Below, in pieces: positions 1 to 64,000 of a stretch of DNA of 64,000 nucleotides. The notes beneath the pieces are model-generated. The model saw only the letters and a program-made list of their open reading frames with translations. It was not told where the DNA came from and did no database searches. Each line of letters opens with the position of its first letter. The first letter of the stretch is position 1. This DNA is from Advenella sp. FME57 (GTDB lineage: Bacteria; Pseudomonadota; Gammaproteobacteria; Burkholderiales; Burkholderiaceae_B): positions 1 to 64,000 of the forward strand of contig NZ_JABUXU010000019.1 in NCBI RefSeq assembly GCF_014897675.1. Reading direction: 5' to 3'. A program made the position numbers and the translations under genes.

Positions 1-138
1 AAAAACTATCTTACAAACATTCACTGAAATGCGCTCGATCACGATTGCAGTAAACGACGATAGAACGGACGCGTAGAGCCCCCCTTTGACTATTTCTGTA
101 CATTTGGTGTGGCGATGCGCAAGATGAAGGATAAGAAA

Positions 139-1449
139 ATGCATGATCTCAGTCACCTCCCGGTGTGCATTATCGGTGCCGGGTCTTCAGGCGTAACAGC
201 GGCAAAACATTTAAAGGAAAAAAATGTGCCGTTCGACTGTTTCGAAGCAGGCTCTCACATCGGCGGCATGTGGAGATACGAAAATGACAACGACATGTCA
301 TCGGCATATCGAAGTCTTCATGTGGACACAAGCAGAAAAAATCTGGGATATTCGGATTTTCCTATCTCTGATCGGTATCCAGATTTTCTTTCTCATTCCG
401 AAGTGATTGAGTATCTTGAGGCATATGCTCAAAAGGCTGGCATTTTACCCCTCATTACATTCAACACTAAAGTGCTGCGGGTCGTCCCGAATCCTGATGG
501 CAGTTGGCAAGTTGACCTCGACACAAATGAAACACACCGCTATCGCGCCGTGATTGTCGCCAACGGACATCTCTGGGACCCTCGAGTGGCGCAGTTTCCG
601 GGCCACTTCGAGGGCGATGCCATCCATTCGCACTATTATCGTACTGCAGATCGATTTGAAGATAAAAATGTGCTGATTGTCGGTATTGGAAACTCAGCTG
701 TAGATATTGCCGTCGATGTGTGCAAAAGCGCCAGGCGTACTTTTTTGTCTACAAGGCGTAGCGCATGGATCATGCCAAAATATATTATGGGCAAACCCAT
801 TGACCGCTGGATTGGCTTCTTCTCAAAGAAGCTGAAACTTACCACACCATGCAGCCGCGCAATTGTCCAGAAAATTGCCTATCTGGTTACGGGCGATCAG
901 GAACGATTCGGTATCCCAAAGCCTAAGCATCCCATCTGGCGCGAGCATGCAACGTTAAGCCAGGAGTTAATCCCTTACTGTGGACACGGCTGGATAAAAA
1001 TCAAACCCAATGTGAAGGCGCTTGGAGGCGTCCACGTTGATTTTGAAGACGGCAGCCAAGAGAAAATTGATGCGATTATTTATGCAACCGGATACAAAAC
1101 CACATTTCCGTTTTTGGAGGGAAATGTATTTTCTGTGCCGGATGGCAAGGCGTCACTATATCGAAGAATACTCGTGCCTGATCGGCCGGGACTATATATG
1201 TTGGGTTTAATTCAACCTGTCGGCCCGACGATTCCCCTCGTGGAAATCCAGGCGAAGTGGATGGCCTCGGTCTTAGCCGGAGAAATAGCCTTACCTGGCA
1301 AAGAACAGATGCAATCTGAAATTACACAGCACCGCAAAGGGATCGAAAAACGTTATATCGGTTCAGCCAGATATACGCTTGAAGTGGAAGCAAAAAAATA
1401 CGCAAGGCAGCTGTATTCTGATATCCGGCAAGCGAAAGCCGGGTTTTGA
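139..1449 (+). CDS. flavin-containing monooxygenase (class B FMO-like)
   Basis: This predicted FAD/NADPH enzyme would add one oxygen atom to a nucleophilic or ketone substrate; the substrate cannot be read from the sequence. Seen: an N-terminal FAD Rossmann motif GAGSSG, an FMO-type segment FPGHFEGDAIHSHYY near residue 155, a second NADP-binding motif GIGNSA, and the late YATGYKTTFPF motif usual in FMOs. An upstream GTG at 109 is in frame, but the ATG at 139 has AAGGA seven bases before it and is preferred, giving 436 residues. A TetR gene follows in the same direction. Codon use looks more AT-rich than in the housekeeping genes, so acquisition by transfer is plausible. Family confident, reaction unknown. 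Confidence 0.85.
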   Translation: MHDLSHLPVCIIGAGSSGVTAAKHLKEKNVPFDCFEAGSHIGGMWRYENDNDMSSAYRSLHVDTSRKNLGYSDFPISDRYPDFLSHSEVIEYLEAYAQKAGILPLITFNTKVLRVVPNPDGSWQVDLDTNETHRYRAVIVANGHLWDPRVAQFPGHFEGDAIHSHYYRTADRFEDKNVLIVGIGNSAVDIAVDVCKSARRTFLSTRRSAWIMPKYIMGKPIDRWIGFFSKKLKLTTPCSRAIVQKIAYLVTGDQERFGIPKPKHPIWREHATLSQELIPYCGHGWIKIKPNVKALGGVHVDFEDGSQEKIDAIIYATGYKTTFPFLEGNVFSVPDGKASLYRRILVPDRPGLYMLGLIQPVGPTIPLVEIQAKWMASVLAGEIALPGKEQMQSEITQHRKGIEKRYIGSARYTLEVEAKKYARQLYSDIRQAKAGF

Positions 1450-1553
1450 GCACTATCGTATTGTTCTGTTGATTCATCTCACTCATGAGATCTGATGATC
1501 TGGCCTCTCACCGGTTTGGTGGGATGGCGCTTCTAATTTTCGGGTACGCACCG

Positions 1554-1582
1554 TTGCTGATGCTATATGAAATTGCTACTAT
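1554..1582 (+). promoter_or_regulatory. candidate sigma-70 promoter of the TetR gene
   Basis: TTGCTG and TACTAT are separated by exactly 17 bases. Transcription would begin near 1589, immediately before a palindromic operator. That start point lies only about six bases before the ATG at 1595, so that ATG is unlikely to be used. Confidence 0.55.
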
Positions 1583-1590
1583 CGATGTTT

Positions 1591-1607
1591 ATGAATGAAT
1601 CGTTCAT
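1591..1607. promoter_or_regulatory. candidate TetR operator (autoregulation)
   Basis: ATGAATGAATCGTTCAT is an imperfect palindrome with most positions symmetric (TGAAtGA...TCgTTCA). It sits at the predicted transcription start of the tetR gene, the usual place for TetR-family autorepression. No second clear copy was seen before the monooxygenase gene. Confidence 0.55.
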
Positions 1608-1630
1608 ATGCCCTCATTGGAAGATGCCGG

Positions 1631-2242
1631 ATGGCCAAAATGACGTTAAGCAAGCAGTTAATTCTTGATACTGCAGCTGCAATATTTATGCAGCAGGGCT
1701 ACCACGCCACCAGCATGGATGACATTGCCCGGGAGATGGGATCGACGAAGGGACGGCTCTATCACCACTACACTTCCAAGATCGACCTTTTTTTTGCCGT
1801 TCACCGCGAGGGTATGAGACTGCTTTTCGAGGCGGTGGTCCCTGCCTCGACCATGACCGGGTCTGGCATTGACGTCCTGCAAGCCATGCTCAAAGCGCAT
1901 GCGATGGCCGTTCTTGAACATCACACCTATGAAAGCGTTGTCGCTCAAGGGGTACAGATGCATCGGTTTGGAGCCACGACGCCGAGTGAGCGCCGTACGC
2001 TGGATACACTGATAAAGTGCAGAGATGATTTTGAGGCGCTTTTCAAAAAGCAATTGACTGCTGCGAAACTCGATAAAACATTGGGTGACGTAGATGTTTC
2101 AATAGCTGTAAAAACAATGCTAGGTGGTATCCAGTGGTCATTAATCTGGTACCGGCCGGAGAAGGATGAGACACCTGAATCAAGAGCAATATTGGCTGAT
2201 CAGATGACGCGAACATTGGTTGATGGGTTAAAGGCCAGGTAG
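1631..2242 (+). CDS. TetR/AcrR-family transcriptional regulator
   Basis: A 203-residue one-domain regulator. The N-terminus (residues about 5-55) is a typical TetR helix-turn-helix: ILDTAAAIFMQQGYHATSM, then DIAREMGSTKGRLYHHYTSK. The C-terminal ligand-binding part is unlike anything I can assign. The ATG at 1631 is chosen because GGAAG lies seven bases upstream and because the in-frame ATG at 1595 falls inside the predicted operator. It lies 180 bp behind the monooxygenase gene in the same direction, so it may control that gene as well as itself; this is inferred from position. An insertion-sequence remnant begins directly after its stop codon. Confidence 0.85.
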   Translation: MAKMTLSKQLILDTAAAIFMQQGYHATSMDDIAREMGSTKGRLYHHYTSKIDLFFAVHREGMRLLFEAVVPASTMTGSGIDVLQAMLKAHAMAVLEHHTYESVVAQGVQMHRFGATTPSERRTLDTLIKCRDDFEALFKKQLTAAKLDKTLGDVDVSIAVKTMLGGIQWSLIWYRPEKDETPESRAILADQMTRTLVDGLKAR

Positions 2243-2245
2243 AAA

Positions 2246-2477
2246 ATGTATTTCCGACATGACGCAATGGAAAGCGTCTTCGGCACACTCAAATCAGAGT
2301 GCTTTTATCTGGCCAAATTCGGTTCTATCGAGCAACGGCAGCTAGCCCTGCATCGTTATATTCGCTACTACAATCGTCAACGCATCAAGAACCAAACTAA
2401 AAGGCCTGAGCCCGGTATAGTACCGAACTCAGGCCTTGACCCGTAATCTCCAACCGTCCAAATTAGGGCAGTTCACA
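2246..2477 (+). pseudogene. IS3-family (IS150-like) transposase C-terminal remnant
   Basis: Only the last part of an OrfB/integrase-core transposase remains. The segment around AMESVFGTLKSECF carries the third acidic residue of the DDE triad, followed by YIRYYNRQRIK, the typical tail helix. Near 2391 one extra base shifts the frame; in the shifted frame KLKGLSPV and YRTQALT can be read, separated by a TAG at 2418. The sequence ends near GGGCAGTTCA, which resembles an IS3-type terminal repeat. The 5' part of the element, including the first two acidic residues, is missing; the break lies within about 15 bases of the tetR stop. It cannot transpose by itself. Confidence 0.8.
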
Positions 2478-2524
2478 GGGGTGCGCTTTGTGGCCTGTCG
2501 AAGCGACGTTATGGCTTCATGGGG

Positions 2525-3403
2525 TTAGGCGGCGAATGCGCCACGCATTTTCTTGAGCGCGGCCGATTCAATCTGGCGGATACGTTCGGCCGACACGCCG
2601 AATTCATCGGCCAGTTCATGCAGGGTAGAGCTACCGCCTTCGTCCTGCAGCCAGCGCGCCTCGATAATGCGACGGGAGCGGGGATCCAGGACAGCCAGGG
2701 CGTTGGATACGCCCGTGCCCTGCATATCGTCATGGGCCCGGCGGTCCAGTACCGTACCTGGTTCCTGCTCGCCTTCGTCGGACAGATAGGAAATGGGCGC
2801 GAAATCATCGCTATCGTCGTCTTGCGATTCCAGCGACATGTCGCGGCCGGTCAGGCGCACTTCCATTTCACTGACGTCTTCGGGGCGCACGTTGAGCTTG
2901 GAGGCAATGCCTTCGATATGTTCTGGCGTGAGCGTCTGGCCATCGGGACGCATGCTACGCAAATTGAAAAACAGCTTGCGTTGCGCCTTGGTGGTCGCGA
3001 TTTTGACCAACCGCCAGTTGCGGATGATGTATTCATGAATTTCGGCCTTGATCCAGTGCACGGCAAAGGATACCAGGCGCACACCACGGGTCACGTCGAA
3101 GCGTTTGACCGCTTTCATAAGCCCGATATTGCCTTCCTGGATGAGGTCGGCGTGGGGCAACCCATAGCCCAGATACTGGCGGGAAATGGACACAACTAGC
3201 CGCAGATGGGACATGATCAGTTCGCGCGCAGCGTTCAGATCGCCCTTTTCCTGAAGGGTCGCGCCCAATTCATGCTCACGCTCGGGTGTGAGCATGGGGA
3301 TGCGATTCACAGCACTAATGTAAGACTCAATTGTACCCAGCGCACCAGGATTGGTAATCGCCGAGGCAATCGAGTTTTGCAGTGTAAGCGCTTGATTTGA
3401 CAT
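2525..3403 (-). CDS. rpoH: RNA polymerase heat-shock sigma factor sigma-32
   Basis: Directs RNA polymerase to heat-shock promoters. The 292-residue protein shows sigma-70 region 2 (HADLIQEGNIGLMKAVKRF, then VRLVSFAVHWIKAEIHEYI), the RpoH-box sequence QRKLFFNLR that is diagnostic for sigma-32, and a region 4 helix-turn-helix ending near FGVSAERIRQIESAALKKMR. The start at 3403 (MSNQALTL) fits the family better than the in-frame ATG at 3436; AGGAG lies 12 bases upstream, somewhat far. A perfect CIRCE element lies in the leader, so HrcA repression of rpoH is likely. No clear terminator was seen downstream. Confidence 0.95.
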   Translation of the reverse strand: MSNQALTLQNSIASAITNPGALGTIESYISAVNRIPMLTPEREHELGATLQEKGDLNAARELIMSHLRLVVSISRQYLGYGLPHADLIQEGNIGLMKAVKRFDVTRGVRLVSFAVHWIKAEIHEYIIRNWRLVKIATTKAQRKLFFNLRSMRPDGQTLTPEHIEGIASKLNVRPEDVSEMEVRLTGRDMSLESQDDDSDDFAPISYLSDEGEQEPGTVLDRRAHDDMQGTGVSNALAVLDPRSRRIIEARWLQDEGGSSTLHELADEFGVSAERIRQIESAALKKMRGAFAA

Positions 3404-3448
3404 GGTTTTGTATATCTCCTGACAAGGAATATTCAAAGTACTTATATA

Positions 3449-3475
3449 TTAGCACTCTCTGTCGCTGAGTGCTAA
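3449..3475 (-). promoter_or_regulatory. CIRCE element (HrcA operator) upstream of rpoH
   Basis: The sequence is TTAGCACTC, nine bases, GAGTGCTAA: an exact match to the CIRCE consensus in both half-sites and spacing. It lies 46 bases before the rpoH start codon. HrcA is the known CIRCE repressor, so rpoH itself is predicted to be HrcA-controlled. The hrcA gene is not in this window. Confidence 0.92.
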
Positions 3476-4101
3476 TATTGAGTGGGCATAAGCTAAAAAG
3501 TTCCGTTTCAAACGGTTATTTGGCGAGTTATTCGCTGTTGTGCCGGCCCTGAGGCGCTGAGACACGGCGACCTGTCTTTGCAGACAGGGCAGGCAGCACT
3601 GAGCTTGGGAAATACGCAAAAAATCGTAACAAAAACCTGTTTCGTGCCGGCAAACCTGTATCCAGACTTCATTTTCCTGCTGATGCGTTCGTTTGAATAT
3701 GCGTTTTAATGTTCTGTTTTAATAACATTCTGCTCTTCTCTTAATAAGACCGCTGCTGCATCCAATCGTTCCCCCGTTCGTTTGTGTACTGCGATGCATT
3801 GTGCAATACGGGGAAGGGTGGGGCAGCATGTGCCTTTGGAAAAGAAGGTTTTTCAAAAAGGTGGCGCTCGATGGCGAGAAGGCGGCAGTTGGCTCGGTGC
3901 TACGGTCTGATGCTAATGGTCAGGTGCTTGTTTGACGATTTCCATCTGAGAGCTTTTCGATTTTAAAGAGCGCTATATCAACGCTGTATTAAAGATCTCA
4001 CTTGCCCGGGTGACGGAACACACCATGACTGGTCGTTCTGGGTGGGTCAGCAACCGGATAAGACCGCAGTGGGTCTGCCGGTTGCCTGTTCAGCTCAGCC
4101 C
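3476..4101. other. intergenic region between rpoH and fghA
   Basis: About 620 bases without a convincing gene. The part next to CIRCE must hold the rpoH promoter; a TTGAAA-like box occurs near 3507 on the minus strand, but no clean -10 was found. A perfect 7-bp hairpin (CCTGTCT, loop TTGC, AGACAGG) lies at 3571-3588 without a T-run. A weak inverted repeat (CAACCGG/CCGGTTG, 4051-4085) lies past the fghA stop. An open frame at 3784-3966 has no recognisable features and is not called. Confidence 0.5.
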
Positions 4102-4953
4102 TTACTTCAGGCGCTCTGCATGAAAGCGCAGGTGATCTTCCATGAATGTAGAAATGAAATAATAACCGTGGTCATAGTGCTCGTGGCGCCGCAGCGTCAG
4201 GGGCTGCCCGGCCTTGGCGCAGGCCGCCTCAAGCAATTCCGGCAACAGCTGGCCATCAGCCAGGAATTTGTCAGCCAGGCCCTGATCGACCAAAATCCCG
4301 TCCGGGAACGGTGTTTTGGCTTGTTCCATCAGCTTGCTGGCATCGTAGTTTTCCCAGCTTGTGCGATCCTGCCCCAGATAGCCGCTGAAGGCTTTTTCGC
4401 CCCACGGGCAGTTCATTGGGGCGCTGATGGGGGCAAATGCCGACACCGAGCGGAACAGCTCCGGGTTTTTCAGCGCAATGGTCAGCGCTCCGTGGCCGCC
4501 CATGGAGTGTCCGAAAATGCCTGTACGGCTTTGATCGCCGCCAAATTCCGGAATAAATTCCAGCAATTCTTTGGTCACGTAGCTGTACATTTTGTAGTTG
4601 TCTTTCCAGCCTGGTTCGGTGGCGTCCAGATAAAAACCGGCGCCGGTGCCAAAATCCCAGCCCTCATCTTCGCCCGGCACATTGGCGCCACGCGGGCTGG
4701 TGTCCGGCGCCACCAGCAGCAAACCCAACTCTGCAGCCATGCGTTGCGCGCCGGCCTTGGTCATGAACGTTTCTTCGGTACATGTCAGACCGGCCAGATA
4801 AATAAGGGCCGGCACAGGGCCGCGTGCCGCTTGCGGCGGAATGTAGACTGAAAACTGCATGGGCAGGCCGATTTCGCGCGAGGTATGGCGATAAAAGCGC
4901 TGCGAGCCATCAAAACAATAATGTTCACTTAAAAGTTCGAGTTTGTCGCTCAT
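4102..4953 (-). CDS. fghA: S-formylglutathione hydrolase
   Basis: Hydrolyses S-formylglutathione to formate and glutathione, the last step of glutathione-dependent formaldehyde detoxification in the cytoplasm. The 283-residue alpha/beta hydrolase matches the family length. The nucleophile elbow GHSMGG places the catalytic serine at about residue 150, and family blocks such as LAGLTCTEETF, PDTSPRG and SAFAPI are present. The usual partner, a glutathione-dependent formaldehyde dehydrogenase (adhC/frmA), is not next to it, so the pathway genes are split here. It is transcribed alone, divergent from the RAYT-like gene. Confidence 0.93.
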   Translation of the reverse strand: MSDKLELLSEHYCFDGSQRFYRHTSREIGLPMQFSVYIPPQAARGPVPALIYLAGLTCTEETFMTKAGAQRMAAELGLLLVAPDTSPRGANVPGEDEGWDFGTGAGFYLDATEPGWKDNYKMYSYVTKELLEFIPEFGGDQSRTGIFGHSMGGHGALTIALKNPELFRSVSAFAPISAPMNCPWGEKAFSGYLGQDRTSWENYDASKLMEQAKTPFPDGILVDQGLADKFLADGQLLPELLEAACAKAGQPLTLRRHEHYDHGYYFISTFMEDHLRFHAERLK

Positions 4954-5133
4954 GGGAAGGCCCCTACTCCTGATATGATGATTGTTGTCGATTTTTTGCC
5001 AAATTTACGGCTATGTTCTACCATAGCATTGTTTCAATCATTGTTACAATATATGAAAAAAAACGCCGGTAACCTGCGGGTTTTGCCGGTTTCGTGGCCA
5101 TGACGGCTTCGCATCCAGTGTACAGTACATTCC

Positions 5134-5850
5134 ATGGCCCGATTACCCCGGCTTTACGCCCCCGGCATTCCGCAACTGGTTCACGCCCGGTTTCTATTTC
5201 CGCTTGCCTTGCGCGCTCGGGCTGGCAGCCGGATCCTGGACACCCTGCAGAAATGGCTTTTTGATGGGCTTGCCCGGCACGGGGTCATGTTGCATGCCTG
5301 GACCCTGACTGACGACGGTATTCTGTTGTTGGCAACGCCCGACGATGAAAAGTCCCTGTCGCGCCTGATCCAGATGCTGGGCCGTAATCTGGCAACGACG
5401 CTGCGCAGCGGTCCCGTTTTCAGCGGACGTTATCGTTCCACGCTGGTTGAGCCTGGTGTATGGGTCATCCCTTCAATGATCTGGCTCGAGTCTTGGGTGG
5501 CCCGGGAAAAGGGGGCCAGTGACAGCGAGTTGTGGCCGTGGTCTTCTGCCGGTTTTCACACTGGGGCGTTTATGGGCTCTTGCCCGGTCCTGAATGACCA
5601 TGCCGATTACTGGTCTTCCGGCAACACGCCATTTGACAGGCAGGCGGCATACAAATACCGCTATACCGAGGGGCTCTCGTCAGGTCAATTGCAACAGATT
5701 GCACAGGCGCTGCATGGGCAATGGGCATTGGGTTCGCCAGGATTCATCAACCAGCTTTGCTCGGTAGCCAGCCGGCGTCCGATGCAGGGCAGGCGAGGGC
5801 GTCCGCGAATCCGGTCGGTTCAGAATCAGGGCCAGCCTCTGGAAGAATAA
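5134..5850 (+). CDS. RAYT-like (Y1 transposase-fold) protein, probably catalytically dead
   Basis: The 238-residue protein aligns by eye with REP-associated tyrosine transposases: it opens MARLPRL and later has SGRYRSTLVE and WPWSSAGFH, all usual in that family. The catalytic residues are missing. Where active members have an HxH motif (as in MPNHVHLL) this protein has TDDGILLLATP, and where the tyrosine helix normally reads like RYIELNPVRA it has SMIWLESWVARE. No REP-like palindromes were seen nearby. It is therefore either a domesticated nucleic-acid-binding protein or a decaying transposase; the intact 717-bp frame favours the first. Function unknown. Confidence 0.7.
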   Translation: MARLPRLYAPGIPQLVHARFLFPLALRARAGSRILDTLQKWLFDGLARHGVMLHAWTLTDDGILLLATPDDEKSLSRLIQMLGRNLATTLRSGPVFSGRYRSTLVEPGVWVIPSMIWLESWVAREKGASDSELWPWSSAGFHTGAFMGSCPVLNDHADYWSSGNTPFDRQAAYKYRYTEGLSSGQLQQIAQALHGQWALGSPGFINQLCSVASRRPMQGRRGRPRIRSVQNQGQPLEE

Positions 5851-6055
5851 GTCTGAGGATTGAACTTCGGCCAGGGCTGAACAAGGCCTTCCGGTCAAGG
5901 CGCATATGCGTACATGGGACGCTTTGCGTGCAGTATCAACACGCAAAGAATGCGTGAAAATGCCGTAGCAAACGGTCAGGGTTTTACAAAAATTTTACAC
6001 TCTGCCCAGTAGAGTTGCGTATACTCCACTGTTTCCTGCTGCTTCTGGAATTATT

Positions 6056-7954
6056 TTGCGATATCAACTGCTTACGTTTGTCCTGGCGCTGTTTCTCGTA
6101 TTTTTTGTCAGTCGTGTTTTATTAGTGCTATGGCAGCGCAGGCGCGTTCAGGCGGCCCACGGCATCGGTCGCGTGTTTCTGGGCGGATTGCGCATGGACA
6201 TGAACCAGATCGCAACCTACGCTGCGTTGCCCGCGGTGCTGATGCCCTGGCTGGGGGATCGCCAGTGGTTTGTTACCGTGACTGCAATCTGGTTCGGCGT
6301 GTGGTGGCTGGGCTGCGTGTTCATGGAAATCTGCACGCCGCAGTTCATTGATGAATACGATTCCCGTCCGAACCGTCTGTTCGTTGAGTATCTGAAACAC
6401 CCCAAAGAGGTGTCCGGGATGCTGTGGCGCGGATACAAAAAAGTGCTGGCGCTGGGGTTGCTGGTTTTTGCCGGGATGATTGCGCTGGCGCTGCATCTGT
6501 TTTCAGGCTATACGCCGGCGCCGCTGGGCCCATGGTGGCTCAGACCCATTGAATCGCTGGTCTACGCGGCCCTGTGCTTTCTCATGATTCGCGGTACGTT
6601 GAAAAAGCGCCCCATCAATCCGTCTACCGTGGCATTTGCCGGCGATGGCATGGTCAACAGCCTGGCGTTGAACTCCATGTATAGCCTGCAATACGCCATC
6701 TATGCGATGAAGTATGAGATGTCGGCTGAAGACGTCTATGGCAAGATGCCGGCCGAGCAGATGAACCGGATTGTATGCGAGGCGGCGGGCATTGAAGTAC
6801 CGACTGATCCAGGCGCGGGCCCCGCAACCCGGCACCGACAAGAGGTATCGGTCAGCAGTGCCAAACCACTTAATATCGTACTTATCGTTGAAGAAAGCCT
6901 GGGGGCGCAATATGTCCAGACGCTGGGCGGGCAGTCGCTGACGCCCAATCTGGATGCCCTGTACGAACAGGGGTGGGGCTTTACCCGCGCCTATGCAACC
7001 GGCACCCGCTCCGTACGCGGGCTGGAGGCGCTTTCAGCGGGCTTTCCACCCACTATTACCCAATCGGTATTCAAACTGCCGGGGGCGCAATGCGGATTCT
7101 TTACGATCGCCGACGTGCTGGGTCAGCAGCATGGCTATCATTCCCGCTTCCTGTATGGTGGCGAAGCCCATTTCGATAATATGAAAGGCTTCTTCCTGGG
7201 CAATGGCTTTCGCGAGGTGATTGACGGGCCGCAATTTAAGGACCCGGCGTTTCTGGGCACCTGGGGCTATTGCGACGATGATATGTTCAATCAGCTGGAT
7301 CGCCTGTTGCAAGAGGATGCCACGCGTAGCGAGCCCGTGCTGACGCTGGCCTTCAGCGTGAGCAATCACTCGCCTTGGGAGTATCCCGAGGGCCGCATAC
7401 AGACCACCGGCAACCCGGCAACGGTGGACAATACCGTTCGGTATGCCGACCATGCTTTGGGACAGTTTTTTGAGACCGCCAAAACGCGGGACTACTGGAA
7501 CAATACGGTGTTTGTGGTGGTGGCCGATCATGATTCGCGCGTGTTCGGCGCCGAGTTGATCCCGCTGAAGCATTTTCATATTCCCGCCGTCATTCTCGGC
7601 GGCACGGTCGCGCCGCGTCGCGATGATCGCCTTATCAGCCAGATCGACCTGGCACCCACCTTATTGTCATTGGCCGGTGCCGCATGCGAGCACCCCATGA
7701 TCGGCCAGGATTTGACCCGGCAGACGCCCGACCGCGCCATCATGCAATATGGTGACCGTTACGGCTACCTGCAAGGCGACCGCCTGACGGTGCTGGAGCC
7801 TCATCTGGATCCACAGCAGTTTCGCTACACGGCGCCTGAGTCGTTTGAGCCCATGGCGTCCGATGAGACGCTGGTTCGGCTCGCGCGCGCACATGCACTG
7901 TGGCCCTTCAGTGTTTACCGGGATAAAAGCTATACTGTGCCGAAACAACGTTGA
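6056..7954 (+). CDS. LtaS/MdoB-type membrane sulfatase-fold phosphoglycerol transferase-like protein
   Basis: A 632-residue inner-membrane enzyme. The first about 190 residues hold several hydrophobic segments, beginning LLTFVLALFLVFFVSRVLLVL; the rest is a periplasmic alkaline-phosphatase-fold domain. Metal-site motifs are visible: IVLIVEES, then ATGTRSVRGLEAL with the likely nucleophile Thr near residue 317, and VVADHDSRV. Relatives transfer phosphoglycerol from phosphatidylglycerol to glycans or lipids; the acceptor here is unknown. The start codon is TTG at 6056; a later ATG would remove the first membrane segment. Glycerol kinase lies directly downstream, which fits glycerophosphate turnover but does not prove it. 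Confidence 0.8.
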   Translation: MRYQLLTFVLALFLVFFVSRVLLVLWQRRRVQAAHGIGRVFLGGLRMDMNQIATYAALPAVLMPWLGDRQWFVTVTAIWFGVWWLGCVFMEICTPQFIDEYDSRPNRLFVEYLKHPKEVSGMLWRGYKKVLALGLLVFAGMIALALHLFSGYTPAPLGPWWLRPIESLVYAALCFLMIRGTLKKRPINPSTVAFAGDGMVNSLALNSMYSLQYAIYAMKYEMSAEDVYGKMPAEQMNRIVCEAAGIEVPTDPGAGPATRHRQEVSVSSAKPLNIVLIVEESLGAQYVQTLGGQSLTPNLDALYEQGWGFTRAYATGTRSVRGLEALSAGFPPTITQSVFKLPGAQCGFFTIADVLGQQHGYHSRFLYGGEAHFDNMKGFFLGNGFREVIDGPQFKDPAFLGTWGYCDDDMFNQLDRLLQEDATRSEPVLTLAFSVSNHSPWEYPEGRIQTTGNPATVDNTVRYADHALGQFFETAKTRDYWNNTVFVVVADHDSRVFGAELIPLKHFHIPAVILGGTVAPRRDDRLISQIDLAPTLLSLAGAACEHPMIGQDLTRQTPDRAIMQYGDRYGYLQGDRLTVLEPHLDPQQFRYTAPESFEPMASDETLVRLARAHALWPFSVYRDKSYTVPKQR

Positions 7955-8017
7955 TCGCAGGTAACGTGCACTTGTGTCGGGGTGCGCCAGCCTGATCTCA
8001 TTTTCGGAGAGCGAACC

Positions 8018-9502
8018 ATGGATTATCTGCTGGCGCTAGATCAGGGAACGTCCAGTTCCCGCAGCATTTTATTTGATCGCAACGGGCAAATTGTGGGACT
8101 TGCGCAGCAGGAGTTTACGCAGCATTATCCGCAATCGGGCTGGGTCGAGCACGACGCGGTTGAAATCTGGCGTACCCAGCTGGTCACCATGCAAAAGGTG
8201 CTGCATCAGACCGCGGTGGACATTGCCCGGGTGCGCGCAGTCGGCATTACCAATCAGCGCGAGACAACGGTGTTATGGGACCGTCGGACAGGCGAACCCC
8301 TGGGGCCGGCAATCGTATGGCAGGATCGTCGGGGCGAACCGTTATGCCGCCAGTTGCGCGATCAGGGGCATGAGTCCATGATTCTGGAGAAAACCGGCCT
8401 GCGCCTGGATGCGTATTTTTCTGCGACCAAGCTGGTCTGGATGCTGGAGCATCTGCCGCAGGCCAGGGCGCGTGCCGAAAAAGGCGAACTCCTGTTCGGC
8501 ACCATTGACAGCTGGCTGATCTGGCAACTGACCGGCGGCAACGTGCACGCCACCGATGTGACCAATGCATCGCGCACCATGCTGTTTAATGTGCATACAG
8601 GACGGTGGGACCCGCAGTTGCTGGATCTGTTCCAGATTCCCGCCAGCCTGCTGCCGCAGGTGATGGCCTCCAGCGCTCACTATGGCGATATCCCTGCCGA
8701 TCTGCTGGGTTATGCGCTGCCCATTTGCGGCGTGGCGGGCGATCAGCATAGTGCGCTTTTTGGCCAGGCGTGCACGCGGGCGGGGATGGCTAAAAATACC
8801 TACGGCACAGGTTGCTTTGCTCTGCTGCACACCGGCACGCGCTTTACCGCTTCTGAAAATGGACTGCTCACGACCCGGGTTGCGCAATATGGCCAGCAAC
8901 AGCCGGAGTTCGCGCTGGAGGGTAGCGTCTTTGTGGCGGGCGCGGCCGTGCAGTGGCTGCGTGACGGTCTTGGGATCATTAAAAGAAGCCGGGATGTGCA
9001 GGCGCTGGCCCAGTCGGTTCCCGATACGGGTGGCGTCATGTTCGTCCCTGCTTTTACCGGTTTGGGCGCGCCGTACTGGAACGCAGACGCCCGTGGGACG
9101 CTGGTCGGCATCAATCGCGCCACGACCGCTGCGCACATTGCCCGTGCTGCAGTCGAGAGCATTGCCTATCAGAGCGCCGCACTGCTGTCGGCCATGGCGC
9201 GCGACGGCGCGGGGTTGGAGCAGTTACGGGTAGACGGCGGCGCCAGTGTCAATGATGCGCTGATGCAATTTCAGGCCGATCTGCTGGGTATCCCGGTGTT
9301 ACGTCCGCAAGTGGTGGAAACGACCGCGCTGGGCGCTGCTTATCTGGCCGGGCTGCAGTGCGGCATCTGGTCCGACGTTGAGCAGATCGAGCAGCTGTGG
9401 CGTATCGATAAAACCTTTGAGCCTGCCATGAGCCGGGACCAGGCGCAGGCGTGCATGCAGCGGTGGGAAAAGGCAGTTGCGCAAACGATTAGCGGCACCT
9501 GA
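8018..9502 (+). CDS. glpK: glycerol kinase
   Basis: Phosphorylates glycerol to sn-glycerol 3-phosphate with ATP. The 494-residue sequence follows the FGGY kinase pattern throughout: [11 protein letters not shown] at the N-terminus, [41 protein letters not shown] and [10 protein letters not shown]. Length is close to the E. coli enzyme (502). The ATG at 8018 follows GGAG by eight bases; an in-frame upstream start at 7982 lacks this. No glpF or glpD is adjacent; instead the upstream gene is a phosphoglycerol-transferase-like protein. It converges with dbpA with only about 30 bases between the stop codons. Confidence 0.96.
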
Positions 9503-9533
9503 TGACTGGGCGACCCAGCCCGCGCAGCCGCGT

Positions 9534-10907
9534 TTAGCTCAGAAAGCGCATCTGGAATGATCGACCCTTGATAGGGCGCTGGCTCAGGCGCTGCAGTGTA
9601 TCTTCAGCAATGCTGCGGTCAATGGCCACGAAGGCCACAAAATCAAAAAGACTGATTTTACCGACCTGATCGGCTTGCAGGCCCAGGTCTTTGGTAAGCG
9701 CCCCCAGCAGATCGCCTGGCCGCAGTTTGTCCTTCTTGCCGCCCCGAATGCAGATCGTGCGCATCGGGGGCGTGAAGGCGCCGCGAGCGCGCTTGAGCGT
9801 ATTCATGTCCAGCCAGGCCAGTGGCTTGCCCAGCGCCTGTTCGATGCGTTCGGCGCGAAATTTTTCTTTGGGTGTGCACAAAGTGAGCGCCAGTCCGCCT
9901 CGCCCGGCAACCCGGCCAGTGCGTCCCACACGATGGATATGAGTTTCCGCGTTGGGCGACATATCGACATTGATCACTGCATCAAGGGTGGAAATATCCA
10001 GGCCCCTTGCGGCCACGTCGGTGGCCACCAGGACCGAGCAGCTTTGTCCGATAAAGTCGACCAGCACATCTTCGCGGTCTCGCTGGTCCATATCGCCGTG
10101 TAATGTACGGGCTTCGATGCCGCGCTCCAGCAGAGAATCGGTCAGTGCCTCGCATTGGGCCTTGGTGTTGCAAAAGGCCAGCGTAGAGACGGGACGATAG
10201 GCATTGAGCAGTGTGGCGGTGGTTTCAAACCGGTCGGCGTCTTCGGTAGCCACGAACCAGGAGTCGGTGTCGGGATGGTCGGGCTTGTCGTCTGTGCGCA
10301 CATGCACCGGATTCATCAGGAACCCCTCGCTGGCTTTGAGGATGGCGGGCGGAAAGGTTGCCGAGAACAGCAAGTTCTGTCGCTTGAGCGGGCAGGCCTG
10401 GGTGATCGCGCTGATGTCTTCGTAAAAGCCCATATCGATCATGCGATCAGCCTCATCCAGCACCAAAACCTTGACTGCAGACAAATTAAGGACGTCGCGG
10501 TCGACCAGATCCAACACCCGGCCGGGCGTGCCGACAACAATATGTGCACCATGCTGGAGCGATTCTGCCTGCGGCTTCAGGGCCGTGCCCCCGTATAGTG
10601 CAAGCACTTTGATATTGCCCAGCGCGCGTGCCAGCTTGCGCACTTCCTGTGCAACCTGTTCGGCCAGTTCCCGGGTCGGGCACAGGACCAGCGCCTGGCA
10701 ACCGAAATAGGCAGGGTTCAATCGTTGCAGCAGGCCCAGTGCAAAGGCCAGTGTCTTGCCGCTTCCCGTTTTTGCCTGAGCCAGTACATCCCGGCCCTCC
10801 AGGACGGCCGGCAAGCTGGCAGACTGGATCGGCGTCATCGTTTGAAAGCCGAGTTCGGCCAGATTTTTCTGCTGGGCATCGGAAAGGGGAAGGGTGGAAA
10901 AAGACAT
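9534..10907 (-). CDS. dbpA: ATP-dependent RNA helicase DbpA
   Basis: A DEAD-box helicase acting in 50S ribosome assembly; family members are stimulated by hairpin 92 of 23S rRNA. The 457 residues show, in order, the Q motif region (TPIQSASLP), Walker A AKTGSGKT, PTRELAEQ, TPGRVLD, VLDEADRMID, SATFP and HRVGRTGR. The C-terminal about 75 residues (from KDKLRPGDLLGAL) form the DbpA-specific RNA-binding domain, which separates it from RhlE/RhlB. ATG at 10907 (MSFSTLPL) is chosen over an in-frame upstream codon at 10979 because it matches the family start. Transcribed away from gltB. Confidence 0.93.
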   Translation of the reverse strand: MSFSTLPLSDAQQKNLAELGFQTMTPIQSASLPAVLEGRDVLAQAKTGSGKTLAFALGLLQRLNPAYFGCQALVLCPTRELAEQVAQEVRKLARALGNIKVLALYGGTALKPQAESLQHGAHIVVGTPGRVLDLVDRDVLNLSAVKVLVLDEADRMIDMGFYEDISAITQACPLKRQNLLFSATFPPAILKASEGFLMNPVHVRTDDKPDHPDTDSWFVATEDADRFETTATLLNAYRPVSTLAFCNTKAQCEALTDSLLERGIEARTLHGDMDQRDREDVLVDFIGQSCSVLVATDVAARGLDISTLDAVINVDMSPNAETHIHRVGRTGRVAGRGGLALTLCTPKEKFRAERIEQALGKPLAWLDMNTLKRARGAFTPPMRTICIRGGKKDKLRPGDLLGALTKDLGLQADQVGKISLFDFVAFVAIDRSIAEDTLQRLSQRPIKGRSFQMRFLS

Positions 10908-11025
10908 GGTGGCCTGATGGTGACGAAGGCGCAAGCAATGCGGCCTTGCTAAAAAATGAGCGCGATAGGAAAAGCGCAATGAAATCGAAGACTTATTGTA
11001 CCTTAAATCGTCATAATCATTGATC

Positions 11026-11136
11026 TGTCCCTAATTAAAACCGAACCAAAATAGTGCACGTTATATTAGGGTCCGTCCCTTATTATTTTTCTTGCCACAC
11101 TAGGGTAATCGCAGTATTCTTTCTTGTCCCTTATTG
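11026..11136 (+). repeat. three spaced direct repeats in the gltB leader
   Basis: The 12-mer YGTCCCTWATTR occurs three times: 11026-11037, 11074-11085 and 11125-11136. Copies start 48 and 51 bases apart, close to whole helical turns. They lie in the 317-base gap between dbpA and gltB, where gltBD expression must be controlled. They could be binding sites for a regulator that loops or multimerises on DNA. No protein can be named from the sequence. Confidence 0.45.
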
Positions 11137-11224
11137 CGCTGCACGATAGCGTTTAAGTAGTTTAAGCAGTATCCCGGTCCAATCGCGGCGCATTTTTTTA
11201 CGCAGCACTCTGCGGAGTTTTCCT

Positions 11225-15973
<4,749 letters not shown>

Positions 15974-15986
15974 GGAAAGATCTATC

Positions 15987-17453
15987 ATGGGTAAAATTAC
16001 CGGTTTTATCGAATTCGAGCGGGTTGCCGAATCGTACGAGGCGCCCGGTGCGCGCCTGAAACACTATAAAGAGTTTGTCCTGTCGCTGGAGGACAAGCAG
16101 GCGCAGGTGCAAGGCGCGCGCTGCATGGATTGCGGCATCCCGTTCTGCAACACCGGCTGTCCGGTCAACAATATTATTCCCGACTGGAATGATCTGGTGT
16201 ACCGTCAGCAATGGAAACAGGCGCTCGAGGTTCTGCATTCGACCAACAACTTTCCCGAGTTTACCGGCCGCATCTGTCCCGCGCCTTGCGAAGAGGCCTG
16301 TACGCTCAATATCAACAATGATCCGGTTGGCATCAAGTCCATTGAGCATGCCATTATCGATAAGGGCTGGAATGAAGGCTGGGTGGTACCGCAGCCGCCG
16401 TTGAAAAAAACCGGCAAAAAAATCGCCGTGGTCGGCTCCGGTCCCGCTGGGCTGGCTGCTGCGCAGCAACTGGGGCGCGCAGGGCACAGCGTGACGGTTT
16501 TTGAAAAAAGCAATCGTATTGGCGGGTTGATGCGCTACGGAATTCCCGACTTCAAGCTGGACAAGAGCCTGATCGAGCGTCGCGTTTCCCAAATGGAAGC
16601 CGAAGGTGTTGAGTTTCAGGCATCCACTTATGTGGGCGCCGCTGGCGATGCTACCGAAGACGGCCTGAATGTCATCACGACGGCAGAGCTGGACAAGCAA
16701 TTTGACGCCGTCATCATGGCTGGCGGCGCCGAGATGCCGCGCGATCTGCCAGTGCCGGGACGTGAGCTGAGTGGTGTTCACTTTGCCATGGATTTTCTGC
16801 GTCAGCAGAACAAACGCAATGCGGGCGACCGTATCGCCAATCAGATCTCGGCTGCAGGCAAGCACGTGATTGTGATCGGTGGCGGCGATACCGGTTCAGA
16901 CTGTGTGGGTACAAGTAACCGCCAGGGTGCGGCATCGGTTACGCAGATTGAGCTGATGCCCCGGCCGCCGGAGCACGAAAACAAGGCACTGACCTGGCCC
17001 TACTGGCCTGCCAAGCTGCGTACTTCGTCTTCGCATCTCGAAGGGTGTGAGCGTGACTGGGCCATCACCACCAAATGCTTCAAGGGTGACAAGGGCAAGC
17101 TCAAAAAGCTGGTCTGCACACGTGTGGAATGGATCAAGGACGAGGCAACCGGCCAGATGAAAATGCAGGAAATCGAAGGGTCGGAATTTGAACTGAAAGC
17201 GGATCTGGTATTTCTGGCTATGGGCTTTGTTTCTCCCGTCGCTGCGGTACTGGACGCGTTCGGGGTGGAGAAAGACCAGCGCGGCAATGTGAAAGCCAAC
17301 GTTGAAAACTATCGCTCCTCCCGGGACAAAGTGTTCACGGCAGGCGATATGCGACGTGGCCAGTCGCTGGTGGTCTGGGCCATACGCGAAGGTCGTCAAT
17401 GCGCGCGTGCGGTAGATGAATTTTTGATGGGGGCCTCGCTGCTGCCGCGCTAA
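15987..17453 (+). CDS. gltD: glutamate synthase small subunit
   Basis: Supplies electrons from NADPH through FAD and two 4Fe-4S clusters to GltB. The 488-residue protein has the N-terminal cysteine clusters ([14 protein letters not shown] and CPAPCEEAC), an FAD motif [14 protein letters not shown], a second nucleotide motif GGGDTGSD and the closing [14 protein letters not shown] block. Start at 15987 is preferred because AAGGAAAG precedes it; the frame extends upstream inside gltB but without family similarity. It is the last gene of the operon and is followed by a strong intrinsic terminator. Confidence 0.97.
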
Positions 17454-17526
17454 TTTCCCCTGCCGGGCAGTGTGAAGCAATTGTTACGCTGCATTACGCA
17501 ATCTCCCCGGTAGTTTGTCTTGAGCG

Positions 17527-17580
17527 TGCGCAAGTGCCTGTTTTCAAGTTGAGCAGGCACTTGCGCATTTTTGCGTTTTG
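17527..17580 (+). terminator. intrinsic terminator of gltBD
   Basis: A perfect 14-bp stem (TGCGCAAGTGCCTG with CAGGCACTTGCGCA) has a 13-base loop and is followed directly by TTTTTGCGTTTTG. It lies 73 bases after the gltD stop and before mlaF. Confidence 0.9.
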
Positions 17581-17639
17581 TTTTTACCAACTCCCGTTAA
17601 ACAGATACAATAGGGTCTCTTTTTCAAGAAATTTCTTTG

Positions 17640-18476
17640 ATGACAGTAGAGTCACGTCACTCCTCCCCGCCGGTTATTCGGTTTGCGGATGTCACCCTTG
17701 GTTACGATACACGCGTCATTTTGCGGGATCTGAATCTCGAAGTATACAAAGGCGAAGTGGTTGCACTTATTGGTGGTTCCGGTTCTGGTAAGACCACCTT
17801 GTTGCGCGCAGCAACGGGCCAGATTCGCGCCCAGAAAGGGGCCGTTACGGTCTTTGACCACGATGTCAATCGCATGACGCCCCAGCAACTGGGCGCCGTG
17901 CGTCGTCGCATGGGCGTATTGTTCCAGCAGGGCGCCTTGTTTACAGACCTGAGCGTATTTGGCAACGTGGCGTTTCCCTTGCGCGAACTGAGCAAGGATA
18001 GCGAAGCCGTTATCCTGGAAAAGGTGCTGGACAAACTGGATCAGGTCGGGCTCAAGCGCGCCGCGCATTTGAGTGTTTCCGAAATTTCGGGCGGCATGGC
18101 GCGCCGGGTTGCGCTGGCCCGGGCCATTGTGCTGGAACCCGAGATTATTCTGTTTGACGAACCCTTTGCCGGGCTGGATCCGATCTCGCTTGGCATGACG
18201 GCTCGTCTGATCCGCAGCCTGACCGACAAGCTCGGCTGCGCCACCGTACTCATTACGCATGATCTGGAAGAGTCCTTCCTGATTGCCGACCAGGTTTATA
18301 TGGTAGGTGACGGCAGCCTGGTGGTATCGGGCACGCCGGACCAAGTGCGCCAGTCTGACAATTCGCTGGCGCGGCAGTTTCTCAAGGGTGCCTCCAGCGG
18401 GCCCGTGGTGTTTGAGTATCCGCCCTCTGACGATTTCGATCGCTGGCTCAGCCGTCATCGTGAGGGCGTCAAATGA
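17640..18476 (+). CDS. mlaF: phospholipid-transport ABC ATPase MlaF
   Basis: Cytoplasmic ATPase of the Mla system, which moves phospholipids between the inner membrane and the periplasmic carrier to keep the outer membrane asymmetric. The 278 residues show Walker A GGSGSGKTT, signature SEISGGMARRVALARA (the form typical of Mla/Mce ATPases), Walker B IILFDEPFAGLDP and the H-loop LITHDLEE. ATG at 17640 is used; the preceding TTG adds one residue. It overlaps mlaE by four bases, so the two are translationally coupled. First gene of the mlaFEDAC cluster. Confidence 0.95.
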   Translation: MTVESRHSSPPVIRFADVTLGYDTRVILRDLNLEVYKGEVVALIGGSGSGKTTLLRAATGQIRAQKGAVTVFDHDVNRMTPQQLGAVRRRMGVLFQQGALFTDLSVFGNVAFPLRELSKDSEAVILEKVLDKLDQVGLKRAAHLSVSEISGGMARRVALARAIVLEPEIILFDEPFAGLDPISLGMTARLIRSLTDKLGCATVLITHDLEESFLIADQVYMVGDGSLVVSGTPDQVRQSDNSLARQFLKGASSGPVVFEYPPSDDFDRWLSRHREGVK

Positions 18477-19255
18477 TCGTCAATTTTATTACTGCGCTGG
18501 GCGCGCGCGTTACGCGTCCCATTCTGACGCTGGGAATCTGTTTCCGGTTTTTTCTTGACGTCCTGGCGCGTAGCGGGGTGGTGTTCAAGCGCCCCCGGCT
18601 GGTCATTGAGCAAATTCATTTTATCGGCAACTATTCGCTGATCATTATCGCGGTATCGGGCCTGTTTGTTGGCTTTGTGCTGGGTTTGCAGGGCTATTAC
18701 ACGCTCACTCGTTATGGTTCCGAAGAGGCGCTGGGCGTCATGGTGGCTCTGGGCCTGGTGCGCGAGCTGGGGCCGGTCGTGACCGCGCTGTTGTTTGCCG
18801 GCAGGGCCGGTACTTCCATTACCGCGGAAATCGGCCTGATGAAGGCTGGCGAGCAGATCGCGGCCATTGAGGTGATGGGCATTAACCCGTTGCGACGCAT
18901 TGTGGTTCCGCGTTTTTGGGGCGGCGTGATCGCCATGCCGATTCTCGCGCTGATTTTTTCGGCTGTCGGTATTATGGGCGGCTGGCTGGTTGCGGTGGTG
19001 CTCATTGGCGTGGATGGTGGTTCATTCTGGTCGCAAATGCAAAGCGCTGTCGATATTCGGGACGATATTCTGGCAGGATTCATCAAAAGCGTGGTATTCG
19101 GTCTGGCAGTCATGCTGGTTTCAGTCTATGAGGGCTGGATGTCGCGGCCCACGCCGGAAGGCGTAGCGCGTGCCACGACACGCACGGTGGTGGTCAGTTC
19201 GCTACTGGTGCTTGCGCTCGATTTCCTGCTCACTGCAGTGATGTTCGGTGGTTAG
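18473..19255 (+). CDS. mlaE: phospholipid-transport ABC permease MlaE
   Basis: Inner-membrane permease of the Mla complex. The 260 residues contain about five hydrophobic helices and the MlaE/Mce permease pattern: YSLIIIAVSGLFVGFVLGLQ, then LGLVRELGPVVTALLFAGRAGTS, EIGLMKAGEQI and EVMGINPLRRIVVPRF. It works as a dimer with MlaF and, in other bacteria, the STAS protein MlaB, for which no gene is present here. It overlaps mlaF by four bases and is followed by mlaD after a 40-base gap. Confidence 0.95.
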   Translation: MIVNFITALGARVTRPILTLGICFRFFLDVLARSGVVFKRPRLVIEQIHFIGNYSLIIIAVSGLFVGFVLGLQGYYTLTRYGSEEALGVMVALGLVRELGPVVTALLFAGRAGTSITAEIGLMKAGEQIAAIEVMGINPLRRIVVPRFWGGVIAMPILALIFSAVGIMGGWLVAVVLIGVDGGSFWSQMQSAVDIRDDILAGFIKSVVFGLAVMLVSVYEGWMSRPTPEGVARATTRTVVVSSLLVLALDFLLTAVMFGG

Positions 19256-19295
19256 TCGCGTTTTGTGACGTGCACACGAAAAAGGTTAAATTCAA

Positions 19296-19841
19296 ATGAG
19301 TAAGAAAACAGATTTTCTGGTTGGGTTGTTCGTGTTGCTGGGTATTCTGGCTGCGGTGTTCATGATGCTGCAGGCAGGCAACCTCAGAACCTTTTCTATC
19401 GGGCAAACCTATCATGTGACCGGTAAATTCGAGAATATCGGCGCGCTCAAAGTGCGCTCTCCGGTCAAAAGCAATGGCGTGGTGGTTGGCCGGGTCAGCA
19501 GCATCGACTTTGACAATAAAGTGTTCAAGGCGGTTGTGGGTATGGATATTGAAGCCGGCTATCAGTTTCCTGAAGACAGTTCGGCGTCCATCATGACCTC
19601 GGGGCTGCTCGGTGAGCAGTATGTGGGCTTGACGCCTGGCGCCGAAGAAAAAAATCTGGCTGACAACAGTGAAATTATCTATACGCAGAGCGCTGTGGTG
19701 CTCGAAGAGCTGATCAGCAAGTTCCTGTTTTCCAAGGCAGAATCGGAAGGATCCAGTGCTTCGGGCAGTGGCGGTGCGGGCCAGCAGCAAAGTGCGCCGG
19801 CGCTGACGCCGCCTGCATCTGCACCGGCGCCTGTGCAATAA
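19296..19841 (+). CDS. mlaD: MCE-domain phospholipid-binding protein MlaD
   Basis: Inner-membrane-anchored hexameric ring protein that passes phospholipid between MlaFE and MlaC. The 181 residues have one N-terminal membrane segment (FLVGLFVLLGILAAVFMML), one MCE domain (residues about 38-116, with VKSNGVVVGRV and SGLLGEQYVGLTPG) and a short low-complexity tail rich in Ala, Gln and Pro. Length fits MlaD of beta- and gammaproteobacteria. An AAAGG element precedes the ATG. Confidence 0.95.
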   Translation: MSKKTDFLVGLFVLLGILAAVFMMLQAGNLRTFSIGQTYHVTGKFENIGALKVRSPVKSNGVVVGRVSSIDFDNKVFKAVVGMDIEAGYQFPEDSSASIMTSGLLGEQYVGLTPGAEEKNLADNSEIIYTQSAVVLEELISKFLFSKAESEGSSASGSGGAGQQQSAPALTPPASAPAPVQ

Positions 19842-19943
19842 CTGTTCAAATACTGGTATATTTAGGCTAATGCAAGGCGCTGCAGTCCGGATGGCAAGTT
19901 ACCGTCTGGATCGGGCCTGTCGACACAAAATAACGAGTCTCCT

Positions 19944-20939
19944 ATGAAACAAACTCAAATACGCCTGGTTGGTCTGGGTTCCGCCTTGGTGGTGCTCGCC
20001 GGTTGTGCGTCGGTCAAAAATCCGACGCCCGGCGATCCACTGGAAAGTTACAACCGCAGCATGTTTTCTTTCAATGATGCGGTTGACCGCAACCTGCTCA
20101 CGCCTGTGGCCAAGGGTTATCAGGCGGTTGTGCCAAGTCCGGTGCGCACCTGCGTTACCAATATTTTCAACAACTTCGGCGATATCTGGTCGGGGGTGAA
20201 CAGCTTTTTGCAGGGCCGTGGCCTTGATTCGGTCAATACCTTCGGCCGGGTGCTGTTTAACTCCACCATGGGCCTGGGCGGGTGTATCGACGTTGCTTCC
20301 ATGAAAGGCGCGCCGCGCATCCAGAACGATTTTGGCACCACCCTTGGAGTCTGGGGTATAGGCCAGGGCCCTTATTTTGTGCTGCCGCTGCTGGGGCCGT
20401 CAACGTTTCGCGATACCGCCGGCACGGTGGGCGACGGCGTTGGCGGATCTGCAGTCTATGCTTCGCCCGGCGCCATCAACGATGTACCGGTGCGCAACAC
20501 GGTCTGGGGTGTCAGCATTGTCAACTCCCGCGCCAACCTGCTTAACGCCAGCGATCTCATGAACGATGTCGCGCTGGATCGATACAGCTTCCTGCGTGAT
20601 GCCTATTTGCAGCGTCGCCAGGCATTGCTCAATCAGAAACTGGGCCCTGTCGTGCTGGATCAGCCAGGCGGGCAGAGCAAGGCCGGTAGCGGCAACCTGC
20701 CGTCATACGATGACCCTGAAGCGGGCAGCGCGGGTGCAACCGGCGCTGCTGCTAATCCCAATTTGCCGATGTACGATGATCCGGAAGCCGCTCCGGCAGG
20801 GGGCGCGGCCCAAAGTGCACCCAAGCCGGCCTCCCAGCCGTCAGCAGCCAGTCGGCAACAACCTGCAGGATCGCCTGCGGGCGGTCCCGCCAATGCAGAC
20901 TCATCCGTCCCCGTCTATACGGACCCGGAAGGCAAGTAA
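19944..20939 (+). CDS. mlaA: outer-membrane lipoprotein MlaA (VacJ)
   Basis: Removes mislocalised phospholipids from the outer leaflet of the outer membrane and hands them to MlaC. The signal peptide ends in the lipobox LAGC, placing the lipidated cysteine at residue 21. The VacJ domain follows: DPLESYNRSMFSFNDAVDR, GRVLFNSTMGLGG, FGTTLGVWGIGQGPYFVLPL. At 331 residues it is longer than E. coli MlaA (about 250) because of a C-terminal tail, rich in Ala, Pro, Gly and Gln, holding three copies of a short motif P-x-Y-[DT]-D-P-E. The lipoprotein gene sits inside the transporter cluster, as in related bacteria. Confidence 0.93.
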   Translation: MKQTQIRLVGLGSALVVLAGCASVKNPTPGDPLESYNRSMFSFNDAVDRNLLTPVAKGYQAVVPSPVRTCVTNIFNNFGDIWSGVNSFLQGRGLDSVNTFGRVLFNSTMGLGGCIDVASMKGAPRIQNDFGTTLGVWGIGQGPYFVLPLLGPSTFRDTAGTVGDGVGGSAVYASPGAINDVPVRNTVWGVSIVNSRANLLNASDLMNDVALDRYSFLRDAYLQRRQALLNQKLGPVVLDQPGGQSKAGSGNLPSYDDPEAGSAGATGAAANPNLPMYDDPEAAPAGGAAQSAPKPASQPSAASRQQPAGSPAGGPANADSSVPVYTDPEGK

Positions 20940-20956
20940 TTGCGCGCATGAATACA

Positions 20957-21004
20957 ACAGCCTGAAATGGGATTGTCGACCCATTCCTTTCAGGCTGTTT
21001 CATT
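20957..21004 (+). terminator. hairpin between mlaA and mlaC (terminator or attenuator)
   Basis: ACAGCCTGAAATGGG pairs with CCCATT-CC-TTTCAGGCTGT, with a two-base bulge, and is followed by TTTCATTC. Because mlaC follows in the same direction, it may only partly stop transcription or protect the upstream mRNA. Confidence 0.55.
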
Positions 21005-21123
21005 CGGCGGGTTCTTTTACTCTTGCTGACACTTCCCATGTATCCTCGGAAATACAATGAGTCAATTGGGCAGGTACCGGCCAGTCCGGACTGTCACGTC
21101 ACAGATCAGAAAGGAGATCACGT

Positions 21124-21732
21124 ATGAAATTCGCAGGTATTCTCAGGACCACCCAGGCCGCCATGATCGCCGGGTTCCTTTCGGCAGGTGCCATGCAGGC
21201 TGCTGTGGCTGCCCAGGATCCGAATCAATTCGTCGAGCAGATCGCCAATAACACCTTGCAGGCCGTGAATCAGAACGAAGCGGCCAAAGGTGGCGATGTT
21301 GGCGCCATCAATGGCATTGTCACTCAGTACCTGATGCCGCACATCAATATGGAGAAGACCACCCGTCTGGCGGTGGGCCAGCCGTGGCGCCAGGCCACTG
21401 CGCAGCAGCGTTCGGCGCTGGTTAACGGATTTAAGCAGACATTGCTGCGGACTTATAGTGGCGCGTTTCGCAATGTGACGCCAAGCACCACCATTACCAT
21501 GCAGCCGTTCCGTGGTGATGCCAACGCCAGCGATGTGGTCGTGCGCTCTACCATTACGGCCGGCCAGGGGCCTATTTCGGTGGATTATCGTATGGAAAAG
21601 GCCGGCAGTGGCTGGAAAATCTATGACCTGAACGTGGAAAACATCTGGCTTATCCAGAATTACCGCAATCAGTTTGCCGGTCAGATCTCGCAAGGCGGCA
21701 TTGATGGCCTGATTAAGGCACTCAATCGCTGA
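21124..21732 (+). CDS. mlaC: periplasmic phospholipid carrier MlaC
   Basis: Soluble shuttle that carries phospholipid across the periplasm between MlaA and MlaD. The 202 residues begin with a Sec signal peptide that ends near AAVAAQDP. The mature part has MlaC-family features: QYLMPHINMEKTTRLAVGQPWR, the core LRTYSGAFRN and a conserved YRMEKAGSGWKIYDLNVENIW... near the end. AAGGAG lies seven bases before the ATG. A terminator follows, and no mlaB gene lies behind it. Confidence 0.93.
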   Translation: MKFAGILRTTQAAMIAGFLSAGAMQAAVAAQDPNQFVEQIANNTLQAVNQNEAAKGGDVGAINGIVTQYLMPHINMEKTTRLAVGQPWRQATAQQRSALVNGFKQTLLRTYSGAFRNVTPSTTITMQPFRGDANASDVVVRSTITAGQGPISVDYRMEKAGSGWKIYDLNVENIWLIQNYRNQFAGQISQGGIDGLIKALNR

Positions 21733-21757
21733 TTCTACGGGCGTATGAGCTATAATG

Positions 21758-21794
21758 AAATGCTTGCTTCATTGGTGAAGCAAGCATTTTTTTA
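21758..21794 (+). terminator. intrinsic terminator after mlaC
   Basis: AAATGCTTGCTTC, loop ATTGGT, GAAGCAAGCATTT, then TTTTT: a 13-bp perfect stem with a T-run. The next gene starts only six bases later, so yadG-like expression needs read-through or another promoter; a TATAAT lies at 21751, just ahead of the stem, without a clear -35. Confidence 0.85.
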
Positions 21795-21799
21795 TATTC

Positions 21800-22600
21800 A
21801 TGTCCGCCGTCCAAGTACAACATCTTTCCAAAGTCTATAACAGTGCCCGCAACGCGGGCTGGCGGCGTTTTTTGCCGTCCCGGGTAGACCCTGCGCGTGC
21901 GCCGTTTCGTGCACTCGATAATGTGAGCTTCACCGTTGAAGAGGGTGAGTTTTTCGGCCTGCTGGGTCCCAATGGAGCAGGCAAAACCACGCTGATTTCC
22001 CTGCTGGCCGGCCTGTCCCAGCCCACCGCCGGCACTGCCAGTATCTGCGGTTTTGACGTTGCTGCGCAGTACAAACAGGCCCGTCGCTCGCTGGGAGTGG
22101 TGCCGCAGGAACTGGTGTACGATCCGTTTTTTACTGTACGCGAAACCCTGCGTTTGCAATCGGGGTATTTCGGTATTCACCGGAATGACGACTGGATCGA
22201 CGAAATTTTGCATAACCTGGGCCTGACCGACAAGGCTGATGCCAATATGCGCGCACTATCGGGCGGCATGAAGCGGCGCGTACTGGTGGCCCAGGCGCTG
22301 GTGCACCGCCCGCCCGTGATTATTCTGGACGAACCCACCGCCGGCGTTGATGTGGATCTGCGTCGCAGCCTGTGGGATTTTATCGTGCGCCTGAACAAAA
22401 GCGGCCACACCATCATGCTTACCACGCACTATCTGGAAGAGGCCGAGGCCTTGTGCAACCGCATTGCGCTCCTGAAACGCGGGCACATTGTTGCGCTCGA
22501 TACCACGCAGGCGCTGATGGCGCGCGTGGGCGGCCGGGATCTTGAAGAAGCGTTTGTGCACATCATGCATAACGGCCTGCAGGAGGAGATTGCATCATGA
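21800..22600 (+). CDS. ABC transporter ATP-binding protein (YadG-like)
   Basis: ATPase of an ABC-2 type exporter of unknown substrate. The 266 residues have Walker A GPNGAGKTT, the Q-loop region VPQELVYDPFFTV, signature LSGGMKRRVLVAQAL, Walker B VIILDEPTAGVD and H-loop LTTHYLEE. Closest to the YadG/CcmA group by pattern. It overlaps its permease gene by four bases. No good ribosome-binding site is seen before the ATG, which follows directly on a terminator hairpin. Its place between mla and ibaG/murA suggests an envelope role, as inferred from context only. Confidence 0.88.
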   Translation: MSAVQVQHLSKVYNSARNAGWRRFLPSRVDPARAPFRALDNVSFTVEEGEFFGLLGPNGAGKTTLISLLAGLSQPTAGTASICGFDVAAQYKQARRSLGVVPQELVYDPFFTVRETLRLQSGYFGIHRNDDWIDEILHNLGLTDKADANMRALSGGMKRRVLVAQALVHRPPVIILDEPTAGVDVDLRRSLWDFIVRLNKSGHTIMLTTHYLEEAEALCNRIALLKRGHIVALDTTQALMARVGGRDLEEAFVHIMHNGLQEEIAS

Positions 22601-23382
22601 ACCCCCTGCAGAAAGACATCAAATTCGGTTCGGGTTTTCCGACGCTGCTCTACAAGGAGCTACTGCGCTTCTGGAAAGTTGCGTTCCAGACGGTTGCCGC
22701 ACCGGTCATGACGGCGATGCTGTACTTGTTGGTCTTTGCCCATGTGCTGGAGGACCGGGTCCGGATGTACGATTCGGTTCCCTATACGGCCTTCCTGATT
22801 CCCGGGCTCATGATGATGAGCATGCTACAGAACGCCTTTGCCAACCCGTCGTCTTCGCTCATTCAGAGCCGGATTACCGGTAACCTGGTTTTCGTGCTGC
22901 TGCCGCCACTGTCCCATTATGAGTTTTTCTCCGCCTATGTGATTGCCGCGGTCCTGCGCGGCCTGGTCGTTGGCCTGGGCATCTGGATCATGGCGTCGTT
23001 CTTCGTGCCCATATGGCCGGCCAGCATCCTGTGGGTGCTGGTGTTTGCGGTGCTTTCCTGTTGTATTCTGGCGGTACTGGGTATTGTCGCGGGGCTGTGG
23101 TCGGAAAAATTCGACCAGCTGGCGGCGTTCCAGAATTTTCTGATCATGCCCGCTACGTTTTTATCGGGTGTATTTTATTCTATCCACTCGCTGCCCCCAT
23201 TCTGGCAGTCGGTATCGCACTGGAACCCCGTTTTCTATATGATTGACGGGTTCCGTTACGGATTCTTCGCAGTATCGGATGTCTCACCATGGCACAGTGT
23301 GGCCGTGGTGGCGGCCTTTTTCGTGTTGCTCTCTGCCTACGCCCTGCGTCTGCTTGCGCAGGGATATAAACTCCGGACATAA
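22597..23382 (+). CDS. ABC-2 type transporter permease (YadH-like)
   Basis: Membrane partner of the preceding ATPase. The 261 residues carry about six hydrophobic segments and the ABC-2 permease hallmark near the C-terminus (FLIMPATFLSGVFYSIHSLP, then NPVFYMIDGFRYGF). Start ATG overlaps the ATPase stop (ATGA), showing coupled translation. Substrate unknown; the same gene pair is common next to ibaG and murA in Burkholderiales as far as I recall. Confidence 0.88.
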   Translation: MNPLQKDIKFGSGFPTLLYKELLRFWKVAFQTVAAPVMTAMLYLLVFAHVLEDRVRMYDSVPYTAFLIPGLMMMSMLQNAFANPSSSLIQSRITGNLVFVLLPPLSHYEFFSAYVIAAVLRGLVVGLGIWIMASFFVPIWPASILWVLVFAVLSCCILAVLGIVAGLWSEKFDQLAAFQNFLIMPATFLSGVFYSIHSLPPFWQSVSHWNPVFYMIDGFRYGFFAVSDVSPWHSVAVVAAFFVLLSAYALRLLAQGYKLRT

Positions 23383-23384
23383 CT

Positions 23385-23627
23385 ATGTTACCTACTCCCG
23401 AACAGATTCAGCACTACATCGAATCGCACCTGCCCTGTGAGCACATTGAAGTGCGCGGCGATGGCTCGCACTTCGAAGCGCTGATCGTCAGCACTGTTTT
23501 TGAAGGCAAACGCCCCATTGCACGGCACCAGGCGGTGTACGCAGCGCTAGGCGAAAGAATGAAAGCCGAAATTCACGCGCTTTCAATGAAAACCCTGACC
23601 CCCGAAGAGTACCGCAAGCATGGATAA
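23385..23627 (+). CDS. ibaG: BolA-family protein IbaG
   Basis: An 80-residue BolA-like protein with the family core: [22 protein letters not shown] and the conserved basic stretch in [14 protein letters not shown]. BolA proteins work with monothiol glutaredoxins in iron-sulfur handling; IbaG (YrbA) is the form encoded next to murA, as here. The single cysteine (Cys18) and the histidines at the predicted cluster-facing surface are present. It overlaps murA by eight bases. Confidence 0.9.
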
Positions 23628-24876
23628 ACTCAGAATTGTCGGCGGGCGACGCCTGGACGGAGAAATCACCATCTCTGGCGCCAAGAATGCGGCCTTGCCT
23701 ATCCTGTGCGCCGCGCTGCTCACAGCAGAGCCCGTGACGCTGCGCAATGTGCCGCAGCTCAATGACATCAGCACCACAGTGCGTCTGCTGGCCGACCTGG
23801 GCGTTAAAATCACTCAGGAAGCCGGTGGTATTGTGCATCTGCAGGCCGACCAGATCACCAATCTGGAAGCCTCGTACGAGTTGGTGAAAACCATGCGTGC
23901 TTCTATCCTGGTCCTTGGGCCGCTACTGACGCGGTTTGGGCAGGCCAAGGTCAGTCTGCCTGGCGGCTGCTCCATTGGCCAGCGCCCGGTAGACCAGCAC
24001 ATCAAGGGACTGACGGCGCTGGGCGCAGACATTGCCGTGGAACATGGCTTTGTCGTGGCAAGCGCTACGCGCCTGAAGGGCGCATCCATTGTGACCGATA
24101 TGGTGACCGTGGGCGGTACCGAACAGTTTCTGATGGCTGCGGCACTGGCTGAAGGCCAGACTGTGCTGGAAAATGCCGCACGCGAACCGGAAGTGGTGGA
24201 CCTGGCTGAAATGCTGATCTCCATGGGCGCGCGCATTTCCGGGCATGGCACGGACCGGATCGTGATTGACGGCGTTGAGCGCCTGCACGGCACAGACTAC
24301 ACGGTGGTGCCCGACCGTATCGAAGCCGGTTCTTTCCTGTGCGCCGTCGGTGCAACCGGTGGCGACATCATGTTGCGCAATGCCGCGCCCGACACCATGG
24401 GAGCGACGCTGGACAAGCTTATCGACGCCGGCCTGACGATTCAAACAGGCGCGGACTGGATTCGCGCCTCTATGCAGACACGGCCCAAAGCCGTGGGCTT
24501 TCGGACCCGTGAGTATCCAGGCTTTCCAACAGACATGCAGGCCCAGTTGCTGGCACTCAATACAGTGGCAGTCGGTACGGCATTCGTTGTCGAAAACATA
24601 TTCGAAAACCGTTACATGCATGTACCCGAACTGATGCGCATGGGTGCCGATATTGAACTGGACGGTCACACGGCCGTCATCAACGGCGTGCAGCAACTCA
24701 TGGGCGCTCAGGTCATGGCGACCGATCTGCGGGCCTCTGCCAGCCTGGTCATCGCCGGACTGGCAGCGACCGGTGAAACCATCATCGATCGCATCTACCA
24801 TCTGGATCGTGGTTACGAAAAAATGGAAGACAAGCTGCAAGCGGTGGGCGCCGACATCCAGCGACTGCGGAGCTGA
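23620..24876 (+). CDS. murA: UDP-N-acetylglucosamine 1-carboxyvinyltransferase
   Basis: First committed step of peptidoglycan synthesis: adds enolpyruvate from PEP to UDP-GlcNAc. The 418 residues match the family length. Seen: the N-terminal [20 protein letters not shown], the catalytic loop [12 protein letters not shown] with Cys117 (the residue attacked by fosfomycin), the ATREPEV-like region [12 protein letters not shown], and FPTDMQAQ near the C-terminus. It overlaps ibaG by eight bases and is five bases from hisG, so cell-wall and histidine genes are in one transcription unit. Confidence 0.97.
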
Positions 24877-24881
24877 TACTC

Positions 24882-25550
24882 ATGACACAGAATCCCCAAC
24901 TGACCATGGCCCTGTCAAAAGGGCGTATCTTCGAAGAAACGCTGCCGCTGCTGGAGCAGGCAGGCATCGTCGTGACTGAGCATCCCGACCAGTCACGCAA
25001 GCTGATACTGCCTACCAGTCGCGATGATCTGCGGATTTTGATTGTGCGCGCCTCTGATGTGCCCACTTATGTGCAATATGGTGCGGCAGACTTCGGCATC
25101 GCCGGCAAAGACGTGCTGTACGAATACAGCAAAGAACATCCGGGCGGGCTGTATCAGCCTATTGACCTGAATATCGCACGCTGTCGTCTGGCCGTTGCCG
25201 TGCGCGATGGGTTTGACTATGAAGCAGCGGTGCGCCAGGGCGCGCGCCTGCGCGTGGCCACCAAGTACGTTAACGTGGCGCGAGAGCATTTTGCCCGCAA
25301 GGGCGTGTATGTTGATATTATTAAGCTGTACGGCTCCATGGAGCTGGCGCCGCTGGTCGGGCTGGCCGACGCCATTGTCGACGTTGTCTCTACCGGAGGC
25401 ACCCTGCGCGCCAATGGCCTGGTCGCCGTCGAAGATGTCATGCCCGTGTCTTCCCGGCTGATCGTCAACCAGGCCGCGCTCAAAACCCGTGCCGCGGTCT
25501 TGCAGCCCATTCTGGATGCCTTTGAACACGCAACGCCCTCGCAGGGATGA
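24882..25550 (+). CDS. hisG: ATP phosphoribosyltransferase, short form
   Basis: First step of histidine synthesis: ATP plus PRPP to phosphoribosyl-ATP. At 222 residues it is the short HisG, which lacks the C-terminal regulatory domain and needs the HisRS-like subunit HisZ for activity and feedback control. Family blocks seen: [50 protein letters not shown] and [11 protein letters not shown]. hisZ is not in the window. First gene of hisGDBHAFIE. Confidence 0.96.
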
Positions 25551-25559
25551 TCTGAAGCT

Positions 25560-26870
25560 ATGAAACCTGTAATTAATCGACTGGACTCCCGTGCCGATGG
25601 GTTCGCGGGTAAGCTGCGCCGGCTGCTGGCTTTTGAGGCCAGCGAAGACGCCCATATCGAACAGGCCGTTGCCGGCATTTTGCAGGACGTCCGGCAGCGC
25701 GGCGACGCTGCCGTTCTGCAATACACGGCCAAATTCGACCGTTTGCCGGTTAACGAGATGGCAGATCTGGACATTTCGCCCTCAGAGTGCCAGGCTGCGC
25801 TGGACGCGCTGGAGCCGGCACGTCGCAAGGCGCTGGAGCAGGCGGCGCAACGCGTGCGCATGTATCATGACCGGCAGAAAGCCGAATCCTGGCAGTACCA
25901 GGAAGAGGACGGTACGGTGCTGGGCCAGAAAATCACGCCCATGGATCGCGTCGGTCTTTACGTCCCGGGAGGCAAGGCGGCTTATCCCTCTTCGGTGCTG
26001 ATGAACGCGATTCCGGCCAAGGTAGCTGGGGTGGGCGAAATCATTATGGTCACGCCAACGCCCGATGGCGTGCGCAACCCGCTGGTGCTGGCTGCCGCCG
26101 CCGTGGCCGGGGTTGATCGCGTGGTTGCCATCGGTGGCGCCCAGGCGGTGGGGGCGCTAGCGTACGGCACCGATAGTATTGCCGCCGTGGATAAGATTGT
26201 CGGTCCTGGCAATGCCTATGTGGCTGCGGCCAAGCGCCGGGTTTTCGGTACCGTAGGCATTGATATGGTTGCCGGCCCCAGCGAGATCCTGATTATCTGT
26301 GACGGCACCACGCCGGCAGACTGGATCGCCATGGATCTGTTTTCCCAGGCCGAACATGACGAATTGGCCCAGGCTATTTTGCTGTGCCCCGATGCCGATT
26401 TCCTGGAAAAAGTGCAGGAAGCGATCGTGCGCCTGTTGCCGACCATGCCGCGTGCCCAGATTCTTGCCAAAAGCCTGTCTGACCGCGGCGCATTGATTCT
26501 GGTGCAGAATCTTGACGAAGCAGTGTCTATTGCAAATGAAATTGCACCCGAGCATCTGGAAATTTCCACCGCAAATGCGCCTGCGCTTGCCGAGAAAATC
26601 CGCCATGCCGGTGCGATTTTTCTGGGACGGTTTTCGTCCGAAGCGCTGGGCGACTATTGCGCCGGACCCAACCATGTGCTGCCCACTGCACGTACCGCCC
26701 GCTTTTCCTCGCCGCTGGGCGTCTATGATTTTCAGAAACGCAGCAGTATTATCCAGGTGTCCGAGGCAGGAGCGATTACACTAGGGGCGATTGCCGCCGA
26801 ACTGGCCGATGGCGAAGGCCTTGCTGCGCACGCGCAGAGTGCGCGTTACCGCCTGAACACTACTACCTGA
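25560..26870 (+). CDS. hisD: histidinol dehydrogenase
   Basis: Zinc enzyme making the last two oxidations from histidinol to histidine with NAD. The 436 residues match the family; seen are [63 protein letters not shown], the [12 protein letters not shown] metal-site block and the [14 protein letters not shown] block near the end. Ten bases separate it from hisB; the position where relatives carry hisC holds no gene. Confidence 0.97.
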
Positions 26871-26879
26871 CGATAAGTT

Positions 26880-27467
26880 ATGCGAACCGCTGACATTACC
26901 CGAAATACCAATGAAACCCGTATCGCGGTTTCACTGAACCTGGATGGCACAGGCAAACAGTCCATTAATACCGGCGTGCCTTTTCTTGATCACATGATCG
27001 ACCAGATTGCGCGCCATGGCCTCATTGACCTTGACATCAAATGTGAAGGCGATGTGCATATCGACGATCACCACACTGTGGAAGATGTCGGCATTACACT
27101 GGGCCAGGCCGTGGCCAGGGCGGTGGGCGACAAAAAGGGAATAACCCGCTACGGCCATTCCTATGTGCCGCTGGATGAAGCCTTATCGCGCGTGGTCATT
27201 GATTTTTCCGGCCGCCCCGGCCTTGAATATCATATTCCGTTTACTCGCTCGCACGTCGGGCGCTTTGACGTCGATCTGATGCGTGAATTTTTCCAGGGCT
27301 TTGTCAATCATGCGCTGGTCACAATGCATATCGACAATTTGCGCGGCACCAATTCGCATCATCAGGCCGAAACCGTTTTCAAGGCATTCGGACGGGCGCT
27401 GCGCATGGCGCTGACCCCCGATGCGCGCAGCGAAGGCATGATTCCGTCGACCAAGGGCGTGCTGTAA
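26880..27467 (+). CDS. hisB: imidazoleglycerol-phosphate dehydratase
   Basis: Dehydrates imidazoleglycerol phosphate to imidazoleacetol phosphate using manganese. The 195 residues form the monofunctional dehydratase, not the phosphatase fusion of enterobacteria. The His-rich motifs [10 protein letters not shown] and [19 protein letters not shown] carry the metal ligands. A separate histidinol phosphatase must be encoded elsewhere. Confidence 0.97.
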
Positions 27468-27483
27468 TGGCGGGAATGCGTTC

Positions 27484-28167
27484 ATGAGCAGCAAAATTGC
27501 CATTGTCGACTATGGCATGGGAAACCTGCATTCAGTAGAGCGCGCCTTGCGTCATGCGGCAAGCGAAGCGGATGTCTATCTGGCCTCCGACGTGGCGGCG
27601 CTTGAGAAGGCAGACCGGATTGTTTTTCCTGGGCAGGGGGCCATGCCCGATTGCATGCGCAACTTGCAGCGTTCCGGGCTGATGGAGGCAGTGCAACGCG
27701 CCGCCGATAGCAAGCCCCTGCTGGGCGTCTGTGTTGGTGAGCAGATGCTGATGCAGCACAGTGAAGAAGGCGATGTACCATGTTTGGGTATTTTTCCCGG
27801 CACTGTGCGCAAGTTTGCCGGACCGCAATTTGCCGTGAATTTGCAGGAACAGTCTGATACGTCTGCCGCGCTGGTGCAGCACGAGGCACGCCTGCTCAAA
27901 GTGCCGCACATGGGCTGGAGCCGGGTAAAGCAGGCAAAACCGCATGCATTGTGGGAAGGCATTCCGGATGATAGCTATTTTTATTTCGTCCACAGTTATT
28001 ATGTCGATCCGGCAGAAACCGCCATTTCGGTGGGAGAAACCGTATACGGACACCATTTTACCTGCGCTGTGGCGCGGGACAATATCTTTGCAGTACAGTT
28101 TCATCCCGAGAAAAGCGCGCAATTAGGCTTGCGTCTTTATCGGAATTTTGTAAACTGGGATATCTGA
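27484..28167 (+). CDS. hisH: imidazole glycerol phosphate synthase, glutaminase subunit
   Basis: Class I glutamine amidotransferase that feeds ammonia to HisF. The 227 residues have the start [11 protein letters not shown], the nucleophile loop [10 protein letters not shown] with the catalytic cysteine near residue 83, and the C-terminal His-Glu pair in [13 protein letters not shown] 90-base AT-rich gap separates it from hisA, the only sizeable gap in the operon. Confidence 0.96.
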
Positions 28168-28257
28168 CCATGAAGGTCATGGCAGTTGGGTGAATTGTGA
28201 AACCGCATCATGCGTTCATAATTTTAATTTTATTCTTATTTTGATAATCTGATTGTT

Positions 28258-29010
28258 ATGCTGCTCATACCAGCCATTGATTTGAAGGACGGACGTTGTG
28301 TCCGCCTGCGCCAGGGGGACTTGCAGGATGCCACCATTTTTTCCGAAGACCCGGTTACCGTCGCGGAACAATGGTATGACCAGGGCGCAAGACGCCTGCA
28401 TCTGGTCGACCTGAACGGGGCCGTCGCTGGCAAGCCCAAAAACGAAGATGTGATCAGGGCCATCGTGCGGGCCGTCGGAGACGACATCCCGGTGCAGATT
28501 GGCGGTGGCATCCGCGATCTGGATACCATTGAACGGTATCTGGATTTCGGCATCGAATATGTCATTATCGGGACGGCGGCGGTGAAGGATCCTGGCTTTC
28601 TGCAGGATGCCTGCAGCGCTTTTCCGGGCAACATCATTGTGGGGCTCGATGCCAGGGATGGCAAGGTTGCGACCGATGGGTGGAGCAAACTGACCAAGCA
28701 CGATGTGCTCGATCTTGGCCGCAAGTTCGAAGACTACGGCGTTGAGTCCATTATCTACACCGATATCGGCCGCGACGGCATGTTGAGTGGGGTCAATATC
28801 GAAGCCACGGTGCGTCTGGCCCAGCATGTCAGGATTCCGGTCATTGCCTCGGGCGGCGTCACGGACCTGACAGATATCGAAGCTTTGTGCGAGGTCGAAC
28901 AGGACGGTGTCGAAGGCGTTATTCTGGGCCGCAGCATCTACGAAGGCACGCTGGATTTTCAAGCGGCACAGGAAATGGCTGACGAGCTGAACGGGGACGA
29001 GCAGGAGTGA
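28258..29010 (+). CDS. hisA: phosphoribosylformimino-AICAR-P isomerase
   Basis: Amadori isomerase of histidine synthesis, a TIM barrel of 250 residues. Seen: [16 protein letters not shown] with the catalytic Asp, IGGGIRD, the phosphate-binding GTAAVKDP, and the second half [10 protein letters not shown] followed by IASGGV. It overlaps hisF by four bases. It follows a 90-base AT-rich gap that could hold an internal promoter, although no clean boxes are seen. Confidence 0.97.
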
Positions 29011-29810
29011 CACATTCTACGGCTGCCGCGCACACCCTGACCACCCGCGTCATACCGTGCCTTGATGTAACGGCCGGGCGCGTCGTCAAGGGCGTGAATT
29101 TTGTCCAGTTGCGTGATGCCGGTGACCCGGTGGAAATCGCAAGGCGCTACAATGAACAGGGGGCCGACGAACTCACTTTCCTGGACATTACGGCTACCAG
29201 TGATGGCAAGGATCTAACCTTGTCCATGATAGAGCAGGTGGCATCGGAAGTGTTTATTCCGCTCACGGTCGGTGGTGGAGTGCGGGCGCTGCCCGACGTG
29301 CAACGCCTGCTCAATGCCGGCGCCGACAAGGTATCTATTAATAGTGCGGCTGTGAATGAACCCGAGTTGGTGCGTGCCTGCGCCGATTATTACGGTTCAC
29401 AGTGCATTGTGGTGGCTGTGGATGCGCGCCGGGTCTCGGCGCCAGGTGAGCCGCCGCGCTGGGAAGTGTTTACCCATGGCGGGCGCAAGCCCACGGGCAT
29501 CGACGCTGTTGCCTGGGCCGTACGCATGGCCCGCTATGGTGCCGGTGAATTATTGATTACCAGCATGGATCAGGACGGCACGCAAGCGGGGTTTGACCTG
29601 CAGCTGACCCGAACCATTTCCGATGCTGTGGCGGTGCCGGTCATCGCCTCCGGCGGGGTTGGCAATTTGCAACATCTTTGCGACGGTGTTAACGAAGGCC
29701 GCGCCAGCGCGGTGCTGGCCGCCAGCATATTCCATTACGGCGATTACAGTATCGCGCAGGCCAAGGCGTATATGGCCGAACACGGGATACAGGTCAGGAA
29801 CACTCAATGA
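29007..29810 (+). CDS. hisF: imidazole glycerol phosphate synthase, cyclase subunit
   Basis: Joins with HisH to form imidazoleglycerol phosphate and AICAR. The 267-residue TIM barrel has [19 protein letters not shown] (catalytic Asp), [42 protein letters not shown] with the second catalytic Asp, and IASGGVGN. It overlaps hisA upstream and hisI downstream by four bases each. Confidence 0.97.
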
Positions 29811-30199
29811 ACTGGATAGATGACGTAGTATTCGACGCGGACGGCCTGGTGCCTGCTATCGCGCAGGACTGGCAAAGTGGCCGGATTCTGATGGTTGCCT
29901 GGATGACTCGCGAGGCGCTTCAGGAAACCGCGGAAACCGGCAGAGCCGTCTATTGGTCGCGGTCGCGCAAGCGGCTCTGGCGCAAGGGCGAAGAGTCGGG
30001 CAATACCCAGCGGGTGTGTTCGCTGCGTCTCGATTGCGATGGAGACGTCATACTGCTTACCGTTGAGCAGCAGGGCGGCGTGGCCTGCCATACAGGCCGC
30101 GAGAGTTGTTTTTTTCGCGAACTCACCGGCAGTGCGGATGCACGGCAATGGCAGATAACCGATGCGGTGCTCAAGGATCCGCAGAGTATGTACAAATGA
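29807..30199 (+). CDS. hisI: phosphoribosyl-AMP cyclohydrolase
   Basis: Opens the adenine ring of phosphoribosyl-AMP, using zinc. The 130 residues are the stand-alone cyclohydrolase: [43 protein letters not shown], and the metal-site block LDCDGD with later [14 protein letters not shown]. HisE is a separate protein encoded by the next gene, overlapping by four bases. Confidence 0.97.
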
Positions 30200-30582
30200 C
30201 GCAAGATACCCTTCCGGCACCCACTGCCGATATTCTGGTTCGTTTGGCCGATGTGTTGGAAACGCGCAGGCCACAGGCCGGCGGTGATTCACAATCGTCA
30301 TATACCGCCAAATTGCTGGCGCGTGGGCCCGACGCTTTTCTCAAGAAAATCGGAGAGGAAGCAACCGAACTGGTGATGGCCGCCAAAGACGGCGTACCCG
30401 AGCGGATTGTGTCTGAAACGGCTGATTTGTGGTTTCACTGTCTGGTCGCGCTAACCCATTATGGGCTTCGACCTGAAGATGTACTGGCCGAGCTGGCACG
30501 CCGCGAAGGCCTGTCCGGGCTTGAGGAAAAGGCAGCGCGTAGTCATGAAGGCGCCGATAGCGCGCCGGACCGCAGTGCATAA
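30196..30582 (+). CDS. hisE: phosphoribosyl-ATP pyrophosphatase
   Basis: Removes pyrophosphate from phosphoribosyl-ATP. The 128 residues have the MazG-like helices typical of His[23 protein letters not shown], then [19 protein letters not shown], with acidic metal-binding residues. The ATG at 30196 overlaps the hisI stop (ATGA); the frame is open further upstream inside hisI but has no similarity there. Last his gene; the tat genes follow with their own candidate promoter. Confidence 0.95.
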
Positions 30583-30610
30583 CTGCGATTACGGTCATGA
30601 TATTTCCCTA

Positions 30611-30638
30611 TTGATTCGCCAATTAATTGGTATAGTAT
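30611..30638 (+). promoter_or_regulatory. candidate tatABC promoter with internal palindrome
   Basis: TTGATT at 30611 and TAGTAT at 30633 are 16 bases apart (TATAGT two bases earlier is an alternative -10). Between them lies the perfect 12-base palindrome CCAATTAATTGG (30619-30630), a possible operator. tatA starts at 30673. Confidence 0.4.
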
Positions 30639-30672
30639 GCGTATTCACGCAATCTGATTTCAGGAGTAAAAC

Positions 30673-30948
30673 ATGGGCAGTCTAAGTATCTGGCACTGGT
30701 TGATCGTACTGGTCATTGTCGCCCTCATTTTCGGTACCAAAAAGCTGCGCAACGTAGGCGAAGATCTGGGCGGTGCAGTCAAGGGATTCAAAAAAGGCGT
30801 CAAGGATGCCAACGAAGAAGCCGATTCGTCCAAAGACGATGGGCTCAATCGCAAGGTAGCCGACACGCAGGATCCTGCACGGCCCGACACGGCTGCGCGC
30901 TCCAACCCGGATGCGATCGACGTGCAGGCTCGCGACAAGTCTGAGTAA
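30673..30948 (+). CDS. tatA: Sec-independent protein translocase TatA
   Basis: Pore-forming subunit of the Tat pathway for folded proteins. The 91 residues have one N-terminal membrane helix ([19 protein letters not shown]), the hinge and amphipathic helix with the [20 protein letters not shown] block typical of TatA, and a polar tail. Gene order tatABC is intact. The Rieske protein in this window has a twin-arginine signal and is a likely client. Confidence 0.95.
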
Positions 30949-31015
30949 ATACGTCGTGCCGACGGTCGGCATCAGCTGCGGCATACCCCGCCGATCTTCT
31001 TGAAAAGTAGCAAGT

Positions 31016-31744
31016 ATGTTTGGTTTAAGTTTCGGAGAGCTGTTCGTTATCGGTGTTGTGGGGCTCATTGTGATCGGCCCCGAACGCCTGCCTACGGTCG
31101 CCCGTACGTTGGGCCATCTGGTGGGTCGTGCGCAGCGCTACGTGAGCGATGTCAAAAGCGATATTCAGCGGGAAGTGGATATCCAGGAAATTGCTAAAAT
31201 CAAAGAAGAAATGCAGTCTGCGGTCAGCGACGTCAAATCGTCGGTCGAAGATACTGCCAGCGCCTTGCGCAACCCGGTCAATGCCCTGCGGGATGACCTG
31301 GAGCGTACAGGCAATTCGCTACGCGATAGCGTTAGTCCGAACACCACGGCAACACAACAAAGCGAATCAGACACCACAGCCGCAGGCAATCTTGCGGCTG
31401 ATACACAGGCTGATGCCACCGGGGCCGACGCCGATTCATCGAAAAGGGTTGCGCCAGCCGCCGCGTCCACGGTGGCCGGTCCGCAATCGACTACAGCAGG
31501 GGTTGCAGACCTGATGGCGCCGCTGGCAGAGCCTCCTGTCGAGCCTGCTGTTGGCGCCGATGCGACGGCCGCAGGCAAAACAGCGACCGCAGCTGTCGGC
31601 CCCTCGTCTGTTGACAAGTCTGCCCCCCAGGCTGCGCAGAAGACTGCTTCACCCTTGCCTGCCGCGGCTGATCGGCCCGATGTCAAATCCACAGAAGCCG
31701 ATGCACCTGCTTCTGCCGTTACCCGTTCCGATAAGCATTCCTGA
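31016..31744 (+). CDS. tatB: Sec-independent protein translocase TatB
   Basis: Forms the Tat receptor with TatC. The N-terminus MFGLSFGELFVIGVVGLIVIGPERLP is the membrane helix with the conserved Glu8 and the GPERLP turn of TatB, followed by an amphipathic helix to about residue 100. At 242 residues it is longer than E. coli TatB (171) because of a tail rich in Ala, Thr, Asp and Pro that is probably disordered. Its stop codon shares a base with the tatC start. Confidence 0.95.
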   Translation: MFGLSFGELFVIGVVGLIVIGPERLPTVARTLGHLVGRAQRYVSDVKSDIQREVDIQEIAKIKEEMQSAVSDVKSSVEDTASALRNPVNALRDDLERTGNSLRDSVSPNTTATQQSESDTTAAGNLAADTQADATGADADSSKRVAPAAASTVAGPQSTTAGVADLMAPLAEPPVEPAVGADATAAGKTATAAVGPSSVDKSAPQAAQKTASPLPAAADRPDVKSTEADAPASAVTRSDKHS

Positions 31745-32535
31745 TGGCCAATCCAATTCTTCCTCCCGACAACGCGCAGGAAAGTCTGCCTGAAGACAGC
31801 TTTTTTTCCCATCTGATCGAATTGCGTACGCGCTTGATCAGGGCGCTACTGGCCGTGATCGGACTCTTTGCCATTCTGTGTATCTATCCTGGTACGGGCG
31901 CGGTCTACGATTTCATTGCCCAGCCCATGATTGCGTCGTTGCCGGCCGGCAACCGGATGATCGCCACCGGCGTGATCACGCCGTTTCTGGTTCCGCTTAA
32001 AGTAACGCTGCTGCTTGCGTTCATGATTGCCCTGCCTTACGTGCTGCACCAGGCCTGGGCTTTTATCGCGCCGGGCCTGTATCGCCATGAGAAACAGTTG
32101 GCCATGCCGCTGGTTGTCTCCAGCACGATGCTGTTCTTTTTCGGGATGGCATTCTGCTACTACATTGTTTTCCATACCGTCTTTCATTTCATCGCCATGG
32201 TCTCGCCCGAGTCTATCAATTTCGCGCCTGATATCGAGGCGTATCTTGGCTTTGTGATGACCATGTTCCTGGCTTTTGGCGTCACGTTTGAAGTGCCTAT
32301 TGTCGTTGTCGTGCTGGTCAGTACCGGCATGATTTCAGTGGACAAGCTCAAGGCAATGCGCGGCTATGTCGTTGTCGGGGCCTTTGTGGTGGCGGCGGTG
32401 GTGACGCCGCCCGATATCATGTCGCAATTTCTGCTGGCGGTTCCCTTGTGCCTGTTGTTTGAGCTGGGGCTGTTTGCCGCGCGCTTTGTCAAAATCAGCA
32501 AACTGGATCAGCAGGAATCAGAATCTGAAGAGTAG
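31744..32535 (+). CDS. tatC: Sec-independent protein translocase TatC
   Basis: Polytopic core of the Tat system that recognises twin-arginine signals. The 263 residues have six hydrophobic helices and the family blocks FFSHLIELRTRLIRAL at the N-terminus, LVPLKVTLLLAFMIALPYVLYQ-like sequence, FAFGVTFEVP-like LAFGVTFEVPIVVV, and VVTPPDIMSQ. It overlaps tatB by one base. No terminator is clear after it. Confidence 0.96.
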   Translation: MANPILPPDNAQESLPEDSFFSHLIELRTRLIRALLAVIGLFAILCIYPGTGAVYDFIAQPMIASLPAGNRMIATGVITPFLVPLKVTLLLAFMIALPYVLHQAWAFIAPGLYRHEKQLAMPLVVSSTMLFFFGMAFCYYIVFHTVFHFIAMVSPESINFAPDIEAYLGFVMTMFLAFGVTFEVPIVVVVLVSTGMISVDKLKAMRGYVVVGAFVVAAVVTPPDIMSQFLLAVPLCLLFELGLFAARFVKISKLDQQESESEE

Positions 32536-33123
32536 GGCGATCTGCCTGTACGGGCGCGATGGCCCCTAGCGGTACACCGGTCGTGGTCGAAGCCGCATAG
32601 GCGGTGCCGGCCGTGCGCAGCGGCGGTGCAGGCAGAGGACCTGCGGCAGCCGTCGTATTACAGCGGGGTATTGCAGTTTTCTGGCGAGATAACGGCGTGG
32701 CGCAGATCGCTCCTGTTGATGCTGTCGCGCCTCTCTTGGTCGTTTCTACTTTCTCTTATTCTTCTTTCTTACTTTCGCTTTCCCTCCTGCGGTCTCTGTC
32801 GTTTCCACGCTACGGCTTTGTCCGGGCAGCTGTTCACCCGTTGTGCGTATCATCCCTAGCATTCAGTCATCCCGCTGTCATCCATTTCAGACTATTGAAT
32901 TTTCTGCGTGCAATGCGATCCTCATTGCTGCGTTGGTGCGCGGCAGACGCAGTGGTGTCACGGGTGCGGCAAGCGAGCACGGTGGAGCTCATGGATGATG
33001 GCCAGCGGCTGCGATTCGCGCGTTGGTATTGTTTTGATGCGGCCGGCAGGATGAAGGTGACGTGACAGGAAGTGTGCGGCAGAAGGATACGGCCGGACCG
33101 CCTGTCTGCCGTATCGGTCGCGA
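32536..33123. other. intergenic region with a pyrimidine-rich tract
   Basis: About 590 bases between tatC and the protease gene on the other strand. The stretch 32729-32815 is mostly C and T on the plus strand (many TTCT and CTTT units). An open frame at 32604-33065 has biased, featureless translation and is not called. Near 33086-33115 GATACGGC pairs with GCCGTATC just past the protease stop; it has no T-run and is at best a weak terminator. Confidence 0.45.
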
Positions 33124-34275
33124 TCAGTTGGTGGTGCTTACCTGCGGCCGTTTACCCAGCGTTACGATGAAGTCGTGCTTTTTGCCGCCGCGCAAAACGG
33201 TGAAGGTGACTTTGGATTGGGGCGCAAATTCGGCGATTTTGTTCAGCAAATGATCGGTGCCGGGAATGTCTTCGCCATTGGCCGCCAGCAGGATGTCGCC
33301 AACCAGCAGGCCAGCCTGTCCGGCCGGACCATTCGGGGCCAGTGTGGCAATAATCACCCCATTGGTGTTTTTCAGATTGAACGCCCTGGCCAGATCGGTG
33401 GTGATGTCCTGTGGCTCTATGCCAAGCCAGCCGCGCGAAACGCTGCCGGTCTTGATGATTTCGTACATGATGCGCATGGCGGTATCGGCCGGCGTGGCAA
33501 AGCCGATGCCCAGCGAGCCACCGGCAGCCGATTCGGTATAGATGGCCGTGTTTATGCCGATCAGATCGCCGCGTGTATTGATCAGTGCTCCGCCGGAGTT
33601 GCCCGGATTGATGGCGGCATCGGTTTGAATGAAATTTTCATAGGTATTGATTCCCAGGCCGGTACGACCCAGCGCCGATACAATACCCATGGTGGTTGTC
33701 TGGCCCACACCGAACGGGTTGCCGATTGCCAGGACCACATCGCCGATCCGTGGCGTATTGCCGGCGTTGTAGTGGATGACCGGCAGGTCGGGAAGATCGG
33801 CCTTGAGCACAGCCAGATCCGTATCGGGGTCGGTGCCGATCAGTTTGGCCGGGGCCTTGCGCCCGTCTGCCAGGCCCACCTCAATGGAATCGGCCGCTTC
33901 GATCACGTGATAGTTGGTCAGAATATAGCCCTTGTCCGAGGCGATAACACCAGAACCCAGATTGGTGGGCCCCATCGTGTTCAGATCCTTGTTATCCTTG
34001 ATAAAGGGTTTGAGCGCAGGAACATCCGGCAAGTTTTTGAAAGGCGATTCGATGTTCTTTGTGGTATAGATATTCACAACGGAAGGCGTGGCAGCGGCAA
34101 CGGCCGAGGTAAAGCTCAGGCTCTCGTCGGCTGATGTAAGCACCGTGGCGGGCGGAACGCGTGGACTGTCGCTGGCGCCAGGCGTCAGCCAGCCCGGGCG
34201 CAATGTTGTAATGGTGAATACCAACGCCAGGCAGACGGTGATCGCCTGAGATAACAGTAACCAAAAACGATACAT
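33124..34275 (-). CDS. membrane-anchored HtrA-type serine protease (DegS/AlgW-like)
   Basis: Periplasmic trypsin-like protease that in relatives senses misfolded outer-membrane proteins and starts anti-sigma cleavage. The 383 residues begin with a membrane anchor (WLLLSQAITVCLALVFTIT). The protease domain shows the triad: His in TNYHVIEAAD, Asp in DPDTDLAVLKAD, Ser in NPGNSGGALINTRG. One PDZ domain (GWLGIEPQDI onward) completes it, which fits DegS/AlgW rather than two-PDZ DegP. The ATG at 34275 is chosen by family similarity; a longer frame reaches 34368. No strong ribosome-binding site is seen. It is divergent from the Nif3 gene, start codons 11 bases apart. Confidence 0.88.
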   Translation of the reverse strand: MYRFWLLLSQAITVCLALVFTITTLRPGWLTPGASDSPRVPPATVLTSADESLSFTSAVAAATPSVVNIYTTKNIESPFKNLPDVPALKPFIKDNKDLNTMGPTNLGSGVIASDKGYILTNYHVIEAADSIEVGLADGRKAPAKLIGTDPDTDLAVLKADLPDLPVIHYNAGNTPRIGDVVLAIGNPFGVGQTTTMGIVSALGRTGLGINTYENFIQTDAAINPGNSGGALINTRGDLIGINTAIYTESAAGGSLGIGFATPADTAMRIMYEIIKTGSVSRGWLGIEPQDITTDLARAFNLKNTNGVIIATLAPNGPAGQAGLLVGDILLAANGEDIPGTDHLLNKIAEFAPQSKVTFTVLRGGKKHDFIVTLGKRPQVSTTN

Positions 34276-34286
34276 AGGAAAACGTC

Positions 34287-35072
34287 GTGAATAAAATTTT
34301 CGTGCAGGATTTGCTGGGCTGGCTGGACCAGCAACTACAACCAGCCCTCTTTCAAGATTATGCACCAAACGGGCTGCAGGTGCAGGGTAAGGCCGAAATA
34401 AAAAAGGTGATTACGGGCGTTACTGCCTCGGCGAGACTGTTGCAAATTGCTGCAGACAAAGGCGCCGATGCCGTTCTTGTTCATCACGGATGGTTCTGGA
34501 AAGGCGAGAATCCCTGTGTGGTCGGCAGTAAATATCATCGCATGCAATTGGCGATAAGGCATGGCTTGAACATCATTGGCTACCATTTGCCGCTGGATGC
34601 GCACCCGGAATGGGGCAACAATGCGCAATTGGCAAGGATTCTGGGCCTTATTCCCGATCGGGCCGAGGACGGCAGCGGACAGCCGGTCGTATTTGGCAGA
34701 GGCGGTTTGATCTGGTCGGGCACATTGCCGCCCGGTCTGCGTACGCTGGGCGATCTGGGCGCGCAAATTGAATCGGCCCTGGAGCGGCATCCGTTGCTTA
34801 TAGGCAACAGTGAGCAGCCGTTGCAGCGTATTGCCTGGTGCACCGGTGGCGCCCAGGGCATGTTCGAAGAGGCGATTGCGCGCGGGGTGGATGTCTATCT
34901 GACCGGAGAGGCGTCGGAACAGGTCTATCATCAGGCGATGGAATCGGGCGTGGCCTACATTGGCGCCGGCCATCATGCGACCGAGCGCTATGGTGTTCAG
35001 GCGCTGGGGCAGGCTGTAGCAGCGCGCTTCGGCCTGGATGTAGAGTTCGTGGATCTGCCCAACCCCGTGTAG
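34287..35072 (+). CDS. Nif3-like dinuclear metal centre protein
   Basis: A 261-residue member of the Nif3/YbgI family, proteins that form hexameric rings with a two-metal site and whose function is not settled. Family signs: DYAPNGLQVQG, VHHGWFWKGE, YHLPLDAHPEWGNNAQLAR, the YLTGEASEQVYHQA block and the C-terminal GHHATERYGVQALG with metal-binding His and Glu. It is divergent from the protease gene, and a bidirectional terminator follows. Confidence 0.92.
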   Translation: MNKIFVQDLLGWLDQQLQPALFQDYAPNGLQVQGKAEIKKVITGVTASARLLQIAADKGADAVLVHHGWFWKGENPCVVGSKYHRMQLAIRHGLNIIGYHLPLDAHPEWGNNAQLARILGLIPDRAEDGSGQPVVFGRGGLIWSGTLPPGLRTLGDLGAQIESALERHPLLIGNSEQPLQRIAWCTGGAQGMFEEAIARGVDVYLTGEASEQVYHQAMESGVAYIGAGHHATERYGVQALGQAVAARFGLDVEFVDLPNPV

Positions 35073-35194
35073 CGCAGCGCGTCAGTGATGGCTGGGACAC
35101 GCATATTCTCCGTGGTCACAGTGACAGATGCCGCCGTGCAGCTTGTCCATTTGCCTGCCATGGCAATCCGAATGAAATGCTGCCGGATAAAAAA

Positions 35195-35230
35195 ACAACA
35201 TCTGCGATTGATCACAGATGTTGTTTTTTT
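35195..35230. terminator. bidirectional terminator between the Nif3 gene and mscL
   Basis: ACAACATCTG and CAGATGTTGT form a 10-bp stem with a 10-base loop. T-runs flank it in both directions (TTTTTT after 35224 on the plus strand, AAAAAA before 35195), so it can serve both converging genes. Confidence 0.88.
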
Positions 35231-35298
35231 ACTGCAGGTCTTGCCGTTAGGGTCAGGCCTCAGGACCCGAGGCCTGCGGTGACAATGAGCGTAGCAGG

Positions 35299-35754
35299 TC
35301 AGACCGTAGGTTTCTGACGCAGCAGATCGCGGATCTCTTTGAGCAGGGCGACATCGGCCGGATCGGCGGCAGCTTCGGCCTCTTTTTCTCGTTCAAAGGT
35401 GGCGCGCGCTTTGGCAACGGCTTTGACCAGGCAGAAGACAACCAGTGCCAATAAGATGAAATTAAGGAAGATTGTGAGAAAATTGCCATAGCCCAGCAGG
35501 ATGGCGCCGGCTTTGCTCATGGCTTCGTAGGTGCGTGCTCCAGCATAGCCAGCAGGCTCGGATAAGACAATGAATTTATTGGCAAAATCAACAGACCCAC
35601 CGAGGATGAAATTGATCAAGGGCATGATGACGTCTTTCACTAAAGAGTCAATGATCTTTCCGAAAGCGGCGCCGATAATCACACCAACCGCCAGATCAAT
35701 CATGTTGCCTTTGACTGCAAACTCTTTGAACTCGTTTATAAAACCTTTACTCAT
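35299..35754 (-). CDS. mscL: large-conductance mechanosensitive channel
   Basis: Emergency valve opened by membrane tension during osmotic downshock. The 151 residues start with the conserved amphipathic helix and first membrane segment: [41 protein letters not shown], then a periplasmic loop and a second segment ([20 protein letters not shown]) and a charged cytoplasmic helix ending [11 protein letters not shown]. Length is slightly above E. coli MscL (136). Transcribed opposite to petABC. Confidence 0.96.
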
Positions 35755-35806
35755 GATTATGTCCTTTTTCCCACGCCCGGCACGGGCACCGGTATATAAT
35801 AAACGG

Positions 35807-35836
35807 TTGCCAAATTATGTACACATAAAATATAGT
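35807..35836 (+). promoter_or_regulatory. candidate petABC promoter
   Basis: TTGCCA and TATAGT are 18 bases apart. The -10 box lies 38 bases before the petA start in an AT-rich stretch between the divergent mscL and petA genes. Confidence 0.5.
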
Positions 35837-35874
35837 AAATTTTAGTACCTTGAGTGTATCAACAAGGATGGATA

Positions 35875-36519
35875 ATGAGTCAGGATTCTATACAGCAGTA
35901 TGATAATCAGGGGCCCGCTACGCCAGCGGTGCTTCCCTCTGATCCGCAAAGACGCTTCTGGCTGGGTACAGCCTGTGCGGTCGGTGGTGTGGCAGGAGTG
36001 GCAACGGCCGTTCCCTTTGTAGCATCAATGAACCCGTCCGATCGGGCCAAAGCAGCTGGTGCGCCAGTGGAAATCGCGTTGGGCGGCATTGCCCCAGGCG
36101 GCATGATCACCGCCGAATGGCAGGGCAAGCCGGTGTGGGTCATCCGCCGTACGCAGGCCATGATTGACGGGCTGACCAAAAACGATTCGCACCTTGCCGA
36201 TCCAAAGTCCGAGCGTCCTGACTACACCCCCGATTTTGCCAAGAACGAAGGCCGTTCACGCAAGCCGGAATGGTTTATTTGCGTTGGTATCTGCACACAC
36301 CTGGGCTGTTCTCCTTCACCCCGTTTCGCCATCGGCGGTTCCGAGGGTATGGGTGCCGACTGGGAAGGCGGCTTTCTTTGCCCTTGCCATGGTTCCCATT
36401 TTGATCTGGCCGGCCGGGTTTTCAAAAATCAGCCCGCGCCTGACAATCTTCTCATTCCCCCTTATTACTTTATCGACGATAACACCATTATGGTCGGTTT
36501 AGAAAAAGCGGAAGGCTGA
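35875..36519 (+). CDS. petA: cytochrome bc1 complex Rieske iron-sulfur subunit
   Basis: Accepts electrons from quinol in the bc1 complex (complex III). The 214 residues have a twin-arginine-like N-terminus (DPQRRFWLG followed by a hydrophobic segment) that anchors the protein, and the 2Fe-2S motifs CTHLGC and CPCHGSHFD with their Cys and His ligands. ATG at 35875 follows AAGGATGG closely; an upstream in-frame start at 35854 is less likely. petB follows after about 50 bases. Confidence 0.96.
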
Positions 36520-36570
36520 TCCCAATGATCCGTCTGATCTCTTGCCTAGTTAGAAAAGGAGCCCTGTAAA

Positions 36571-37956
36571 ATGGCTGGCGAAAAAGTTGTCGAAACGACA
36601 GGATTGTTGGGTTGGGTTGATCGGCGTTTCCCACTGACAAGTCTGTGGAAAGCCCATCTGTCCGAGTATTACGCACCCAAAAACTTCAATTTCTGGTATT
36701 TTTTCGGATCACTGGCTCTGCTGGTTCTGGTTATCCAGATCGTGACCGGTATTTTCATGGTCATGCACTACAAACCCGATGCCGCCCTGGCGTTCACATC
36801 GGTGGAATACATCATGCGCGAAGTGCCGTATGGCTGGATCATCCGCTATATGCACTCTACCGGCGCTTCCATGTTCTTTGTGGTCGTGTATCTGCACATG
36901 TTGCGTGGCCTGTTCTACGGCTCCTATCGTAAACCGCGCGAACTGGTCTGGATCTTCGGCGTGGCCATTTTCCTCTGTCTGATGGCGGAAGCCTTCTTCG
37001 GTTATCTGCTGCCATGGGGTCAAATGTCATTCTGGGGCGCCCAGGTGATTGTGAATCTGTTCTCCGCCATTCCTTATGTCGGTCCTGACCTGTCCATCTG
37101 GATTCGTGGCGACTTCGTCGTATCCGATGCCACACTCAACCGCTTCTTTGCTTTCCACGTGATTGCCATTCCGCTGGTGCTCATTGGTCTGGTCGCTGCC
37201 CACCTTATCGCCCTGCATGAAGTTGGCTCGAACAACCCGGACGGCATTGAAATCAAAGAGAAGAAAGATGCCAGCGGTCGTCCGCTGGACGGCATTCCCT
37301 TTCATCCGTACTATTCCGTACACGATTTGATGGGCGTTGTCGGTTTTCTCATTGTTTTTGCCGCAATCATGTTCTTTGCGCCAACCATGGGTGGTTACTT
37401 CCTGGAAGCCAATAACTTCCTGCCGGCCGATGCATTCAAGACACCGCCGCATATTGCGCCTGTCTGGTATTTCACGCCGTTCTACTCCATGCTGCGTGCA
37501 ACAACAGATGAATTTACCTGGGTGCTGGTTGCCCTGGCGCTGATCTTTGCCGTAGGCCTGCTGTTTAGCAAAAATCTCAAGGGTGTCTGGAAAATCATTT
37601 TCCCGGTTATTCTGGTGCTGGTTGCGGTTGCCCTGCGTGTCTACGATGCGAAATTCTGGGGTGTGGTTATTATGGGTGGCACCGTGGTCATCCTGGGTTT
37701 CATGCCTTGGCTTGATCATTCCCCGGTCAAATCAATCCGCTACCGTCCAGGCTGGCACAAGCTGGTGTATGCGGTATTCCTGATCAACTTCGTGATCCTG
37801 GGCATCATTGGTACGAAGGCGCCAGGTCCTGTCCTGAATATTATTTCTCAAGTGGGTACACTGATTTACCTGGTTTTCTTCCTGTTCATGCCAATCTGGA
37901 GCCGGCTGGGCACGTTCAAGAAAGTCCCTGATCGTGTGACCTTCCATCCCCACTAA
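36571..37956 (+). CDS. petB: cytochrome b subunit of the bc1 complex
   Basis: Membrane core of complex III that binds two haems b and both quinone sites. The 461 residues have eight or more hydrophobic helices. Haem-ligand histidines are seen in MHSTGASMFF with HMLRGLFYGSY and in FAFHVIAIPLVLIGLVAAHLIALH. The quinol-site sequence reads TPPHIAPVWYF, here with PPH where many bacteria have PEW-type spacing. AAGGAG precedes the ATG. It sits between petA and petC as usual. Confidence 0.96.
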   Translation: MAGEKVVETTGLLGWVDRRFPLTSLWKAHLSEYYAPKNFNFWYFFGSLALLVLVIQIVTGIFMVMHYKPDAALAFTSVEYIMREVPYGWIIRYMHSTGASMFFVVVYLHMLRGLFYGSYRKPRELVWIFGVAIFLCLMAEAFFGYLLPWGQMSFWGAQVIVNLFSAIPYVGPDLSIWIRGDFVVSDATLNRFFAFHVIAIPLVLIGLVAAHLIALHEVGSNNPDGIEIKEKKDASGRPLDGIPFHPYYSVHDLMGVVGFLIVFAAIMFFAPTMGGYFLEANNFLPADAFKTPPHIAPVWYFTPFYSMLRATTDEFTWVLVALALIFAVGLLFSKNLKGVWKIIFPVILVLVAVALRVYDAKFWGVVIMGGTVVILGFMPWLDHSPVKSIRYRPGWHKLVYAVFLINFVILGIIGTKAPGPVLNIISQVGTLIYLVFFLFMPIWSRLGTFKKVPDRVTFHPH

Positions 37957-37978
37957 GTTGAAAAATACAGGAATGAAC

Positions 37979-38830
37979 ATGTTTAAAAAGTTAATAGGCG
38001 CATTGTTATTGGTCGTCACTTTTGCCACTCCTGTCCTGGCCGCCGAAGGCGGCATGGAGTGGGATCGTGCCCCCAACCGTGTCAATCATCTGCCTTCTTT
38101 GCAAAATGGCGCGAAGCTTTTCGTCAACTACTGTCTGAATTGTCACAGTGCCAATGCCATGCGCTACAACAAGCTCACGGAACTTGGCCTGACCGAAGAG
38201 CAGATCAAGGAAAACTTGCTGTTTACCGGCGATAAGGTCGGTGAACTCATGCACGTTGCCATGAGCCCGGCTGACGCCAAAGCCTGGTTTGGTGCAGCTC
38301 CGCCTGACCTGTCGGTCATGGCGCGCGCCAAGGCTGCCAATATGGGCCAGGACGGTACTGACTACATCTACACCTACCTGCGTACGTTCTACCGCGATGC
38401 GTCCCGTCCTTTGGGCTGGAACAACCTGCTGTTCCCGAACGTAGGTATGCCGCATGCCATGTGGAACCTGCAAGGGCCGCGCGAACTGGAAACTGTCGAC
38501 ATCCATCCTGTGGAAAAAGACGGCAAGCAGGAATGGCGCAAGATCATCACGAAAGTGGACTCCGAAGGCTTCAAGTCTGTCGTGAGCGACGAGCCCCTGC
38601 CTGAGTATCATGGCAGTGCATCGTCACACTCGACACTGAAGTATCTGGATCCATCCAAACAGGCGCAGTTTGATAACGACGTTGCTGACCTGACCGCATT
38701 TCTGGGCTGGATGTCCGAGCCGGAACAACTGCTGCGCAAGAAGGTGGGCGTATGGGTGCTGTTGTTCCTCGGACTGTTCTTTATCGTTGTCTGGAGGCTG
38801 AACGCGTCTTACTGGAAACACGTTAAGTAA
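37979..38830 (+). CDS. petC: cytochrome c1
   Basis: Carries electrons from the Rieske centre to cytochrome c. The 283 residues start with a signal peptide (LIGALLLVVTFATPVLAAEGG), have the haem-c motif CLNCH near residue 50 and end with a membrane anchor (VLLFLGLFFIVVWRL). The ATG at 37979 is preferred: ACAGGA lies six bases upstream, while in-frame starts at 37958 (TTG) and 37973 lack spacing. The operon ends with a strong terminator. Confidence 0.95.
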   Translation: MFKKLIGALLLVVTFATPVLAAEGGMEWDRAPNRVNHLPSLQNGAKLFVNYCLNCHSANAMRYNKLTELGLTEEQIKENLLFTGDKVGELMHVAMSPADAKAWFGAAPPDLSVMARAKAANMGQDGTDYIYTYLRTFYRDASRPLGWNNLLFPNVGMPHAMWNLQGPRELETVDIHPVEKDGKQEWRKIITKVDSEGFKSVVSDEPLPEYHGSASSHSTLKYLDPSKQAQFDNDVADLTAFLGWMSEPEQLLRKKVGVWVLLFLGLFFIVVWRLNASYWKHVK

Positions 38831-38902
38831 GCGTTGTCGGTGGCAGTCGGGGGGAGTGCAAAACCCTCCCTTTGTTGCCGATGTCAGAACCACTGTGATT
38901 CG

Positions 38903-38957
38903 GGTCAGTGCTTGTTGTATGATGGCACTGACCTTTTCTTTTTTTTATTTTTTGCGG
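38903..38957 (+). terminator. intrinsic terminator between petC and sspA
   Basis: GGTCAGTGC and GCACTGACC form a perfect 9-bp stem with a 23-base loop, followed by TTTTCTTTTTTTTA. It ends about 14 bases before the sspA ATG, so sspA is either transcribed by read-through or from a promoter inside this segment. Confidence 0.85.
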
Positions 38958-38970
38958 GAGACTGCACACC

Positions 38971-39582
38971 ATGATGGTGCTATATTCTGGAACCACGTGT
39001 CCATTTTCTCAACGCTGCCGTTTCGTCCTGTACGAAAAAGGCATGGACTTTGAGGTTCGTGATATTGACCTGTTCAACAAGCCCGAGGATATCTCGGTCA
39101 TGAACCCCTACGGTCGCGTGCCCATCCTGGTAGAGCGCGACCTGATTCTGTACGAATCCAATATTATCAATGAGTACATTGACGAGCGTTTTCCGCATCC
39201 TCAACTGATGCCTGCTGACCCGGTCATGCGCGCGCGTACCCGCTTGTTCCTGCATAATTTTGAAAAAGAGCTGTTTGTTCACGTTGGGGTGCTGGAAGAT
39301 CGTTCTGCCCGTTCCGACGAGAAGAAGCTGGAAAATGCCCGCCGCATGATCCGCGACCGTCTGTCTCAGTTAGCGCCATTGCTGATCAAAAATCGCTACA
39401 TGCTGGGTGAAGAGTTCTCCATGCTGGATGTGACCATGGCGCCGCTGCTGTGGCGTCTGGACCATTACGGTATCGAGTTGCCCAAAAATGCAGCGCCGAT
39501 CCAGAAATACGCTGAGCGGATTTTCTCGCGCCCGGCATATATCGAGGCCTTGACGCCGTCAGAAAAGGTAATGCGTCGCTGA
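38971..39582 (+). CDS. sspA: stringent starvation protein A
   Basis: RNA-polymerase-associated protein with a glutathione-transferase fold that alters transcription in stationary phase and acid stress. The 203 residues show the thioredoxin-like N-terminus (LYSGTTCPFSQRCRFVLYEKG), NPYGRVPILVERD and the helical C-domain ending with FSRPAYIEALTPSEKVMR. sspB follows, as in many proteobacteria. A strong terminator lies just upstream, so control by read-through is possible. Confidence 0.95.
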   Translation: MMVLYSGTTCPFSQRCRFVLYEKGMDFEVRDIDLFNKPEDISVMNPYGRVPILVERDLILYESNIINEYIDERFPHPQLMPADPVMRARTRLFLHNFEKELFVHVGVLEDRSARSDEKKLENARRMIRDRLSQLAPLLIKNRYMLGEEFSMLDVTMAPLLWRLDHYGIELPKNAAPIQKYAERIFSRPAYIEALTPSEKVMRR

Positions 39583-39627
39583 TCCATTCCGGGACAGTTA
39601 ACACAGCCGCAGACAAAAGGAAAGTGA

Positions 39628-40053
39628 ATGGAAAAACCATCTACCAAACCATATCTGTTGCGTGCCTGGCATGAGTGGTGTACCGATGCCGGCTACACCC
39701 CTCATCTGGTGGTCCATGTCGATGCGGCCTGCCAGGTACCCAGGGAGTTTATCCGTGATGAACGCATTACTTTGAATGTGGGCGCCATGGCAACCAATCG
39801 CCTGATCATGGGCAATGACTGGATCGAGTTTCAGGCAAGATTTGGCGGGTCTTCGCGGCAAATTTCCGTCCCCGTGGCGCGCGTCGAAGCGATTTATGCA
39901 CGCGAGACACAGGAAGGGATGCAGTTCGAGGTCGAAGAGTACGATTTGACCGACATGGGTTCCGATGCGCATGATCCGTCATCGCCAGACGACGATCCTC
40001 CACCGTCGCCCACACCGAAAGAAAAGGCGCCCTGGCTTAAGGTAGTCAAGTAA
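39628..40053 (+). CDS. sspB: ClpXP adaptor SspB
   Basis: Brings ssrA-tagged proteins to ClpXP. The 141 residues have the SspB core (KPYLLRAWHEWCTDAGYTPHLVV, then ITLNVGAMATNRL and FQARFGG) and a flexible acidic, proline-rich linker. The end APWLKVVK resembles the C-terminal ClpX-binding motif of E. coli SspB. AAAGGAAAG precedes the ATG. Confidence 0.95.
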   Translation: MEKPSTKPYLLRAWHEWCTDAGYTPHLVVHVDAACQVPREFIRDERITLNVGAMATNRLIMGNDWIEFQARFGGSSRQISVPVARVEAIYARETQEGMQFEVEEYDLTDMGSDAHDPSSPDDDPPPSPTPKEKAPWLKVVK

Positions 40054-40199
40054 TCAGGTCGCCCTGGTCGGCAGTGGCCAGTGCTGGCGCCATGCCATGG
40101 CCAGGCCCGTGCAAACTGTGCAGGCAACGGTCCGGATGGCGTTTTTGCAGCTAAAACAAGACATGAATGTGACTTTTTTGACCCTGTATGTCGTAAAAC

Positions 40200-40229
40200 T
40201 GGACTTTTCCCGCCAGCTTCACATATAAT
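40200..40229 (+). promoter_or_regulatory. candidate promoter of the tRNA-Thr gene
   Basis: TGGACT and a perfect TATAAT are 18 bases apart; the -10 ends ten bases before the mature tRNA. Confidence 0.6.
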
Positions 40230-40238
40230 CTTTCTTTC

Positions 40239-40314
40239 GCCGGTTTAGCTCAGTTGGTAGAGCAGCTGATTTGTAATCAGAAGGTCGAGGGTTCAACTCC
40301 TTTAACCGGCACCA
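40239..40314 (+). tRNA. tRNA-Thr (anticodon TGT)
   Basis: A 76-base cloverleaf with CCA encoded. The acceptor stem is GCCGGTT with AACCGGC, perfectly paired; the D arm contains AGCTCAGTTGGTAGAGC; the anticodon loop is TTTGTAA with TGT; the T arm has GGTTCAACTCC. The first anticodon-stem pair (G-A) is mismatched, the other four pair. It reads ACA codons and other ACN by wobble. It lies alone between sspB and the adenosyltransferase gene. Confidence 0.97.
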
Positions 40315-40325
40315 GAATTTCAAAC

Positions 40326-40376
40326 GCCCCGTCTTCAGTCATGCCCTTGGTATGTTGATTGCGGGGCTTTTGTTTT
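40326..40376 (+). terminator. possible terminator after tRNA-Thr
   Basis: GCCCCG pairs with CGGGGC across a 30-base loop and is followed by TTTTGTTTT. The long loop makes it only a moderate candidate. Confidence 0.45.
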
Positions 40377-40404
40377 GGCCAGCCAAAAATGGGTGCTTTG
40401 TGGG

Positions 40405-40965
40405 CTAAGGTTTTATTTTATCGGCGGCCTGCCAGAAGATATCGCTTCGTCCTGCACACTGATTCAGAACCCGGGCGATCACGAACAGGCAATCGGATAG
40501 CCGGTTCAGATAATGTCGGGCCGCGTCGCTGACAGGTTCGGCAGCATTGACGGCGACCACGCTGCGTTCGGCGCGCCGACAGACGCTGCGGCATACATGT
40601 GCCTGCGCAGCCGCCACGCAGCCGCCGGGCAGGATGAATTCGCGCAATGGGGGTAGGGTCGTATGATACGTTTGCACCGCCTGCTCCAGCATCGTGACGT
40701 GATCTTCGGCCAGCGCGGTATAGCCCGGCACGCTAAGCTCTGCGCCCAGATCAAACAGTCGGTGCTGCACCTGTTGCAGCAATTGGATAATGTCTTGCTG
40801 CAGGGACGGTTCAGCCAGGAGCAGCCCAAGCTGGCTGTTGAGTTCGTCTACATCGCCGATAGCCTGAATGCGGATACTGTTTTTGGAGATACGCGAACCG
40901 TCACCCAGGCCGGTGGTGCCATCGTCGCCGGTTTTAGTAATGATTGAAGTTAGTCGGTCGTTCAT
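40405..40965 (-). CDS. cob(I)alamin adenosyltransferase, PduO type
   Basis: Transfers the adenosyl group of ATP to cobalamin to make coenzyme B12. The 186 residues carry the PduO/MMAB signature at the N-terminus (TKTGDDGTTGLGDGSRISK), the GDVDELNSQLGLL helix and the later FILPGG and CRRAERSVVA motifs that bind ATP. No other cobalamin gene is nearby. It is likely co-directional with, but 48 bases ahead of, the higA antitoxin gene on the other side. Confidence 0.93.
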   Translation of the reverse strand: MNDRLTSIITKTGDDGTTGLGDGSRISKNSIRIQAIGDVDELNSQLGLLLAEPSLQQDIIQLLQQVQHRLFDLGAELSVPGYTALAEDHVTMLEQAVQTYHTTLPPLREFILPGGCVAAAQAHVCRSVCRRAERSVVAVNAAEPVSDAARHYLNRLSDCLFVIARVLNQCAGRSDIFWQAADKIKP

Positions 40966-41013
40966 GGTGCTCAGAAGCTCCTTTTGATTAGTGAAGACAC
41001 ATTGCCTATATCC

Positions 41014-41259
41014 TTATCGCGCAACCTGGGGCAGTTCGTAGTTCATCTGCAGCTGCATCCACAATTGCGCTGTGCCTGCGCCGGCTTTTTCCAGACGCGC
41101 CGCCATATCAGGACTCACGCCATGATGGCCGTTGAGCAGCCGCGATAACGTTAATCGGGACACGCCAAGCCGGGCGGCCGCCTCGGTGATATCCAGGCCT
41201 GAAGGTTCGATGACATCTGTTCGAATCAACTGGCCTGGATGAGGGTGTTTTTTCATCAT
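41014..41259 (-). CDS. higA: HigA-family antitoxin (XRE helix-turn-helix)
   Basis: An 81-residue DNA-binding antitoxin of the HigA type. It begins HPHPGQLIRTDVIEPSGL, as family members do, and has a helix-turn-helix (ITEAAARLGVSRLTLSRLLNG) followed by ISPDMAxRL-like VSPDMAARLEKAG. In intact modules it neutralises HigB and represses the operon. Here it follows higB after 13 bases, but higB is broken, so HigA is an orphan that may keep only a regulatory role. Confidence 0.9.
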   Translation of the reverse strand: MMKKHPHPGQLIRTDVIEPSGLDITEAAARLGVSRLTLSRLLNGHHGVSPDMAARLEKAGAGTAQLWMQLQMNYELPQVAR

Positions 41260-41272
41260 AAAGAATCCCTTT

Positions 41273-41551
41273 TCAGTGGTAATCCACAGAATTGATCAGC
41301 TGCACATCAGTCCCAATAAATCGGAAGATAACGCGCCAGTTTGCGCTAACGGTGATCGCAAAATAGCTCTGCCATTGGCTTTAGAATGGATGTAGTCTCA
41401 GTCCTGGCAGGCTCAGACATTGTGGCGAATCTGCTGCATCACGGTAAGCCAGCAACGGATGCGGCCTGTTCGTGTGAGAAGCCAGCGCTTCTTTGGCGGA
41501 GCCTGTTTTGTACAGGATTTGCCGTCCTTTATGTTTGAATAAGACGAACAT
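41273..41551 (-). pseudogene. higB: higB toxin gene disrupted by one in-frame stop
   Basis: Reading the minus strand from ATG at 41551 gives a RelE-type HigB of normal length (92 codons) with a single stop, TAA at 41381-41383, codon 57. Before it: FKHKGRQILYKTGSAKEAL and SLPGLRLHPF; after it, in the same frame, FAITVSANWRVIFRF and a normal end VDYH with TGA. The stop sits where relatives have a lysine after LHP(L/F), so an AAA to TAA change explains it. The conserved C-terminal half, needed for mRNA cleavage, would not be made. Everything else is intact, so the mutation looks recent, or is a sequencing error. Confidence 0.85.
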
Positions 41552-41800
41552 GTGGGTTTACGAAGATATTTTTATTGTGTCGTAATCATAATCACGGCAC
41601 AAGTTTCAGAACCAACAAGTTTGGCGTATATTATGCAGTTATGCAATTGGGAAATTTTGCCCTGTCGTGGATCTGTATTGCGATGCAGGCTAAGTGCCTC
41701 GCAGCCTGAAGCGCCATGTAACGACTGAAACGTACCCTTTTCGTCGGACACGGTCTTTTGCCCTAAAATGAAGGTTGAAATGCAAACACCGGAGATGCGC

Positions 41801-42094
41801 ATGAAAAAGTCAATTGCAACTGTGATGTTGGGGCTGGCCGCAGCCATGGCTGTCACCAGCGTCGCTCACGCCCAGGAAACGGGGCGAGGCAGCGGAGAAG
41901 TGCGCCGCATTCAACCTGAACAGGGCAAGATTGCCATCAAGCAGGACGCCATCAGCGATCTGAAGTTGCCGGCCATGACGCTGTCCTACAAGATCGATGC
42001 CGCGCTGCTCAAGGATATCAAGCCTGGTGATTCGGTCAGTTTTACTGCCGAACGGGTCGGCAAGGACTACGTCATCAAGGAAATCAGCAACTAG
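41801..42094 (+). CDS. CusF-like periplasmic protein with incomplete metal site
   Basis: A 97-residue exported protein: a signal peptide (MKKSIATVMLGLAAAMAV, cleavage near AHAQE) and one small beta-barrel domain of the CusF copper-binding family (GEVRRIQPEQGKIAIKQD, LPAMTLSYKI, FTAERVGKDYVIKEI). CusF binds Cu(I)/Ag(I) with one His, two Met and a Trp. Here only the first Met (in PAM) is kept; the second is Leu, the Trp position reads Leu, and the His position reads Gln or Asp. GGAG lies six bases before the ATG. No cusCBA genes are near. Copper binding is therefore doubtful. Confidence 0.75.
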   Translation: MKKSIATVMLGLAAAMAVTSVAHAQETGRGSGEVRRIQPEQGKIAIKQDAISDLKLPAMTLSYKIDAALLKDIKPGDSVSFTAERVGKDYVIKEISN

Positions 42095-42377
42095 CCTGAA
42101 GACCTTGCCGGGGGCGTTGGTCGTGGCAATGGCTCGTTGTACGCCAGTGCAGTATCCAGACAGACGCCGCAGTTTAAAGCGGTGCAGGCAGCGCAGGGCA
42201 GGCACAGAAGAGCGAAAGTGCTTTGGGTGTGAGCGCGTGTGCTTGTGCCCGCAGACCCCGGTAAAATCCTCTATCGGCGTATTCTGCAATAACCACCCTG
42301 TTCATTTTCCAGTCTGCCGCGAGTCCTGCGTGATGTGCAGATCATCGGGCCAATGTACGCGAGCCAGTGGCTGATGC

Positions 42378-42417
42378 AAAAAAAGGTGCAGGACTCATAT
42401 GAGTGCCTGCACCTTTT
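42378..42417. terminator. terminator downstream of hslVU
   Basis: AAAGGTGCAGG-ACTCAT pairs with ATGAGT-g-CCTGCACCTTT (one bulged base), an about 16-bp stem. On the minus strand it is followed by TTTTTTT and lies 32 bases after the hslU stop. A T-rich run on the plus side would also stop transcripts coming from the CusF-like gene. Confidence 0.88.
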
Positions 42418-42448
42418 CGTTTTCAGCCGTATTGCCGACTGCAATTGC

Positions 42449-43780
42449 TTACAGTACGTAGCGTGCCAGATCCTGGCTGCTGGCGGCTTCTTCCAGCTTG
42501 CTGTTGACATAGGCGGCGTCGATTTTGACGACTTTGCCGCTGCTGGTGGTCGCATCGAATGACAGATCTTCCAACAGTTTTTCCATGACGGTATAAAGTC
42601 GACGTGCACCGATGTTTTCGGTGCGCTCGTTGACGTCAAAAGCCAGTTCCGCCAGGCGATGGATGCCTTCGTCAGTAAAATCCAGTGCTACGTCTTCGGT
42701 GGCCATCAACGCGGTGTACTGCTTGGTCAGGGACGCATCGGTGTCTGACAGAATGCGGACGAAGTCGGCGGTGTTCAGCGAATCGAGCTCTACCCGGATG
42801 GGGAAGCGGCCCTGCAATTCGGGGATCAGGTCCGAAGGACGGGACAGGTGAAATGCGCCCGAGGCGATGAACAGAATGTGATCTGTACGCACCATGCCGT
42901 ATTTGGTATTGACGGTCGTGCCTTCTACCAATGGCAGCAGGTCGCGCTGCACACCCTGGCGGGAAACATCGCCACCGCTGTTTTCCTGACGGGTCGCGAT
43001 CTTGTCGATTTCATCGAGAAAGACGATGCCCTGCTGCTCGGCGTTTTTTACCGCAGCGGTACGGATTTCCTCTTCATTGACCCGTTTGGCGGCTTCTTCG
43101 TCCACCAGTAGCTTGAAGGCGTTTTTGATGGTCATTTTCGACGTCTTTTTTTTCTCCCGACTCAGACCAGCAAACATGCCCTTGAGCTGCTCGGTCATGT
43201 CTTCCATGCCCGGTGGCGCCATGATTTCCATTTGCGGCATGGCTTGGTTCACTTCGATTTCAATCTCTGTGTCATCCAGCTGTCCTTCGCGCAGTTTCTT
43301 GCGAAAGGTCTGGCGGGCAGTATTTTCCTGACGCAGTGGTTCGCCGTTGCTGTCGCGCGGTGGCGCTACCAGAACGTCCAGGATCCGGTCTTCTGCTGCA
43401 TCTTCGGCCTGGGTCCGCACCCTGCGTGTTTCCATCTCACGGGTCTGCTTGATGGAGATCTCGACCAGATCACGAATAATGGTGTCGACATCGCGACCGA
43501 CATAACCCACTTCAGTGAATTTGGTGGCCTCGATCTTGATGAACGGGGCATTGGCCAGCTTGGCCAGGCGCCGTGCGATCTCTGTTTTGCCGACCCCGGT
43601 GGGGCCAATCATGAGAATATTCTTGGGGTGAATTTCGTTGCGCAAGGGCTCGGGCACCTGCTGGCGACGCCAGCGGTTGCGCAGGGCAACGGCGACAGAT
43701 TTTTTTGCCTTGTTCTGTCCGACAATGTTTTTGTCCAGTTCAGAGACAATTTCTTTGGGGGTCATGACACTCGCTGACAT
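42449..43780 (-). CDS. hslU: ATP-dependent protease ATPase subunit HslU
   Basis: AAA+ unfoldase that feeds proteins to the HslV peptidase. The 443 residues have [21 protein letters not shown] at the N-terminus, Walker [18 protein letters not shown], an intermediate I-domain (residues about 110-240), Walker [12 protein letters not shown], and a C-terminal end DLARYVL that docks into HslV. It lies 14 bases after hslV on the same strand. Heat-shock control through sigma-32 is usual for this operon. Confidence 0.97.
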
Positions 43781-43794
43781 TCTGATATTTCCGA

Positions 43795-44328
43795 TTAGAG
43801 TGTTTCAACAATATGGTTGCTGTTGGTGTAAATGCACAGATCGCCTGCAATTTCCAGGGACTTTTTGACCACCACATCAGGCGCCAGGTCGGTATTTTGC
43901 AATAGCGCCAGGGCTGCTGACTGTGCATAGGCGCCACCGGAGCCGATGGCAGCGATGCCGTTTTCGGGTTCCAGTACGTCGCCGTTTCCGGTCAAAATAA
44001 GGGTGTGTTCGGCATCCGCCACGATCAGCATGGCTTCGAGCCGGCGCAATATGCGATCGGTGCGCCAGTCGCGGGTCAGTTCGACCGCAGAGCGCATCAG
44101 GTTGCCTTGGTGTTTTTCAAGCTTGGCTTCAAAGCGTTCCTGAAGCGTAAAGGCGTCGGCCGTCGCACCTGCGAAGCCGGCCAGAATTTTATCGTGGTAT
44201 AAGCGGCGGATTTTGCGGGCAGTGCCTTTGATGACAATATTGCCCAGAGTGACCTGGCCATCGCCGCCGAGCGCGACCTGATTGCCGCGTCGGGCACAGA
44301 CGATGGTAGTAGCGTGAAATTGTTCCAT
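43795..44328 (-). CDS. hslV: ATP-dependent protease peptidase subunit HslV
   Basis: Threonine protease of the HslUV complex. The 177 residues start [14 protein letters not shown]; the catalytic Thr (in TTIVC) is at position 7, so a short propeptide must be removed, as in related betaproteobacteria. Core blocks: [41 protein letters not shown]... and AQSAALALL. First gene of hslVU. Confidence 0.97.
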
Positions 44329-44400
44329 AGAGCCTTCCTGTTGTTTCCCTAGTTAGATAGGGGCGGCACAGAAAGATTTCAAGGAACCCGGATCAATTAA

Positions 44401-44850
44401 TTAATCACCGTACATTTTCTGGCGTTTTTCGCGCCGTTCCTGGGCTTCCAGCGACAAAGTGGCGGTTGGACGGGCCAGCAGACGGCGCAGGCCGATAGGT
44501 TCGCCGGTTTCTTCGCACCAGCCGTAGTCACGCGACTCGATATGGGCAAGCGATTGCTGTACTTTCTTGAGCAGCTTGCGTTCGCGATCCCGGGTGCGCA
44601 ATTCCAGTGCGTGTTCCTCTTCAATCGTGGCGCGGTCGGCCGGATCAGGCACGAACTGGGTTTCACGCAGATTTTCGGTGGTTACGCCTGCATTATTGAT
44701 GATCTCGTCTTCCAGGCGCTTTAAGCGGTCGCGGAAAAACGCCAGTTGCTCATCGTTCATATAGTCAGATTCGGGCATGGCGAGCAGTTGCTCTTCAGTC
44801 AGAAGAGGGGCTTGCGTTGTTGCATCTGTTTTTTTAGCTGCCTTAGCCAT
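44401..44850 (-). CDS. dksA: RNA polymerase-binding transcription factor DksA, zinc-poor form
   Basis: Works with ppGpp at the RNA polymerase secondary channel in the stringent response. The 149 residues have the coiled coil with its acidic tip (DPADRAT, then ELRTRDRERKLLKKVQQ). The C-terminal globular part GWCEETGEPIGLRRLLARP is conserved, but of the four zinc-finger cysteines only the first remains; the others read Thr, Ser and Ala. Such C1-type DksA proteins keep the fold without zinc in some bacteria. ATG at 44850 is preferred to the in-frame one at 44862. Confidence 0.92.
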   Translation of the reverse strand: MAKAAKKTDATTQAPLLTEEQLLAMPESDYMNDEQLAFFRDRLKRLEDEIINNAGVTTENLRETQFVPDPADRATIEEEHALELRTRDRERKLLKKVQQSLAHIESRDYGWCEETGEPIGLRRLLARPTATLSLEAQERREKRQKMYGD

Positions 44851-44949
44851 AAAACACTCCATATATCACTTCAATAATGTTGAATATAGCGCACAATGGA
44901 TTGAGATTGCGTGATCACATGTGTGCGCAATATGATGCTTCAGTGTCCG

Positions 44950-46059
44950 CTATTTCTGTACCAGACACTGGTTCAGCCCGTTAAGGATGACATCCTTGGG
45001 CAATTTACGGCCAATAAACACCATGGTGTTGGAGGGCTTCTCCTTAGGCCCCCATGGTTTACCGGGTTCTGCACCCATTAGCATGTGCACACCCTGGAAG
45101 ATCATGCGCTGGCGCATACCTTTCATGTAGAGAATCCCTTTGTAACGATACAGGTCGGGACCGAACACCTGCACGACACCGCTTAAGAACTCTTCAAGGC
45201 GTTCCGGTATGAACGGTTTTTCGGATTTGAAAACAAAGGCGCCGATTTCATCATCATGGTGAGCGTGATGATGATCGTGATGGTGGTGGTCGTGGTCGTG
45301 ATGTTCGCCATGCGCGTGGCCGTGATCATGATCGTGCCCATGATCATGATCGTGATCGTGCGCCGCATCGGGGTGTTCTTCTTTCAGAAACTCGGGATCA
45401 ATGTCAAGAATGGTATTCAGGTTAAAGCCGCTGATGTCCAGTACCTTATTGATATCGATTTGGCCAAATTGAACCGGCATGATTTCGGCGCGCGGGTTCA
45501 TATGCAGCAACCGATGGCGCAGGGCGCTGTATTCCTGGTCTGTGACCAGGTCTTTCTTGGACACCAGGATGCGATCGGCAAACCCGACCTGTTTTTGGGC
45601 TTCAGGCTGGGTGTCCAGCGTTTCCATGCCGTGCTTGGCATCGACCACCGTAATCACGGCATCGAGCCGATAGAAAGCGGCGACGCTGTCGTCCATGAAG
45701 AATGTCTGGCAAACCGGGCCGGGGTTGGCTACGCCGGTGGTTTCGATCACCACGCGTTCGAATTTCAACTCGCCTTTCTGATGGCGAATTTTAAGATCGT
45801 TGAGCGTGTTCAGCAGATCGCCGCGAACAGTGCAGCAGACACAGCCGTTGGACAACTCGATAATCTGCTCGTCGCTATCCTGCACCAGAAGTTCATTATC
45901 TATGCTTTCCGGTCCGAATTCATTTTCGATGACGGCGATGCGGTTGCCGTGATATTCGGTCAGGATGCGTTTCAGGAGTGTGGTTTTACCTGCCCCCAGA
46001 AAACCGGTAAGAACGGTGACAGGGATCATTTTATCTGCTTGTGCTTGCGTTTTGGTCAT
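44950..46059 (-). CDS. CobW/COG0523-family GTPase with His-rich segment (zinc metallochaperone-like)
   Basis: P-loop GTPase thought to insert metal, often zinc, into client proteins. The 369 residues show Walker A GFLGAGKTT, the metal-binding GCVCC motif in NGCVCCTVRGDL, VIETTGVANPGPV and SKKDLVT (the G4 motif). Residues about 231-270 are almost only His and Asp, a metal buffer tract. The C-terminal CobW domain follows (LYRYKGILYMKG). A zur/znu zinc module is 400 bases away, which supports a zinc role. A perfect 7-bp inverted repeat lies 86 bases upstream. Confidence 0.88.
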   Translation of the reverse strand: MTKTQAQADKMIPVTVLTGFLGAGKTTLLKRILTEYHGNRIAVIENEFGPESIDNELLVQDSDEQIIELSNGCVCCTVRGDLLNTLNDLKIRHQKGELKFERVVIETTGVANPGPVCQTFFMDDSVAAFYRLDAVITVVDAKHGMETLDTQPEAQKQVGFADRILVSKKDLVTDQEYSALRHRLLHMNPRAEIMPVQFGQIDINKVLDISGFNLNTILDIDPEFLKEEHPDAAHDHDHDHGHDHDHGHAHGEHHDHDHHHHDHHHAHHDDEIGAFVFKSEKPFIPERLEEFLSGVVQVFGPDLYRYKGILYMKGMRQRMIFQGVHMLMGAEPGKPWGPKEKPSNTMVFIGRKLPKDVILNGLNQCLVQK

Positions 46060-46144
46060 AGCGTTTTAAACGTCTTACCGGCAACAGAAACCGGCCGGTT
46101 CTAAAAAGACGTTCCTAAAGTCAATCGCAGGATTACATCATAGC

Positions 46145-46161
46145 TTTGCGAAAGTCGCAAA
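46145..46161. promoter_or_regulatory. inverted repeat upstream of the CobW-family gene
   Basis: TTTGCGA-AAG-TCGCAAA is a perfect 7-3-7 inverted repeat in the leader of the gene at 44950-46059. It does not resemble the candidate Zur site at 47067. It may be an operator for an unknown regulator or a small RNA hairpin. The rest of 46060-46431 shows nothing further. Confidence 0.35.
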
Positions 46162-46431
46162 CGTTAATTGTTTCTCGAAGAAAATAAACCTCAATACTGA
46201 GGATAAACCCTAAGATCTTGATTTGTGTAATGAAATTTACATTCTGGTATGCCTGGCAATAATAATGGATGTTCATCGGCCGCCTCTTGCGAAAGAGGGT
46301 GGCGATATTGTGTCGTACTCGCGCCTATTTCCGAACGCCTGTTCCGTGCAATCGGCCTGTTTATTCCGCAAGGGCGGGTTAGCGTCGGTTTCAGCCAGGG
46401 CAGCCGTGTTGCGGTGGGCTGCCGGTTTCAA

Positions 46432-46959
46432 TCATGGGGCCGAGGCCGTTTCGTCCTGTTTTTGGCTGCAGTCTTTGCACATGGCGCGCAGTTCGGTTTC
46501 GCTTGTTGTCTGAATGAAACCGGCTGCATGTATCATGTCCTGCAACTGGTGGCTGATAAGCGGGGCGCTCAGTTCGGCGACCTTGCCGCAACGCGTGCAG
46601 ACAATCAACAGGTCGTGGTGGTGACCCGATACGTCCTGGCAGGCGGTCCAGGCATTGACGGCATCCAGTCGGTGGATCAGGCCTTCTTCAACCAGGAAAT
46701 CCAGGGCGCGGTAAACCGTGGGAGGTTTGGCCTGCGGATACAGCTGCTTCATGGCCTCCAGCAGTTCGTAGGCTTTCAGGCTGCGGCCTGCTTCCAGCAA
46801 CAGGGTGAGCACGTGCTGGCGAATCGGTGTCAGGCGGGTGCCGCGTTGCTCGCAATGGCGAATGGCTTCCAGCAACTGATAGGCCACAGAGTGGGCATGG
46901 GCGCCATGCTGGTGCATCTGTTCCGGGTGATCTGTATCGGGTGGCGTTCTGGGGGTCAT
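46432..46959 (-). CDS. zur: Fur-family zinc uptake regulator (Zur-like)
   Basis: Zinc-dependent repressor. The 175 residues have a His-rich N-terminus, a winged helix (RLTPIRQHVLTLLLEAG, then KPPTVYRALDFLVEEGLIHRL), a GHHHDLLIVC metal region and two CxxC pairs (CTRC and CKDC) that hold structural zinc. The Zur call, rather than Fur, rests on its divergent position to znuCB and on the extended C-terminal CxxC. A perfect inverted repeat in the divergent promoter region is a candidate binding site. Confidence 0.88.
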   Translation of the reverse strand: MTPRTPPDTDHPEQMHQHGAHAHSVAYQLLEAIRHCEQRGTRLTPIRQHVLTLLLEAGRSLKAYELLEAMKQLYPQAKPPTVYRALDFLVEEGLIHRLDAVNAWTACQDVSGHHHDLLIVCTRCGKVAELSAPLISHQLQDMIHAAGFIQTTSETELRAMCKDCSQKQDETASAP

Positions 46960-47066
46960 GTGACAGGCAATCGTTGAGCGGGGATGGTTGGAATGATACT
47001 GCCATCGCCAGCGAGGAGGAAGTTTTCAGGCTATTTTAGGCCATTTCAGCGCCTAATTTGTGTATT

Positions 47067-47083
47067 ATGATATAACATATCAT
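47067..47083. promoter_or_regulatory. candidate Zur operator
   Basis: ATGATAT-AAC-ATATCAT is a perfect 7-3-7 inverted repeat with the AT-rich TATAACATAT core seen in proteobacterial Zur boxes. It lies 107 bases before zur and 212 bases before the first znu-side gene, in their shared upstream region. The rest of 46960-47295 shows no gene. Confidence 0.65.
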
Positions 47084-47295
47084 TTTGGAAGAATGGTGCG
47101 GCAGGGATAAGGATGCCGGCGGCACGCAATTGAGGGTGCGGCCGCAGAGCGTTCAGGCAGTTGCAGCGTAGGTGTAATTCAGCGCAGTGTATTCAATGCT
47201 GTTTAAGGGACGCTCGGGCAGTTTTTACTCAGACGTACGACCGCTAACTCATCCGGCTGATCCATCCATTAACATATTCGTTAAATCAGACAACT

Positions 47296-47592
47296 ATGCA
47301 CAATGATATCCTGTTCCCGACCTTGCGGCGCGTCTATCCCACAGTGACAGGGATGCCTTTTGTCGAGCAGGCGCGCGCCCAAGCTGCTGATACCGTACCG
47401 GCGGCATCCGTCGCAGGCCGGCGTGGTTCGTTTTCTTCAACTGGCGACGCATTGCGCATGCCGGCCGATTCAACTTCCACGGTTTTTCTGGCATCAGCCG
47501 TTGGCAGGCTGGGGCCCGTGCTGGGCGTCATCCTGCTGTTATGGGGCCTGATCGCCTGGTCGGCCGGCTGGCTGGGCGCGATTGCCGGCTGA
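47296..47592 (+). CDS. small hypothetical membrane protein of the zinc module
   Basis: A 98-residue open frame between the Zur site and znuC. The first 65 residues are not recognisable; the C-terminus has one hydrophobic segment (LGPVLGVILLLWGLIAWSAG). No good ribosome-binding site precedes the ATG. Its place in front of znuC, where relatives may carry the zinc-binding protein znuA, makes it part of the zinc unit by position only. It has no ZnuA features and is too short to be one. Function unknown. Confidence 0.45.
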   Translation: MHNDILFPTLRRVYPTVTGMPFVEQARAQAADTVPAASVAGRRGSFSSTGDALRMPADSTSTVFLASAVGRLGPVLGVILLLWGLIAWSAGWLGAIAG

Positions 47593-47629
47593 TTGCCCGC
47601 ATCCGCACTTTCCGATTCTTACTGACACC

Positions 47630-48406
47630 ATGCCCATGCCCTCCGCGACAAACAGCGCCTGTGTTGACCGTCCCGTTGCAGCGGCGTCAACCGCGGCCAG
47701 GCCGGTGATTCGGCTTGACGACGTGACCGTAGGCTGGAATGGGGTGTCGGCGCTCAGCGGCGTGACGGGCACCTTTGTAGAGGGCTCACTGACAGCGATC
47801 CTGGGCCCCAATGGCGCCGGTAAATCGACACTGCTCAAGACAGTAACAGGGCAACTGACGGCGCGCACCGGCAGGGTAACGATCCACGATCCTTTCCGGG
47901 GCGGTATTTCCCTGCTGCCGCAAATCAGCGAAATTGATCGCAGCTTTCCAATTACCACCTATGATCTGGTCTCCATGGGGGCCTGGCGCCGCGTGGGCGC
48001 CTTCCGGCGCTATGACAAGGGCGAGCGCCAGCGCATTCATGACGCGCTGGCCACCGTCGGGCTGACAGATAAATCCCGCGACCTGATTTCCAGCCTGTCC
48101 GGCGGACAAATGCAACGTGCGCTGTTTGCCCGTCTTATCGTGTGCGATGCGCCGGTCATGATCCTGGACGAGCCTTTTACTGCTGTCGATGAGGGAACCT
48201 GCGACTTGCTGCTGCAGATTCTCCTGGATTGGCATCGCGAAGGGCGCACCGTGCTGGTGGTGCTGCATGATGCTGCGCTGGTGCGCCAGTGCTTTCCCCA
48301 AACGCTGCTGTTGGCGCGGCAGGTTGTGGGCTGGGGCGACACCGCCAGCGTTCTGACCGAAGCCAATCTGGACCAGGCCCGCTCGCTGGCGCTGGGAGGG
48401 TTCTGA
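47630..48406 (+). CDS. znuC: zinc/manganese-type ABC transporter ATPase ZnuC-like
   Basis: ATPase of a metal-ion importer. The 258 residues have Walker A GPNGAGKST, the Q-loop region LLPQISEIDRSFPITTYDLV (typical of Znu/Mnt ATPases), signature LSGGQMQRALFARL, Walker B VMILDEPFTAVD and a LHDAALV switch. The frame extends upstream to a TTG at 47582, but the ATG at 47630 is more likely. It shares a base with znuB. The zinc assignment comes from the neighbouring zur gene. Confidence 0.85.
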   Translation: MPMPSATNSACVDRPVAAASTAARPVIRLDDVTVGWNGVSALSGVTGTFVEGSLTAILGPNGAGKSTLLKTVTGQLTARTGRVTIHDPFRGGISLLPQISEIDRSFPITTYDLVSMGAWRRVGAFRRYDKGERQRIHDALATVGLTDKSRDLISSLSGGQMQRALFARLIVCDAPVMILDEPFTAVDEGTCDLLLQILLDWHREGRTVLVVLHDAALVRQCFPQTLLLARQVVGWGDTASVLTEANLDQARSLALGGF

Positions 48407-49263
48407 TGATCGAGGCGGTTGTTGCGGCGCTGCTTACGCCTTTTACCGAATTTGCGTTTATGAGCCGGGCCTTGTTCGGTTCGATATTCGTGTCGCTGGC
48501 CGCGGGGCCGCTGGGGGTATTTTTGATTTTGCGGCGCATGAGCCTGATGGCCGATTCCATGTCGCACGCCATTTTGCCCGGCGTGGCGGTGGCATTTCTG
48601 CTGGCCGGCGTTTCCATGACGGCAATGCTGGTCGGTGGCCTGGCTACCGGTTTGCTGGTTGCCGTGCTTGCAGGGAGCGTGGCCCGCTCAACCGGCCTGA
48701 AAGAGGACGCCAGTTTTGCCGCTTTTTACCTGATATCACTGGGCCTTGGTGTGTTGTTGATTTCTCTGAAGGGCTCCAATCTGGACCTATTGCACGTGCT
48801 GTTCGGCACTGTGCTGGGGCTCGATGACAGTCATCTGGTTTTCATCATGTGCGTCTCCAGTGTGACGCTGGTTGTGCTTGCGCTGATGTACCGGCCGCTG
48901 GTCATCGAGTGTCTTGATCCGGCTTTTCTGAAAATGGAAGGTGGAGGCGGCTCGCTGGTTCATGGCGGCTTTCTGATTCTGCTGGTGGTCAATCTGGTGG
49001 CCGGCTATCAGGTCATGGGCACTCTGTTGGTGGTGGGGATGATGATGCTGCCGGCCGCTGCGGCGCGCTTTTGGGGGCGTACGCTGGGGCGGCAACTGGT
49101 CCTGGCGGTGTGTCTGGGCGTTGTGGCCTCTTATATCGGCCTGGTGCTGTCCTATCACTTCGGTCTGCCGGCTTCCAGCGCCATCATTCTGTCAGCGGGC
49201 GCCTTGTACATCCTGTCAATGCTATTTGGCAATCAGCACGGCCTGCTGCGATCTGGCCGCTAG
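48406..49263 (+). CDS. znuB: zinc/manganese-type ABC transporter permease ZnuB-like
   Basis: Membrane subunit of the same importer: 285 residues with about eight hydrophobic segments. Family blocks are RALFGSIFVSLAAGPLGVFLILR, SLMADSMSHAILPGVAVAF and the late GTLLVVGMMMLPAAAARFW. The start codon overlaps the znuC stop (TGATG). No substrate-binding protein gene (znuA) follows; the next gene, xerC, is on the other strand 10 bases away. The importer needs a ZnuA from another locus. Confidence 0.85.
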   Translation: MIEAVVAALLTPFTEFAFMSRALFGSIFVSLAAGPLGVFLILRRMSLMADSMSHAILPGVAVAFLLAGVSMTAMLVGGLATGLLVAVLAGSVARSTGLKEDASFAAFYLISLGLGVLLISLKGSNLDLLHVLFGTVLGLDDSHLVFIMCVSSVTLVVLALMYRPLVIECLDPAFLKMEGGGGSLVHGGFLILLVVNLVAGYQVMGTLLVVGMMMLPAAAARFWGRTLGRQLVLAVCLGVVASYIGLVLSYHFGLPASSAIILSAGALYILSMLFGNQHGLLRSGR

Positions 49264-49273
49264 TACAAAATCC

Positions 49274-50242
49274 TTATTTCTCCTTATCGGTTTCGTCCAT
49301 TTTGGCACGGGGATGCGCCTTGTCGTACACCTGGGCCAGATGCTGAAAATCCAGCCTGGTATAAATTTGCGTGGTGGCAATATTGGCGTGCCCCAGCATT
49401 TCCTGCACCGCACGCAGGTCCTGCGCCGATTGCAGGACGTGGCTGGCAAAACTGTGACGCAGTACGTGAGGATGAACCTGCGCGGGAATGCCGCTGCGCA
49501 TGCTCAGTTTTTTCAGTTGCAATTGAACCACCCGCGGGGCAATGCGGCGACCGCGAGCGCCCAGAAATACGGCGGACTGATCGTCTGTCGTGCTACCTGG
49601 CGGCAGCAATTTATGCCTGACGGTCAGCCATTGCGTCAGGGCGCCGATGGCGGTGCGGCCCAACGGCACGCTGCGCGTTTTACCGCCTTTGCCGGTGACC
49701 GTGACCTCGCCTTCATCCAGGTTGAGCCAGCTGACCGATTCATAGCCGTCCTTGCGGGTGTAATGAATGTCCAGGCTGACCAGTTCGGCCAGACGCAAGC
49801 CGCTGGAATAGAGTACTTCGAACATGGCCTGATCGCGCAGGTCGGCCGGTTCCGTGCCGGTGGCCACGGTCGGATGGTCCAGCAGCGCCTGGGTTTGCTC
49901 CACCGATAGCGCCTTGGGAAGCGAGCGGGCGATCTTGGGCGTCTTTACATCCAGGGCAGGATTGACTTTGACCGTGGTCTGGGGAATCCACCATTGATAA
50001 AAGCCGCGCCAGGCCGACAGAATCCGCGCCAGGCTGCGCGGGCTGTAATCCTGGGCATGTAGCCGTGCGATGGCGTGTCGGATCTGCGCATTGCTCAGAT
50101 TCTCGGCGGGGATGTCCGGGTAGAAACCCAGCAACAGCACCAGATCACGCCGATAGGCCGACAGCGTGTGGCTGGCATACCGCTGGTTGGTCTGCAGATA
50201 GGCCAGCCATTTTTCCATTGAATCGGGCAGAATGCGTGTCAT
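49274..50242 (-). CDS. xerC: tyrosine recombinase XerC
   Basis: Resolves chromosome dimers at dif together with XerD. The 322 residues have the N-terminal SAM-like core-binding domain and all catalytic residues: Arg in SSGLRLAEL, Lys in GKGGKTRSVP, HVLRHSFASH (His and Arg), LGHANIATTQIYT (His and the Tyr nucleophile). The ATG at 50242 is preferred for its GGGAAG element; an in-frame ATG at 50254 is possible. It follows the DUF484 gene, its usual neighbour. Confidence 0.95.
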   Translation of the reverse strand: MTRILPDSMEKWLAYLQTNQRYASHTLSAYRRDLVLLLGFYPDIPAENLSNAQIRHAIARLHAQDYSPRSLARILSAWRGFYQWWIPQTTVKVNPALDVKTPKIARSLPKALSVEQTQALLDHPTVATGTEPADLRDQAMFEVLYSSGLRLAELVSLDIHYTRKDGYESVSWLNLDEGEVTVTGKGGKTRSVPLGRTAIGALTQWLTVRHKLLPPGSTTDDQSAVFLGARGRRIAPRVVQLQLKKLSMRSGIPAQVHPHVLRHSFASHVLQSAQDLRAVQEMLGHANIATTQIYTRLDFQHLAQVYDKAHPRAKMDETDKEK

Positions 50243-50294
50243 GGCGCTTCCCATAGGTACTGCTGCACCTGGCCGAAAGACGGTGTGGCAGGTG

Positions 50295-50957
50295 TCAGGC
50301 TGTGTAATTCAGGCGGCTTAAGCAGGCGCTGGCCAGCTTGCCGAGAATTTCAAGAAATGTCGTGCCCATGTCCGGCTTGAAGTGCTCGGACCCTTCTGCG
50401 GCGAAGACCAGCACGCCAATCGTGCGCCCCTCATGCGTTAACGGCACCATGGCGACTGAGCCGGGCTTGCTGTCGAACCAGCCGTGCGCCGGCAGATAGC
50501 CTTCCTGGCCACAATAAGGCTTTTGCAGCCCGGCCACAAAGGCCTGGAGCATATCGTCGGAGCCCTGGAAACGCTCGTCTTTGAGGGCTGGAAGATTCCA
50601 CAGGCGCAGGGCGACTTCCAGCATATCGAATTCCTGGCGCAGCCCGTCAACGACGCGTTGCGGCAGTCTCTGCGGATCCTGCTCGGCCAGCATATGCGTA
50701 CACCAGAGCGTGACATGATCGCTGATGGTTTCGTTGGAATTGGCATTGTGCAGCAGCTCAGACAGCTTCCACTCCAGTTCCTTGTTGCGCGTGCGCAGCG
50801 TCAGAATCTGGCGTTCACCCAATGACAGTGTGTTGCGTGCATGAGGGTGGGGTACCTTCAGAGACGAAAAAATATCGGCGTGCTCATCAAAAAAAGCAGG
50901 GTTGTCCTGCAGAAATTGTGCGACGGTTTCTGCTGTCAGTGTGGCAGCTTCAGACAT
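50295..50957 (-). CDS. DUF484 family protein
   Basis: A 220-residue cytoplasmic protein of the DUF484 family, a GAF-like fold of unknown function. It opens with the family pattern VAQFLQDNPAFFDEHADIFSSLKVPHPH, followed by a short coiled-coil region and a GAF-like core (SVAMVPLTHEGRTIGVLVFAAE). Such proteins lie between dapF and xerC in many proteobacteria, as here. Confidence 0.9.
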   Translation of the reverse strand: MSEAATLTAETVAQFLQDNPAFFDEHADIFSSLKVPHPHARNTLSLGERQILTLRTRNKELEWKLSELLHNANSNETISDHVTLWCTHMLAEQDPQRLPQRVVDGLRQEFDMLEVALRLWNLPALKDERFQGSDDMLQAFVAGLQKPYCGQEGYLPAHGWFDSKPGSVAMVPLTHEGRTIGVLVFAAEGSEHFKPDMGTTFLEILGKLASACLSRLNYTA

Positions 50958-50969
50958 GAGTACGTTCCT

Positions 50970-51857
50970 TTATAAAGCAGTGCTGTTGCGATACTGCGCA
51001 ACCAGGCGATCAATGTTTATTTCACTTGAAAATACCGTCACGGCCGGGCCGCGCATGGTAATTTGCGTGCCGTCCCAGGCGATGTTCAGGTCGCCGCCGC
51101 GCGTATGGACGGTCACCGGCGATTGCAGGCGCCCGCGCCGGATACCCGCGACCACGGCGGCGCAGGCGCCGGTCCCGCAGGCCAGCGTTTCACCAGCCCC
51201 GCGTTCATAAACCCGCAAGTTGATCGTATGCGGGTCCACGATTTGCATAAACCCGGCATTGACGCGATTGCCAAAGCGCGGGTGCCCTTCGATCAGCGGG
51301 CCTTGCACGGCGACCGGTGCGCTGGCGACATCATCTACGATCTGCACGGCATGCGGGTTGGAAATGGCAACCAGCGAGAGCGTGACGGTATCGCCATTGC
51401 TCAGCGGCAACGACCATAGCGTGTCGTCATGATCGCGCGTGCTTGGCAGATCGCTTGTGTCAAATGCGACAGCCTCGGGTTCAAAGCGGGTTTGTCCCAT
51501 ATTGACCGTGACCGTTGTGTCATCGGCTTCTTCGAGCGTGATCAGGCCGGTTGCAATTTCGGCCTTCAGCGGATTGCGCGAAGACAGTTTCTGTTCGTGC
51601 ACAAAGCGGACAAAGCAGCGAGCGCCGTTGCCGCAATGCTCTACTTCAGTGCCATCGGCATTGAAAATGCGGTATCGGAAATCGGCCTCGGGGTGGCTTG
51701 GCGCTTCGACCAGCAGGATCTGGTCTGCGCCGATGCCAAATTGCCGGTGCGCCAGCGCGCGAGCACGCTCGGGCGTCATGTCGATGGACTGACGTACGCC
51801 ATCGAGCACAACAAAGTCGTTGCCGGCGCCGTGCATTTTCGAGAAAGACCAGATCAT
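50970..51857 (-). CDS. dapF: diaminopimelate epimerase
   Basis: Converts LL- to meso-diaminopimelate for lysine and peptidoglycan. The 295 residues begin [17 protein letters not shown], and the two catalytic cysteines are in [10 protein letters not shown] and LACGTGACA. It is slightly longer than E. coli DapF (274). It lies 12 bases ahead of the DUF484 gene, so dapF, DUF484 and xerC form one unit. Confidence 0.97.
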
Positions 51858-51938
51858 TGAACGTTTTCCTGATTGAACCGCTGATTATTGGACATTATTA
51901 TCGCCGATCCTGCACGGCAGCACCATGACCATGCGCAA

Positions 51939-52820
51939 TCAATAAAATTTCTTTTCCCCTTCGGGGCGGGTTTTGAAGCGCCGATGCACCCAATAATACT
52001 GGGGCGGATCGGCGCGCACCCACTCTTGCAGCTGTTGGTTGCCGAAAAGCGTGGCCTGCTCCAGGCTCATCTGGCCTGGAAAATCGTCAAAGGCAGGTAG
52101 CACCCGGGTGTGATAGTGACCGGTGGCGCTGTCCCAGCGGGTCACGATGGGAATCACGTCGGCCTTCCAGGTCCGGGCAATTTGGGCGGTTGCCGGCAGG
52201 GTCGCTGCCGGTACGCCAAAGAAAGGCACAAAGAGGGCGCCTTCGCGGCCAAAGTCCATGTCCGGCAGGTAATACACCGGCGTGCCCTGGCGCAGTTGCC
52301 GGATGAGACCGCGAATGCCCTCCTTGCGAGGGATCTGGGTCACTTTATTGAAGCGACCGCGTCCTTTGATCATCAGGGCATCAACCTGCGGATCGGATGC
52401 AGGCGTGTACATGGTGGCCGATTTGACCAGATGCATGGACAAAATAGTGGCTGCGGCGTCCAGCCCGACAAAGTGCGGGGCGAACATCAATGTGGGTCGG
52501 GAGGAGTCGATGCTGTTCTGGATGTGTTCATAACCGCTAAGGTGCACCATGCGGCGGATTTTATCTTCCGAGCCGTACCATAGCACAGCGCGATCAATCA
52601 TGGTCTGGGCCAGGGCACGAAAATGTTCCCGCAACCAGCGCTGGCGCTGAGCTGGCGTAGCCTCGGGGAAACACAATTGGAGATTGGTGCTCACGATGAA
52701 GCGGCGGCGCTTCATCAGCGTGCGCATCAAGGTAGCGCAGATACTGCCCAGGCCCAGACGCAGGCGGTCCGGTAATAGATTGATGGTGCGGAAAAGAAAA
52801 ACGAGTAATGCGGATTTCAT
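51939..52820 (-). CDS. LpxL/HtrB-family lauroyl-type acyltransferase
   Basis: Predicted lipid A secondary acyltransferase at the inner membrane. The 293 residues start with a hydrophobic segment (ALLVFLFRTINLLPDRLRL), have the catalytic HX4D motif in MFAPHFVGLDAAA and later RQGTPVYYLPDMDFG and VPFFGVPAATLP blocks of the family, and end YYWVHRRFKTRP. Chain-length preference and which LpxL-type protein it is cannot be read. The frame is open to 53057, but the ATG at 52820 fits the family. Upstream of it begins the SMR cassette. Confidence 0.9.
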   Translation of the reverse strand: MKSALLVFLFRTINLLPDRLRLGLGSICATLMRTLMKRRRFIVSTNLQLCFPEATPAQRQRWLREHFRALAQTMIDRAVLWYGSEDKIRRMVHLSGYEHIQNSIDSSRPTLMFAPHFVGLDAAATILSMHLVKSATMYTPASDPQVDALMIKGRGRFNKVTQIPRKEGIRGLIRQLRQGTPVYYLPDMDFGREGALFVPFFGVPAATLPATAQIARTWKADVIPIVTRWDSATGHYHTRVLPAFDDFPGQMSLEQATLFGNQQLQEWVRADPPQYYWVHRRFKTRPEGEKKFY

Positions 52821-53026
52821 AATGTTTGAAGATGAGCGAAATGCGTGCTGACAATATGTGCTGGCAGTGCGCCGTGACAAGCACGTCGCTGGCTGCCGGC
52901 CTGGCGGCATTGCCGGCAGACGGGTGCGATCCTGAATTTTTTCGATTGTAATGGAGAAAAGGATGGCATGGTCCAGGCGGTTGCCTTGACGAGCAAGACG
53001 GGTACACTGGCAAAAAACACTATATA

Positions 53027-53088
53027 TGCATGCGCAAACAAATATATTGACGCGCATCTTTGTTTCTTATAATATGCATGCACATGCA
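53027..53088. promoter_or_regulatory. MarR-type operator region of the SMR cassette
   Basis: A perfect palindrome TGCATG-CA-CATGCA lies at 53075-53088, directly after a TATAAT (53068-53073) with TTGACG at 53047. A second, half-conserved copy (TGCATG-CG-CAAACA) lies at 53027-53040, 48 bases away. The same palindrome occurs in the marR promoter at 54557, so the MarR protein encoded in the cassette is the probable ligand-controlled repressor. Confidence 0.65.
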
Positions 53089-53165
53089 AACAATAAATAA
53101 ATGAAATCTGATGATCTCCATTGCCTTGCATGAAAGCAAACTGTTGAACACTTTATAAAGGAAAT

Positions 53166-53489
53166 ATGATGAGCTGGTTATATCTTGGAATCGCCGTGGT
53201 CTTTGAGGTCGCGGTCGCAATATCGGCAGGCAATGCCAAGGGATTCACCCGGGCAGGGTGGACGATCGCCACCCTTGTCAGCGGAGTTATTGCCACTTAT
53301 TTTCTCAGCCTTGCGCTGCTGACCTTCGATGTGGGCATTGGCTACGCAATCTGGACCTCGGTCGCAGGCGTAGGCATCGTTATTCTGGGCGCACTGTTCT
53401 TTGGGCAGCGACTGAACTGGAACAAGGTCCTCGGGATTGTTTTGGTCATCGGAGGCGTTGTCGGTTTGCAGCTCAGTGGTGCGGCGTAA
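53166..53489 (+). CDS. small multidrug resistance (SMR) family subunit 1
   Basis: A 107-residue, four-helix membrane protein of the SMR family, which exports cations by proton antiport. The essential membrane Glu is at residue 14 in VVFEVAVAISAGNAKGF; the GIGYAIWTSVAGVGIVILGALFFG block of helix 3 and the final helix are present. Gdx-type guanidinium exporters have Trp three residues after that Glu; here it is Val. With the next gene it forms a pair, as in heterodimeric SMR transporters. AAAGGA precedes the ATG. Confidence 0.9.
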   Translation: MMSWLYLGIAVVFEVAVAISAGNAKGFTRAGWTIATLVSGVIATYFLSLALLTFDVGIGYAIWTSVAGVGIVILGALFFGQRLNWNKVLGIVLVIGGVVGLQLSGAA

Positions 53490-53552
53490 GGCGTTGGCAG
53501 TCATTGACAGATATTGGTTAATTTAATTTATATAACTTTGAAGGAAATAGAT

Positions 53553-53942
53553 ATGTTGACAACAAACAAAAAAAATCCGGGTAGTGGGCAGGCGTGGATG
53601 ATGTTGCTGCTGGCCGGTGCGTTCGAAATCGGTTATGCGCTCAGTGTTGGTGGGAGTCAAGCCTTTACCGTGTTGAGCTGGTCGCTTGCCGCCATCGTTT
53701 TCTTTTTGCTCACGCTGTATTTTCTCAGCGCCGCCCTGAGGACGATTGACGTGGGGATCGGCTACGCAGTCTGGGCGGGTATTGGCGCGGTCGGCGCGGC
53801 TGCTTTTGGCAGCGTCCTGCTTGATCAGCCACTGACGGCGGTGCAGGTATTTTGGCTGGTCGTTATCATCGCAGGGGTCGTCTGGCTCAAACTGGCCGAT
53901 AGCGTCAAACTGCAGGCAGAGCAAAGCAGCGAGCCATTCTGA
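53553..53942 (+). CDS. small multidrug resistance (SMR) family subunit 2
   Basis: A 129-residue SMR protein with a longer, polar N-terminus (about 15 residues) and a charged C-terminal tail. The key Glu is in AGAFEIGYALSVGG, with Tyr at the Gdx Trp position. Helix 3 reads GIGYAVWAGIGAVGAAAFG, close to SugE/Gdx. The start at 53553 has AAGGAAA eight bases upstream. It follows subunit 1 after 63 bases. The unequal tails suggest an asymmetric heterodimer; substrate unknown. Confidence 0.9.
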   Translation: MLTTNKKNPGSGQAWMMLLLAGAFEIGYALSVGGSQAFTVLSWSLAAIVFFLLTLYFLSAALRTIDVGIGYAVWAGIGAVGAAAFGSVLLDQPLTAVQVFWLVVIIAGVVWLKLADSVKLQAEQSSEPF

Positions 53943-53997
53943 GCAGAGGTTTGTTGCGGTGCTGAAAAATACCGACAGGTATATCCAGGAGGAAAAA

Positions 53998-54078
53998 ATG
54001 ATCTTTTTATCCAATGACAGCTTCGGTTTCTCATGCGGTAAAAGAGGCAAGAACGCGGGTGGCTCCGATGGCCGTTGA
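53998..54078 (+). CDS. 26-codon frame with a strong ribosome-binding site overlapping the deaminase start
   Basis: CCAGGAGG lies at ideal distance before an ATG at 53998, which opens a 26-codon frame (MIFLSNDSFGFSCG...) ending in TGA at 54076. It is one base out of phase with the deaminase. Its stop overlaps an in-frame deaminase ATG at 54068, so it may be a coupling leader peptide. Alternatively a one-base slip in the T5 run at 54004-54008 hides the true deaminase start. Confidence 0.4.
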   Translation: MIFLSNDSFGFSCGKRGKNAGGSDGR

Positions 54079-54553
54079 TCTTGCGAAACGTCTGCCGCCG
54101 CTTATGCAGGAGGTCGTCGCCTTCTCCATGGAACATGTCCATCAAGGTGGTATTCCATTTGCCGCATTTGTGGTCGATGGCGGTGGCACAGTCCTGGGGC
54201 GCGGGGTCAATCGCGTATGCGAGTGTCGTGATCCGACCGCGCATGCCGAGGTTCAGGCCATACGGGATGCATGCCGTGCCCACGGTATTGGCCGTTTGCA
54301 CGGGGCAACGCTTTTGGCTTCAGGAGAGCCTTGTGCGATGTGTTATATGAGTGCACTCTATGCGGGTATCACGCAGATATGCTTTGCTGTTGATCGGGAC
54401 GAAGCGGCAGCCAATGGCTTTGACTATCGTGGCAGCTACACGGTTTTGGCCAGCGATCCCATTGACTGGCATTCGCCCGTGGTCCGAAAACTGCCTGTGC
54501 CCGAAGGTTTGCAGCCGTTTCTGGCGTTTCGCGCCCGGTCTGCCTCGGCTTGA
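54014..54553 (+). CDS. nucleoside/guanine-type deaminase (zinc cytidine-deaminase fold)
   Basis: A zinc hydrolase predicted to deaminate a nucleobase or similar compound. The 179 residues carry the metal motifs of the family: TAHAEVQAI (His ligand and proton-shuttle Glu) and GEPCAMCYMSAL (two Cys ligands). The C-terminus (FDYRGSYTVLASDP and so on) resembles guanine-deaminase/TadA-like relatives, but it is not TadA by context. Start uncertain: 54014 lacks a ribosome-binding site at normal distance, 54068 is possible, and the strong site serves a frame one base off. It lies behind the SMR pair, so its substrate or product may be what the pair exports. Confidence 0.8.
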   Translation: MTASVSHAVKEARTRVAPMAVDLAKRLPPLMQEVVAFSMEHVHQGGIPFAAFVVDGGGTVLGRGVNRVCECRDPTAHAEVQAIRDACRAHGIGRLHGATLLASGEPCAMCYMSALYAGITQICFAVDRDEAAANGFDYRGSYTVLASDPIDWHSPVVRKLPVPEGLQPFLAFRARSASA

Positions 54554-54556
54554 TTT

Positions 54557-54570
54557 TGCATGGACATGCA
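54557..54570. promoter_or_regulatory. MarR-type operator in the marR promoter
   Basis: TGCATG-GA-CATGCA is a perfect palindrome equal in half-sites and spacing to the one at 53075. It lies between a TTGATT (54550) and a -10-like TGATAA (54573), where a bound repressor would block RNA polymerase. It begins four bases after the deaminase stop. Confidence 0.65.
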
Positions 54571-54616
54571 TATGATAAGATATTTTGCTGAACGATTAAG
54601 GACGTGGTGAACTTCG

Positions 54617-55027
54617 ATGTCAAAGAAAAGTGATACATGGCTTAAGCTGATTCAGGTGATCGCCAATGTCGAGGCCAGGCTTGGCGCGGTGCTGCAGGCA
54701 AAGCATGGGCTTGGTCTTTCAGAGTATCGTGCACTTGAGGTATTGGCGCGTTCGCCCAACGCCGAATTGCGCATGCAGGAGCTTGCGTCGCATCTGCGCC
54801 TGAACCAGAGTTCGGTTTCGCGGATGGCTGAGCGTCTGGAACGCGTCGGGTTTACCATTCGCGATCTGTGCCCGGACGACAAACGAGGGGTTTATACAGT
54901 GATCACCGATAAAGGGCGGGCGCATCTGGATGGCGCGCGAGTCGATTACGAAAATGCGCTGGATGAAGCAGTCAAAGAATGCGGGTGTGAAAAGCTGCTG
55001 CTCATGAAATTTATCAATGCAGGATAG
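54617..55027 (+). CDS. MarR-family transcriptional regulator
   Basis: A 136-residue winged-helix dimeric regulator. Seen: a dimerisation helix (IQVIANVEARLGAVLQ), LSEYRALEVLARSP, the recognition region MQELASHLRLNQSSVSRMAERLERVGF and the wing RDLCPDDKRGVYTVITDKG. It is the last gene of the SMR cassette, and its promoter and the SMR promoter share a perfect palindrome, so it probably represses both until a ligand, perhaps the SMR substrate, binds. Confidence 0.92.
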   Translation: MSKKSDTWLKLIQVIANVEARLGAVLQAKHGLGLSEYRALEVLARSPNAELRMQELASHLRLNQSSVSRMAERLERVGFTIRDLCPDDKRGVYTVITDKGRAHLDGARVDYENALDEAVKECGCEKLLLMKFINAG

Positions 55028-55280
55028 CTGGCCTGACGCTATCATTACGGCTGCGCCACTTTGAAGGGGTGAGGGTGTCAGGCGCCAGGTTATGTCGGCC
55101 CGGCATGCCGCCGGCAGTTGGCGACAGTGTGTTCAAATGCACGTCCTGGAGGGCGGCGTACCCTGGATGGTTTACAGGCACGAACAGCGCACCCATCGGT
55201 TTTCCACAATTGACAAAATCCTGGACAATTCTGTACATTAACACCTGAACCGATGCGGACCCTCCCGCACCGGTCCCTGA

Positions 55281-55349
55281 TCAATAGGCGGGTGTCATCA
55301 ACACCAGCATCAGTACGATCAGGATAAGTAGAAATACGATCTGCTTCAT
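55281..55349 (-). CDS. putative 22-residue single-helix membrane peptide
   Basis: A tiny frame on the minus strand: MKQIVFLLILIVLMLVLMTP and two more residues. It is a single hydrophobic helix with a basic start. AAGGAG lies six bases before the ATG, a near-perfect ribosome-binding site, which argues that it is translated. No homologue can be named. It could be a small regulatory membrane protein or a type I toxin-like peptide; no antisense RNA promoter was identified. Confidence 0.5.
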   Translation of the reverse strand: MKQIVFLLILIVLMLVLMTPAY

Positions 55350-55369
55350 CGTAAACTCCTTATCAGATT

Positions 55370-55393
55370 GGCCCGGCTTCGGTCGGGCCTTTT
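55370..55393 (+). terminator. UUCG-tetraloop terminator
   Basis: GGCCCGGC, TTCG, GTCGGGCC: an 8-bp stem with one G-U pair and a stable TTCG loop, then TTTT. It works on the plus strand, 343 bases after marR, and would stop transcripts running from the cassette toward metK, or transcripts antisense to the small peptide frame. Confidence 0.75.
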
Positions 55394-55826
55394 ACCGTCG
55401 GCTGTTTATCAGCGCTGTGGCAAAGGCGCCTGGCCCCTGCCACAGCGATATTTTCTGCAAACCCATGCCCTTGCGGTCTGCCGGTGCATCGTATGTATCC
55501 GCCTCGTTTTCTACCAAGACAGCCGGTCAGCCCGCCGACTTTTGCGCTCCTACATGGCGAATGTCGCGCCAGGTTGCCTTTTATCTACTGCTGTCAGGGT
55601 TTTTCAGGCCTTCGCAGTCAAATTGTCATAAAATGATTTCCGGTCGCTGAGTTAACCGACAACTTGCGGGGCGACAGCTGAATACACGGTGCACATGCCA
55701 GGCTTGGCATGGGGTCGTTTTCAGATACATTCCGCTAAAGCGTCGCGCCAGTATTAATCCCATTCGGTGCTGCGCGTTCTTTTTAAGAATGTCGGTTTTG
55801 TTTTGACACTATTAATTGGACGCAAC

Positions 55827-56993
55827 ATGGCCCACAACGATTTTCTCTTTACTTCCGAATCCGTTTCCGAAGGTCACCCCGACAAGGTTGCTGACCAGAT
55901 TTCCGACGCCATTCTTGATGCGCTGCTCGAGCAGGACCCCCAGTCCCGCGTAGCCGCCGAAACCCTGTGCAATACCGGCCTGGTTGTCTTGGCCGGAGAA
56001 ATCAGCACCAAAGCCAACATCGACTATATTCAGATCGCGCGCGATACGATCAAGCGCATTGGCTATGACAATACCGAGTATGGTATTGACTACAAGGGCT
56101 GCGCAGTACTGGTCGCCTACGACAAGCAGTCTCCCGACATTGCCCAGGGTGTTGATCGCAGCGAAGAAGATATTCTGAATCAGGGCGCTGGGGATCAGGG
56201 CCTGATGTTTGGTTTCGCATGCGACGAAACGCCGGATCTCATGCCTGCGCCCATCTGGTATGCCCACCGTCTGGTGCAGCGCCAGAGCGAATTGCGCAAG
56301 GACGGCCGGCTGCCCTGGCTGCGTCCCGATGCCAAATCCCAGGTCACGTTCCGGTATGTCGATGGCAAGCCGGTAGAGGTCCATACCGTTGTGCTCTCTA
56401 CCCAGCATGCCCCGGAGATCTCGCAGGACGCGATCCGCGAAGCGGTCATCGAAGACATCATCAAGCCGACTTTCGCCGAAGGCTTGATCACGGCCGATAC
56501 CAAGTTTCTGATCAACCCGACGGGCAAGTTCATTATTGGCGGCCCTCAGGGTGATTGCGGCCTGACCGGACGCAAGATCATTGTCGATACCTATGGCGGT
56601 GCCTGCCCGCACGGCGGTGGCGCGTTTTCAGGCAAGGATCCTTCCAAGGTTGACCGTTCTGCTGCCTATGCGGCACGTTATGTGGCCAAGAATATTGTTG
56701 CTGCGGGCCTGGCGCGCCAGTGCCAGATCCAGGTCAGCTACGCCATCGGTGTGGCCGAGCCCATCAATATCACCGTGTACACGGAAGGCACCGGCGTCAT
56801 CCCTGACGACGACATTGCCAAACTGGTACGCGAGCATTTTGACCTGCGTCCGCGCGGTATTGTGCAGATGCTGGATCTGCTGCGTCCGATCTATACCAAA
56901 TCTGCCGCCTATGGGCACTTTGGCCGCTCGGAGCCCGAGTTCAGCTGGGAAGCGCTGGACAAGGCGGCGGTTCTGAAAAAAGCCATCGCTTAA
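55827..56993 (+). CDS. metK: S-adenosylmethionine synthetase
   Basis: Makes S-adenosylmethionine from methionine and ATP. The 388 residues start [23 protein letters not shown] (ATP/metal site), and contain [34 protein letters not shown]... and the phosphate-binding [22 protein letters not shown]. The in-frame upstream start at 55767 lacks family sequence. It is followed by ahcY with a riboswitch between, and metF further on, so the activated-methyl cycle is clustered here. Confidence 0.97.
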
Positions 56994-56995
56994 GG

Positions 56996-57001
56996 TATAA
57001 T
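56996..57001 (+). promoter_or_regulatory. TATAAT -10 box before the SAH riboswitch
   Basis: A perfect TATAAT starts two bases after the metK stop codon and about ten bases before the riboswitch. The -35 is weak (TCTGAA near 56972, 18-base spacing). This gives ahcY its own transcript. Confidence 0.5.
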
Positions 57002-57008
57002 CGTCGTG

Positions 57009-57086
57009 TCCTGAGGGGCGTTGCGACATGACTTCCCCGTCATGCCAGGCTCAGGATACGATCAGGTAACGAACCGCGCTCATCAT
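57009..57086 (+). ncRNA. S-adenosylhomocysteine (SAH) riboswitch
   Basis: The leader of ahcY carries the conserved blocks of the SAH riboswitch in order: CCTGAGGGGCGTTGCGAC, a variable hairpin (CATGACttccccGTCATG), CCAGGCTCAGGA, and AACGAACCGCGCTCAT. GAGGGGCG can pair with CGCGCTC and CCTGAG with CTCAGG, giving the family pseudoknot layout. These riboswitches turn on ahcY when SAH builds up. The ahcY start is 72 bases downstream. Confidence 0.9.
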
Positions 57087-57157
57087 ATACTGCGTTGCTG
57101 GTCTATGGTGAGACGTAACTCACAGTCGGCATCGCAGTATGTTTCAGGATGAAAACT

Positions 57158-58552
57158 ATGACTGCTGATTATAAAATTGCCGATATTACACTGGCCGACT
57201 GGGGCCGGCGTGAACTGTCCATTGCCGAAACCGAAATGCCGGGCCTGATGGCCACGCGCGAAGAGTTCGCCAAATCCCAACCGCTCAAGGGCGCCCGCAT
57301 TGCCGGCAGCCTGCACATGACCATCCAGACCGGTGTGCTGATCGAAACGCTCACTGCGCTGGGCGCCGAGGTGCGCTGGGCTTCCTGCAATATTTTCTCT
57401 ACCCAGGATCACGCTGCCGCCGCCATTGCTGCCAGTGGCGTACCGGTATTTGCCATCAAGGGCGAAACGCTGGCCGATTACTGGGAATATACACACCGCA
57501 TTTTCGACTGGCCGGGTGAACAGGCCAATATGATCCTGGATGATGGCGGCGACGCCACCACCCTGTTGCATCTGGGCGCCAAGGCGGAAAAAGACATGTC
57601 CGTGCTGGACAATCCGGGCAGCGAAGAGGAAACCGTGCTGTTTGCCGCCATTCGCGAGCGCCTGGCCAAAGATGCCACCTGGTACTCGACAAGACTGGCC
57701 AATATCATTGGCGTGACCGAAGAGACCACGACCGGCGTGCACCGCCTGTACCAGATGGCACAGAAGGGCGAATTGCATATTCCCGCCATCAACGTCAACG
57801 ACTCCGTGACCAAATCCAAGTTCGATAACCTGTACGGCTGCCGTGAATCGCTGGTCGACGGCATCAAGCGCGCGACCGACGTGATGGTCGCCGGCAAGAT
57901 TGCGGTTGTGGCCGGTTTTGGCGATGTGGGCAAGGGTTGCGCTCAGGCGCTATCGGCCCTGCGCGCCCAGGTGTGGGTCACCGAAATCGATCCGATCTGC
58001 GCCCTGCAGGCATCCATGGAAGGCTACAAAGTGGTCACCATGGAGGAAGCGGCGGACAAGGCAGATATCTTTGTCACGGCTACCGGCAACTACCATGTGA
58101 TTACACGCGATCATATGGAGCGCATGAAAAACGAAGCCATCGTTTGCAACATTGGTCACTTTGACAATGAGATTGATGTGGCTGCCGTCGAAGATTTGCA
58201 GTGGGAAGAGATCAAGCCGCAGGTTGACCATATTATTTTCCCCGATGGCAAACGTATTATTCTGCTGGCCAAGGGACGCCTGGTCAATCTGGGTTGTGCT
58301 ACCGGCCATCCGTCATTTGTGATGTCTGCCTCGTTTACCAACCAGACCATTGCGCAGATCGAATTGTTTACCCGTACCGAACAGTACAATAAAGGCCAGG
58401 TGTATGTGCTGCCCAAGCATCTCGATGAAAAGGTGGCGCGCCTGCATCTGAAAAAACTGGGTGTGAATCTCACAACGCTGTCGCAGAAACAGGCCGATTA
58501 CATCAGCGTGCCTGCGCAGGGACCATTCAAACCCGATCATTATCGCTATTGA
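57158..58552 (+). CDS. ahcY: S-adenosylhomocysteine hydrolase
   Basis: Splits SAH into homocysteine and adenosine with bound NAD, removing the inhibitor left by methylation. The 464 residues include the family insert and show [63 protein letters not shown], the NAD motif [13 protein letters not shown], and the end KPDHYRY. The ATG at 57158 is chosen since AGGA lies eight bases upstream; the ATG at 57149 touches that site. Controlled by the SAH riboswitch. Confidence 0.96.
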
Positions 58553-58770
58553 TCAATCGCGGCGATTGCTGTCGGCCCGCACGATTATCACAAATGTGAT
58601 TGCTGCAAATGTGATGATCCTGCCGGCAGCAGTTCGCTTTTGGATTGGCAGCAGGAGCATGCCGCAGTGCGGCAACTTTCGATCATTGTGCTGCCGTTCG
58701 ACTGTCATGTAAGGCATTGCAGTTGGACGGGGGCGCAATGGCAGCGTGAGCTTAGGGCGCACGTTGTTCT

Positions 58771-58804
58771 GGTGTTGGTGTTCTTTTGGTGTTGGTGTTC
58801 TATT
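58771..58804 (+). repeat. two tandem 17-base repeats before the holin-like gene
   Basis: GGTGTTGGTGTTCTTTT is followed at once by GGTGTTGGTGTTCTATT, differing at one base. They lie 24 bases before the start of the holin-like gene. The gap 58553-58827 shows no other structure; an open frame there at 58640-58831 looks spurious. Confidence 0.7.
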
Positions 58805-58827
58805 AGGGAATTTAAAGGAGAAGTAAT

Positions 58828-59163
58828 ATGACATTGCTGTTAACCTGGGTCCTGCAGGCGCTGGCCCTGATGATTGTTGCCTATATTCTGCCTGGCATTA
58901 CTGTAACCAGCTTTGTATCTGCGCTTATTGCAGCTGTCATTCTGGGGCTGGTCAATACGGTTGTTTATCCCATTCTTGCCATTCTGACCCTGCCAATTAC
59001 CGTTGTTACGCTGGGGCTTTTCCTGTTGGTGCTTAACGTGCTGATGTTCTGGCTGGCCGGATCGGTATTCAATGGCTTCAAGGTGGATGGTTTCTGGTCG
59101 GCCGTCATTGGCGCCGTGCTGTATTCCATCATTTCTGCAATTTTGCTGAGTATTCTGAATTAA
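58828..59163 (+). CDS. phage-holin-4-like small membrane protein
   Basis: A 111-residue protein with four hydrophobic segments and almost no soluble part; it fits the family annotated as phage holin family 4. Signs include YILPGITVTSFVSALIAAVI, LGLVNTVVYPILAILTLP and FWSAVIGAVLYSIISAILL. No phage gene is near. It sits between ahcY and metF, as I recall for related Alcaligenaceae, so it is a chromosomal membrane protein, not a lysis protein. AAAGGAGAAG precedes the ATG. Function unknown. Confidence 0.85.
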   Translation: MTLLLTWVLQALALMIVAYILPGITVTSFVSALIAAVILGLVNTVVYPILAILTLPITVVTLGLFLLVLNVLMFWLAGSVFNGFKVDGFWSAVIGAVLYSIISAILLSILN

Positions 59164-59167
59164 CGTT

Positions 59168-60010
59168 ATGAGTTCTTTTTCCGACGAGGCATTCAGCCTG
59201 GAGTTTTTCCCGCCGCGCGATCAGGCATCGCGCGAGCGACTGGTAGGCACCGCCAAGCAGTTGATGGCGATGCATCCTCGTTATGTAAGTGTGACTTTCG
59301 GGGCAGGCGGTTCTACCCGGGATGGAACGGCCGAGACCGTCTCCATGTTCTCGCAACTCGGTTGTGAGGCTGCCCCGCACCTTTCCTGCATCGGTGCCAG
59401 CAGAGCATCGCTGATTCAATTGCTGGATCAGTACAAGGCCAAAGACATTCGTCGTATTGTGGCGTTGCGCGGCGATCTGCCCTCGGGCATGGGAGGCAAT
59501 GATTCAGAGTTGCCGTACGCGTCCGAGCTGGTCAGGCTTATTCGTGAACATTCGGGTGACTGGTTTCATGTCGAAGTAGCCGCCTATCCGGAAACGCACC
59601 CGCAAGCCGACAGCCCCGAGCATGATCTGAATAATTTTGTGACCAAGGTCAATGCCGGCGCCAACAGTGCGATTACGCAGTATTTTTTCAATGCCGATGC
59701 CTATTTCGATTTTATCGATCGTGCCGTGCAGCGTGGCGTCACAATTCCGATCGTGCCCGGAATCATGCCCATTACCAACCATACGCAGTTGCTGCGTTTT
59801 TCGCAAATGTGCGGTGCCGAAGTGCCGCGCTGGATTCGCCTGCGTCTGGCGCAATTTGGTGATGACAAGGCGTCGATTCGTGCCTTTGGCGCCGATGTCG
59901 TTACACAATTGTGCCAGAAGCTGATTGACGGTGGCGTGCCGGGCATTCATTTTTACACGCTCAATAATGCCGAAGCCACCCTGGCGATCTGGAAAAATCT
60001 GCGCTATTGA
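59168..60010 (+). CDS. metF: 5,10-methylenetetrahydrofolate reductase
   Basis: Makes 5-methyltetrahydrofolate for methionine synthesis, using FAD. The 280 residues form a TIM barrel with FSLEFFPPRDQASRERL at the start, VSVTFGAGGSTRDGT, ALRGDLP, EVAAYPETHPQA, and the FAD/folate block KVNAGANSAITQYFFNADAY and IPIVPGIMPITN. It is four bases from the holin-like gene, so they are co-transcribed. It closes the methyl cycle with metK and ahcY. Confidence 0.96.
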   Translation: MSSFSDEAFSLEFFPPRDQASRERLVGTAKQLMAMHPRYVSVTFGAGGSTRDGTAETVSMFSQLGCEAAPHLSCIGASRASLIQLLDQYKAKDIRRIVALRGDLPSGMGGNDSELPYASELVRLIREHSGDWFHVEVAAYPETHPQADSPEHDLNNFVTKVNAGANSAITQYFFNADAYFDFIDRAVQRGVTIPIVPGIMPITNHTQLLRFSQMCGAEVPRWIRLRLAQFGDDKASIRAFGADVVTQLCQKLIDGGVPGIHFYTLNNAEATLAIWKNLRY

Positions 60011-60425
60011 GTTTGCGGATAATCCGAAGCCTTTAAAAAGGTGCTCATCTTTTTCCGACCTGATTAGATTGCCGGGGGTTGCGGTCTGGTCACTGTCTCT
60101 TTAATAGAAAGAGACAGAAAAATAATTAAAATTAATTACAACAATGAAAATGGCTGCCTGTGTTTTATAAAATTTTTCTGGCTAATAAAATGAACAAGAG
60201 AAAGAATATTATGGCAATAATAAAGCCAATATACGAATAAGGTGCTGGCAAAAAGAGTGCTATTGCGACTATTAGTAAAGCGTGAGCACCCCCGCCGGGG
60301 GCACATAATTTGTGGTTCAGGCATTGGCTATTTTCCCAGCCATTTTATAGCAGTTATGGAAGTGGATTTGGTACCCCACGTCTGGGGTGATGCGACTGCC
60401 CCAAACGTGTTGTGTCGCTATAGCA
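60011..60425. other. intergenic region between metF and the liv-type operon
   Basis: About 415 AT-rich bases. A perfect 10-bp hairpin (CTGTCTCTTT, loop AATAG, AAAGAGACAG) lies at 60093-60117, 80 bases after the metF stop, with A-rich and not T-rich sequence behind it. A short GC hairpin (CCCCC-GCC-GGGGG) lies near 60287-60300. The small open frame at 60136-60324 on the minus strand has no recognisable product. A clear terminator for the convergent liv genes was not found. Confidence 0.4.
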
Positions 60426-61670
60426 TTAGCGTTTTGGTCGTTTCATGTCGCAAGTGGTGGGCAATTGCGCTTCGGCAGCCGGAATGACTTCCTCTGTGCG
60501 CCAACCAAAGCCAGTGCCTTCCTGCTCAAGCTGCACATTAGTGTCATTGGTTTTGGACCATGTTGCTACATACAAAGCCTGCTGTAGTTGATGGTCAGAA
60601 GCGCGCATTTTGATTTTTCCATTAAGGCTATCGAGCTCCATGTCTTCCAGGGCAAATGCCACGTCAACTGGATTGGTGGAACCCGTTTCTTTCATTGCCT
60701 TTGAAAGAAGCGCCACACCGGAATAAGCCTGCAGCCAGGTCAGGTCATCGTTATGCTTTTCTTTAAAGCCTTCGACCAGGTCCCTGCCTTTATAGCTTTC
60801 GTTATTAACGTTCCATACACCCACGTATTTGACACGCTCAAGACCGCTTTCGCCCATGGCTGTCGGCGAGCCTTTTAGCACGGCGTAGTATGTGTAGAAG
60901 TTTGCCTCAAGCCCAGAAGCACGTGCCGCCTTAATCAACAGTGCCAGGTCAGAGCCCCAGTTGCCTGTAATGATGGTGTCCGCGCCAGATGCTTTGATTT
61001 TGGCTATGTAAGGTGCGAAGTCCTTTACTTCACCAATTGGGTGCAAGTCATCGCCAACAATTTCTACATCGGGACGCTTTTGAGCAAGCATTGCCTTGGC
61101 GGCCTTACTGACAGCGCGCCCAAAGGCATAGTTTTGACCAATCACATACACTTTTTTAACCTCTTGGTTTTTGGCCAAGTGGTTAACCAGAGCTTGCATT
61201 TTCATGTCGGAATTAGAATCGACACTAAACTGCCAGAAGCTGCATTTGTTGTTAGTGAGTTCTGGATCGATCGCACCATGGTTAATGAATAAGACTTCCT
61301 TGCCAGGGTTGCGCGCGTTATGTTTGTTGATCGCCTCAACCAAGCCAAATGCGACCCCAGATCCATTCGCTTGAGCAACATAACGGTAGCCTTGGTCAAT
61401 GGCTCGCTTAAGCTGGCTTAGGCTGTCCTGTACACCTGCTTTGTTATCGAAACCGACGAACTCTAGTGTGTGCTCACCGGCCCATTTTTCCTTGTTGGCG
61501 ATGTCGCCAATATACTGCCATGTACGCATCTGGTTTTCGCCTAATGCCGCGAATGATCCGGATAATGGGTCGATGAGCGCAACCTTGACGTTGTCAGCAT
61601 GGGCCAAACCTGCAAATAGGCCTATCGTTAGTGCTATAGCGCTTAGTTTGAGTTGTGTTTTTTGCTTCAT
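60426..61670 (-). CDS. branched-chain amino acid/amide-type ABC transporter substrate-binding protein
   Basis: Periplasmic receptor of a HAAT-type importer. The 414 residues start with a Sec signal peptide (KLSAIALTIGLFAGLAHA) and have the type I periplasmic binding fold of LivK-like proteins: VKVALIDPLSGSFAALGENQ, a region GYRYVAQANGSGVAFGLVEAI, and VYVIGQNYAFGRAVSKAA. Ligand unknown: branched-chain amino acids, amides, urea and aromatic acids are all possible in this family. Last gene of the operon, 36 bases behind livF. Confidence 0.88.
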   Translation of the reverse strand: MKQKTQLKLSAIALTIGLFAGLAHADNVKVALIDPLSGSFAALGENQMRTWQYIGDIANKEKWAGEHTLEFVGFDNKAGVQDSLSQLKRAIDQGYRYVAQANGSGVAFGLVEAINKHNARNPGKEVLFINHGAIDPELTNNKCSFWQFSVDSNSDMKMQALVNHLAKNQEVKKVYVIGQNYAFGRAVSKAAKAMLAQKRPDVEIVGDDLHPIGEVKDFAPYIAKIKASGADTIITGNWGSDLALLIKAARASGLEANFYTYYAVLKGSPTAMGESGLERVKYVGVWNVNNESYKGRDLVEGFKEKHNDDLTWLQAYSGVALLSKAMKETGSTNPVDVAFALEDMELDSLNGKIKMRASDHQLQQALYVATWSKTNDTNVQLEQEGTGFGWRTEEVIPAAEAQLPTTCDMKRPKR

Positions 61671-61706
61671 TTTGTCTCCTTCCTGTATTAGTTACAAGTA
61701 CAAACG

Positions 61707-62405
61707 TTAAACCTCCAGCCAGTCTCTGCGCACTTCCTGTGCATTGGACAGATCGTCGGGGGCTCCTTCAAAAACGATAGTTCCGTGGCCCATTACATAA
61801 AGCCTTTGGGAAATATCGAGTGCAATTGCCAGCTTTTGCTCTACTAGCAAAACTGCTACGCCACGCTGACGAAGTACGTCAAGGTATTCGGCTACTTGAT
61901 CAACAATTAGTGGGGCAAGCCCTTCTGTGGGCTCGTCAATCATGATCAGTTTAGGGTCGCCAATTAACGACCGGCACAGCGTTAGCATTTGCTGCTCACC
62001 GCCCGATATTACCCCAGCGGATGTATTTCTACGTTCTTTCAGGCGCGGGAACATGTTGTACATATCTTCCATGCTCCATTGCGAACGCTTGCCACGCTGC
62101 TGCCCTAGCAGTAGATTTTGCTCTACCGTTAGAGATGGAAAAATATCGCGAGTTTCCGGTACGTACCCCAAGCCTTGCAACGCTATTTCGTGGGTTCGCA
62201 TGCCGGTGATTTCTTTGCCATCAAATACTACTGATCCGGCCGACTGCACCAACCCCATCACCGCCTTAATCGTCGTTGATCGACCGACACCATTGCGACC
62301 CAGCAGGCTGACAATTTCGCCGGCGTTTACATGCAGATCAACGCCTTGAAGCACATGGCTTTTTCCGTAATAGGCGTGTAGCCCTGAAATCTCAAGCAAC
62401 GCCAT
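61707..62405 (-). CDS. livF: ABC transporter ATPase LivF-like, Walker A lysine replaced
   Basis: One of two ATPases of the importer: 232 residues. The Q-loop region, signature VISGGEQQMLTLCRSL, Walker B LIMIDEPTEGLAP and a switch region are in place. The P-loop reads GRNGVGRSTT: the lysine that binds ATP phosphates is Arg (codon CGA near 62282). In most ATPases this change is damaging; here the partner LivG has a normal P-loop, so one of the two ATP sites may be degenerate. It overlaps livG by 14 bases. Confidence 0.9.
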   Translation of the reverse strand: MALLEISGLHAYYGKSHVLQGVDLHVNAGEIVSLLGRNGVGRSTTIKAVMGLVQSAGSVVFDGKEITGMRTHEIALQGLGYVPETRDIFPSLTVEQNLLLGQQRGKRSQWSMEDMYNMFPRLKERRNTSAGVISGGEQQMLTLCRSLIGDPKLIMIDEPTEGLAPLIVDQVAEYLDVLRQRGVAVLLVEQKLAIALDISQRLYVMGHGTIVFEGAPDDLSNAQEVRRDWLEV

Positions 62406-63174
62406 CTTTCACCTCTTTTTGCTGATCTTTTGAAACGCCTAGATAAGCCTCTTGTACGCTGACATTGGAACGAATATTTTCTGGTGTGTCACAGGCTATT
62501 ACCTGCCCGTACACCACCACCGCAACACGATCAGCCAACCCAAACACAACCCCCATGTCGTGTTCGACCATTAAAAGTGTTTTGTTGATGGTGACCGTTT
62601 TAATCAGCTCAATGGCTGCGTCACTTTCGCCACGGCTCATGCCTGCGGTTGGTTCATCCAGCAAGATAGTGCTGCTTCCGCCCGCGACGGCGATGCCAAT
62701 TTCCAGCGTACGTTGTTCGGCATAGGTAAGCAAATTGACGGCGATATCGCGCCGCGACTCCAGCCCAATAAGCTCCAGCACTTCCTGCGCGCGTTCGTGC
62801 AGCGGCCTGAGCTGACTGATGTGCTGCCAAAACGTATAGCGATAGCCCTTGGACCACATGCAAGCCGATAGTATGTTTTCGTAGACCGACTGGCGATGAA
62901 ACAGGTTAGTAATCTGAAAACTACGGCTTAGCCCACTTCGATATATTTGCTGTGCATTTTGGTCGTCTATCTGTTTACCGTCAAACCATATCTGGCCAGA
63001 GCTAATAGGCAAGCGCCCAGAAATAAGATGGAACAAGGTGGATTTGCCGGCGCCGTTAGGTCCAATCACGGCTAGCCTTTCACCGCTATTTACAGCCAGA
63101 TCCACCCCTCGGATTATCTCGGTTTTGCCAAACTGTTTGCGCACATCTTTTAGTTCAAGAATGGTGTTTGTCAT
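62392..63174 (-). CDS. livG: ABC transporter ATPase LivG-like
   Basis: The second ATPase: 260 residues with a normal Walker A GPNGAGKST, the LivG-type insert (SRSFQITNLFHRQSVYENIL), signature-like region LLTYAEQRTLEIGIAVA where most family members read LSYGEQR, Walker B TILLDEPTAGM and MVEHDMGVV switch. The signature differs from LSGGQ as is usual in LivG. It overlaps livM and livF by short stretches (20 and 14 bases), which points to tight coupling. Confidence 0.9.
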   Translation of the reverse strand: MTNTILELKDVRKQFGKTEIIRGVDLAVNSGERLAVIGPNGAGKSTLFHLISGRLPISSGQIWFDGKQIDDQNAQQIYRSGLSRSFQITNLFHRQSVYENILSACMWSKGYRYTFWQHISQLRPLHERAQEVLELIGLESRRDIAVNLLTYAEQRTLEIGIAVAGGSSTILLDEPTAGMSRGESDAAIELIKTVTINKTLLMVEHDMGVVFGLADRVAVVVYGQVIACDTPENIRSNVSVQEAYLGVSKDQQKEVKDGVA

Positions 63175-64000
63175 TGCAGTCCCCCTGAGGCTCGGGTTTG
63201 TCTACGGCTAATCGTTCAAGTAATGCACGCCCCGCAGGCTTGATGGTTAGCATCCCAGCCAGCAAAATCACAGCACCAACAGCCCACGCCACGAAGCTTT
63301 GGTGGTTTAGGAGCAGCCCAAACAGTGGCATGGGGTCCGATGTGCCCGTAGCCCGGTGATACATAAGTTCGATCAAGGTAATGACGCCAACCAATAGCAG
63401 CAATGCGCTTAGCGTCAGGCGCAGGAGCGATAGGTACTGCCGTTGAGCTAGAGTTTGACGCAAAACGTCCAGGCCCGGCTTTAAAAGACTGCTGATACCC
63501 CCGGGTGCATAAACCACCACCAGCATAAACACGAGCCCCAAATATATTTGCCAGCCAGCTGTGTAGTCTGGCAAGAATTTGGTCAGCATGATCCCGACAA
63601 GGGCGCCCAGCATGGGGCCTATGAAGGTACCTGTGCCGCCAATGAATGTGAACAGCAATACGGCGCCGGACTCATGCAGGCTAAGTATCTCGTCTGTGGC
63701 GATTTCGAAGTTGATTGCCATCAAGGCGCCACCTATGCCTGCAAATAACCCAGATATCATCAGCGCCATGTAGCGCAGCAAATGTGGGTCGAACCCAATA
63801 AATGAGATGCGCTCTTCGTTGTCACGCACACCGTTTAGCAGGCGTCCCAATGGGGTTCTGGTTAAAAAGAATGTTGCCATCACACATATGAATAGCCACG
63901 CAGCGGCCAGATAATAGACTTGAATTTGTGGTCCGAAGTCCCAATCGAACAAATAGTTCCCGTATACCCGGTTGGTGGAAACGCCACCCTCACCACCGAA
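63155..64000 (-). CDS. livM: ABC transporter permease LivM-like (N-terminus beyond window)
   Basis: Membrane subunit of the importer, cut by the window edge; the frame stays open to base 64000, so at least 281 codons are present and the start lies outside. Several hydrophobic helices are visible, with the LivM core TPLGRLLNGVRDNEERISFIG, FAGIGGALMAI and FTFIGGTGTFIGPMLGALVG. The C-terminal about 60 residues after the core are longer than usual and contain two more hydrophobic segments (LLLLVGVITLIEL and FVAWAVGAVILLAGMLTI). The livH permease is expected upstream. Confidence 0.9.
   Translation of the reverse strand, partial: FGGEGGVSTNRVYGNYLFDWDFGPQIQVYYLAAAWLFICVMATFFLTRTPLGRLLNGVRDNEERISFIGFDPHLLRYMALMISGLFAGIGGALMAINFEIATDEILSLHESGAVLLFTFIGGTGTFIGPMLGALVGIMLTKFLPDYTAGWQIYLGLVFMLVVVYAPGGISSLLKPGLDVLRQTLAQRQYLSLLRLTLSALLLLVGVITLIELMYHRATGTSDPMPLFGLLLNHQSFVAWAVGAVILLAGMLTIKPAGRALLERLAVDKPEPQGDCNDKHHS

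Follow-up and report, generated by a model that had tools for sequence, protein, structure and literature searches.

Introduction

A Trp located three residues after the central Glu marks the Gdx subtype of small multidrug resistance (SMR) proteins, which export guanidinium, while in guanine deaminases the second Asp of the GFDD motif contacts the substrate. Paired SMR proteins are known among both the Gdx and the Qac kinds, and a paired heterodimer is recognized by subunits whose positive charges are biased in opposite directions (PMC9574504, in its part on pairing). Ectoine synthase EctC is able to convert glutamine, although with poor efficiency, into the cyclic amidine ADPC (PMC5924519, in the part concerning this reaction), and the function of orphan ectoine synthases has been called not yet clear in the corresponding part of PMC6344544.

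The locus described here resembles the paired exporters YkkCD, EbrAB and MdtIJ (PMC9574504 and PMC2716321, in the parts treating these pairs) in its adjacent SMR genes and the opposite Arg/Lys bias of their products, as well as in a conserved central Glu, Tyr and Trp, but it differs in that its subunits fall under every listed SMR cut-off, carry Val and Tyr at the Gdx Trp position, and have as genetic partners a deaminase, a FrnE-like protein and a predicted MarR operator, frequently together with a biosynthetic cluster. Its regulator shares with MarR-family repressors (nearest solved structure 3zpl) the winged helix and the presence of palindromes before its own gene and that of an exporter, whereas the site is here TGCATG-N2-CATGCA and in cluster-positive genomes also precedes a biosynthetic gene. 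The deaminase is a superfamily relative of the guanine deaminases 1wkq and 1tiy with the same HAE and PCxxC zinc motifs, but has Tyr138 for Asp (as do outgroup deaminases) and Trp152 for Arg, in a context without a purine theme. Where a cluster is present, its flavoenzyme is matched best by models of the prolyl-carrier-protein dehydrogenases PigA and RedW and its cupin recalls the orphan ectoine synthases, but the cluster further contains a transglutaminase fold together with an EutA/Amdase-like enzyme. No description of the cassette or the cluster was found among the matches listed (titles and abstract openings of open-licence PMC papers), and the cassette points to a natural-product cluster not found described in the literature searched.

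Organization of the cassette

The window, i.e. the whole 64,000-nucleotide stretch of Advenella sp. FME57 DNA that was analysed, belongs to a genome of 4,738,585 bases (4.74 Mb). The list of open reading frames coupled with Pfam profiles reproduced the gene row given in the preliminary description, namely an lpxL-type gene, SMR1, SMR2, deaminase, marR and metK, and the following features were assigned.

51939-53057, minus strand: open reading frame of the lpxL-type gene (orthologues align to 51942-52820)
53027..53040, plus strand: candidate operator O1, TGCATGCGCAAACA, two mismatches, a decayed or weak copy upstream of the -35 hexamer
53047..53075, plus strand: match to a sigma-70-type promoter, TTGACG-N17-TAATAT, lying between O1 and O2
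53075..53088, plus strand: predicted operator O2, exact TGCATGCACATGCA, at the end of the -10 hexamer
53166..53489, plus strand: SMR1, small multidrug resistance subunit (PF00893, E 2.6e-19)
53553..53942, plus strand: SMR2, partner subunit (PF00893, E 9.9e-19)
54014..54553, plus strand: zinc deaminase of the guanine-deaminase/TadA superfamily (PF00383, E 2.4e-17)
54557..54570, plus strand: predicted operator O3, exact TGCATGGACATGCA, in the region of the marR promoter
54617..55027, plus strand: MarR-family regulator, putative repressor acting at O1-O3 (PF12802, E 6.1e-11)
ATG near 55827: metK, downstream flank of the cassette

Proteobacteria as well as actinomycetes carry the SMR1-SMR2-deaminase-marR set, usually accompanied by a FrnE/DsbA-like gene, and the notion of a self-regulated cassette with a shared operator is supported across phyla. 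The cassette is present in three of ten same-genus genomes and plasmid-borne copies exist, both of which speak for mobility; a FrnE-like DsbA protein was not found in the window genome. Anti-phage defence was considered and rejected, as neither the deaminase nor the SMR proteins gave a match in PADLOC, and MarR was matched there just weakly, by Csa3.

A predicted operator shared by the SMR1 and marR promoters

A pattern search of the window confirmed exact copies of TGCATG-N2-CATGCA at 53075 and 54557, and the half-conserved copy reported at 53027 is present as a weak match with two mismatches. The exact palindrome is not common genome-wide, occurring at just three places in the 4,738,585 bases, two of which are O2 and O3; the third (C20:104724) falls within an open reading frame of 440 aa, which we take by eye to be a TRAP transporter subunit, and looks like a chance occurrence. 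This selectivity applies to the exact form only, since with one mismatch or fewer the palindrome was found at 17 places in its own genome, of which those in the cassette and on C20 were inspected, as compared to 3 places for a reversed control pattern. Taken alone, the copy at 53027 is at chance level (8 matches at two or fewer mismatches in the window versus 8.0 expected), and it is its position that supports it, as two same-genus genomes retain a site there, with two mismatches and one, and paired sites are common in relatives at a spacing of mostly 44-50 bp in proteobacteria and 67-69 bp in actinomycetes. The promoter scan is likewise at chance level (2 matches versus 2.0 expected), and the TTGACG-N17-TAATAT match is supported by its placement between two operators.

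Across 72 cassette loci, palindromes with at most one mismatch stand upstream of cassette or cluster genes in 114 of 115 cases, on which ground TGCATG-N2-CATGCA is very probably the MarR operator. Such an upstream site was detected in 62 of these loci and was absent at this threshold in the other 10. Five unrelated palindromes of the same form, used as controls, gave 9 sites in total with a single one upstream, and a sixth, built from the same half-sites, gave 11 sites, all 11 of which overlap operators. The regulator possesses the winged-helix MarR domain (PF12802), the palindrome is conserved in both its own promoter and the target promoter, and residues of the recognition helix are near invariant (Q64 in 60/61, S65 in 61/61 and R69 in 61/61). 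MarR is missing from the locus DNA examined in 13 of 74 loci. Ten of these nevertheless contain sites, namely L108, L093 and eight Streptomyces loci, and in the latter nine the gene may have been lost at the edge of the flank. In L048 and L051, which are related loci lacking MarR, no site was detected upstream at three or fewer mismatches. MarR dimers would be expected to occupy the sites flanking the SMR1 promoter and that in the marR promoter, repressing both, until an entering compound or a derivative thereof releases them; in most relatives the FrnE-like DsbA protein would join the same response.

The SMR pair

Both SMR genes belong to PF00893 and are adjacent, as is typical of paired SMRs, and the Arg+Lys bias of their products is opposite (60 of 63 SMR1 rows and 65 of 65 SMR2 rows), predicting loops 1 and 3 inside for SMR1 and both ends inside for SMR2. 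Owing to this opposite bias SMR1 and SMR2 are read as a putative fixed antiparallel heterodimer, and the proposal that the unequal pair acts as one exporter is likely correct. Family membership, together with its conserved Glu, Tyr and Trp residues, suggests that the pair exports its compound in exchange for protons. The nearest solved structure for both subunits is 6wk5, and pairs exist among the Gdx and Qac proteins (PMC9574504, in its part on pairing), both of which would suit an ordinary guanidinium or quaternary-amine operon of these known kinds with unrelated neighbours. We find such an operon scarcely credible, as the NCBIfam scores of both SMRs lie far under the cut-off of every SMR model listed (55.8 and 60.5 bits against the curated SugE cut-off of 126 bits), and the neighbours recur across phyla with a common operator. 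Furthermore, the Trp found in the solved exporter 6wk5 is missing from both subunits, as had been noted earlier, this position being occupied by Val in SMR1 and Tyr in SMR2, as it is in relatives (62/63 and 65/65 rows, respectively). Guanidine metabolism was also rejected, a literature search that included guanidine carboxylase having returned nothing on the cassette among the matches listed.

The deaminase

Most deaminase orthologues align from an ATG at 54068, and the real start may therefore be located there. With guanine deaminases as its nearest solved structures (E 1.1e-18) and the zinc motifs HAE and PCxxC retained in 74 of 74 deaminases, the protein could be thought to centre a salvage or catabolic operon for guanine or nucleobase analogues, the product of which is exported; this is very unlikely, given that the second Asp of GFDD is replaced by Tyr138 in 74/74 deaminases (and in 9/9 of the outgroup) and that Trp152, present in 72/74, aligns with an Arg of guanine deaminase. 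Moreover, the recurring gene set as mapped, for which purine genes were not a dedicated target, contains no purine gene, and the deaminase may be deleted while the SMR pair, MarR and operators remain.

The preliminary description had relied on the deaminase keeping its place in relatives, and this is true in part: in two of three same-genus cassette genomes a remnant of 41-44 residues is left, the SMR genes, MarR and operators being kept, and of 20 plasmid records retrieved with SMR2, 5 have no deaminase next to the SMR pair, four of these five having been opened. Given its loss from same-genus and plasmid copies the deaminase is accessory, as is DsbA, and the SMR pair with MarR is the core and minimal unit; the 80 chromosomal loci were gathered with the deaminase as bait and are uninformative on the frequency of SMR pairs lacking it. 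Where present, and with its zinc motifs in place, the enzyme would take an amino group off the compound. While the cassette, operator and SMR pair of the earlier interpretation stand, the nucleobase-like substrate is doubtful: the kinship to guanine deaminase speaks for it, but the pocket-side differences speak against it, and the amino-acid-activating cluster that surrounds the deaminase elsewhere suggests a natural product rather than a nucleobase.

Association with an apparent biosynthetic cluster

The set sits in an apparent biosynthetic cluster in 26 of 74 loci, at least four of seven cluster genes being present in 25 of the 74, and L038 has all of them in a longer stretch. The genes specify an adenylation enzyme, a carrier protein, an ectoine-synthase-like cupin, a prolyl-dehydrogenase-like flavoenzyme, a transglutaminase fold and an EutA/Amdase-like enzyme. 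The adenylation code DLLQ-[VIL]-T-[VIL]-D-S, read by motif position rather than by a specificity predictor and left uninterpreted, is identical in 23 of 26 loci, in hosts ranging from Vibrio to Streptomyces; the flavoenzyme scores under the cut-offs of its best models PigA (329 of 500) and RedW (305 of 650), and the cupin scores above that of ectoine synthase. Where the cluster occurs, the module is embedded in it and the two have regulatory sites in common, as is characteristic of self-resistance modules. We consider it probable, from genomic comparison, that the cassette is the self-resistance and export module of a small-molecule cluster, carried here without the biosynthetic genes. The product is presumably a toxin; it could alternatively be a harmless metabolite, in which case the cassette would serve plain export. 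If self-resistance is the role, four scattered gene names become a testable immunity system common to proteobacteria and actinomycetes. A paired SMR subtype would thereby gain a candidate class of natural substrates, and orphan ectoine synthases a possible role.

The cluster's adenylation enzyme was not found in the window genome and was found in 0 of 29 stand-alone-cassette genomes as compared to 5 of 5 cluster controls (in 5 of 36 genomes, 42 of 45-128 candidates were scored). The window host thus appears to be a non-producer retaining immunity, and carriage of the cassette alone probably allows it to expel and defuse a compound made by others; retention of the module by non-producers suggests that the compound is of consequence in natural communities.

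The same parts and regulation with the opposite history would result if a general efflux and detoxification cassette for environmental cationic or amine compounds had been recruited by clusters. In keeping with this, the stand-alone form is common among the loci sampled (no cluster gene in the locus DNA examined for 36 of 74) and prevails in the alpha/beta part of the deaminase tree, where the window cassette falls, and the minimal MarR-SMR1-SMR2 form occurs by itself. We nonetheless judge recruitment unlikely, as several loci, those of halomonads among them, point to the loss of cluster genes with the cassette remaining: Modicisalibacter coralii (L066) has the cluster, its relatives L057, L059, L060, L063 and L067 have the cassette alone and a further relative, L062, retains one cluster gene, while L071 has a shortened cluster and in L156 a stretch of 48 residues matching the EutA-like gene is left immediately ahead of marR-SMR1-SMR2. 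In addition, 10 operator-type sites stand before the adenylation gene, tying the regulon to the cluster product. Since the deaminase tree was quickly built and many of its forks are open, it is only among the halomonads and from remnants that one can tell clearly in which direction and how many times clusters were lost. The stand-alone genome L048 has an EutA-like homologue (29%).

A more specific, and in our opinion improbable, version of the self-resistance reading is that the product is a toxic, cationic cyclic amidine derived from glutamine. Glutamine would be loaded on the carrier protein and its ring closed to a 5-aminopyrroline by the ectoine-synthase-like cupin, the flavoenzyme would oxidise the ring towards 5-aminopyrrole, and the transglutaminase-like enzyme would release the product. 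The SMR pair would then represent a new amidinium exporter subtype, the deaminase would detoxify by converting the ring C-NH2 to a harmless lactam, and stand-alone carriers would be immune non-producers; if true, this would provide a function for one group of orphan ectoine synthases. Ectoine metabolism in the window genome was also considered and rejected, as the only EctC-like match of the window genome sits in an ordinary ectoine operon, its neighbours, named by eye, presumably being ectB and ectD.

The cassette and its palindromes in strain FME57

Domain and pattern searches of the window sequence confirmed the positions given in the preliminary description for the two SMR genes (SMR1 and SMR2), the zinc deaminase gene, marR and the palindromes. 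The exact palindrome, TGCATG-N2-CATGCA, occurs at just three places in the 4.74-Mb genome, two in the cassette (53075 and 54557) and the third inside an open reading frame; with at most one mismatch it occurs at 17 places, as compared to 3 for the reversed pattern. The weaker copy at 53027 is indeed present, with two mismatches, but is not significant on its own, the window holding eight such hits against 8.0 expected. The deaminase reading frame has a possible start at 54014, but in the first deaminase alignment, which L037 entered from its matched part only, all but one of six relatives begin at or near Met19 of the window protein (ATG 54068). A 26-codon reading frame at 53998-54078, which has a strong ribosome site (AGGAGG), overlaps this likely start with its end, in another frame. 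Translation of the window deaminase may be weak or coupled, which would fit the loss of the deaminase in two same-genus genomes.

Conservation of the cassette

With the deaminase as bait, a profile search of genome contigs based on a seven-sequence alignment gave the best 80 loci of 541 relatives, and six further loci were added from other searches; L037, whose cluster genes are the same as those of L069, and two same-genus loci were set aside, and 86 loci remained. A cassette (deaminase plus at least two other cassette genes) was present at 74 of these, accompanied in the sequence examined by SMR1 in 72, SMR2 in 71, the FrnE/DsbA-like gene (DsbA) in 67 and MarR in 61; one or both SMR genes were missing within the sequence examined at L061, L076, L101 and L106. 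In the tblastn maps, almost every stand-alone proteobacterial locus has the order SMR1-SMR2-deaminase, most often preceded by DsbA and followed by MarR, and halomonads, Vibrio and many Streptomyces have a divergent MarR. Four actinomycete loci (L081, L098, L103 and L104) carry the SMR genes in reverse order, these being only 37-46% like the seed proteins. Nine outgroup loci, with deaminases 38-43% identical, gave no SMR or MarR match in these maps; L109 gave a 52-bit DsbA-like match and L110 a 30% dehydrogenase match. A Rhizobium sp. TCK plasmid (L036, 4001-4471) carries an orphan copy of the deaminase, outside any cassette, in which Arg takes the place of the zinc His.

The operator, MarR and the SMR pair

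Across the 72 loci having at least three of DsbA, SMR1, SMR2 and MarR (0.96 Mb), 115 sites with at most one mismatch were counted; 114 of them stand upstream of a gene of the cassette or cluster, at a distance of up to 420 bp, and 62 loci have such upstream sites; all 30 exact sites, in 21 loci, are upstream. Control palindromes of the same form gave 0 (ACGTAC and TGCTAG), 1 (TGACTG), 2 (GATGCA, one upstream) and 6 sites (GTCATG) at the same stringency, and the 11 sites of CATGCA, all upstream, all overlap operators. The 13 loci without SMR hold two sites, one of them preceding the MarR gene of L076. Among the ten loci lacking an upstream site at this stringency, L048 and L051 are without MarR, L065 is cut, L058, L073, L092, L097 and L105 have two-mismatch sites and L083 and L101 only three-mismatch ones; MarR is divergent in L101 and in the Actinopolyspora loci L083, L092 and L105. 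Sites are present in ten of the 13 loci without MarR in the sequence examined (eight Streptomyces, L093 and L108). The MarR recognition helix is near invariant across 61 rows. MarR (window 54617-55027) has a wing cysteine, Cys85, in 61/61 rows; taken with the FrnE-like partner, this residue is a hint of an inducer that reacts with thiols, but 3zpl, a relative, has such a cysteine too.

Considering only rows above 110 bits, the core Glu, Tyr and Trp are kept in all 63 SMR1 and all 65 SMR2 rows. With membrane segments assigned by the EmrE layout, SMR1 averages 0.4 Arg+Lys on the N/loop2/C side versus 4.9 on the loop1/loop3 side (60 of 63 rows, with two opposite and one tie), and SMR2 6.1 versus 0.5 (65/65 rows, four of which extend past the stop at their end). 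Opposite charge bias in SMR pairs is described, in a passage of a review (PMC9574504), as a mark of fixed antiparallel heterodimers. The sequence comparisons strongly support the view that MarR, its operators and an SMR heterodimer form one unit.

The deaminase is dispensable

Relatives show that the enzyme is dispensable. SMR1 was detected at E 1e-25 or better in three of ten same-genus genomes; in the two besides that of the window, G001 and G007, SMR1, SMR2 and MarR are 93-98% identical to those of the window and each of the three operator positions is retained, but the deaminase is a C-terminal remnant of 44 and 41 residues (L120 3020-3151 and L121 3053-3175). Similarly, among 20 plasmid records sampled for an SMR2 of at least 60% identity, all with a MarR match, five lack the deaminase beside the SMR pair (two Shinella, Ciceribacter, Leisingera and S. 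xanthii); four of these, examined over 10-18 kb, gave no deaminase match, three retaining sites with at most one mismatch and the Leisingera locus L156 only a two-mismatch site. As the SMR pair and MarR outlast the deaminase, these form the core of the cassette. In the seven cassette-free congeners dapF adjoins lpxL, and metK lies within the fetched flank in six, the flank of L141 being too short to reach it; the cassette is thus an element of variable presence in the lpxL-metK interval. Among 399 genomes sampled from the order, FME57 alone matched the deaminase at E 1e-38 or better; another sample added G010, a member of the same family, with a match at E 6e-69.

Zinc motifs are intact in 74/74 deaminase rows, whether of cassette or cluster. 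Tyr138, at the position of the guanine deaminase Asp, is present in all 74 and also in all nine outgroup rows, and therefore marks a wider subfamily rather than the cassette; opposite Trp152 (72/74 rows), guanine deaminase has an Arg and the outgroup a gap. That these residues are common to cluster-borne and stand-alone enzymes suggests one common substrate, other than guanine.

An associated, apparently biosynthetic cluster

Counting DUF6253 among seven cluster genes, 25 of the 74 loci have at least four, 13 have one to three and 36 none within the sequence examined. Of the 13, L038 yielded all seven in a longer fetch, eight Streptomyces loci are limited by the end of the flank and L065 is cut by a contig end, and L062 and L071 look like cluster remnants. 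The match in L055, also one of the 13, was discounted, being weak (24%) and on the opposite strand. The other cluster genes encode an adenylation enzyme, a carrier protein, an ectoine-synthase-like cupin (141 bits against a cut-off of 128), an acyl-CoA-dehydrogenase-type enzyme (best models PigA and RedW, below cut-off), a transglutaminase domain and a EutA/Amdase-like enzyme (EutA model below, Pfam Amdase above cut-off). The adenylation code DLLQ-[VIL]-T-[VIL]-D-S is found in 23 of 26 loci. Vibrio L069 (1364-8256) and Streptomyces L119 (14663-19930) share an apparent biosynthetic cluster with an almost invariant adenylation code. The MarR-SMR unit probably serves as an immunity module against the product of this cluster, a reading made slightly less likely by the occurrence of Tyr138 outside the cassette; the proposed chemistry is offered as a hypothesis.

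The adenylation enzyme was absent at E 1e-70 from all 29 genomes with a stand-alone cassette (L055 and 28 of those 36 without cluster genes) and from L062 and L071, as compared to its presence in 5/5 cluster controls, with scoring limited to 42 candidates in each of five large genomes. The EutA-like gene was found in one of the 29 (29% identity), in all five controls and in both L062 and L071. FME57 itself gave no adenylation match at E 1e-30 and no close DsbA (best 28%), and has an ectoine operon of the ordinary kind and ordinary-looking dehydrogenases at most 36% identical to the cluster enzyme, a single 37% match being short.

A quick tree of the 86 deaminases (supported by SH-aLRT alone, and with 33 of its 83 inner branches open) requires 14 label changes, eight Streptomyces rows labelled as cassette probably being cluster members cut by the flank. 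Among the halomonads L066, which has the full cluster, falls with the stand-alone loci L059 and L060 (support 96), and other stand-alone relatives around this group have the same divergent MarR. This grouping, the EutA-like gene retained in L062, the shortened cluster of L071 and the remnant in L156 speak for a history in which biosynthesis was lost and the cassette kept; in the clade of the window the order may have been the reverse. The L156 remnant, on a Leisingera thetidis plasmid (7697-7840), is a 48-residue match of 42% identity to the EutA-like gene, situated before marR-SMR1-SMR2 and apparently a cluster fossil.
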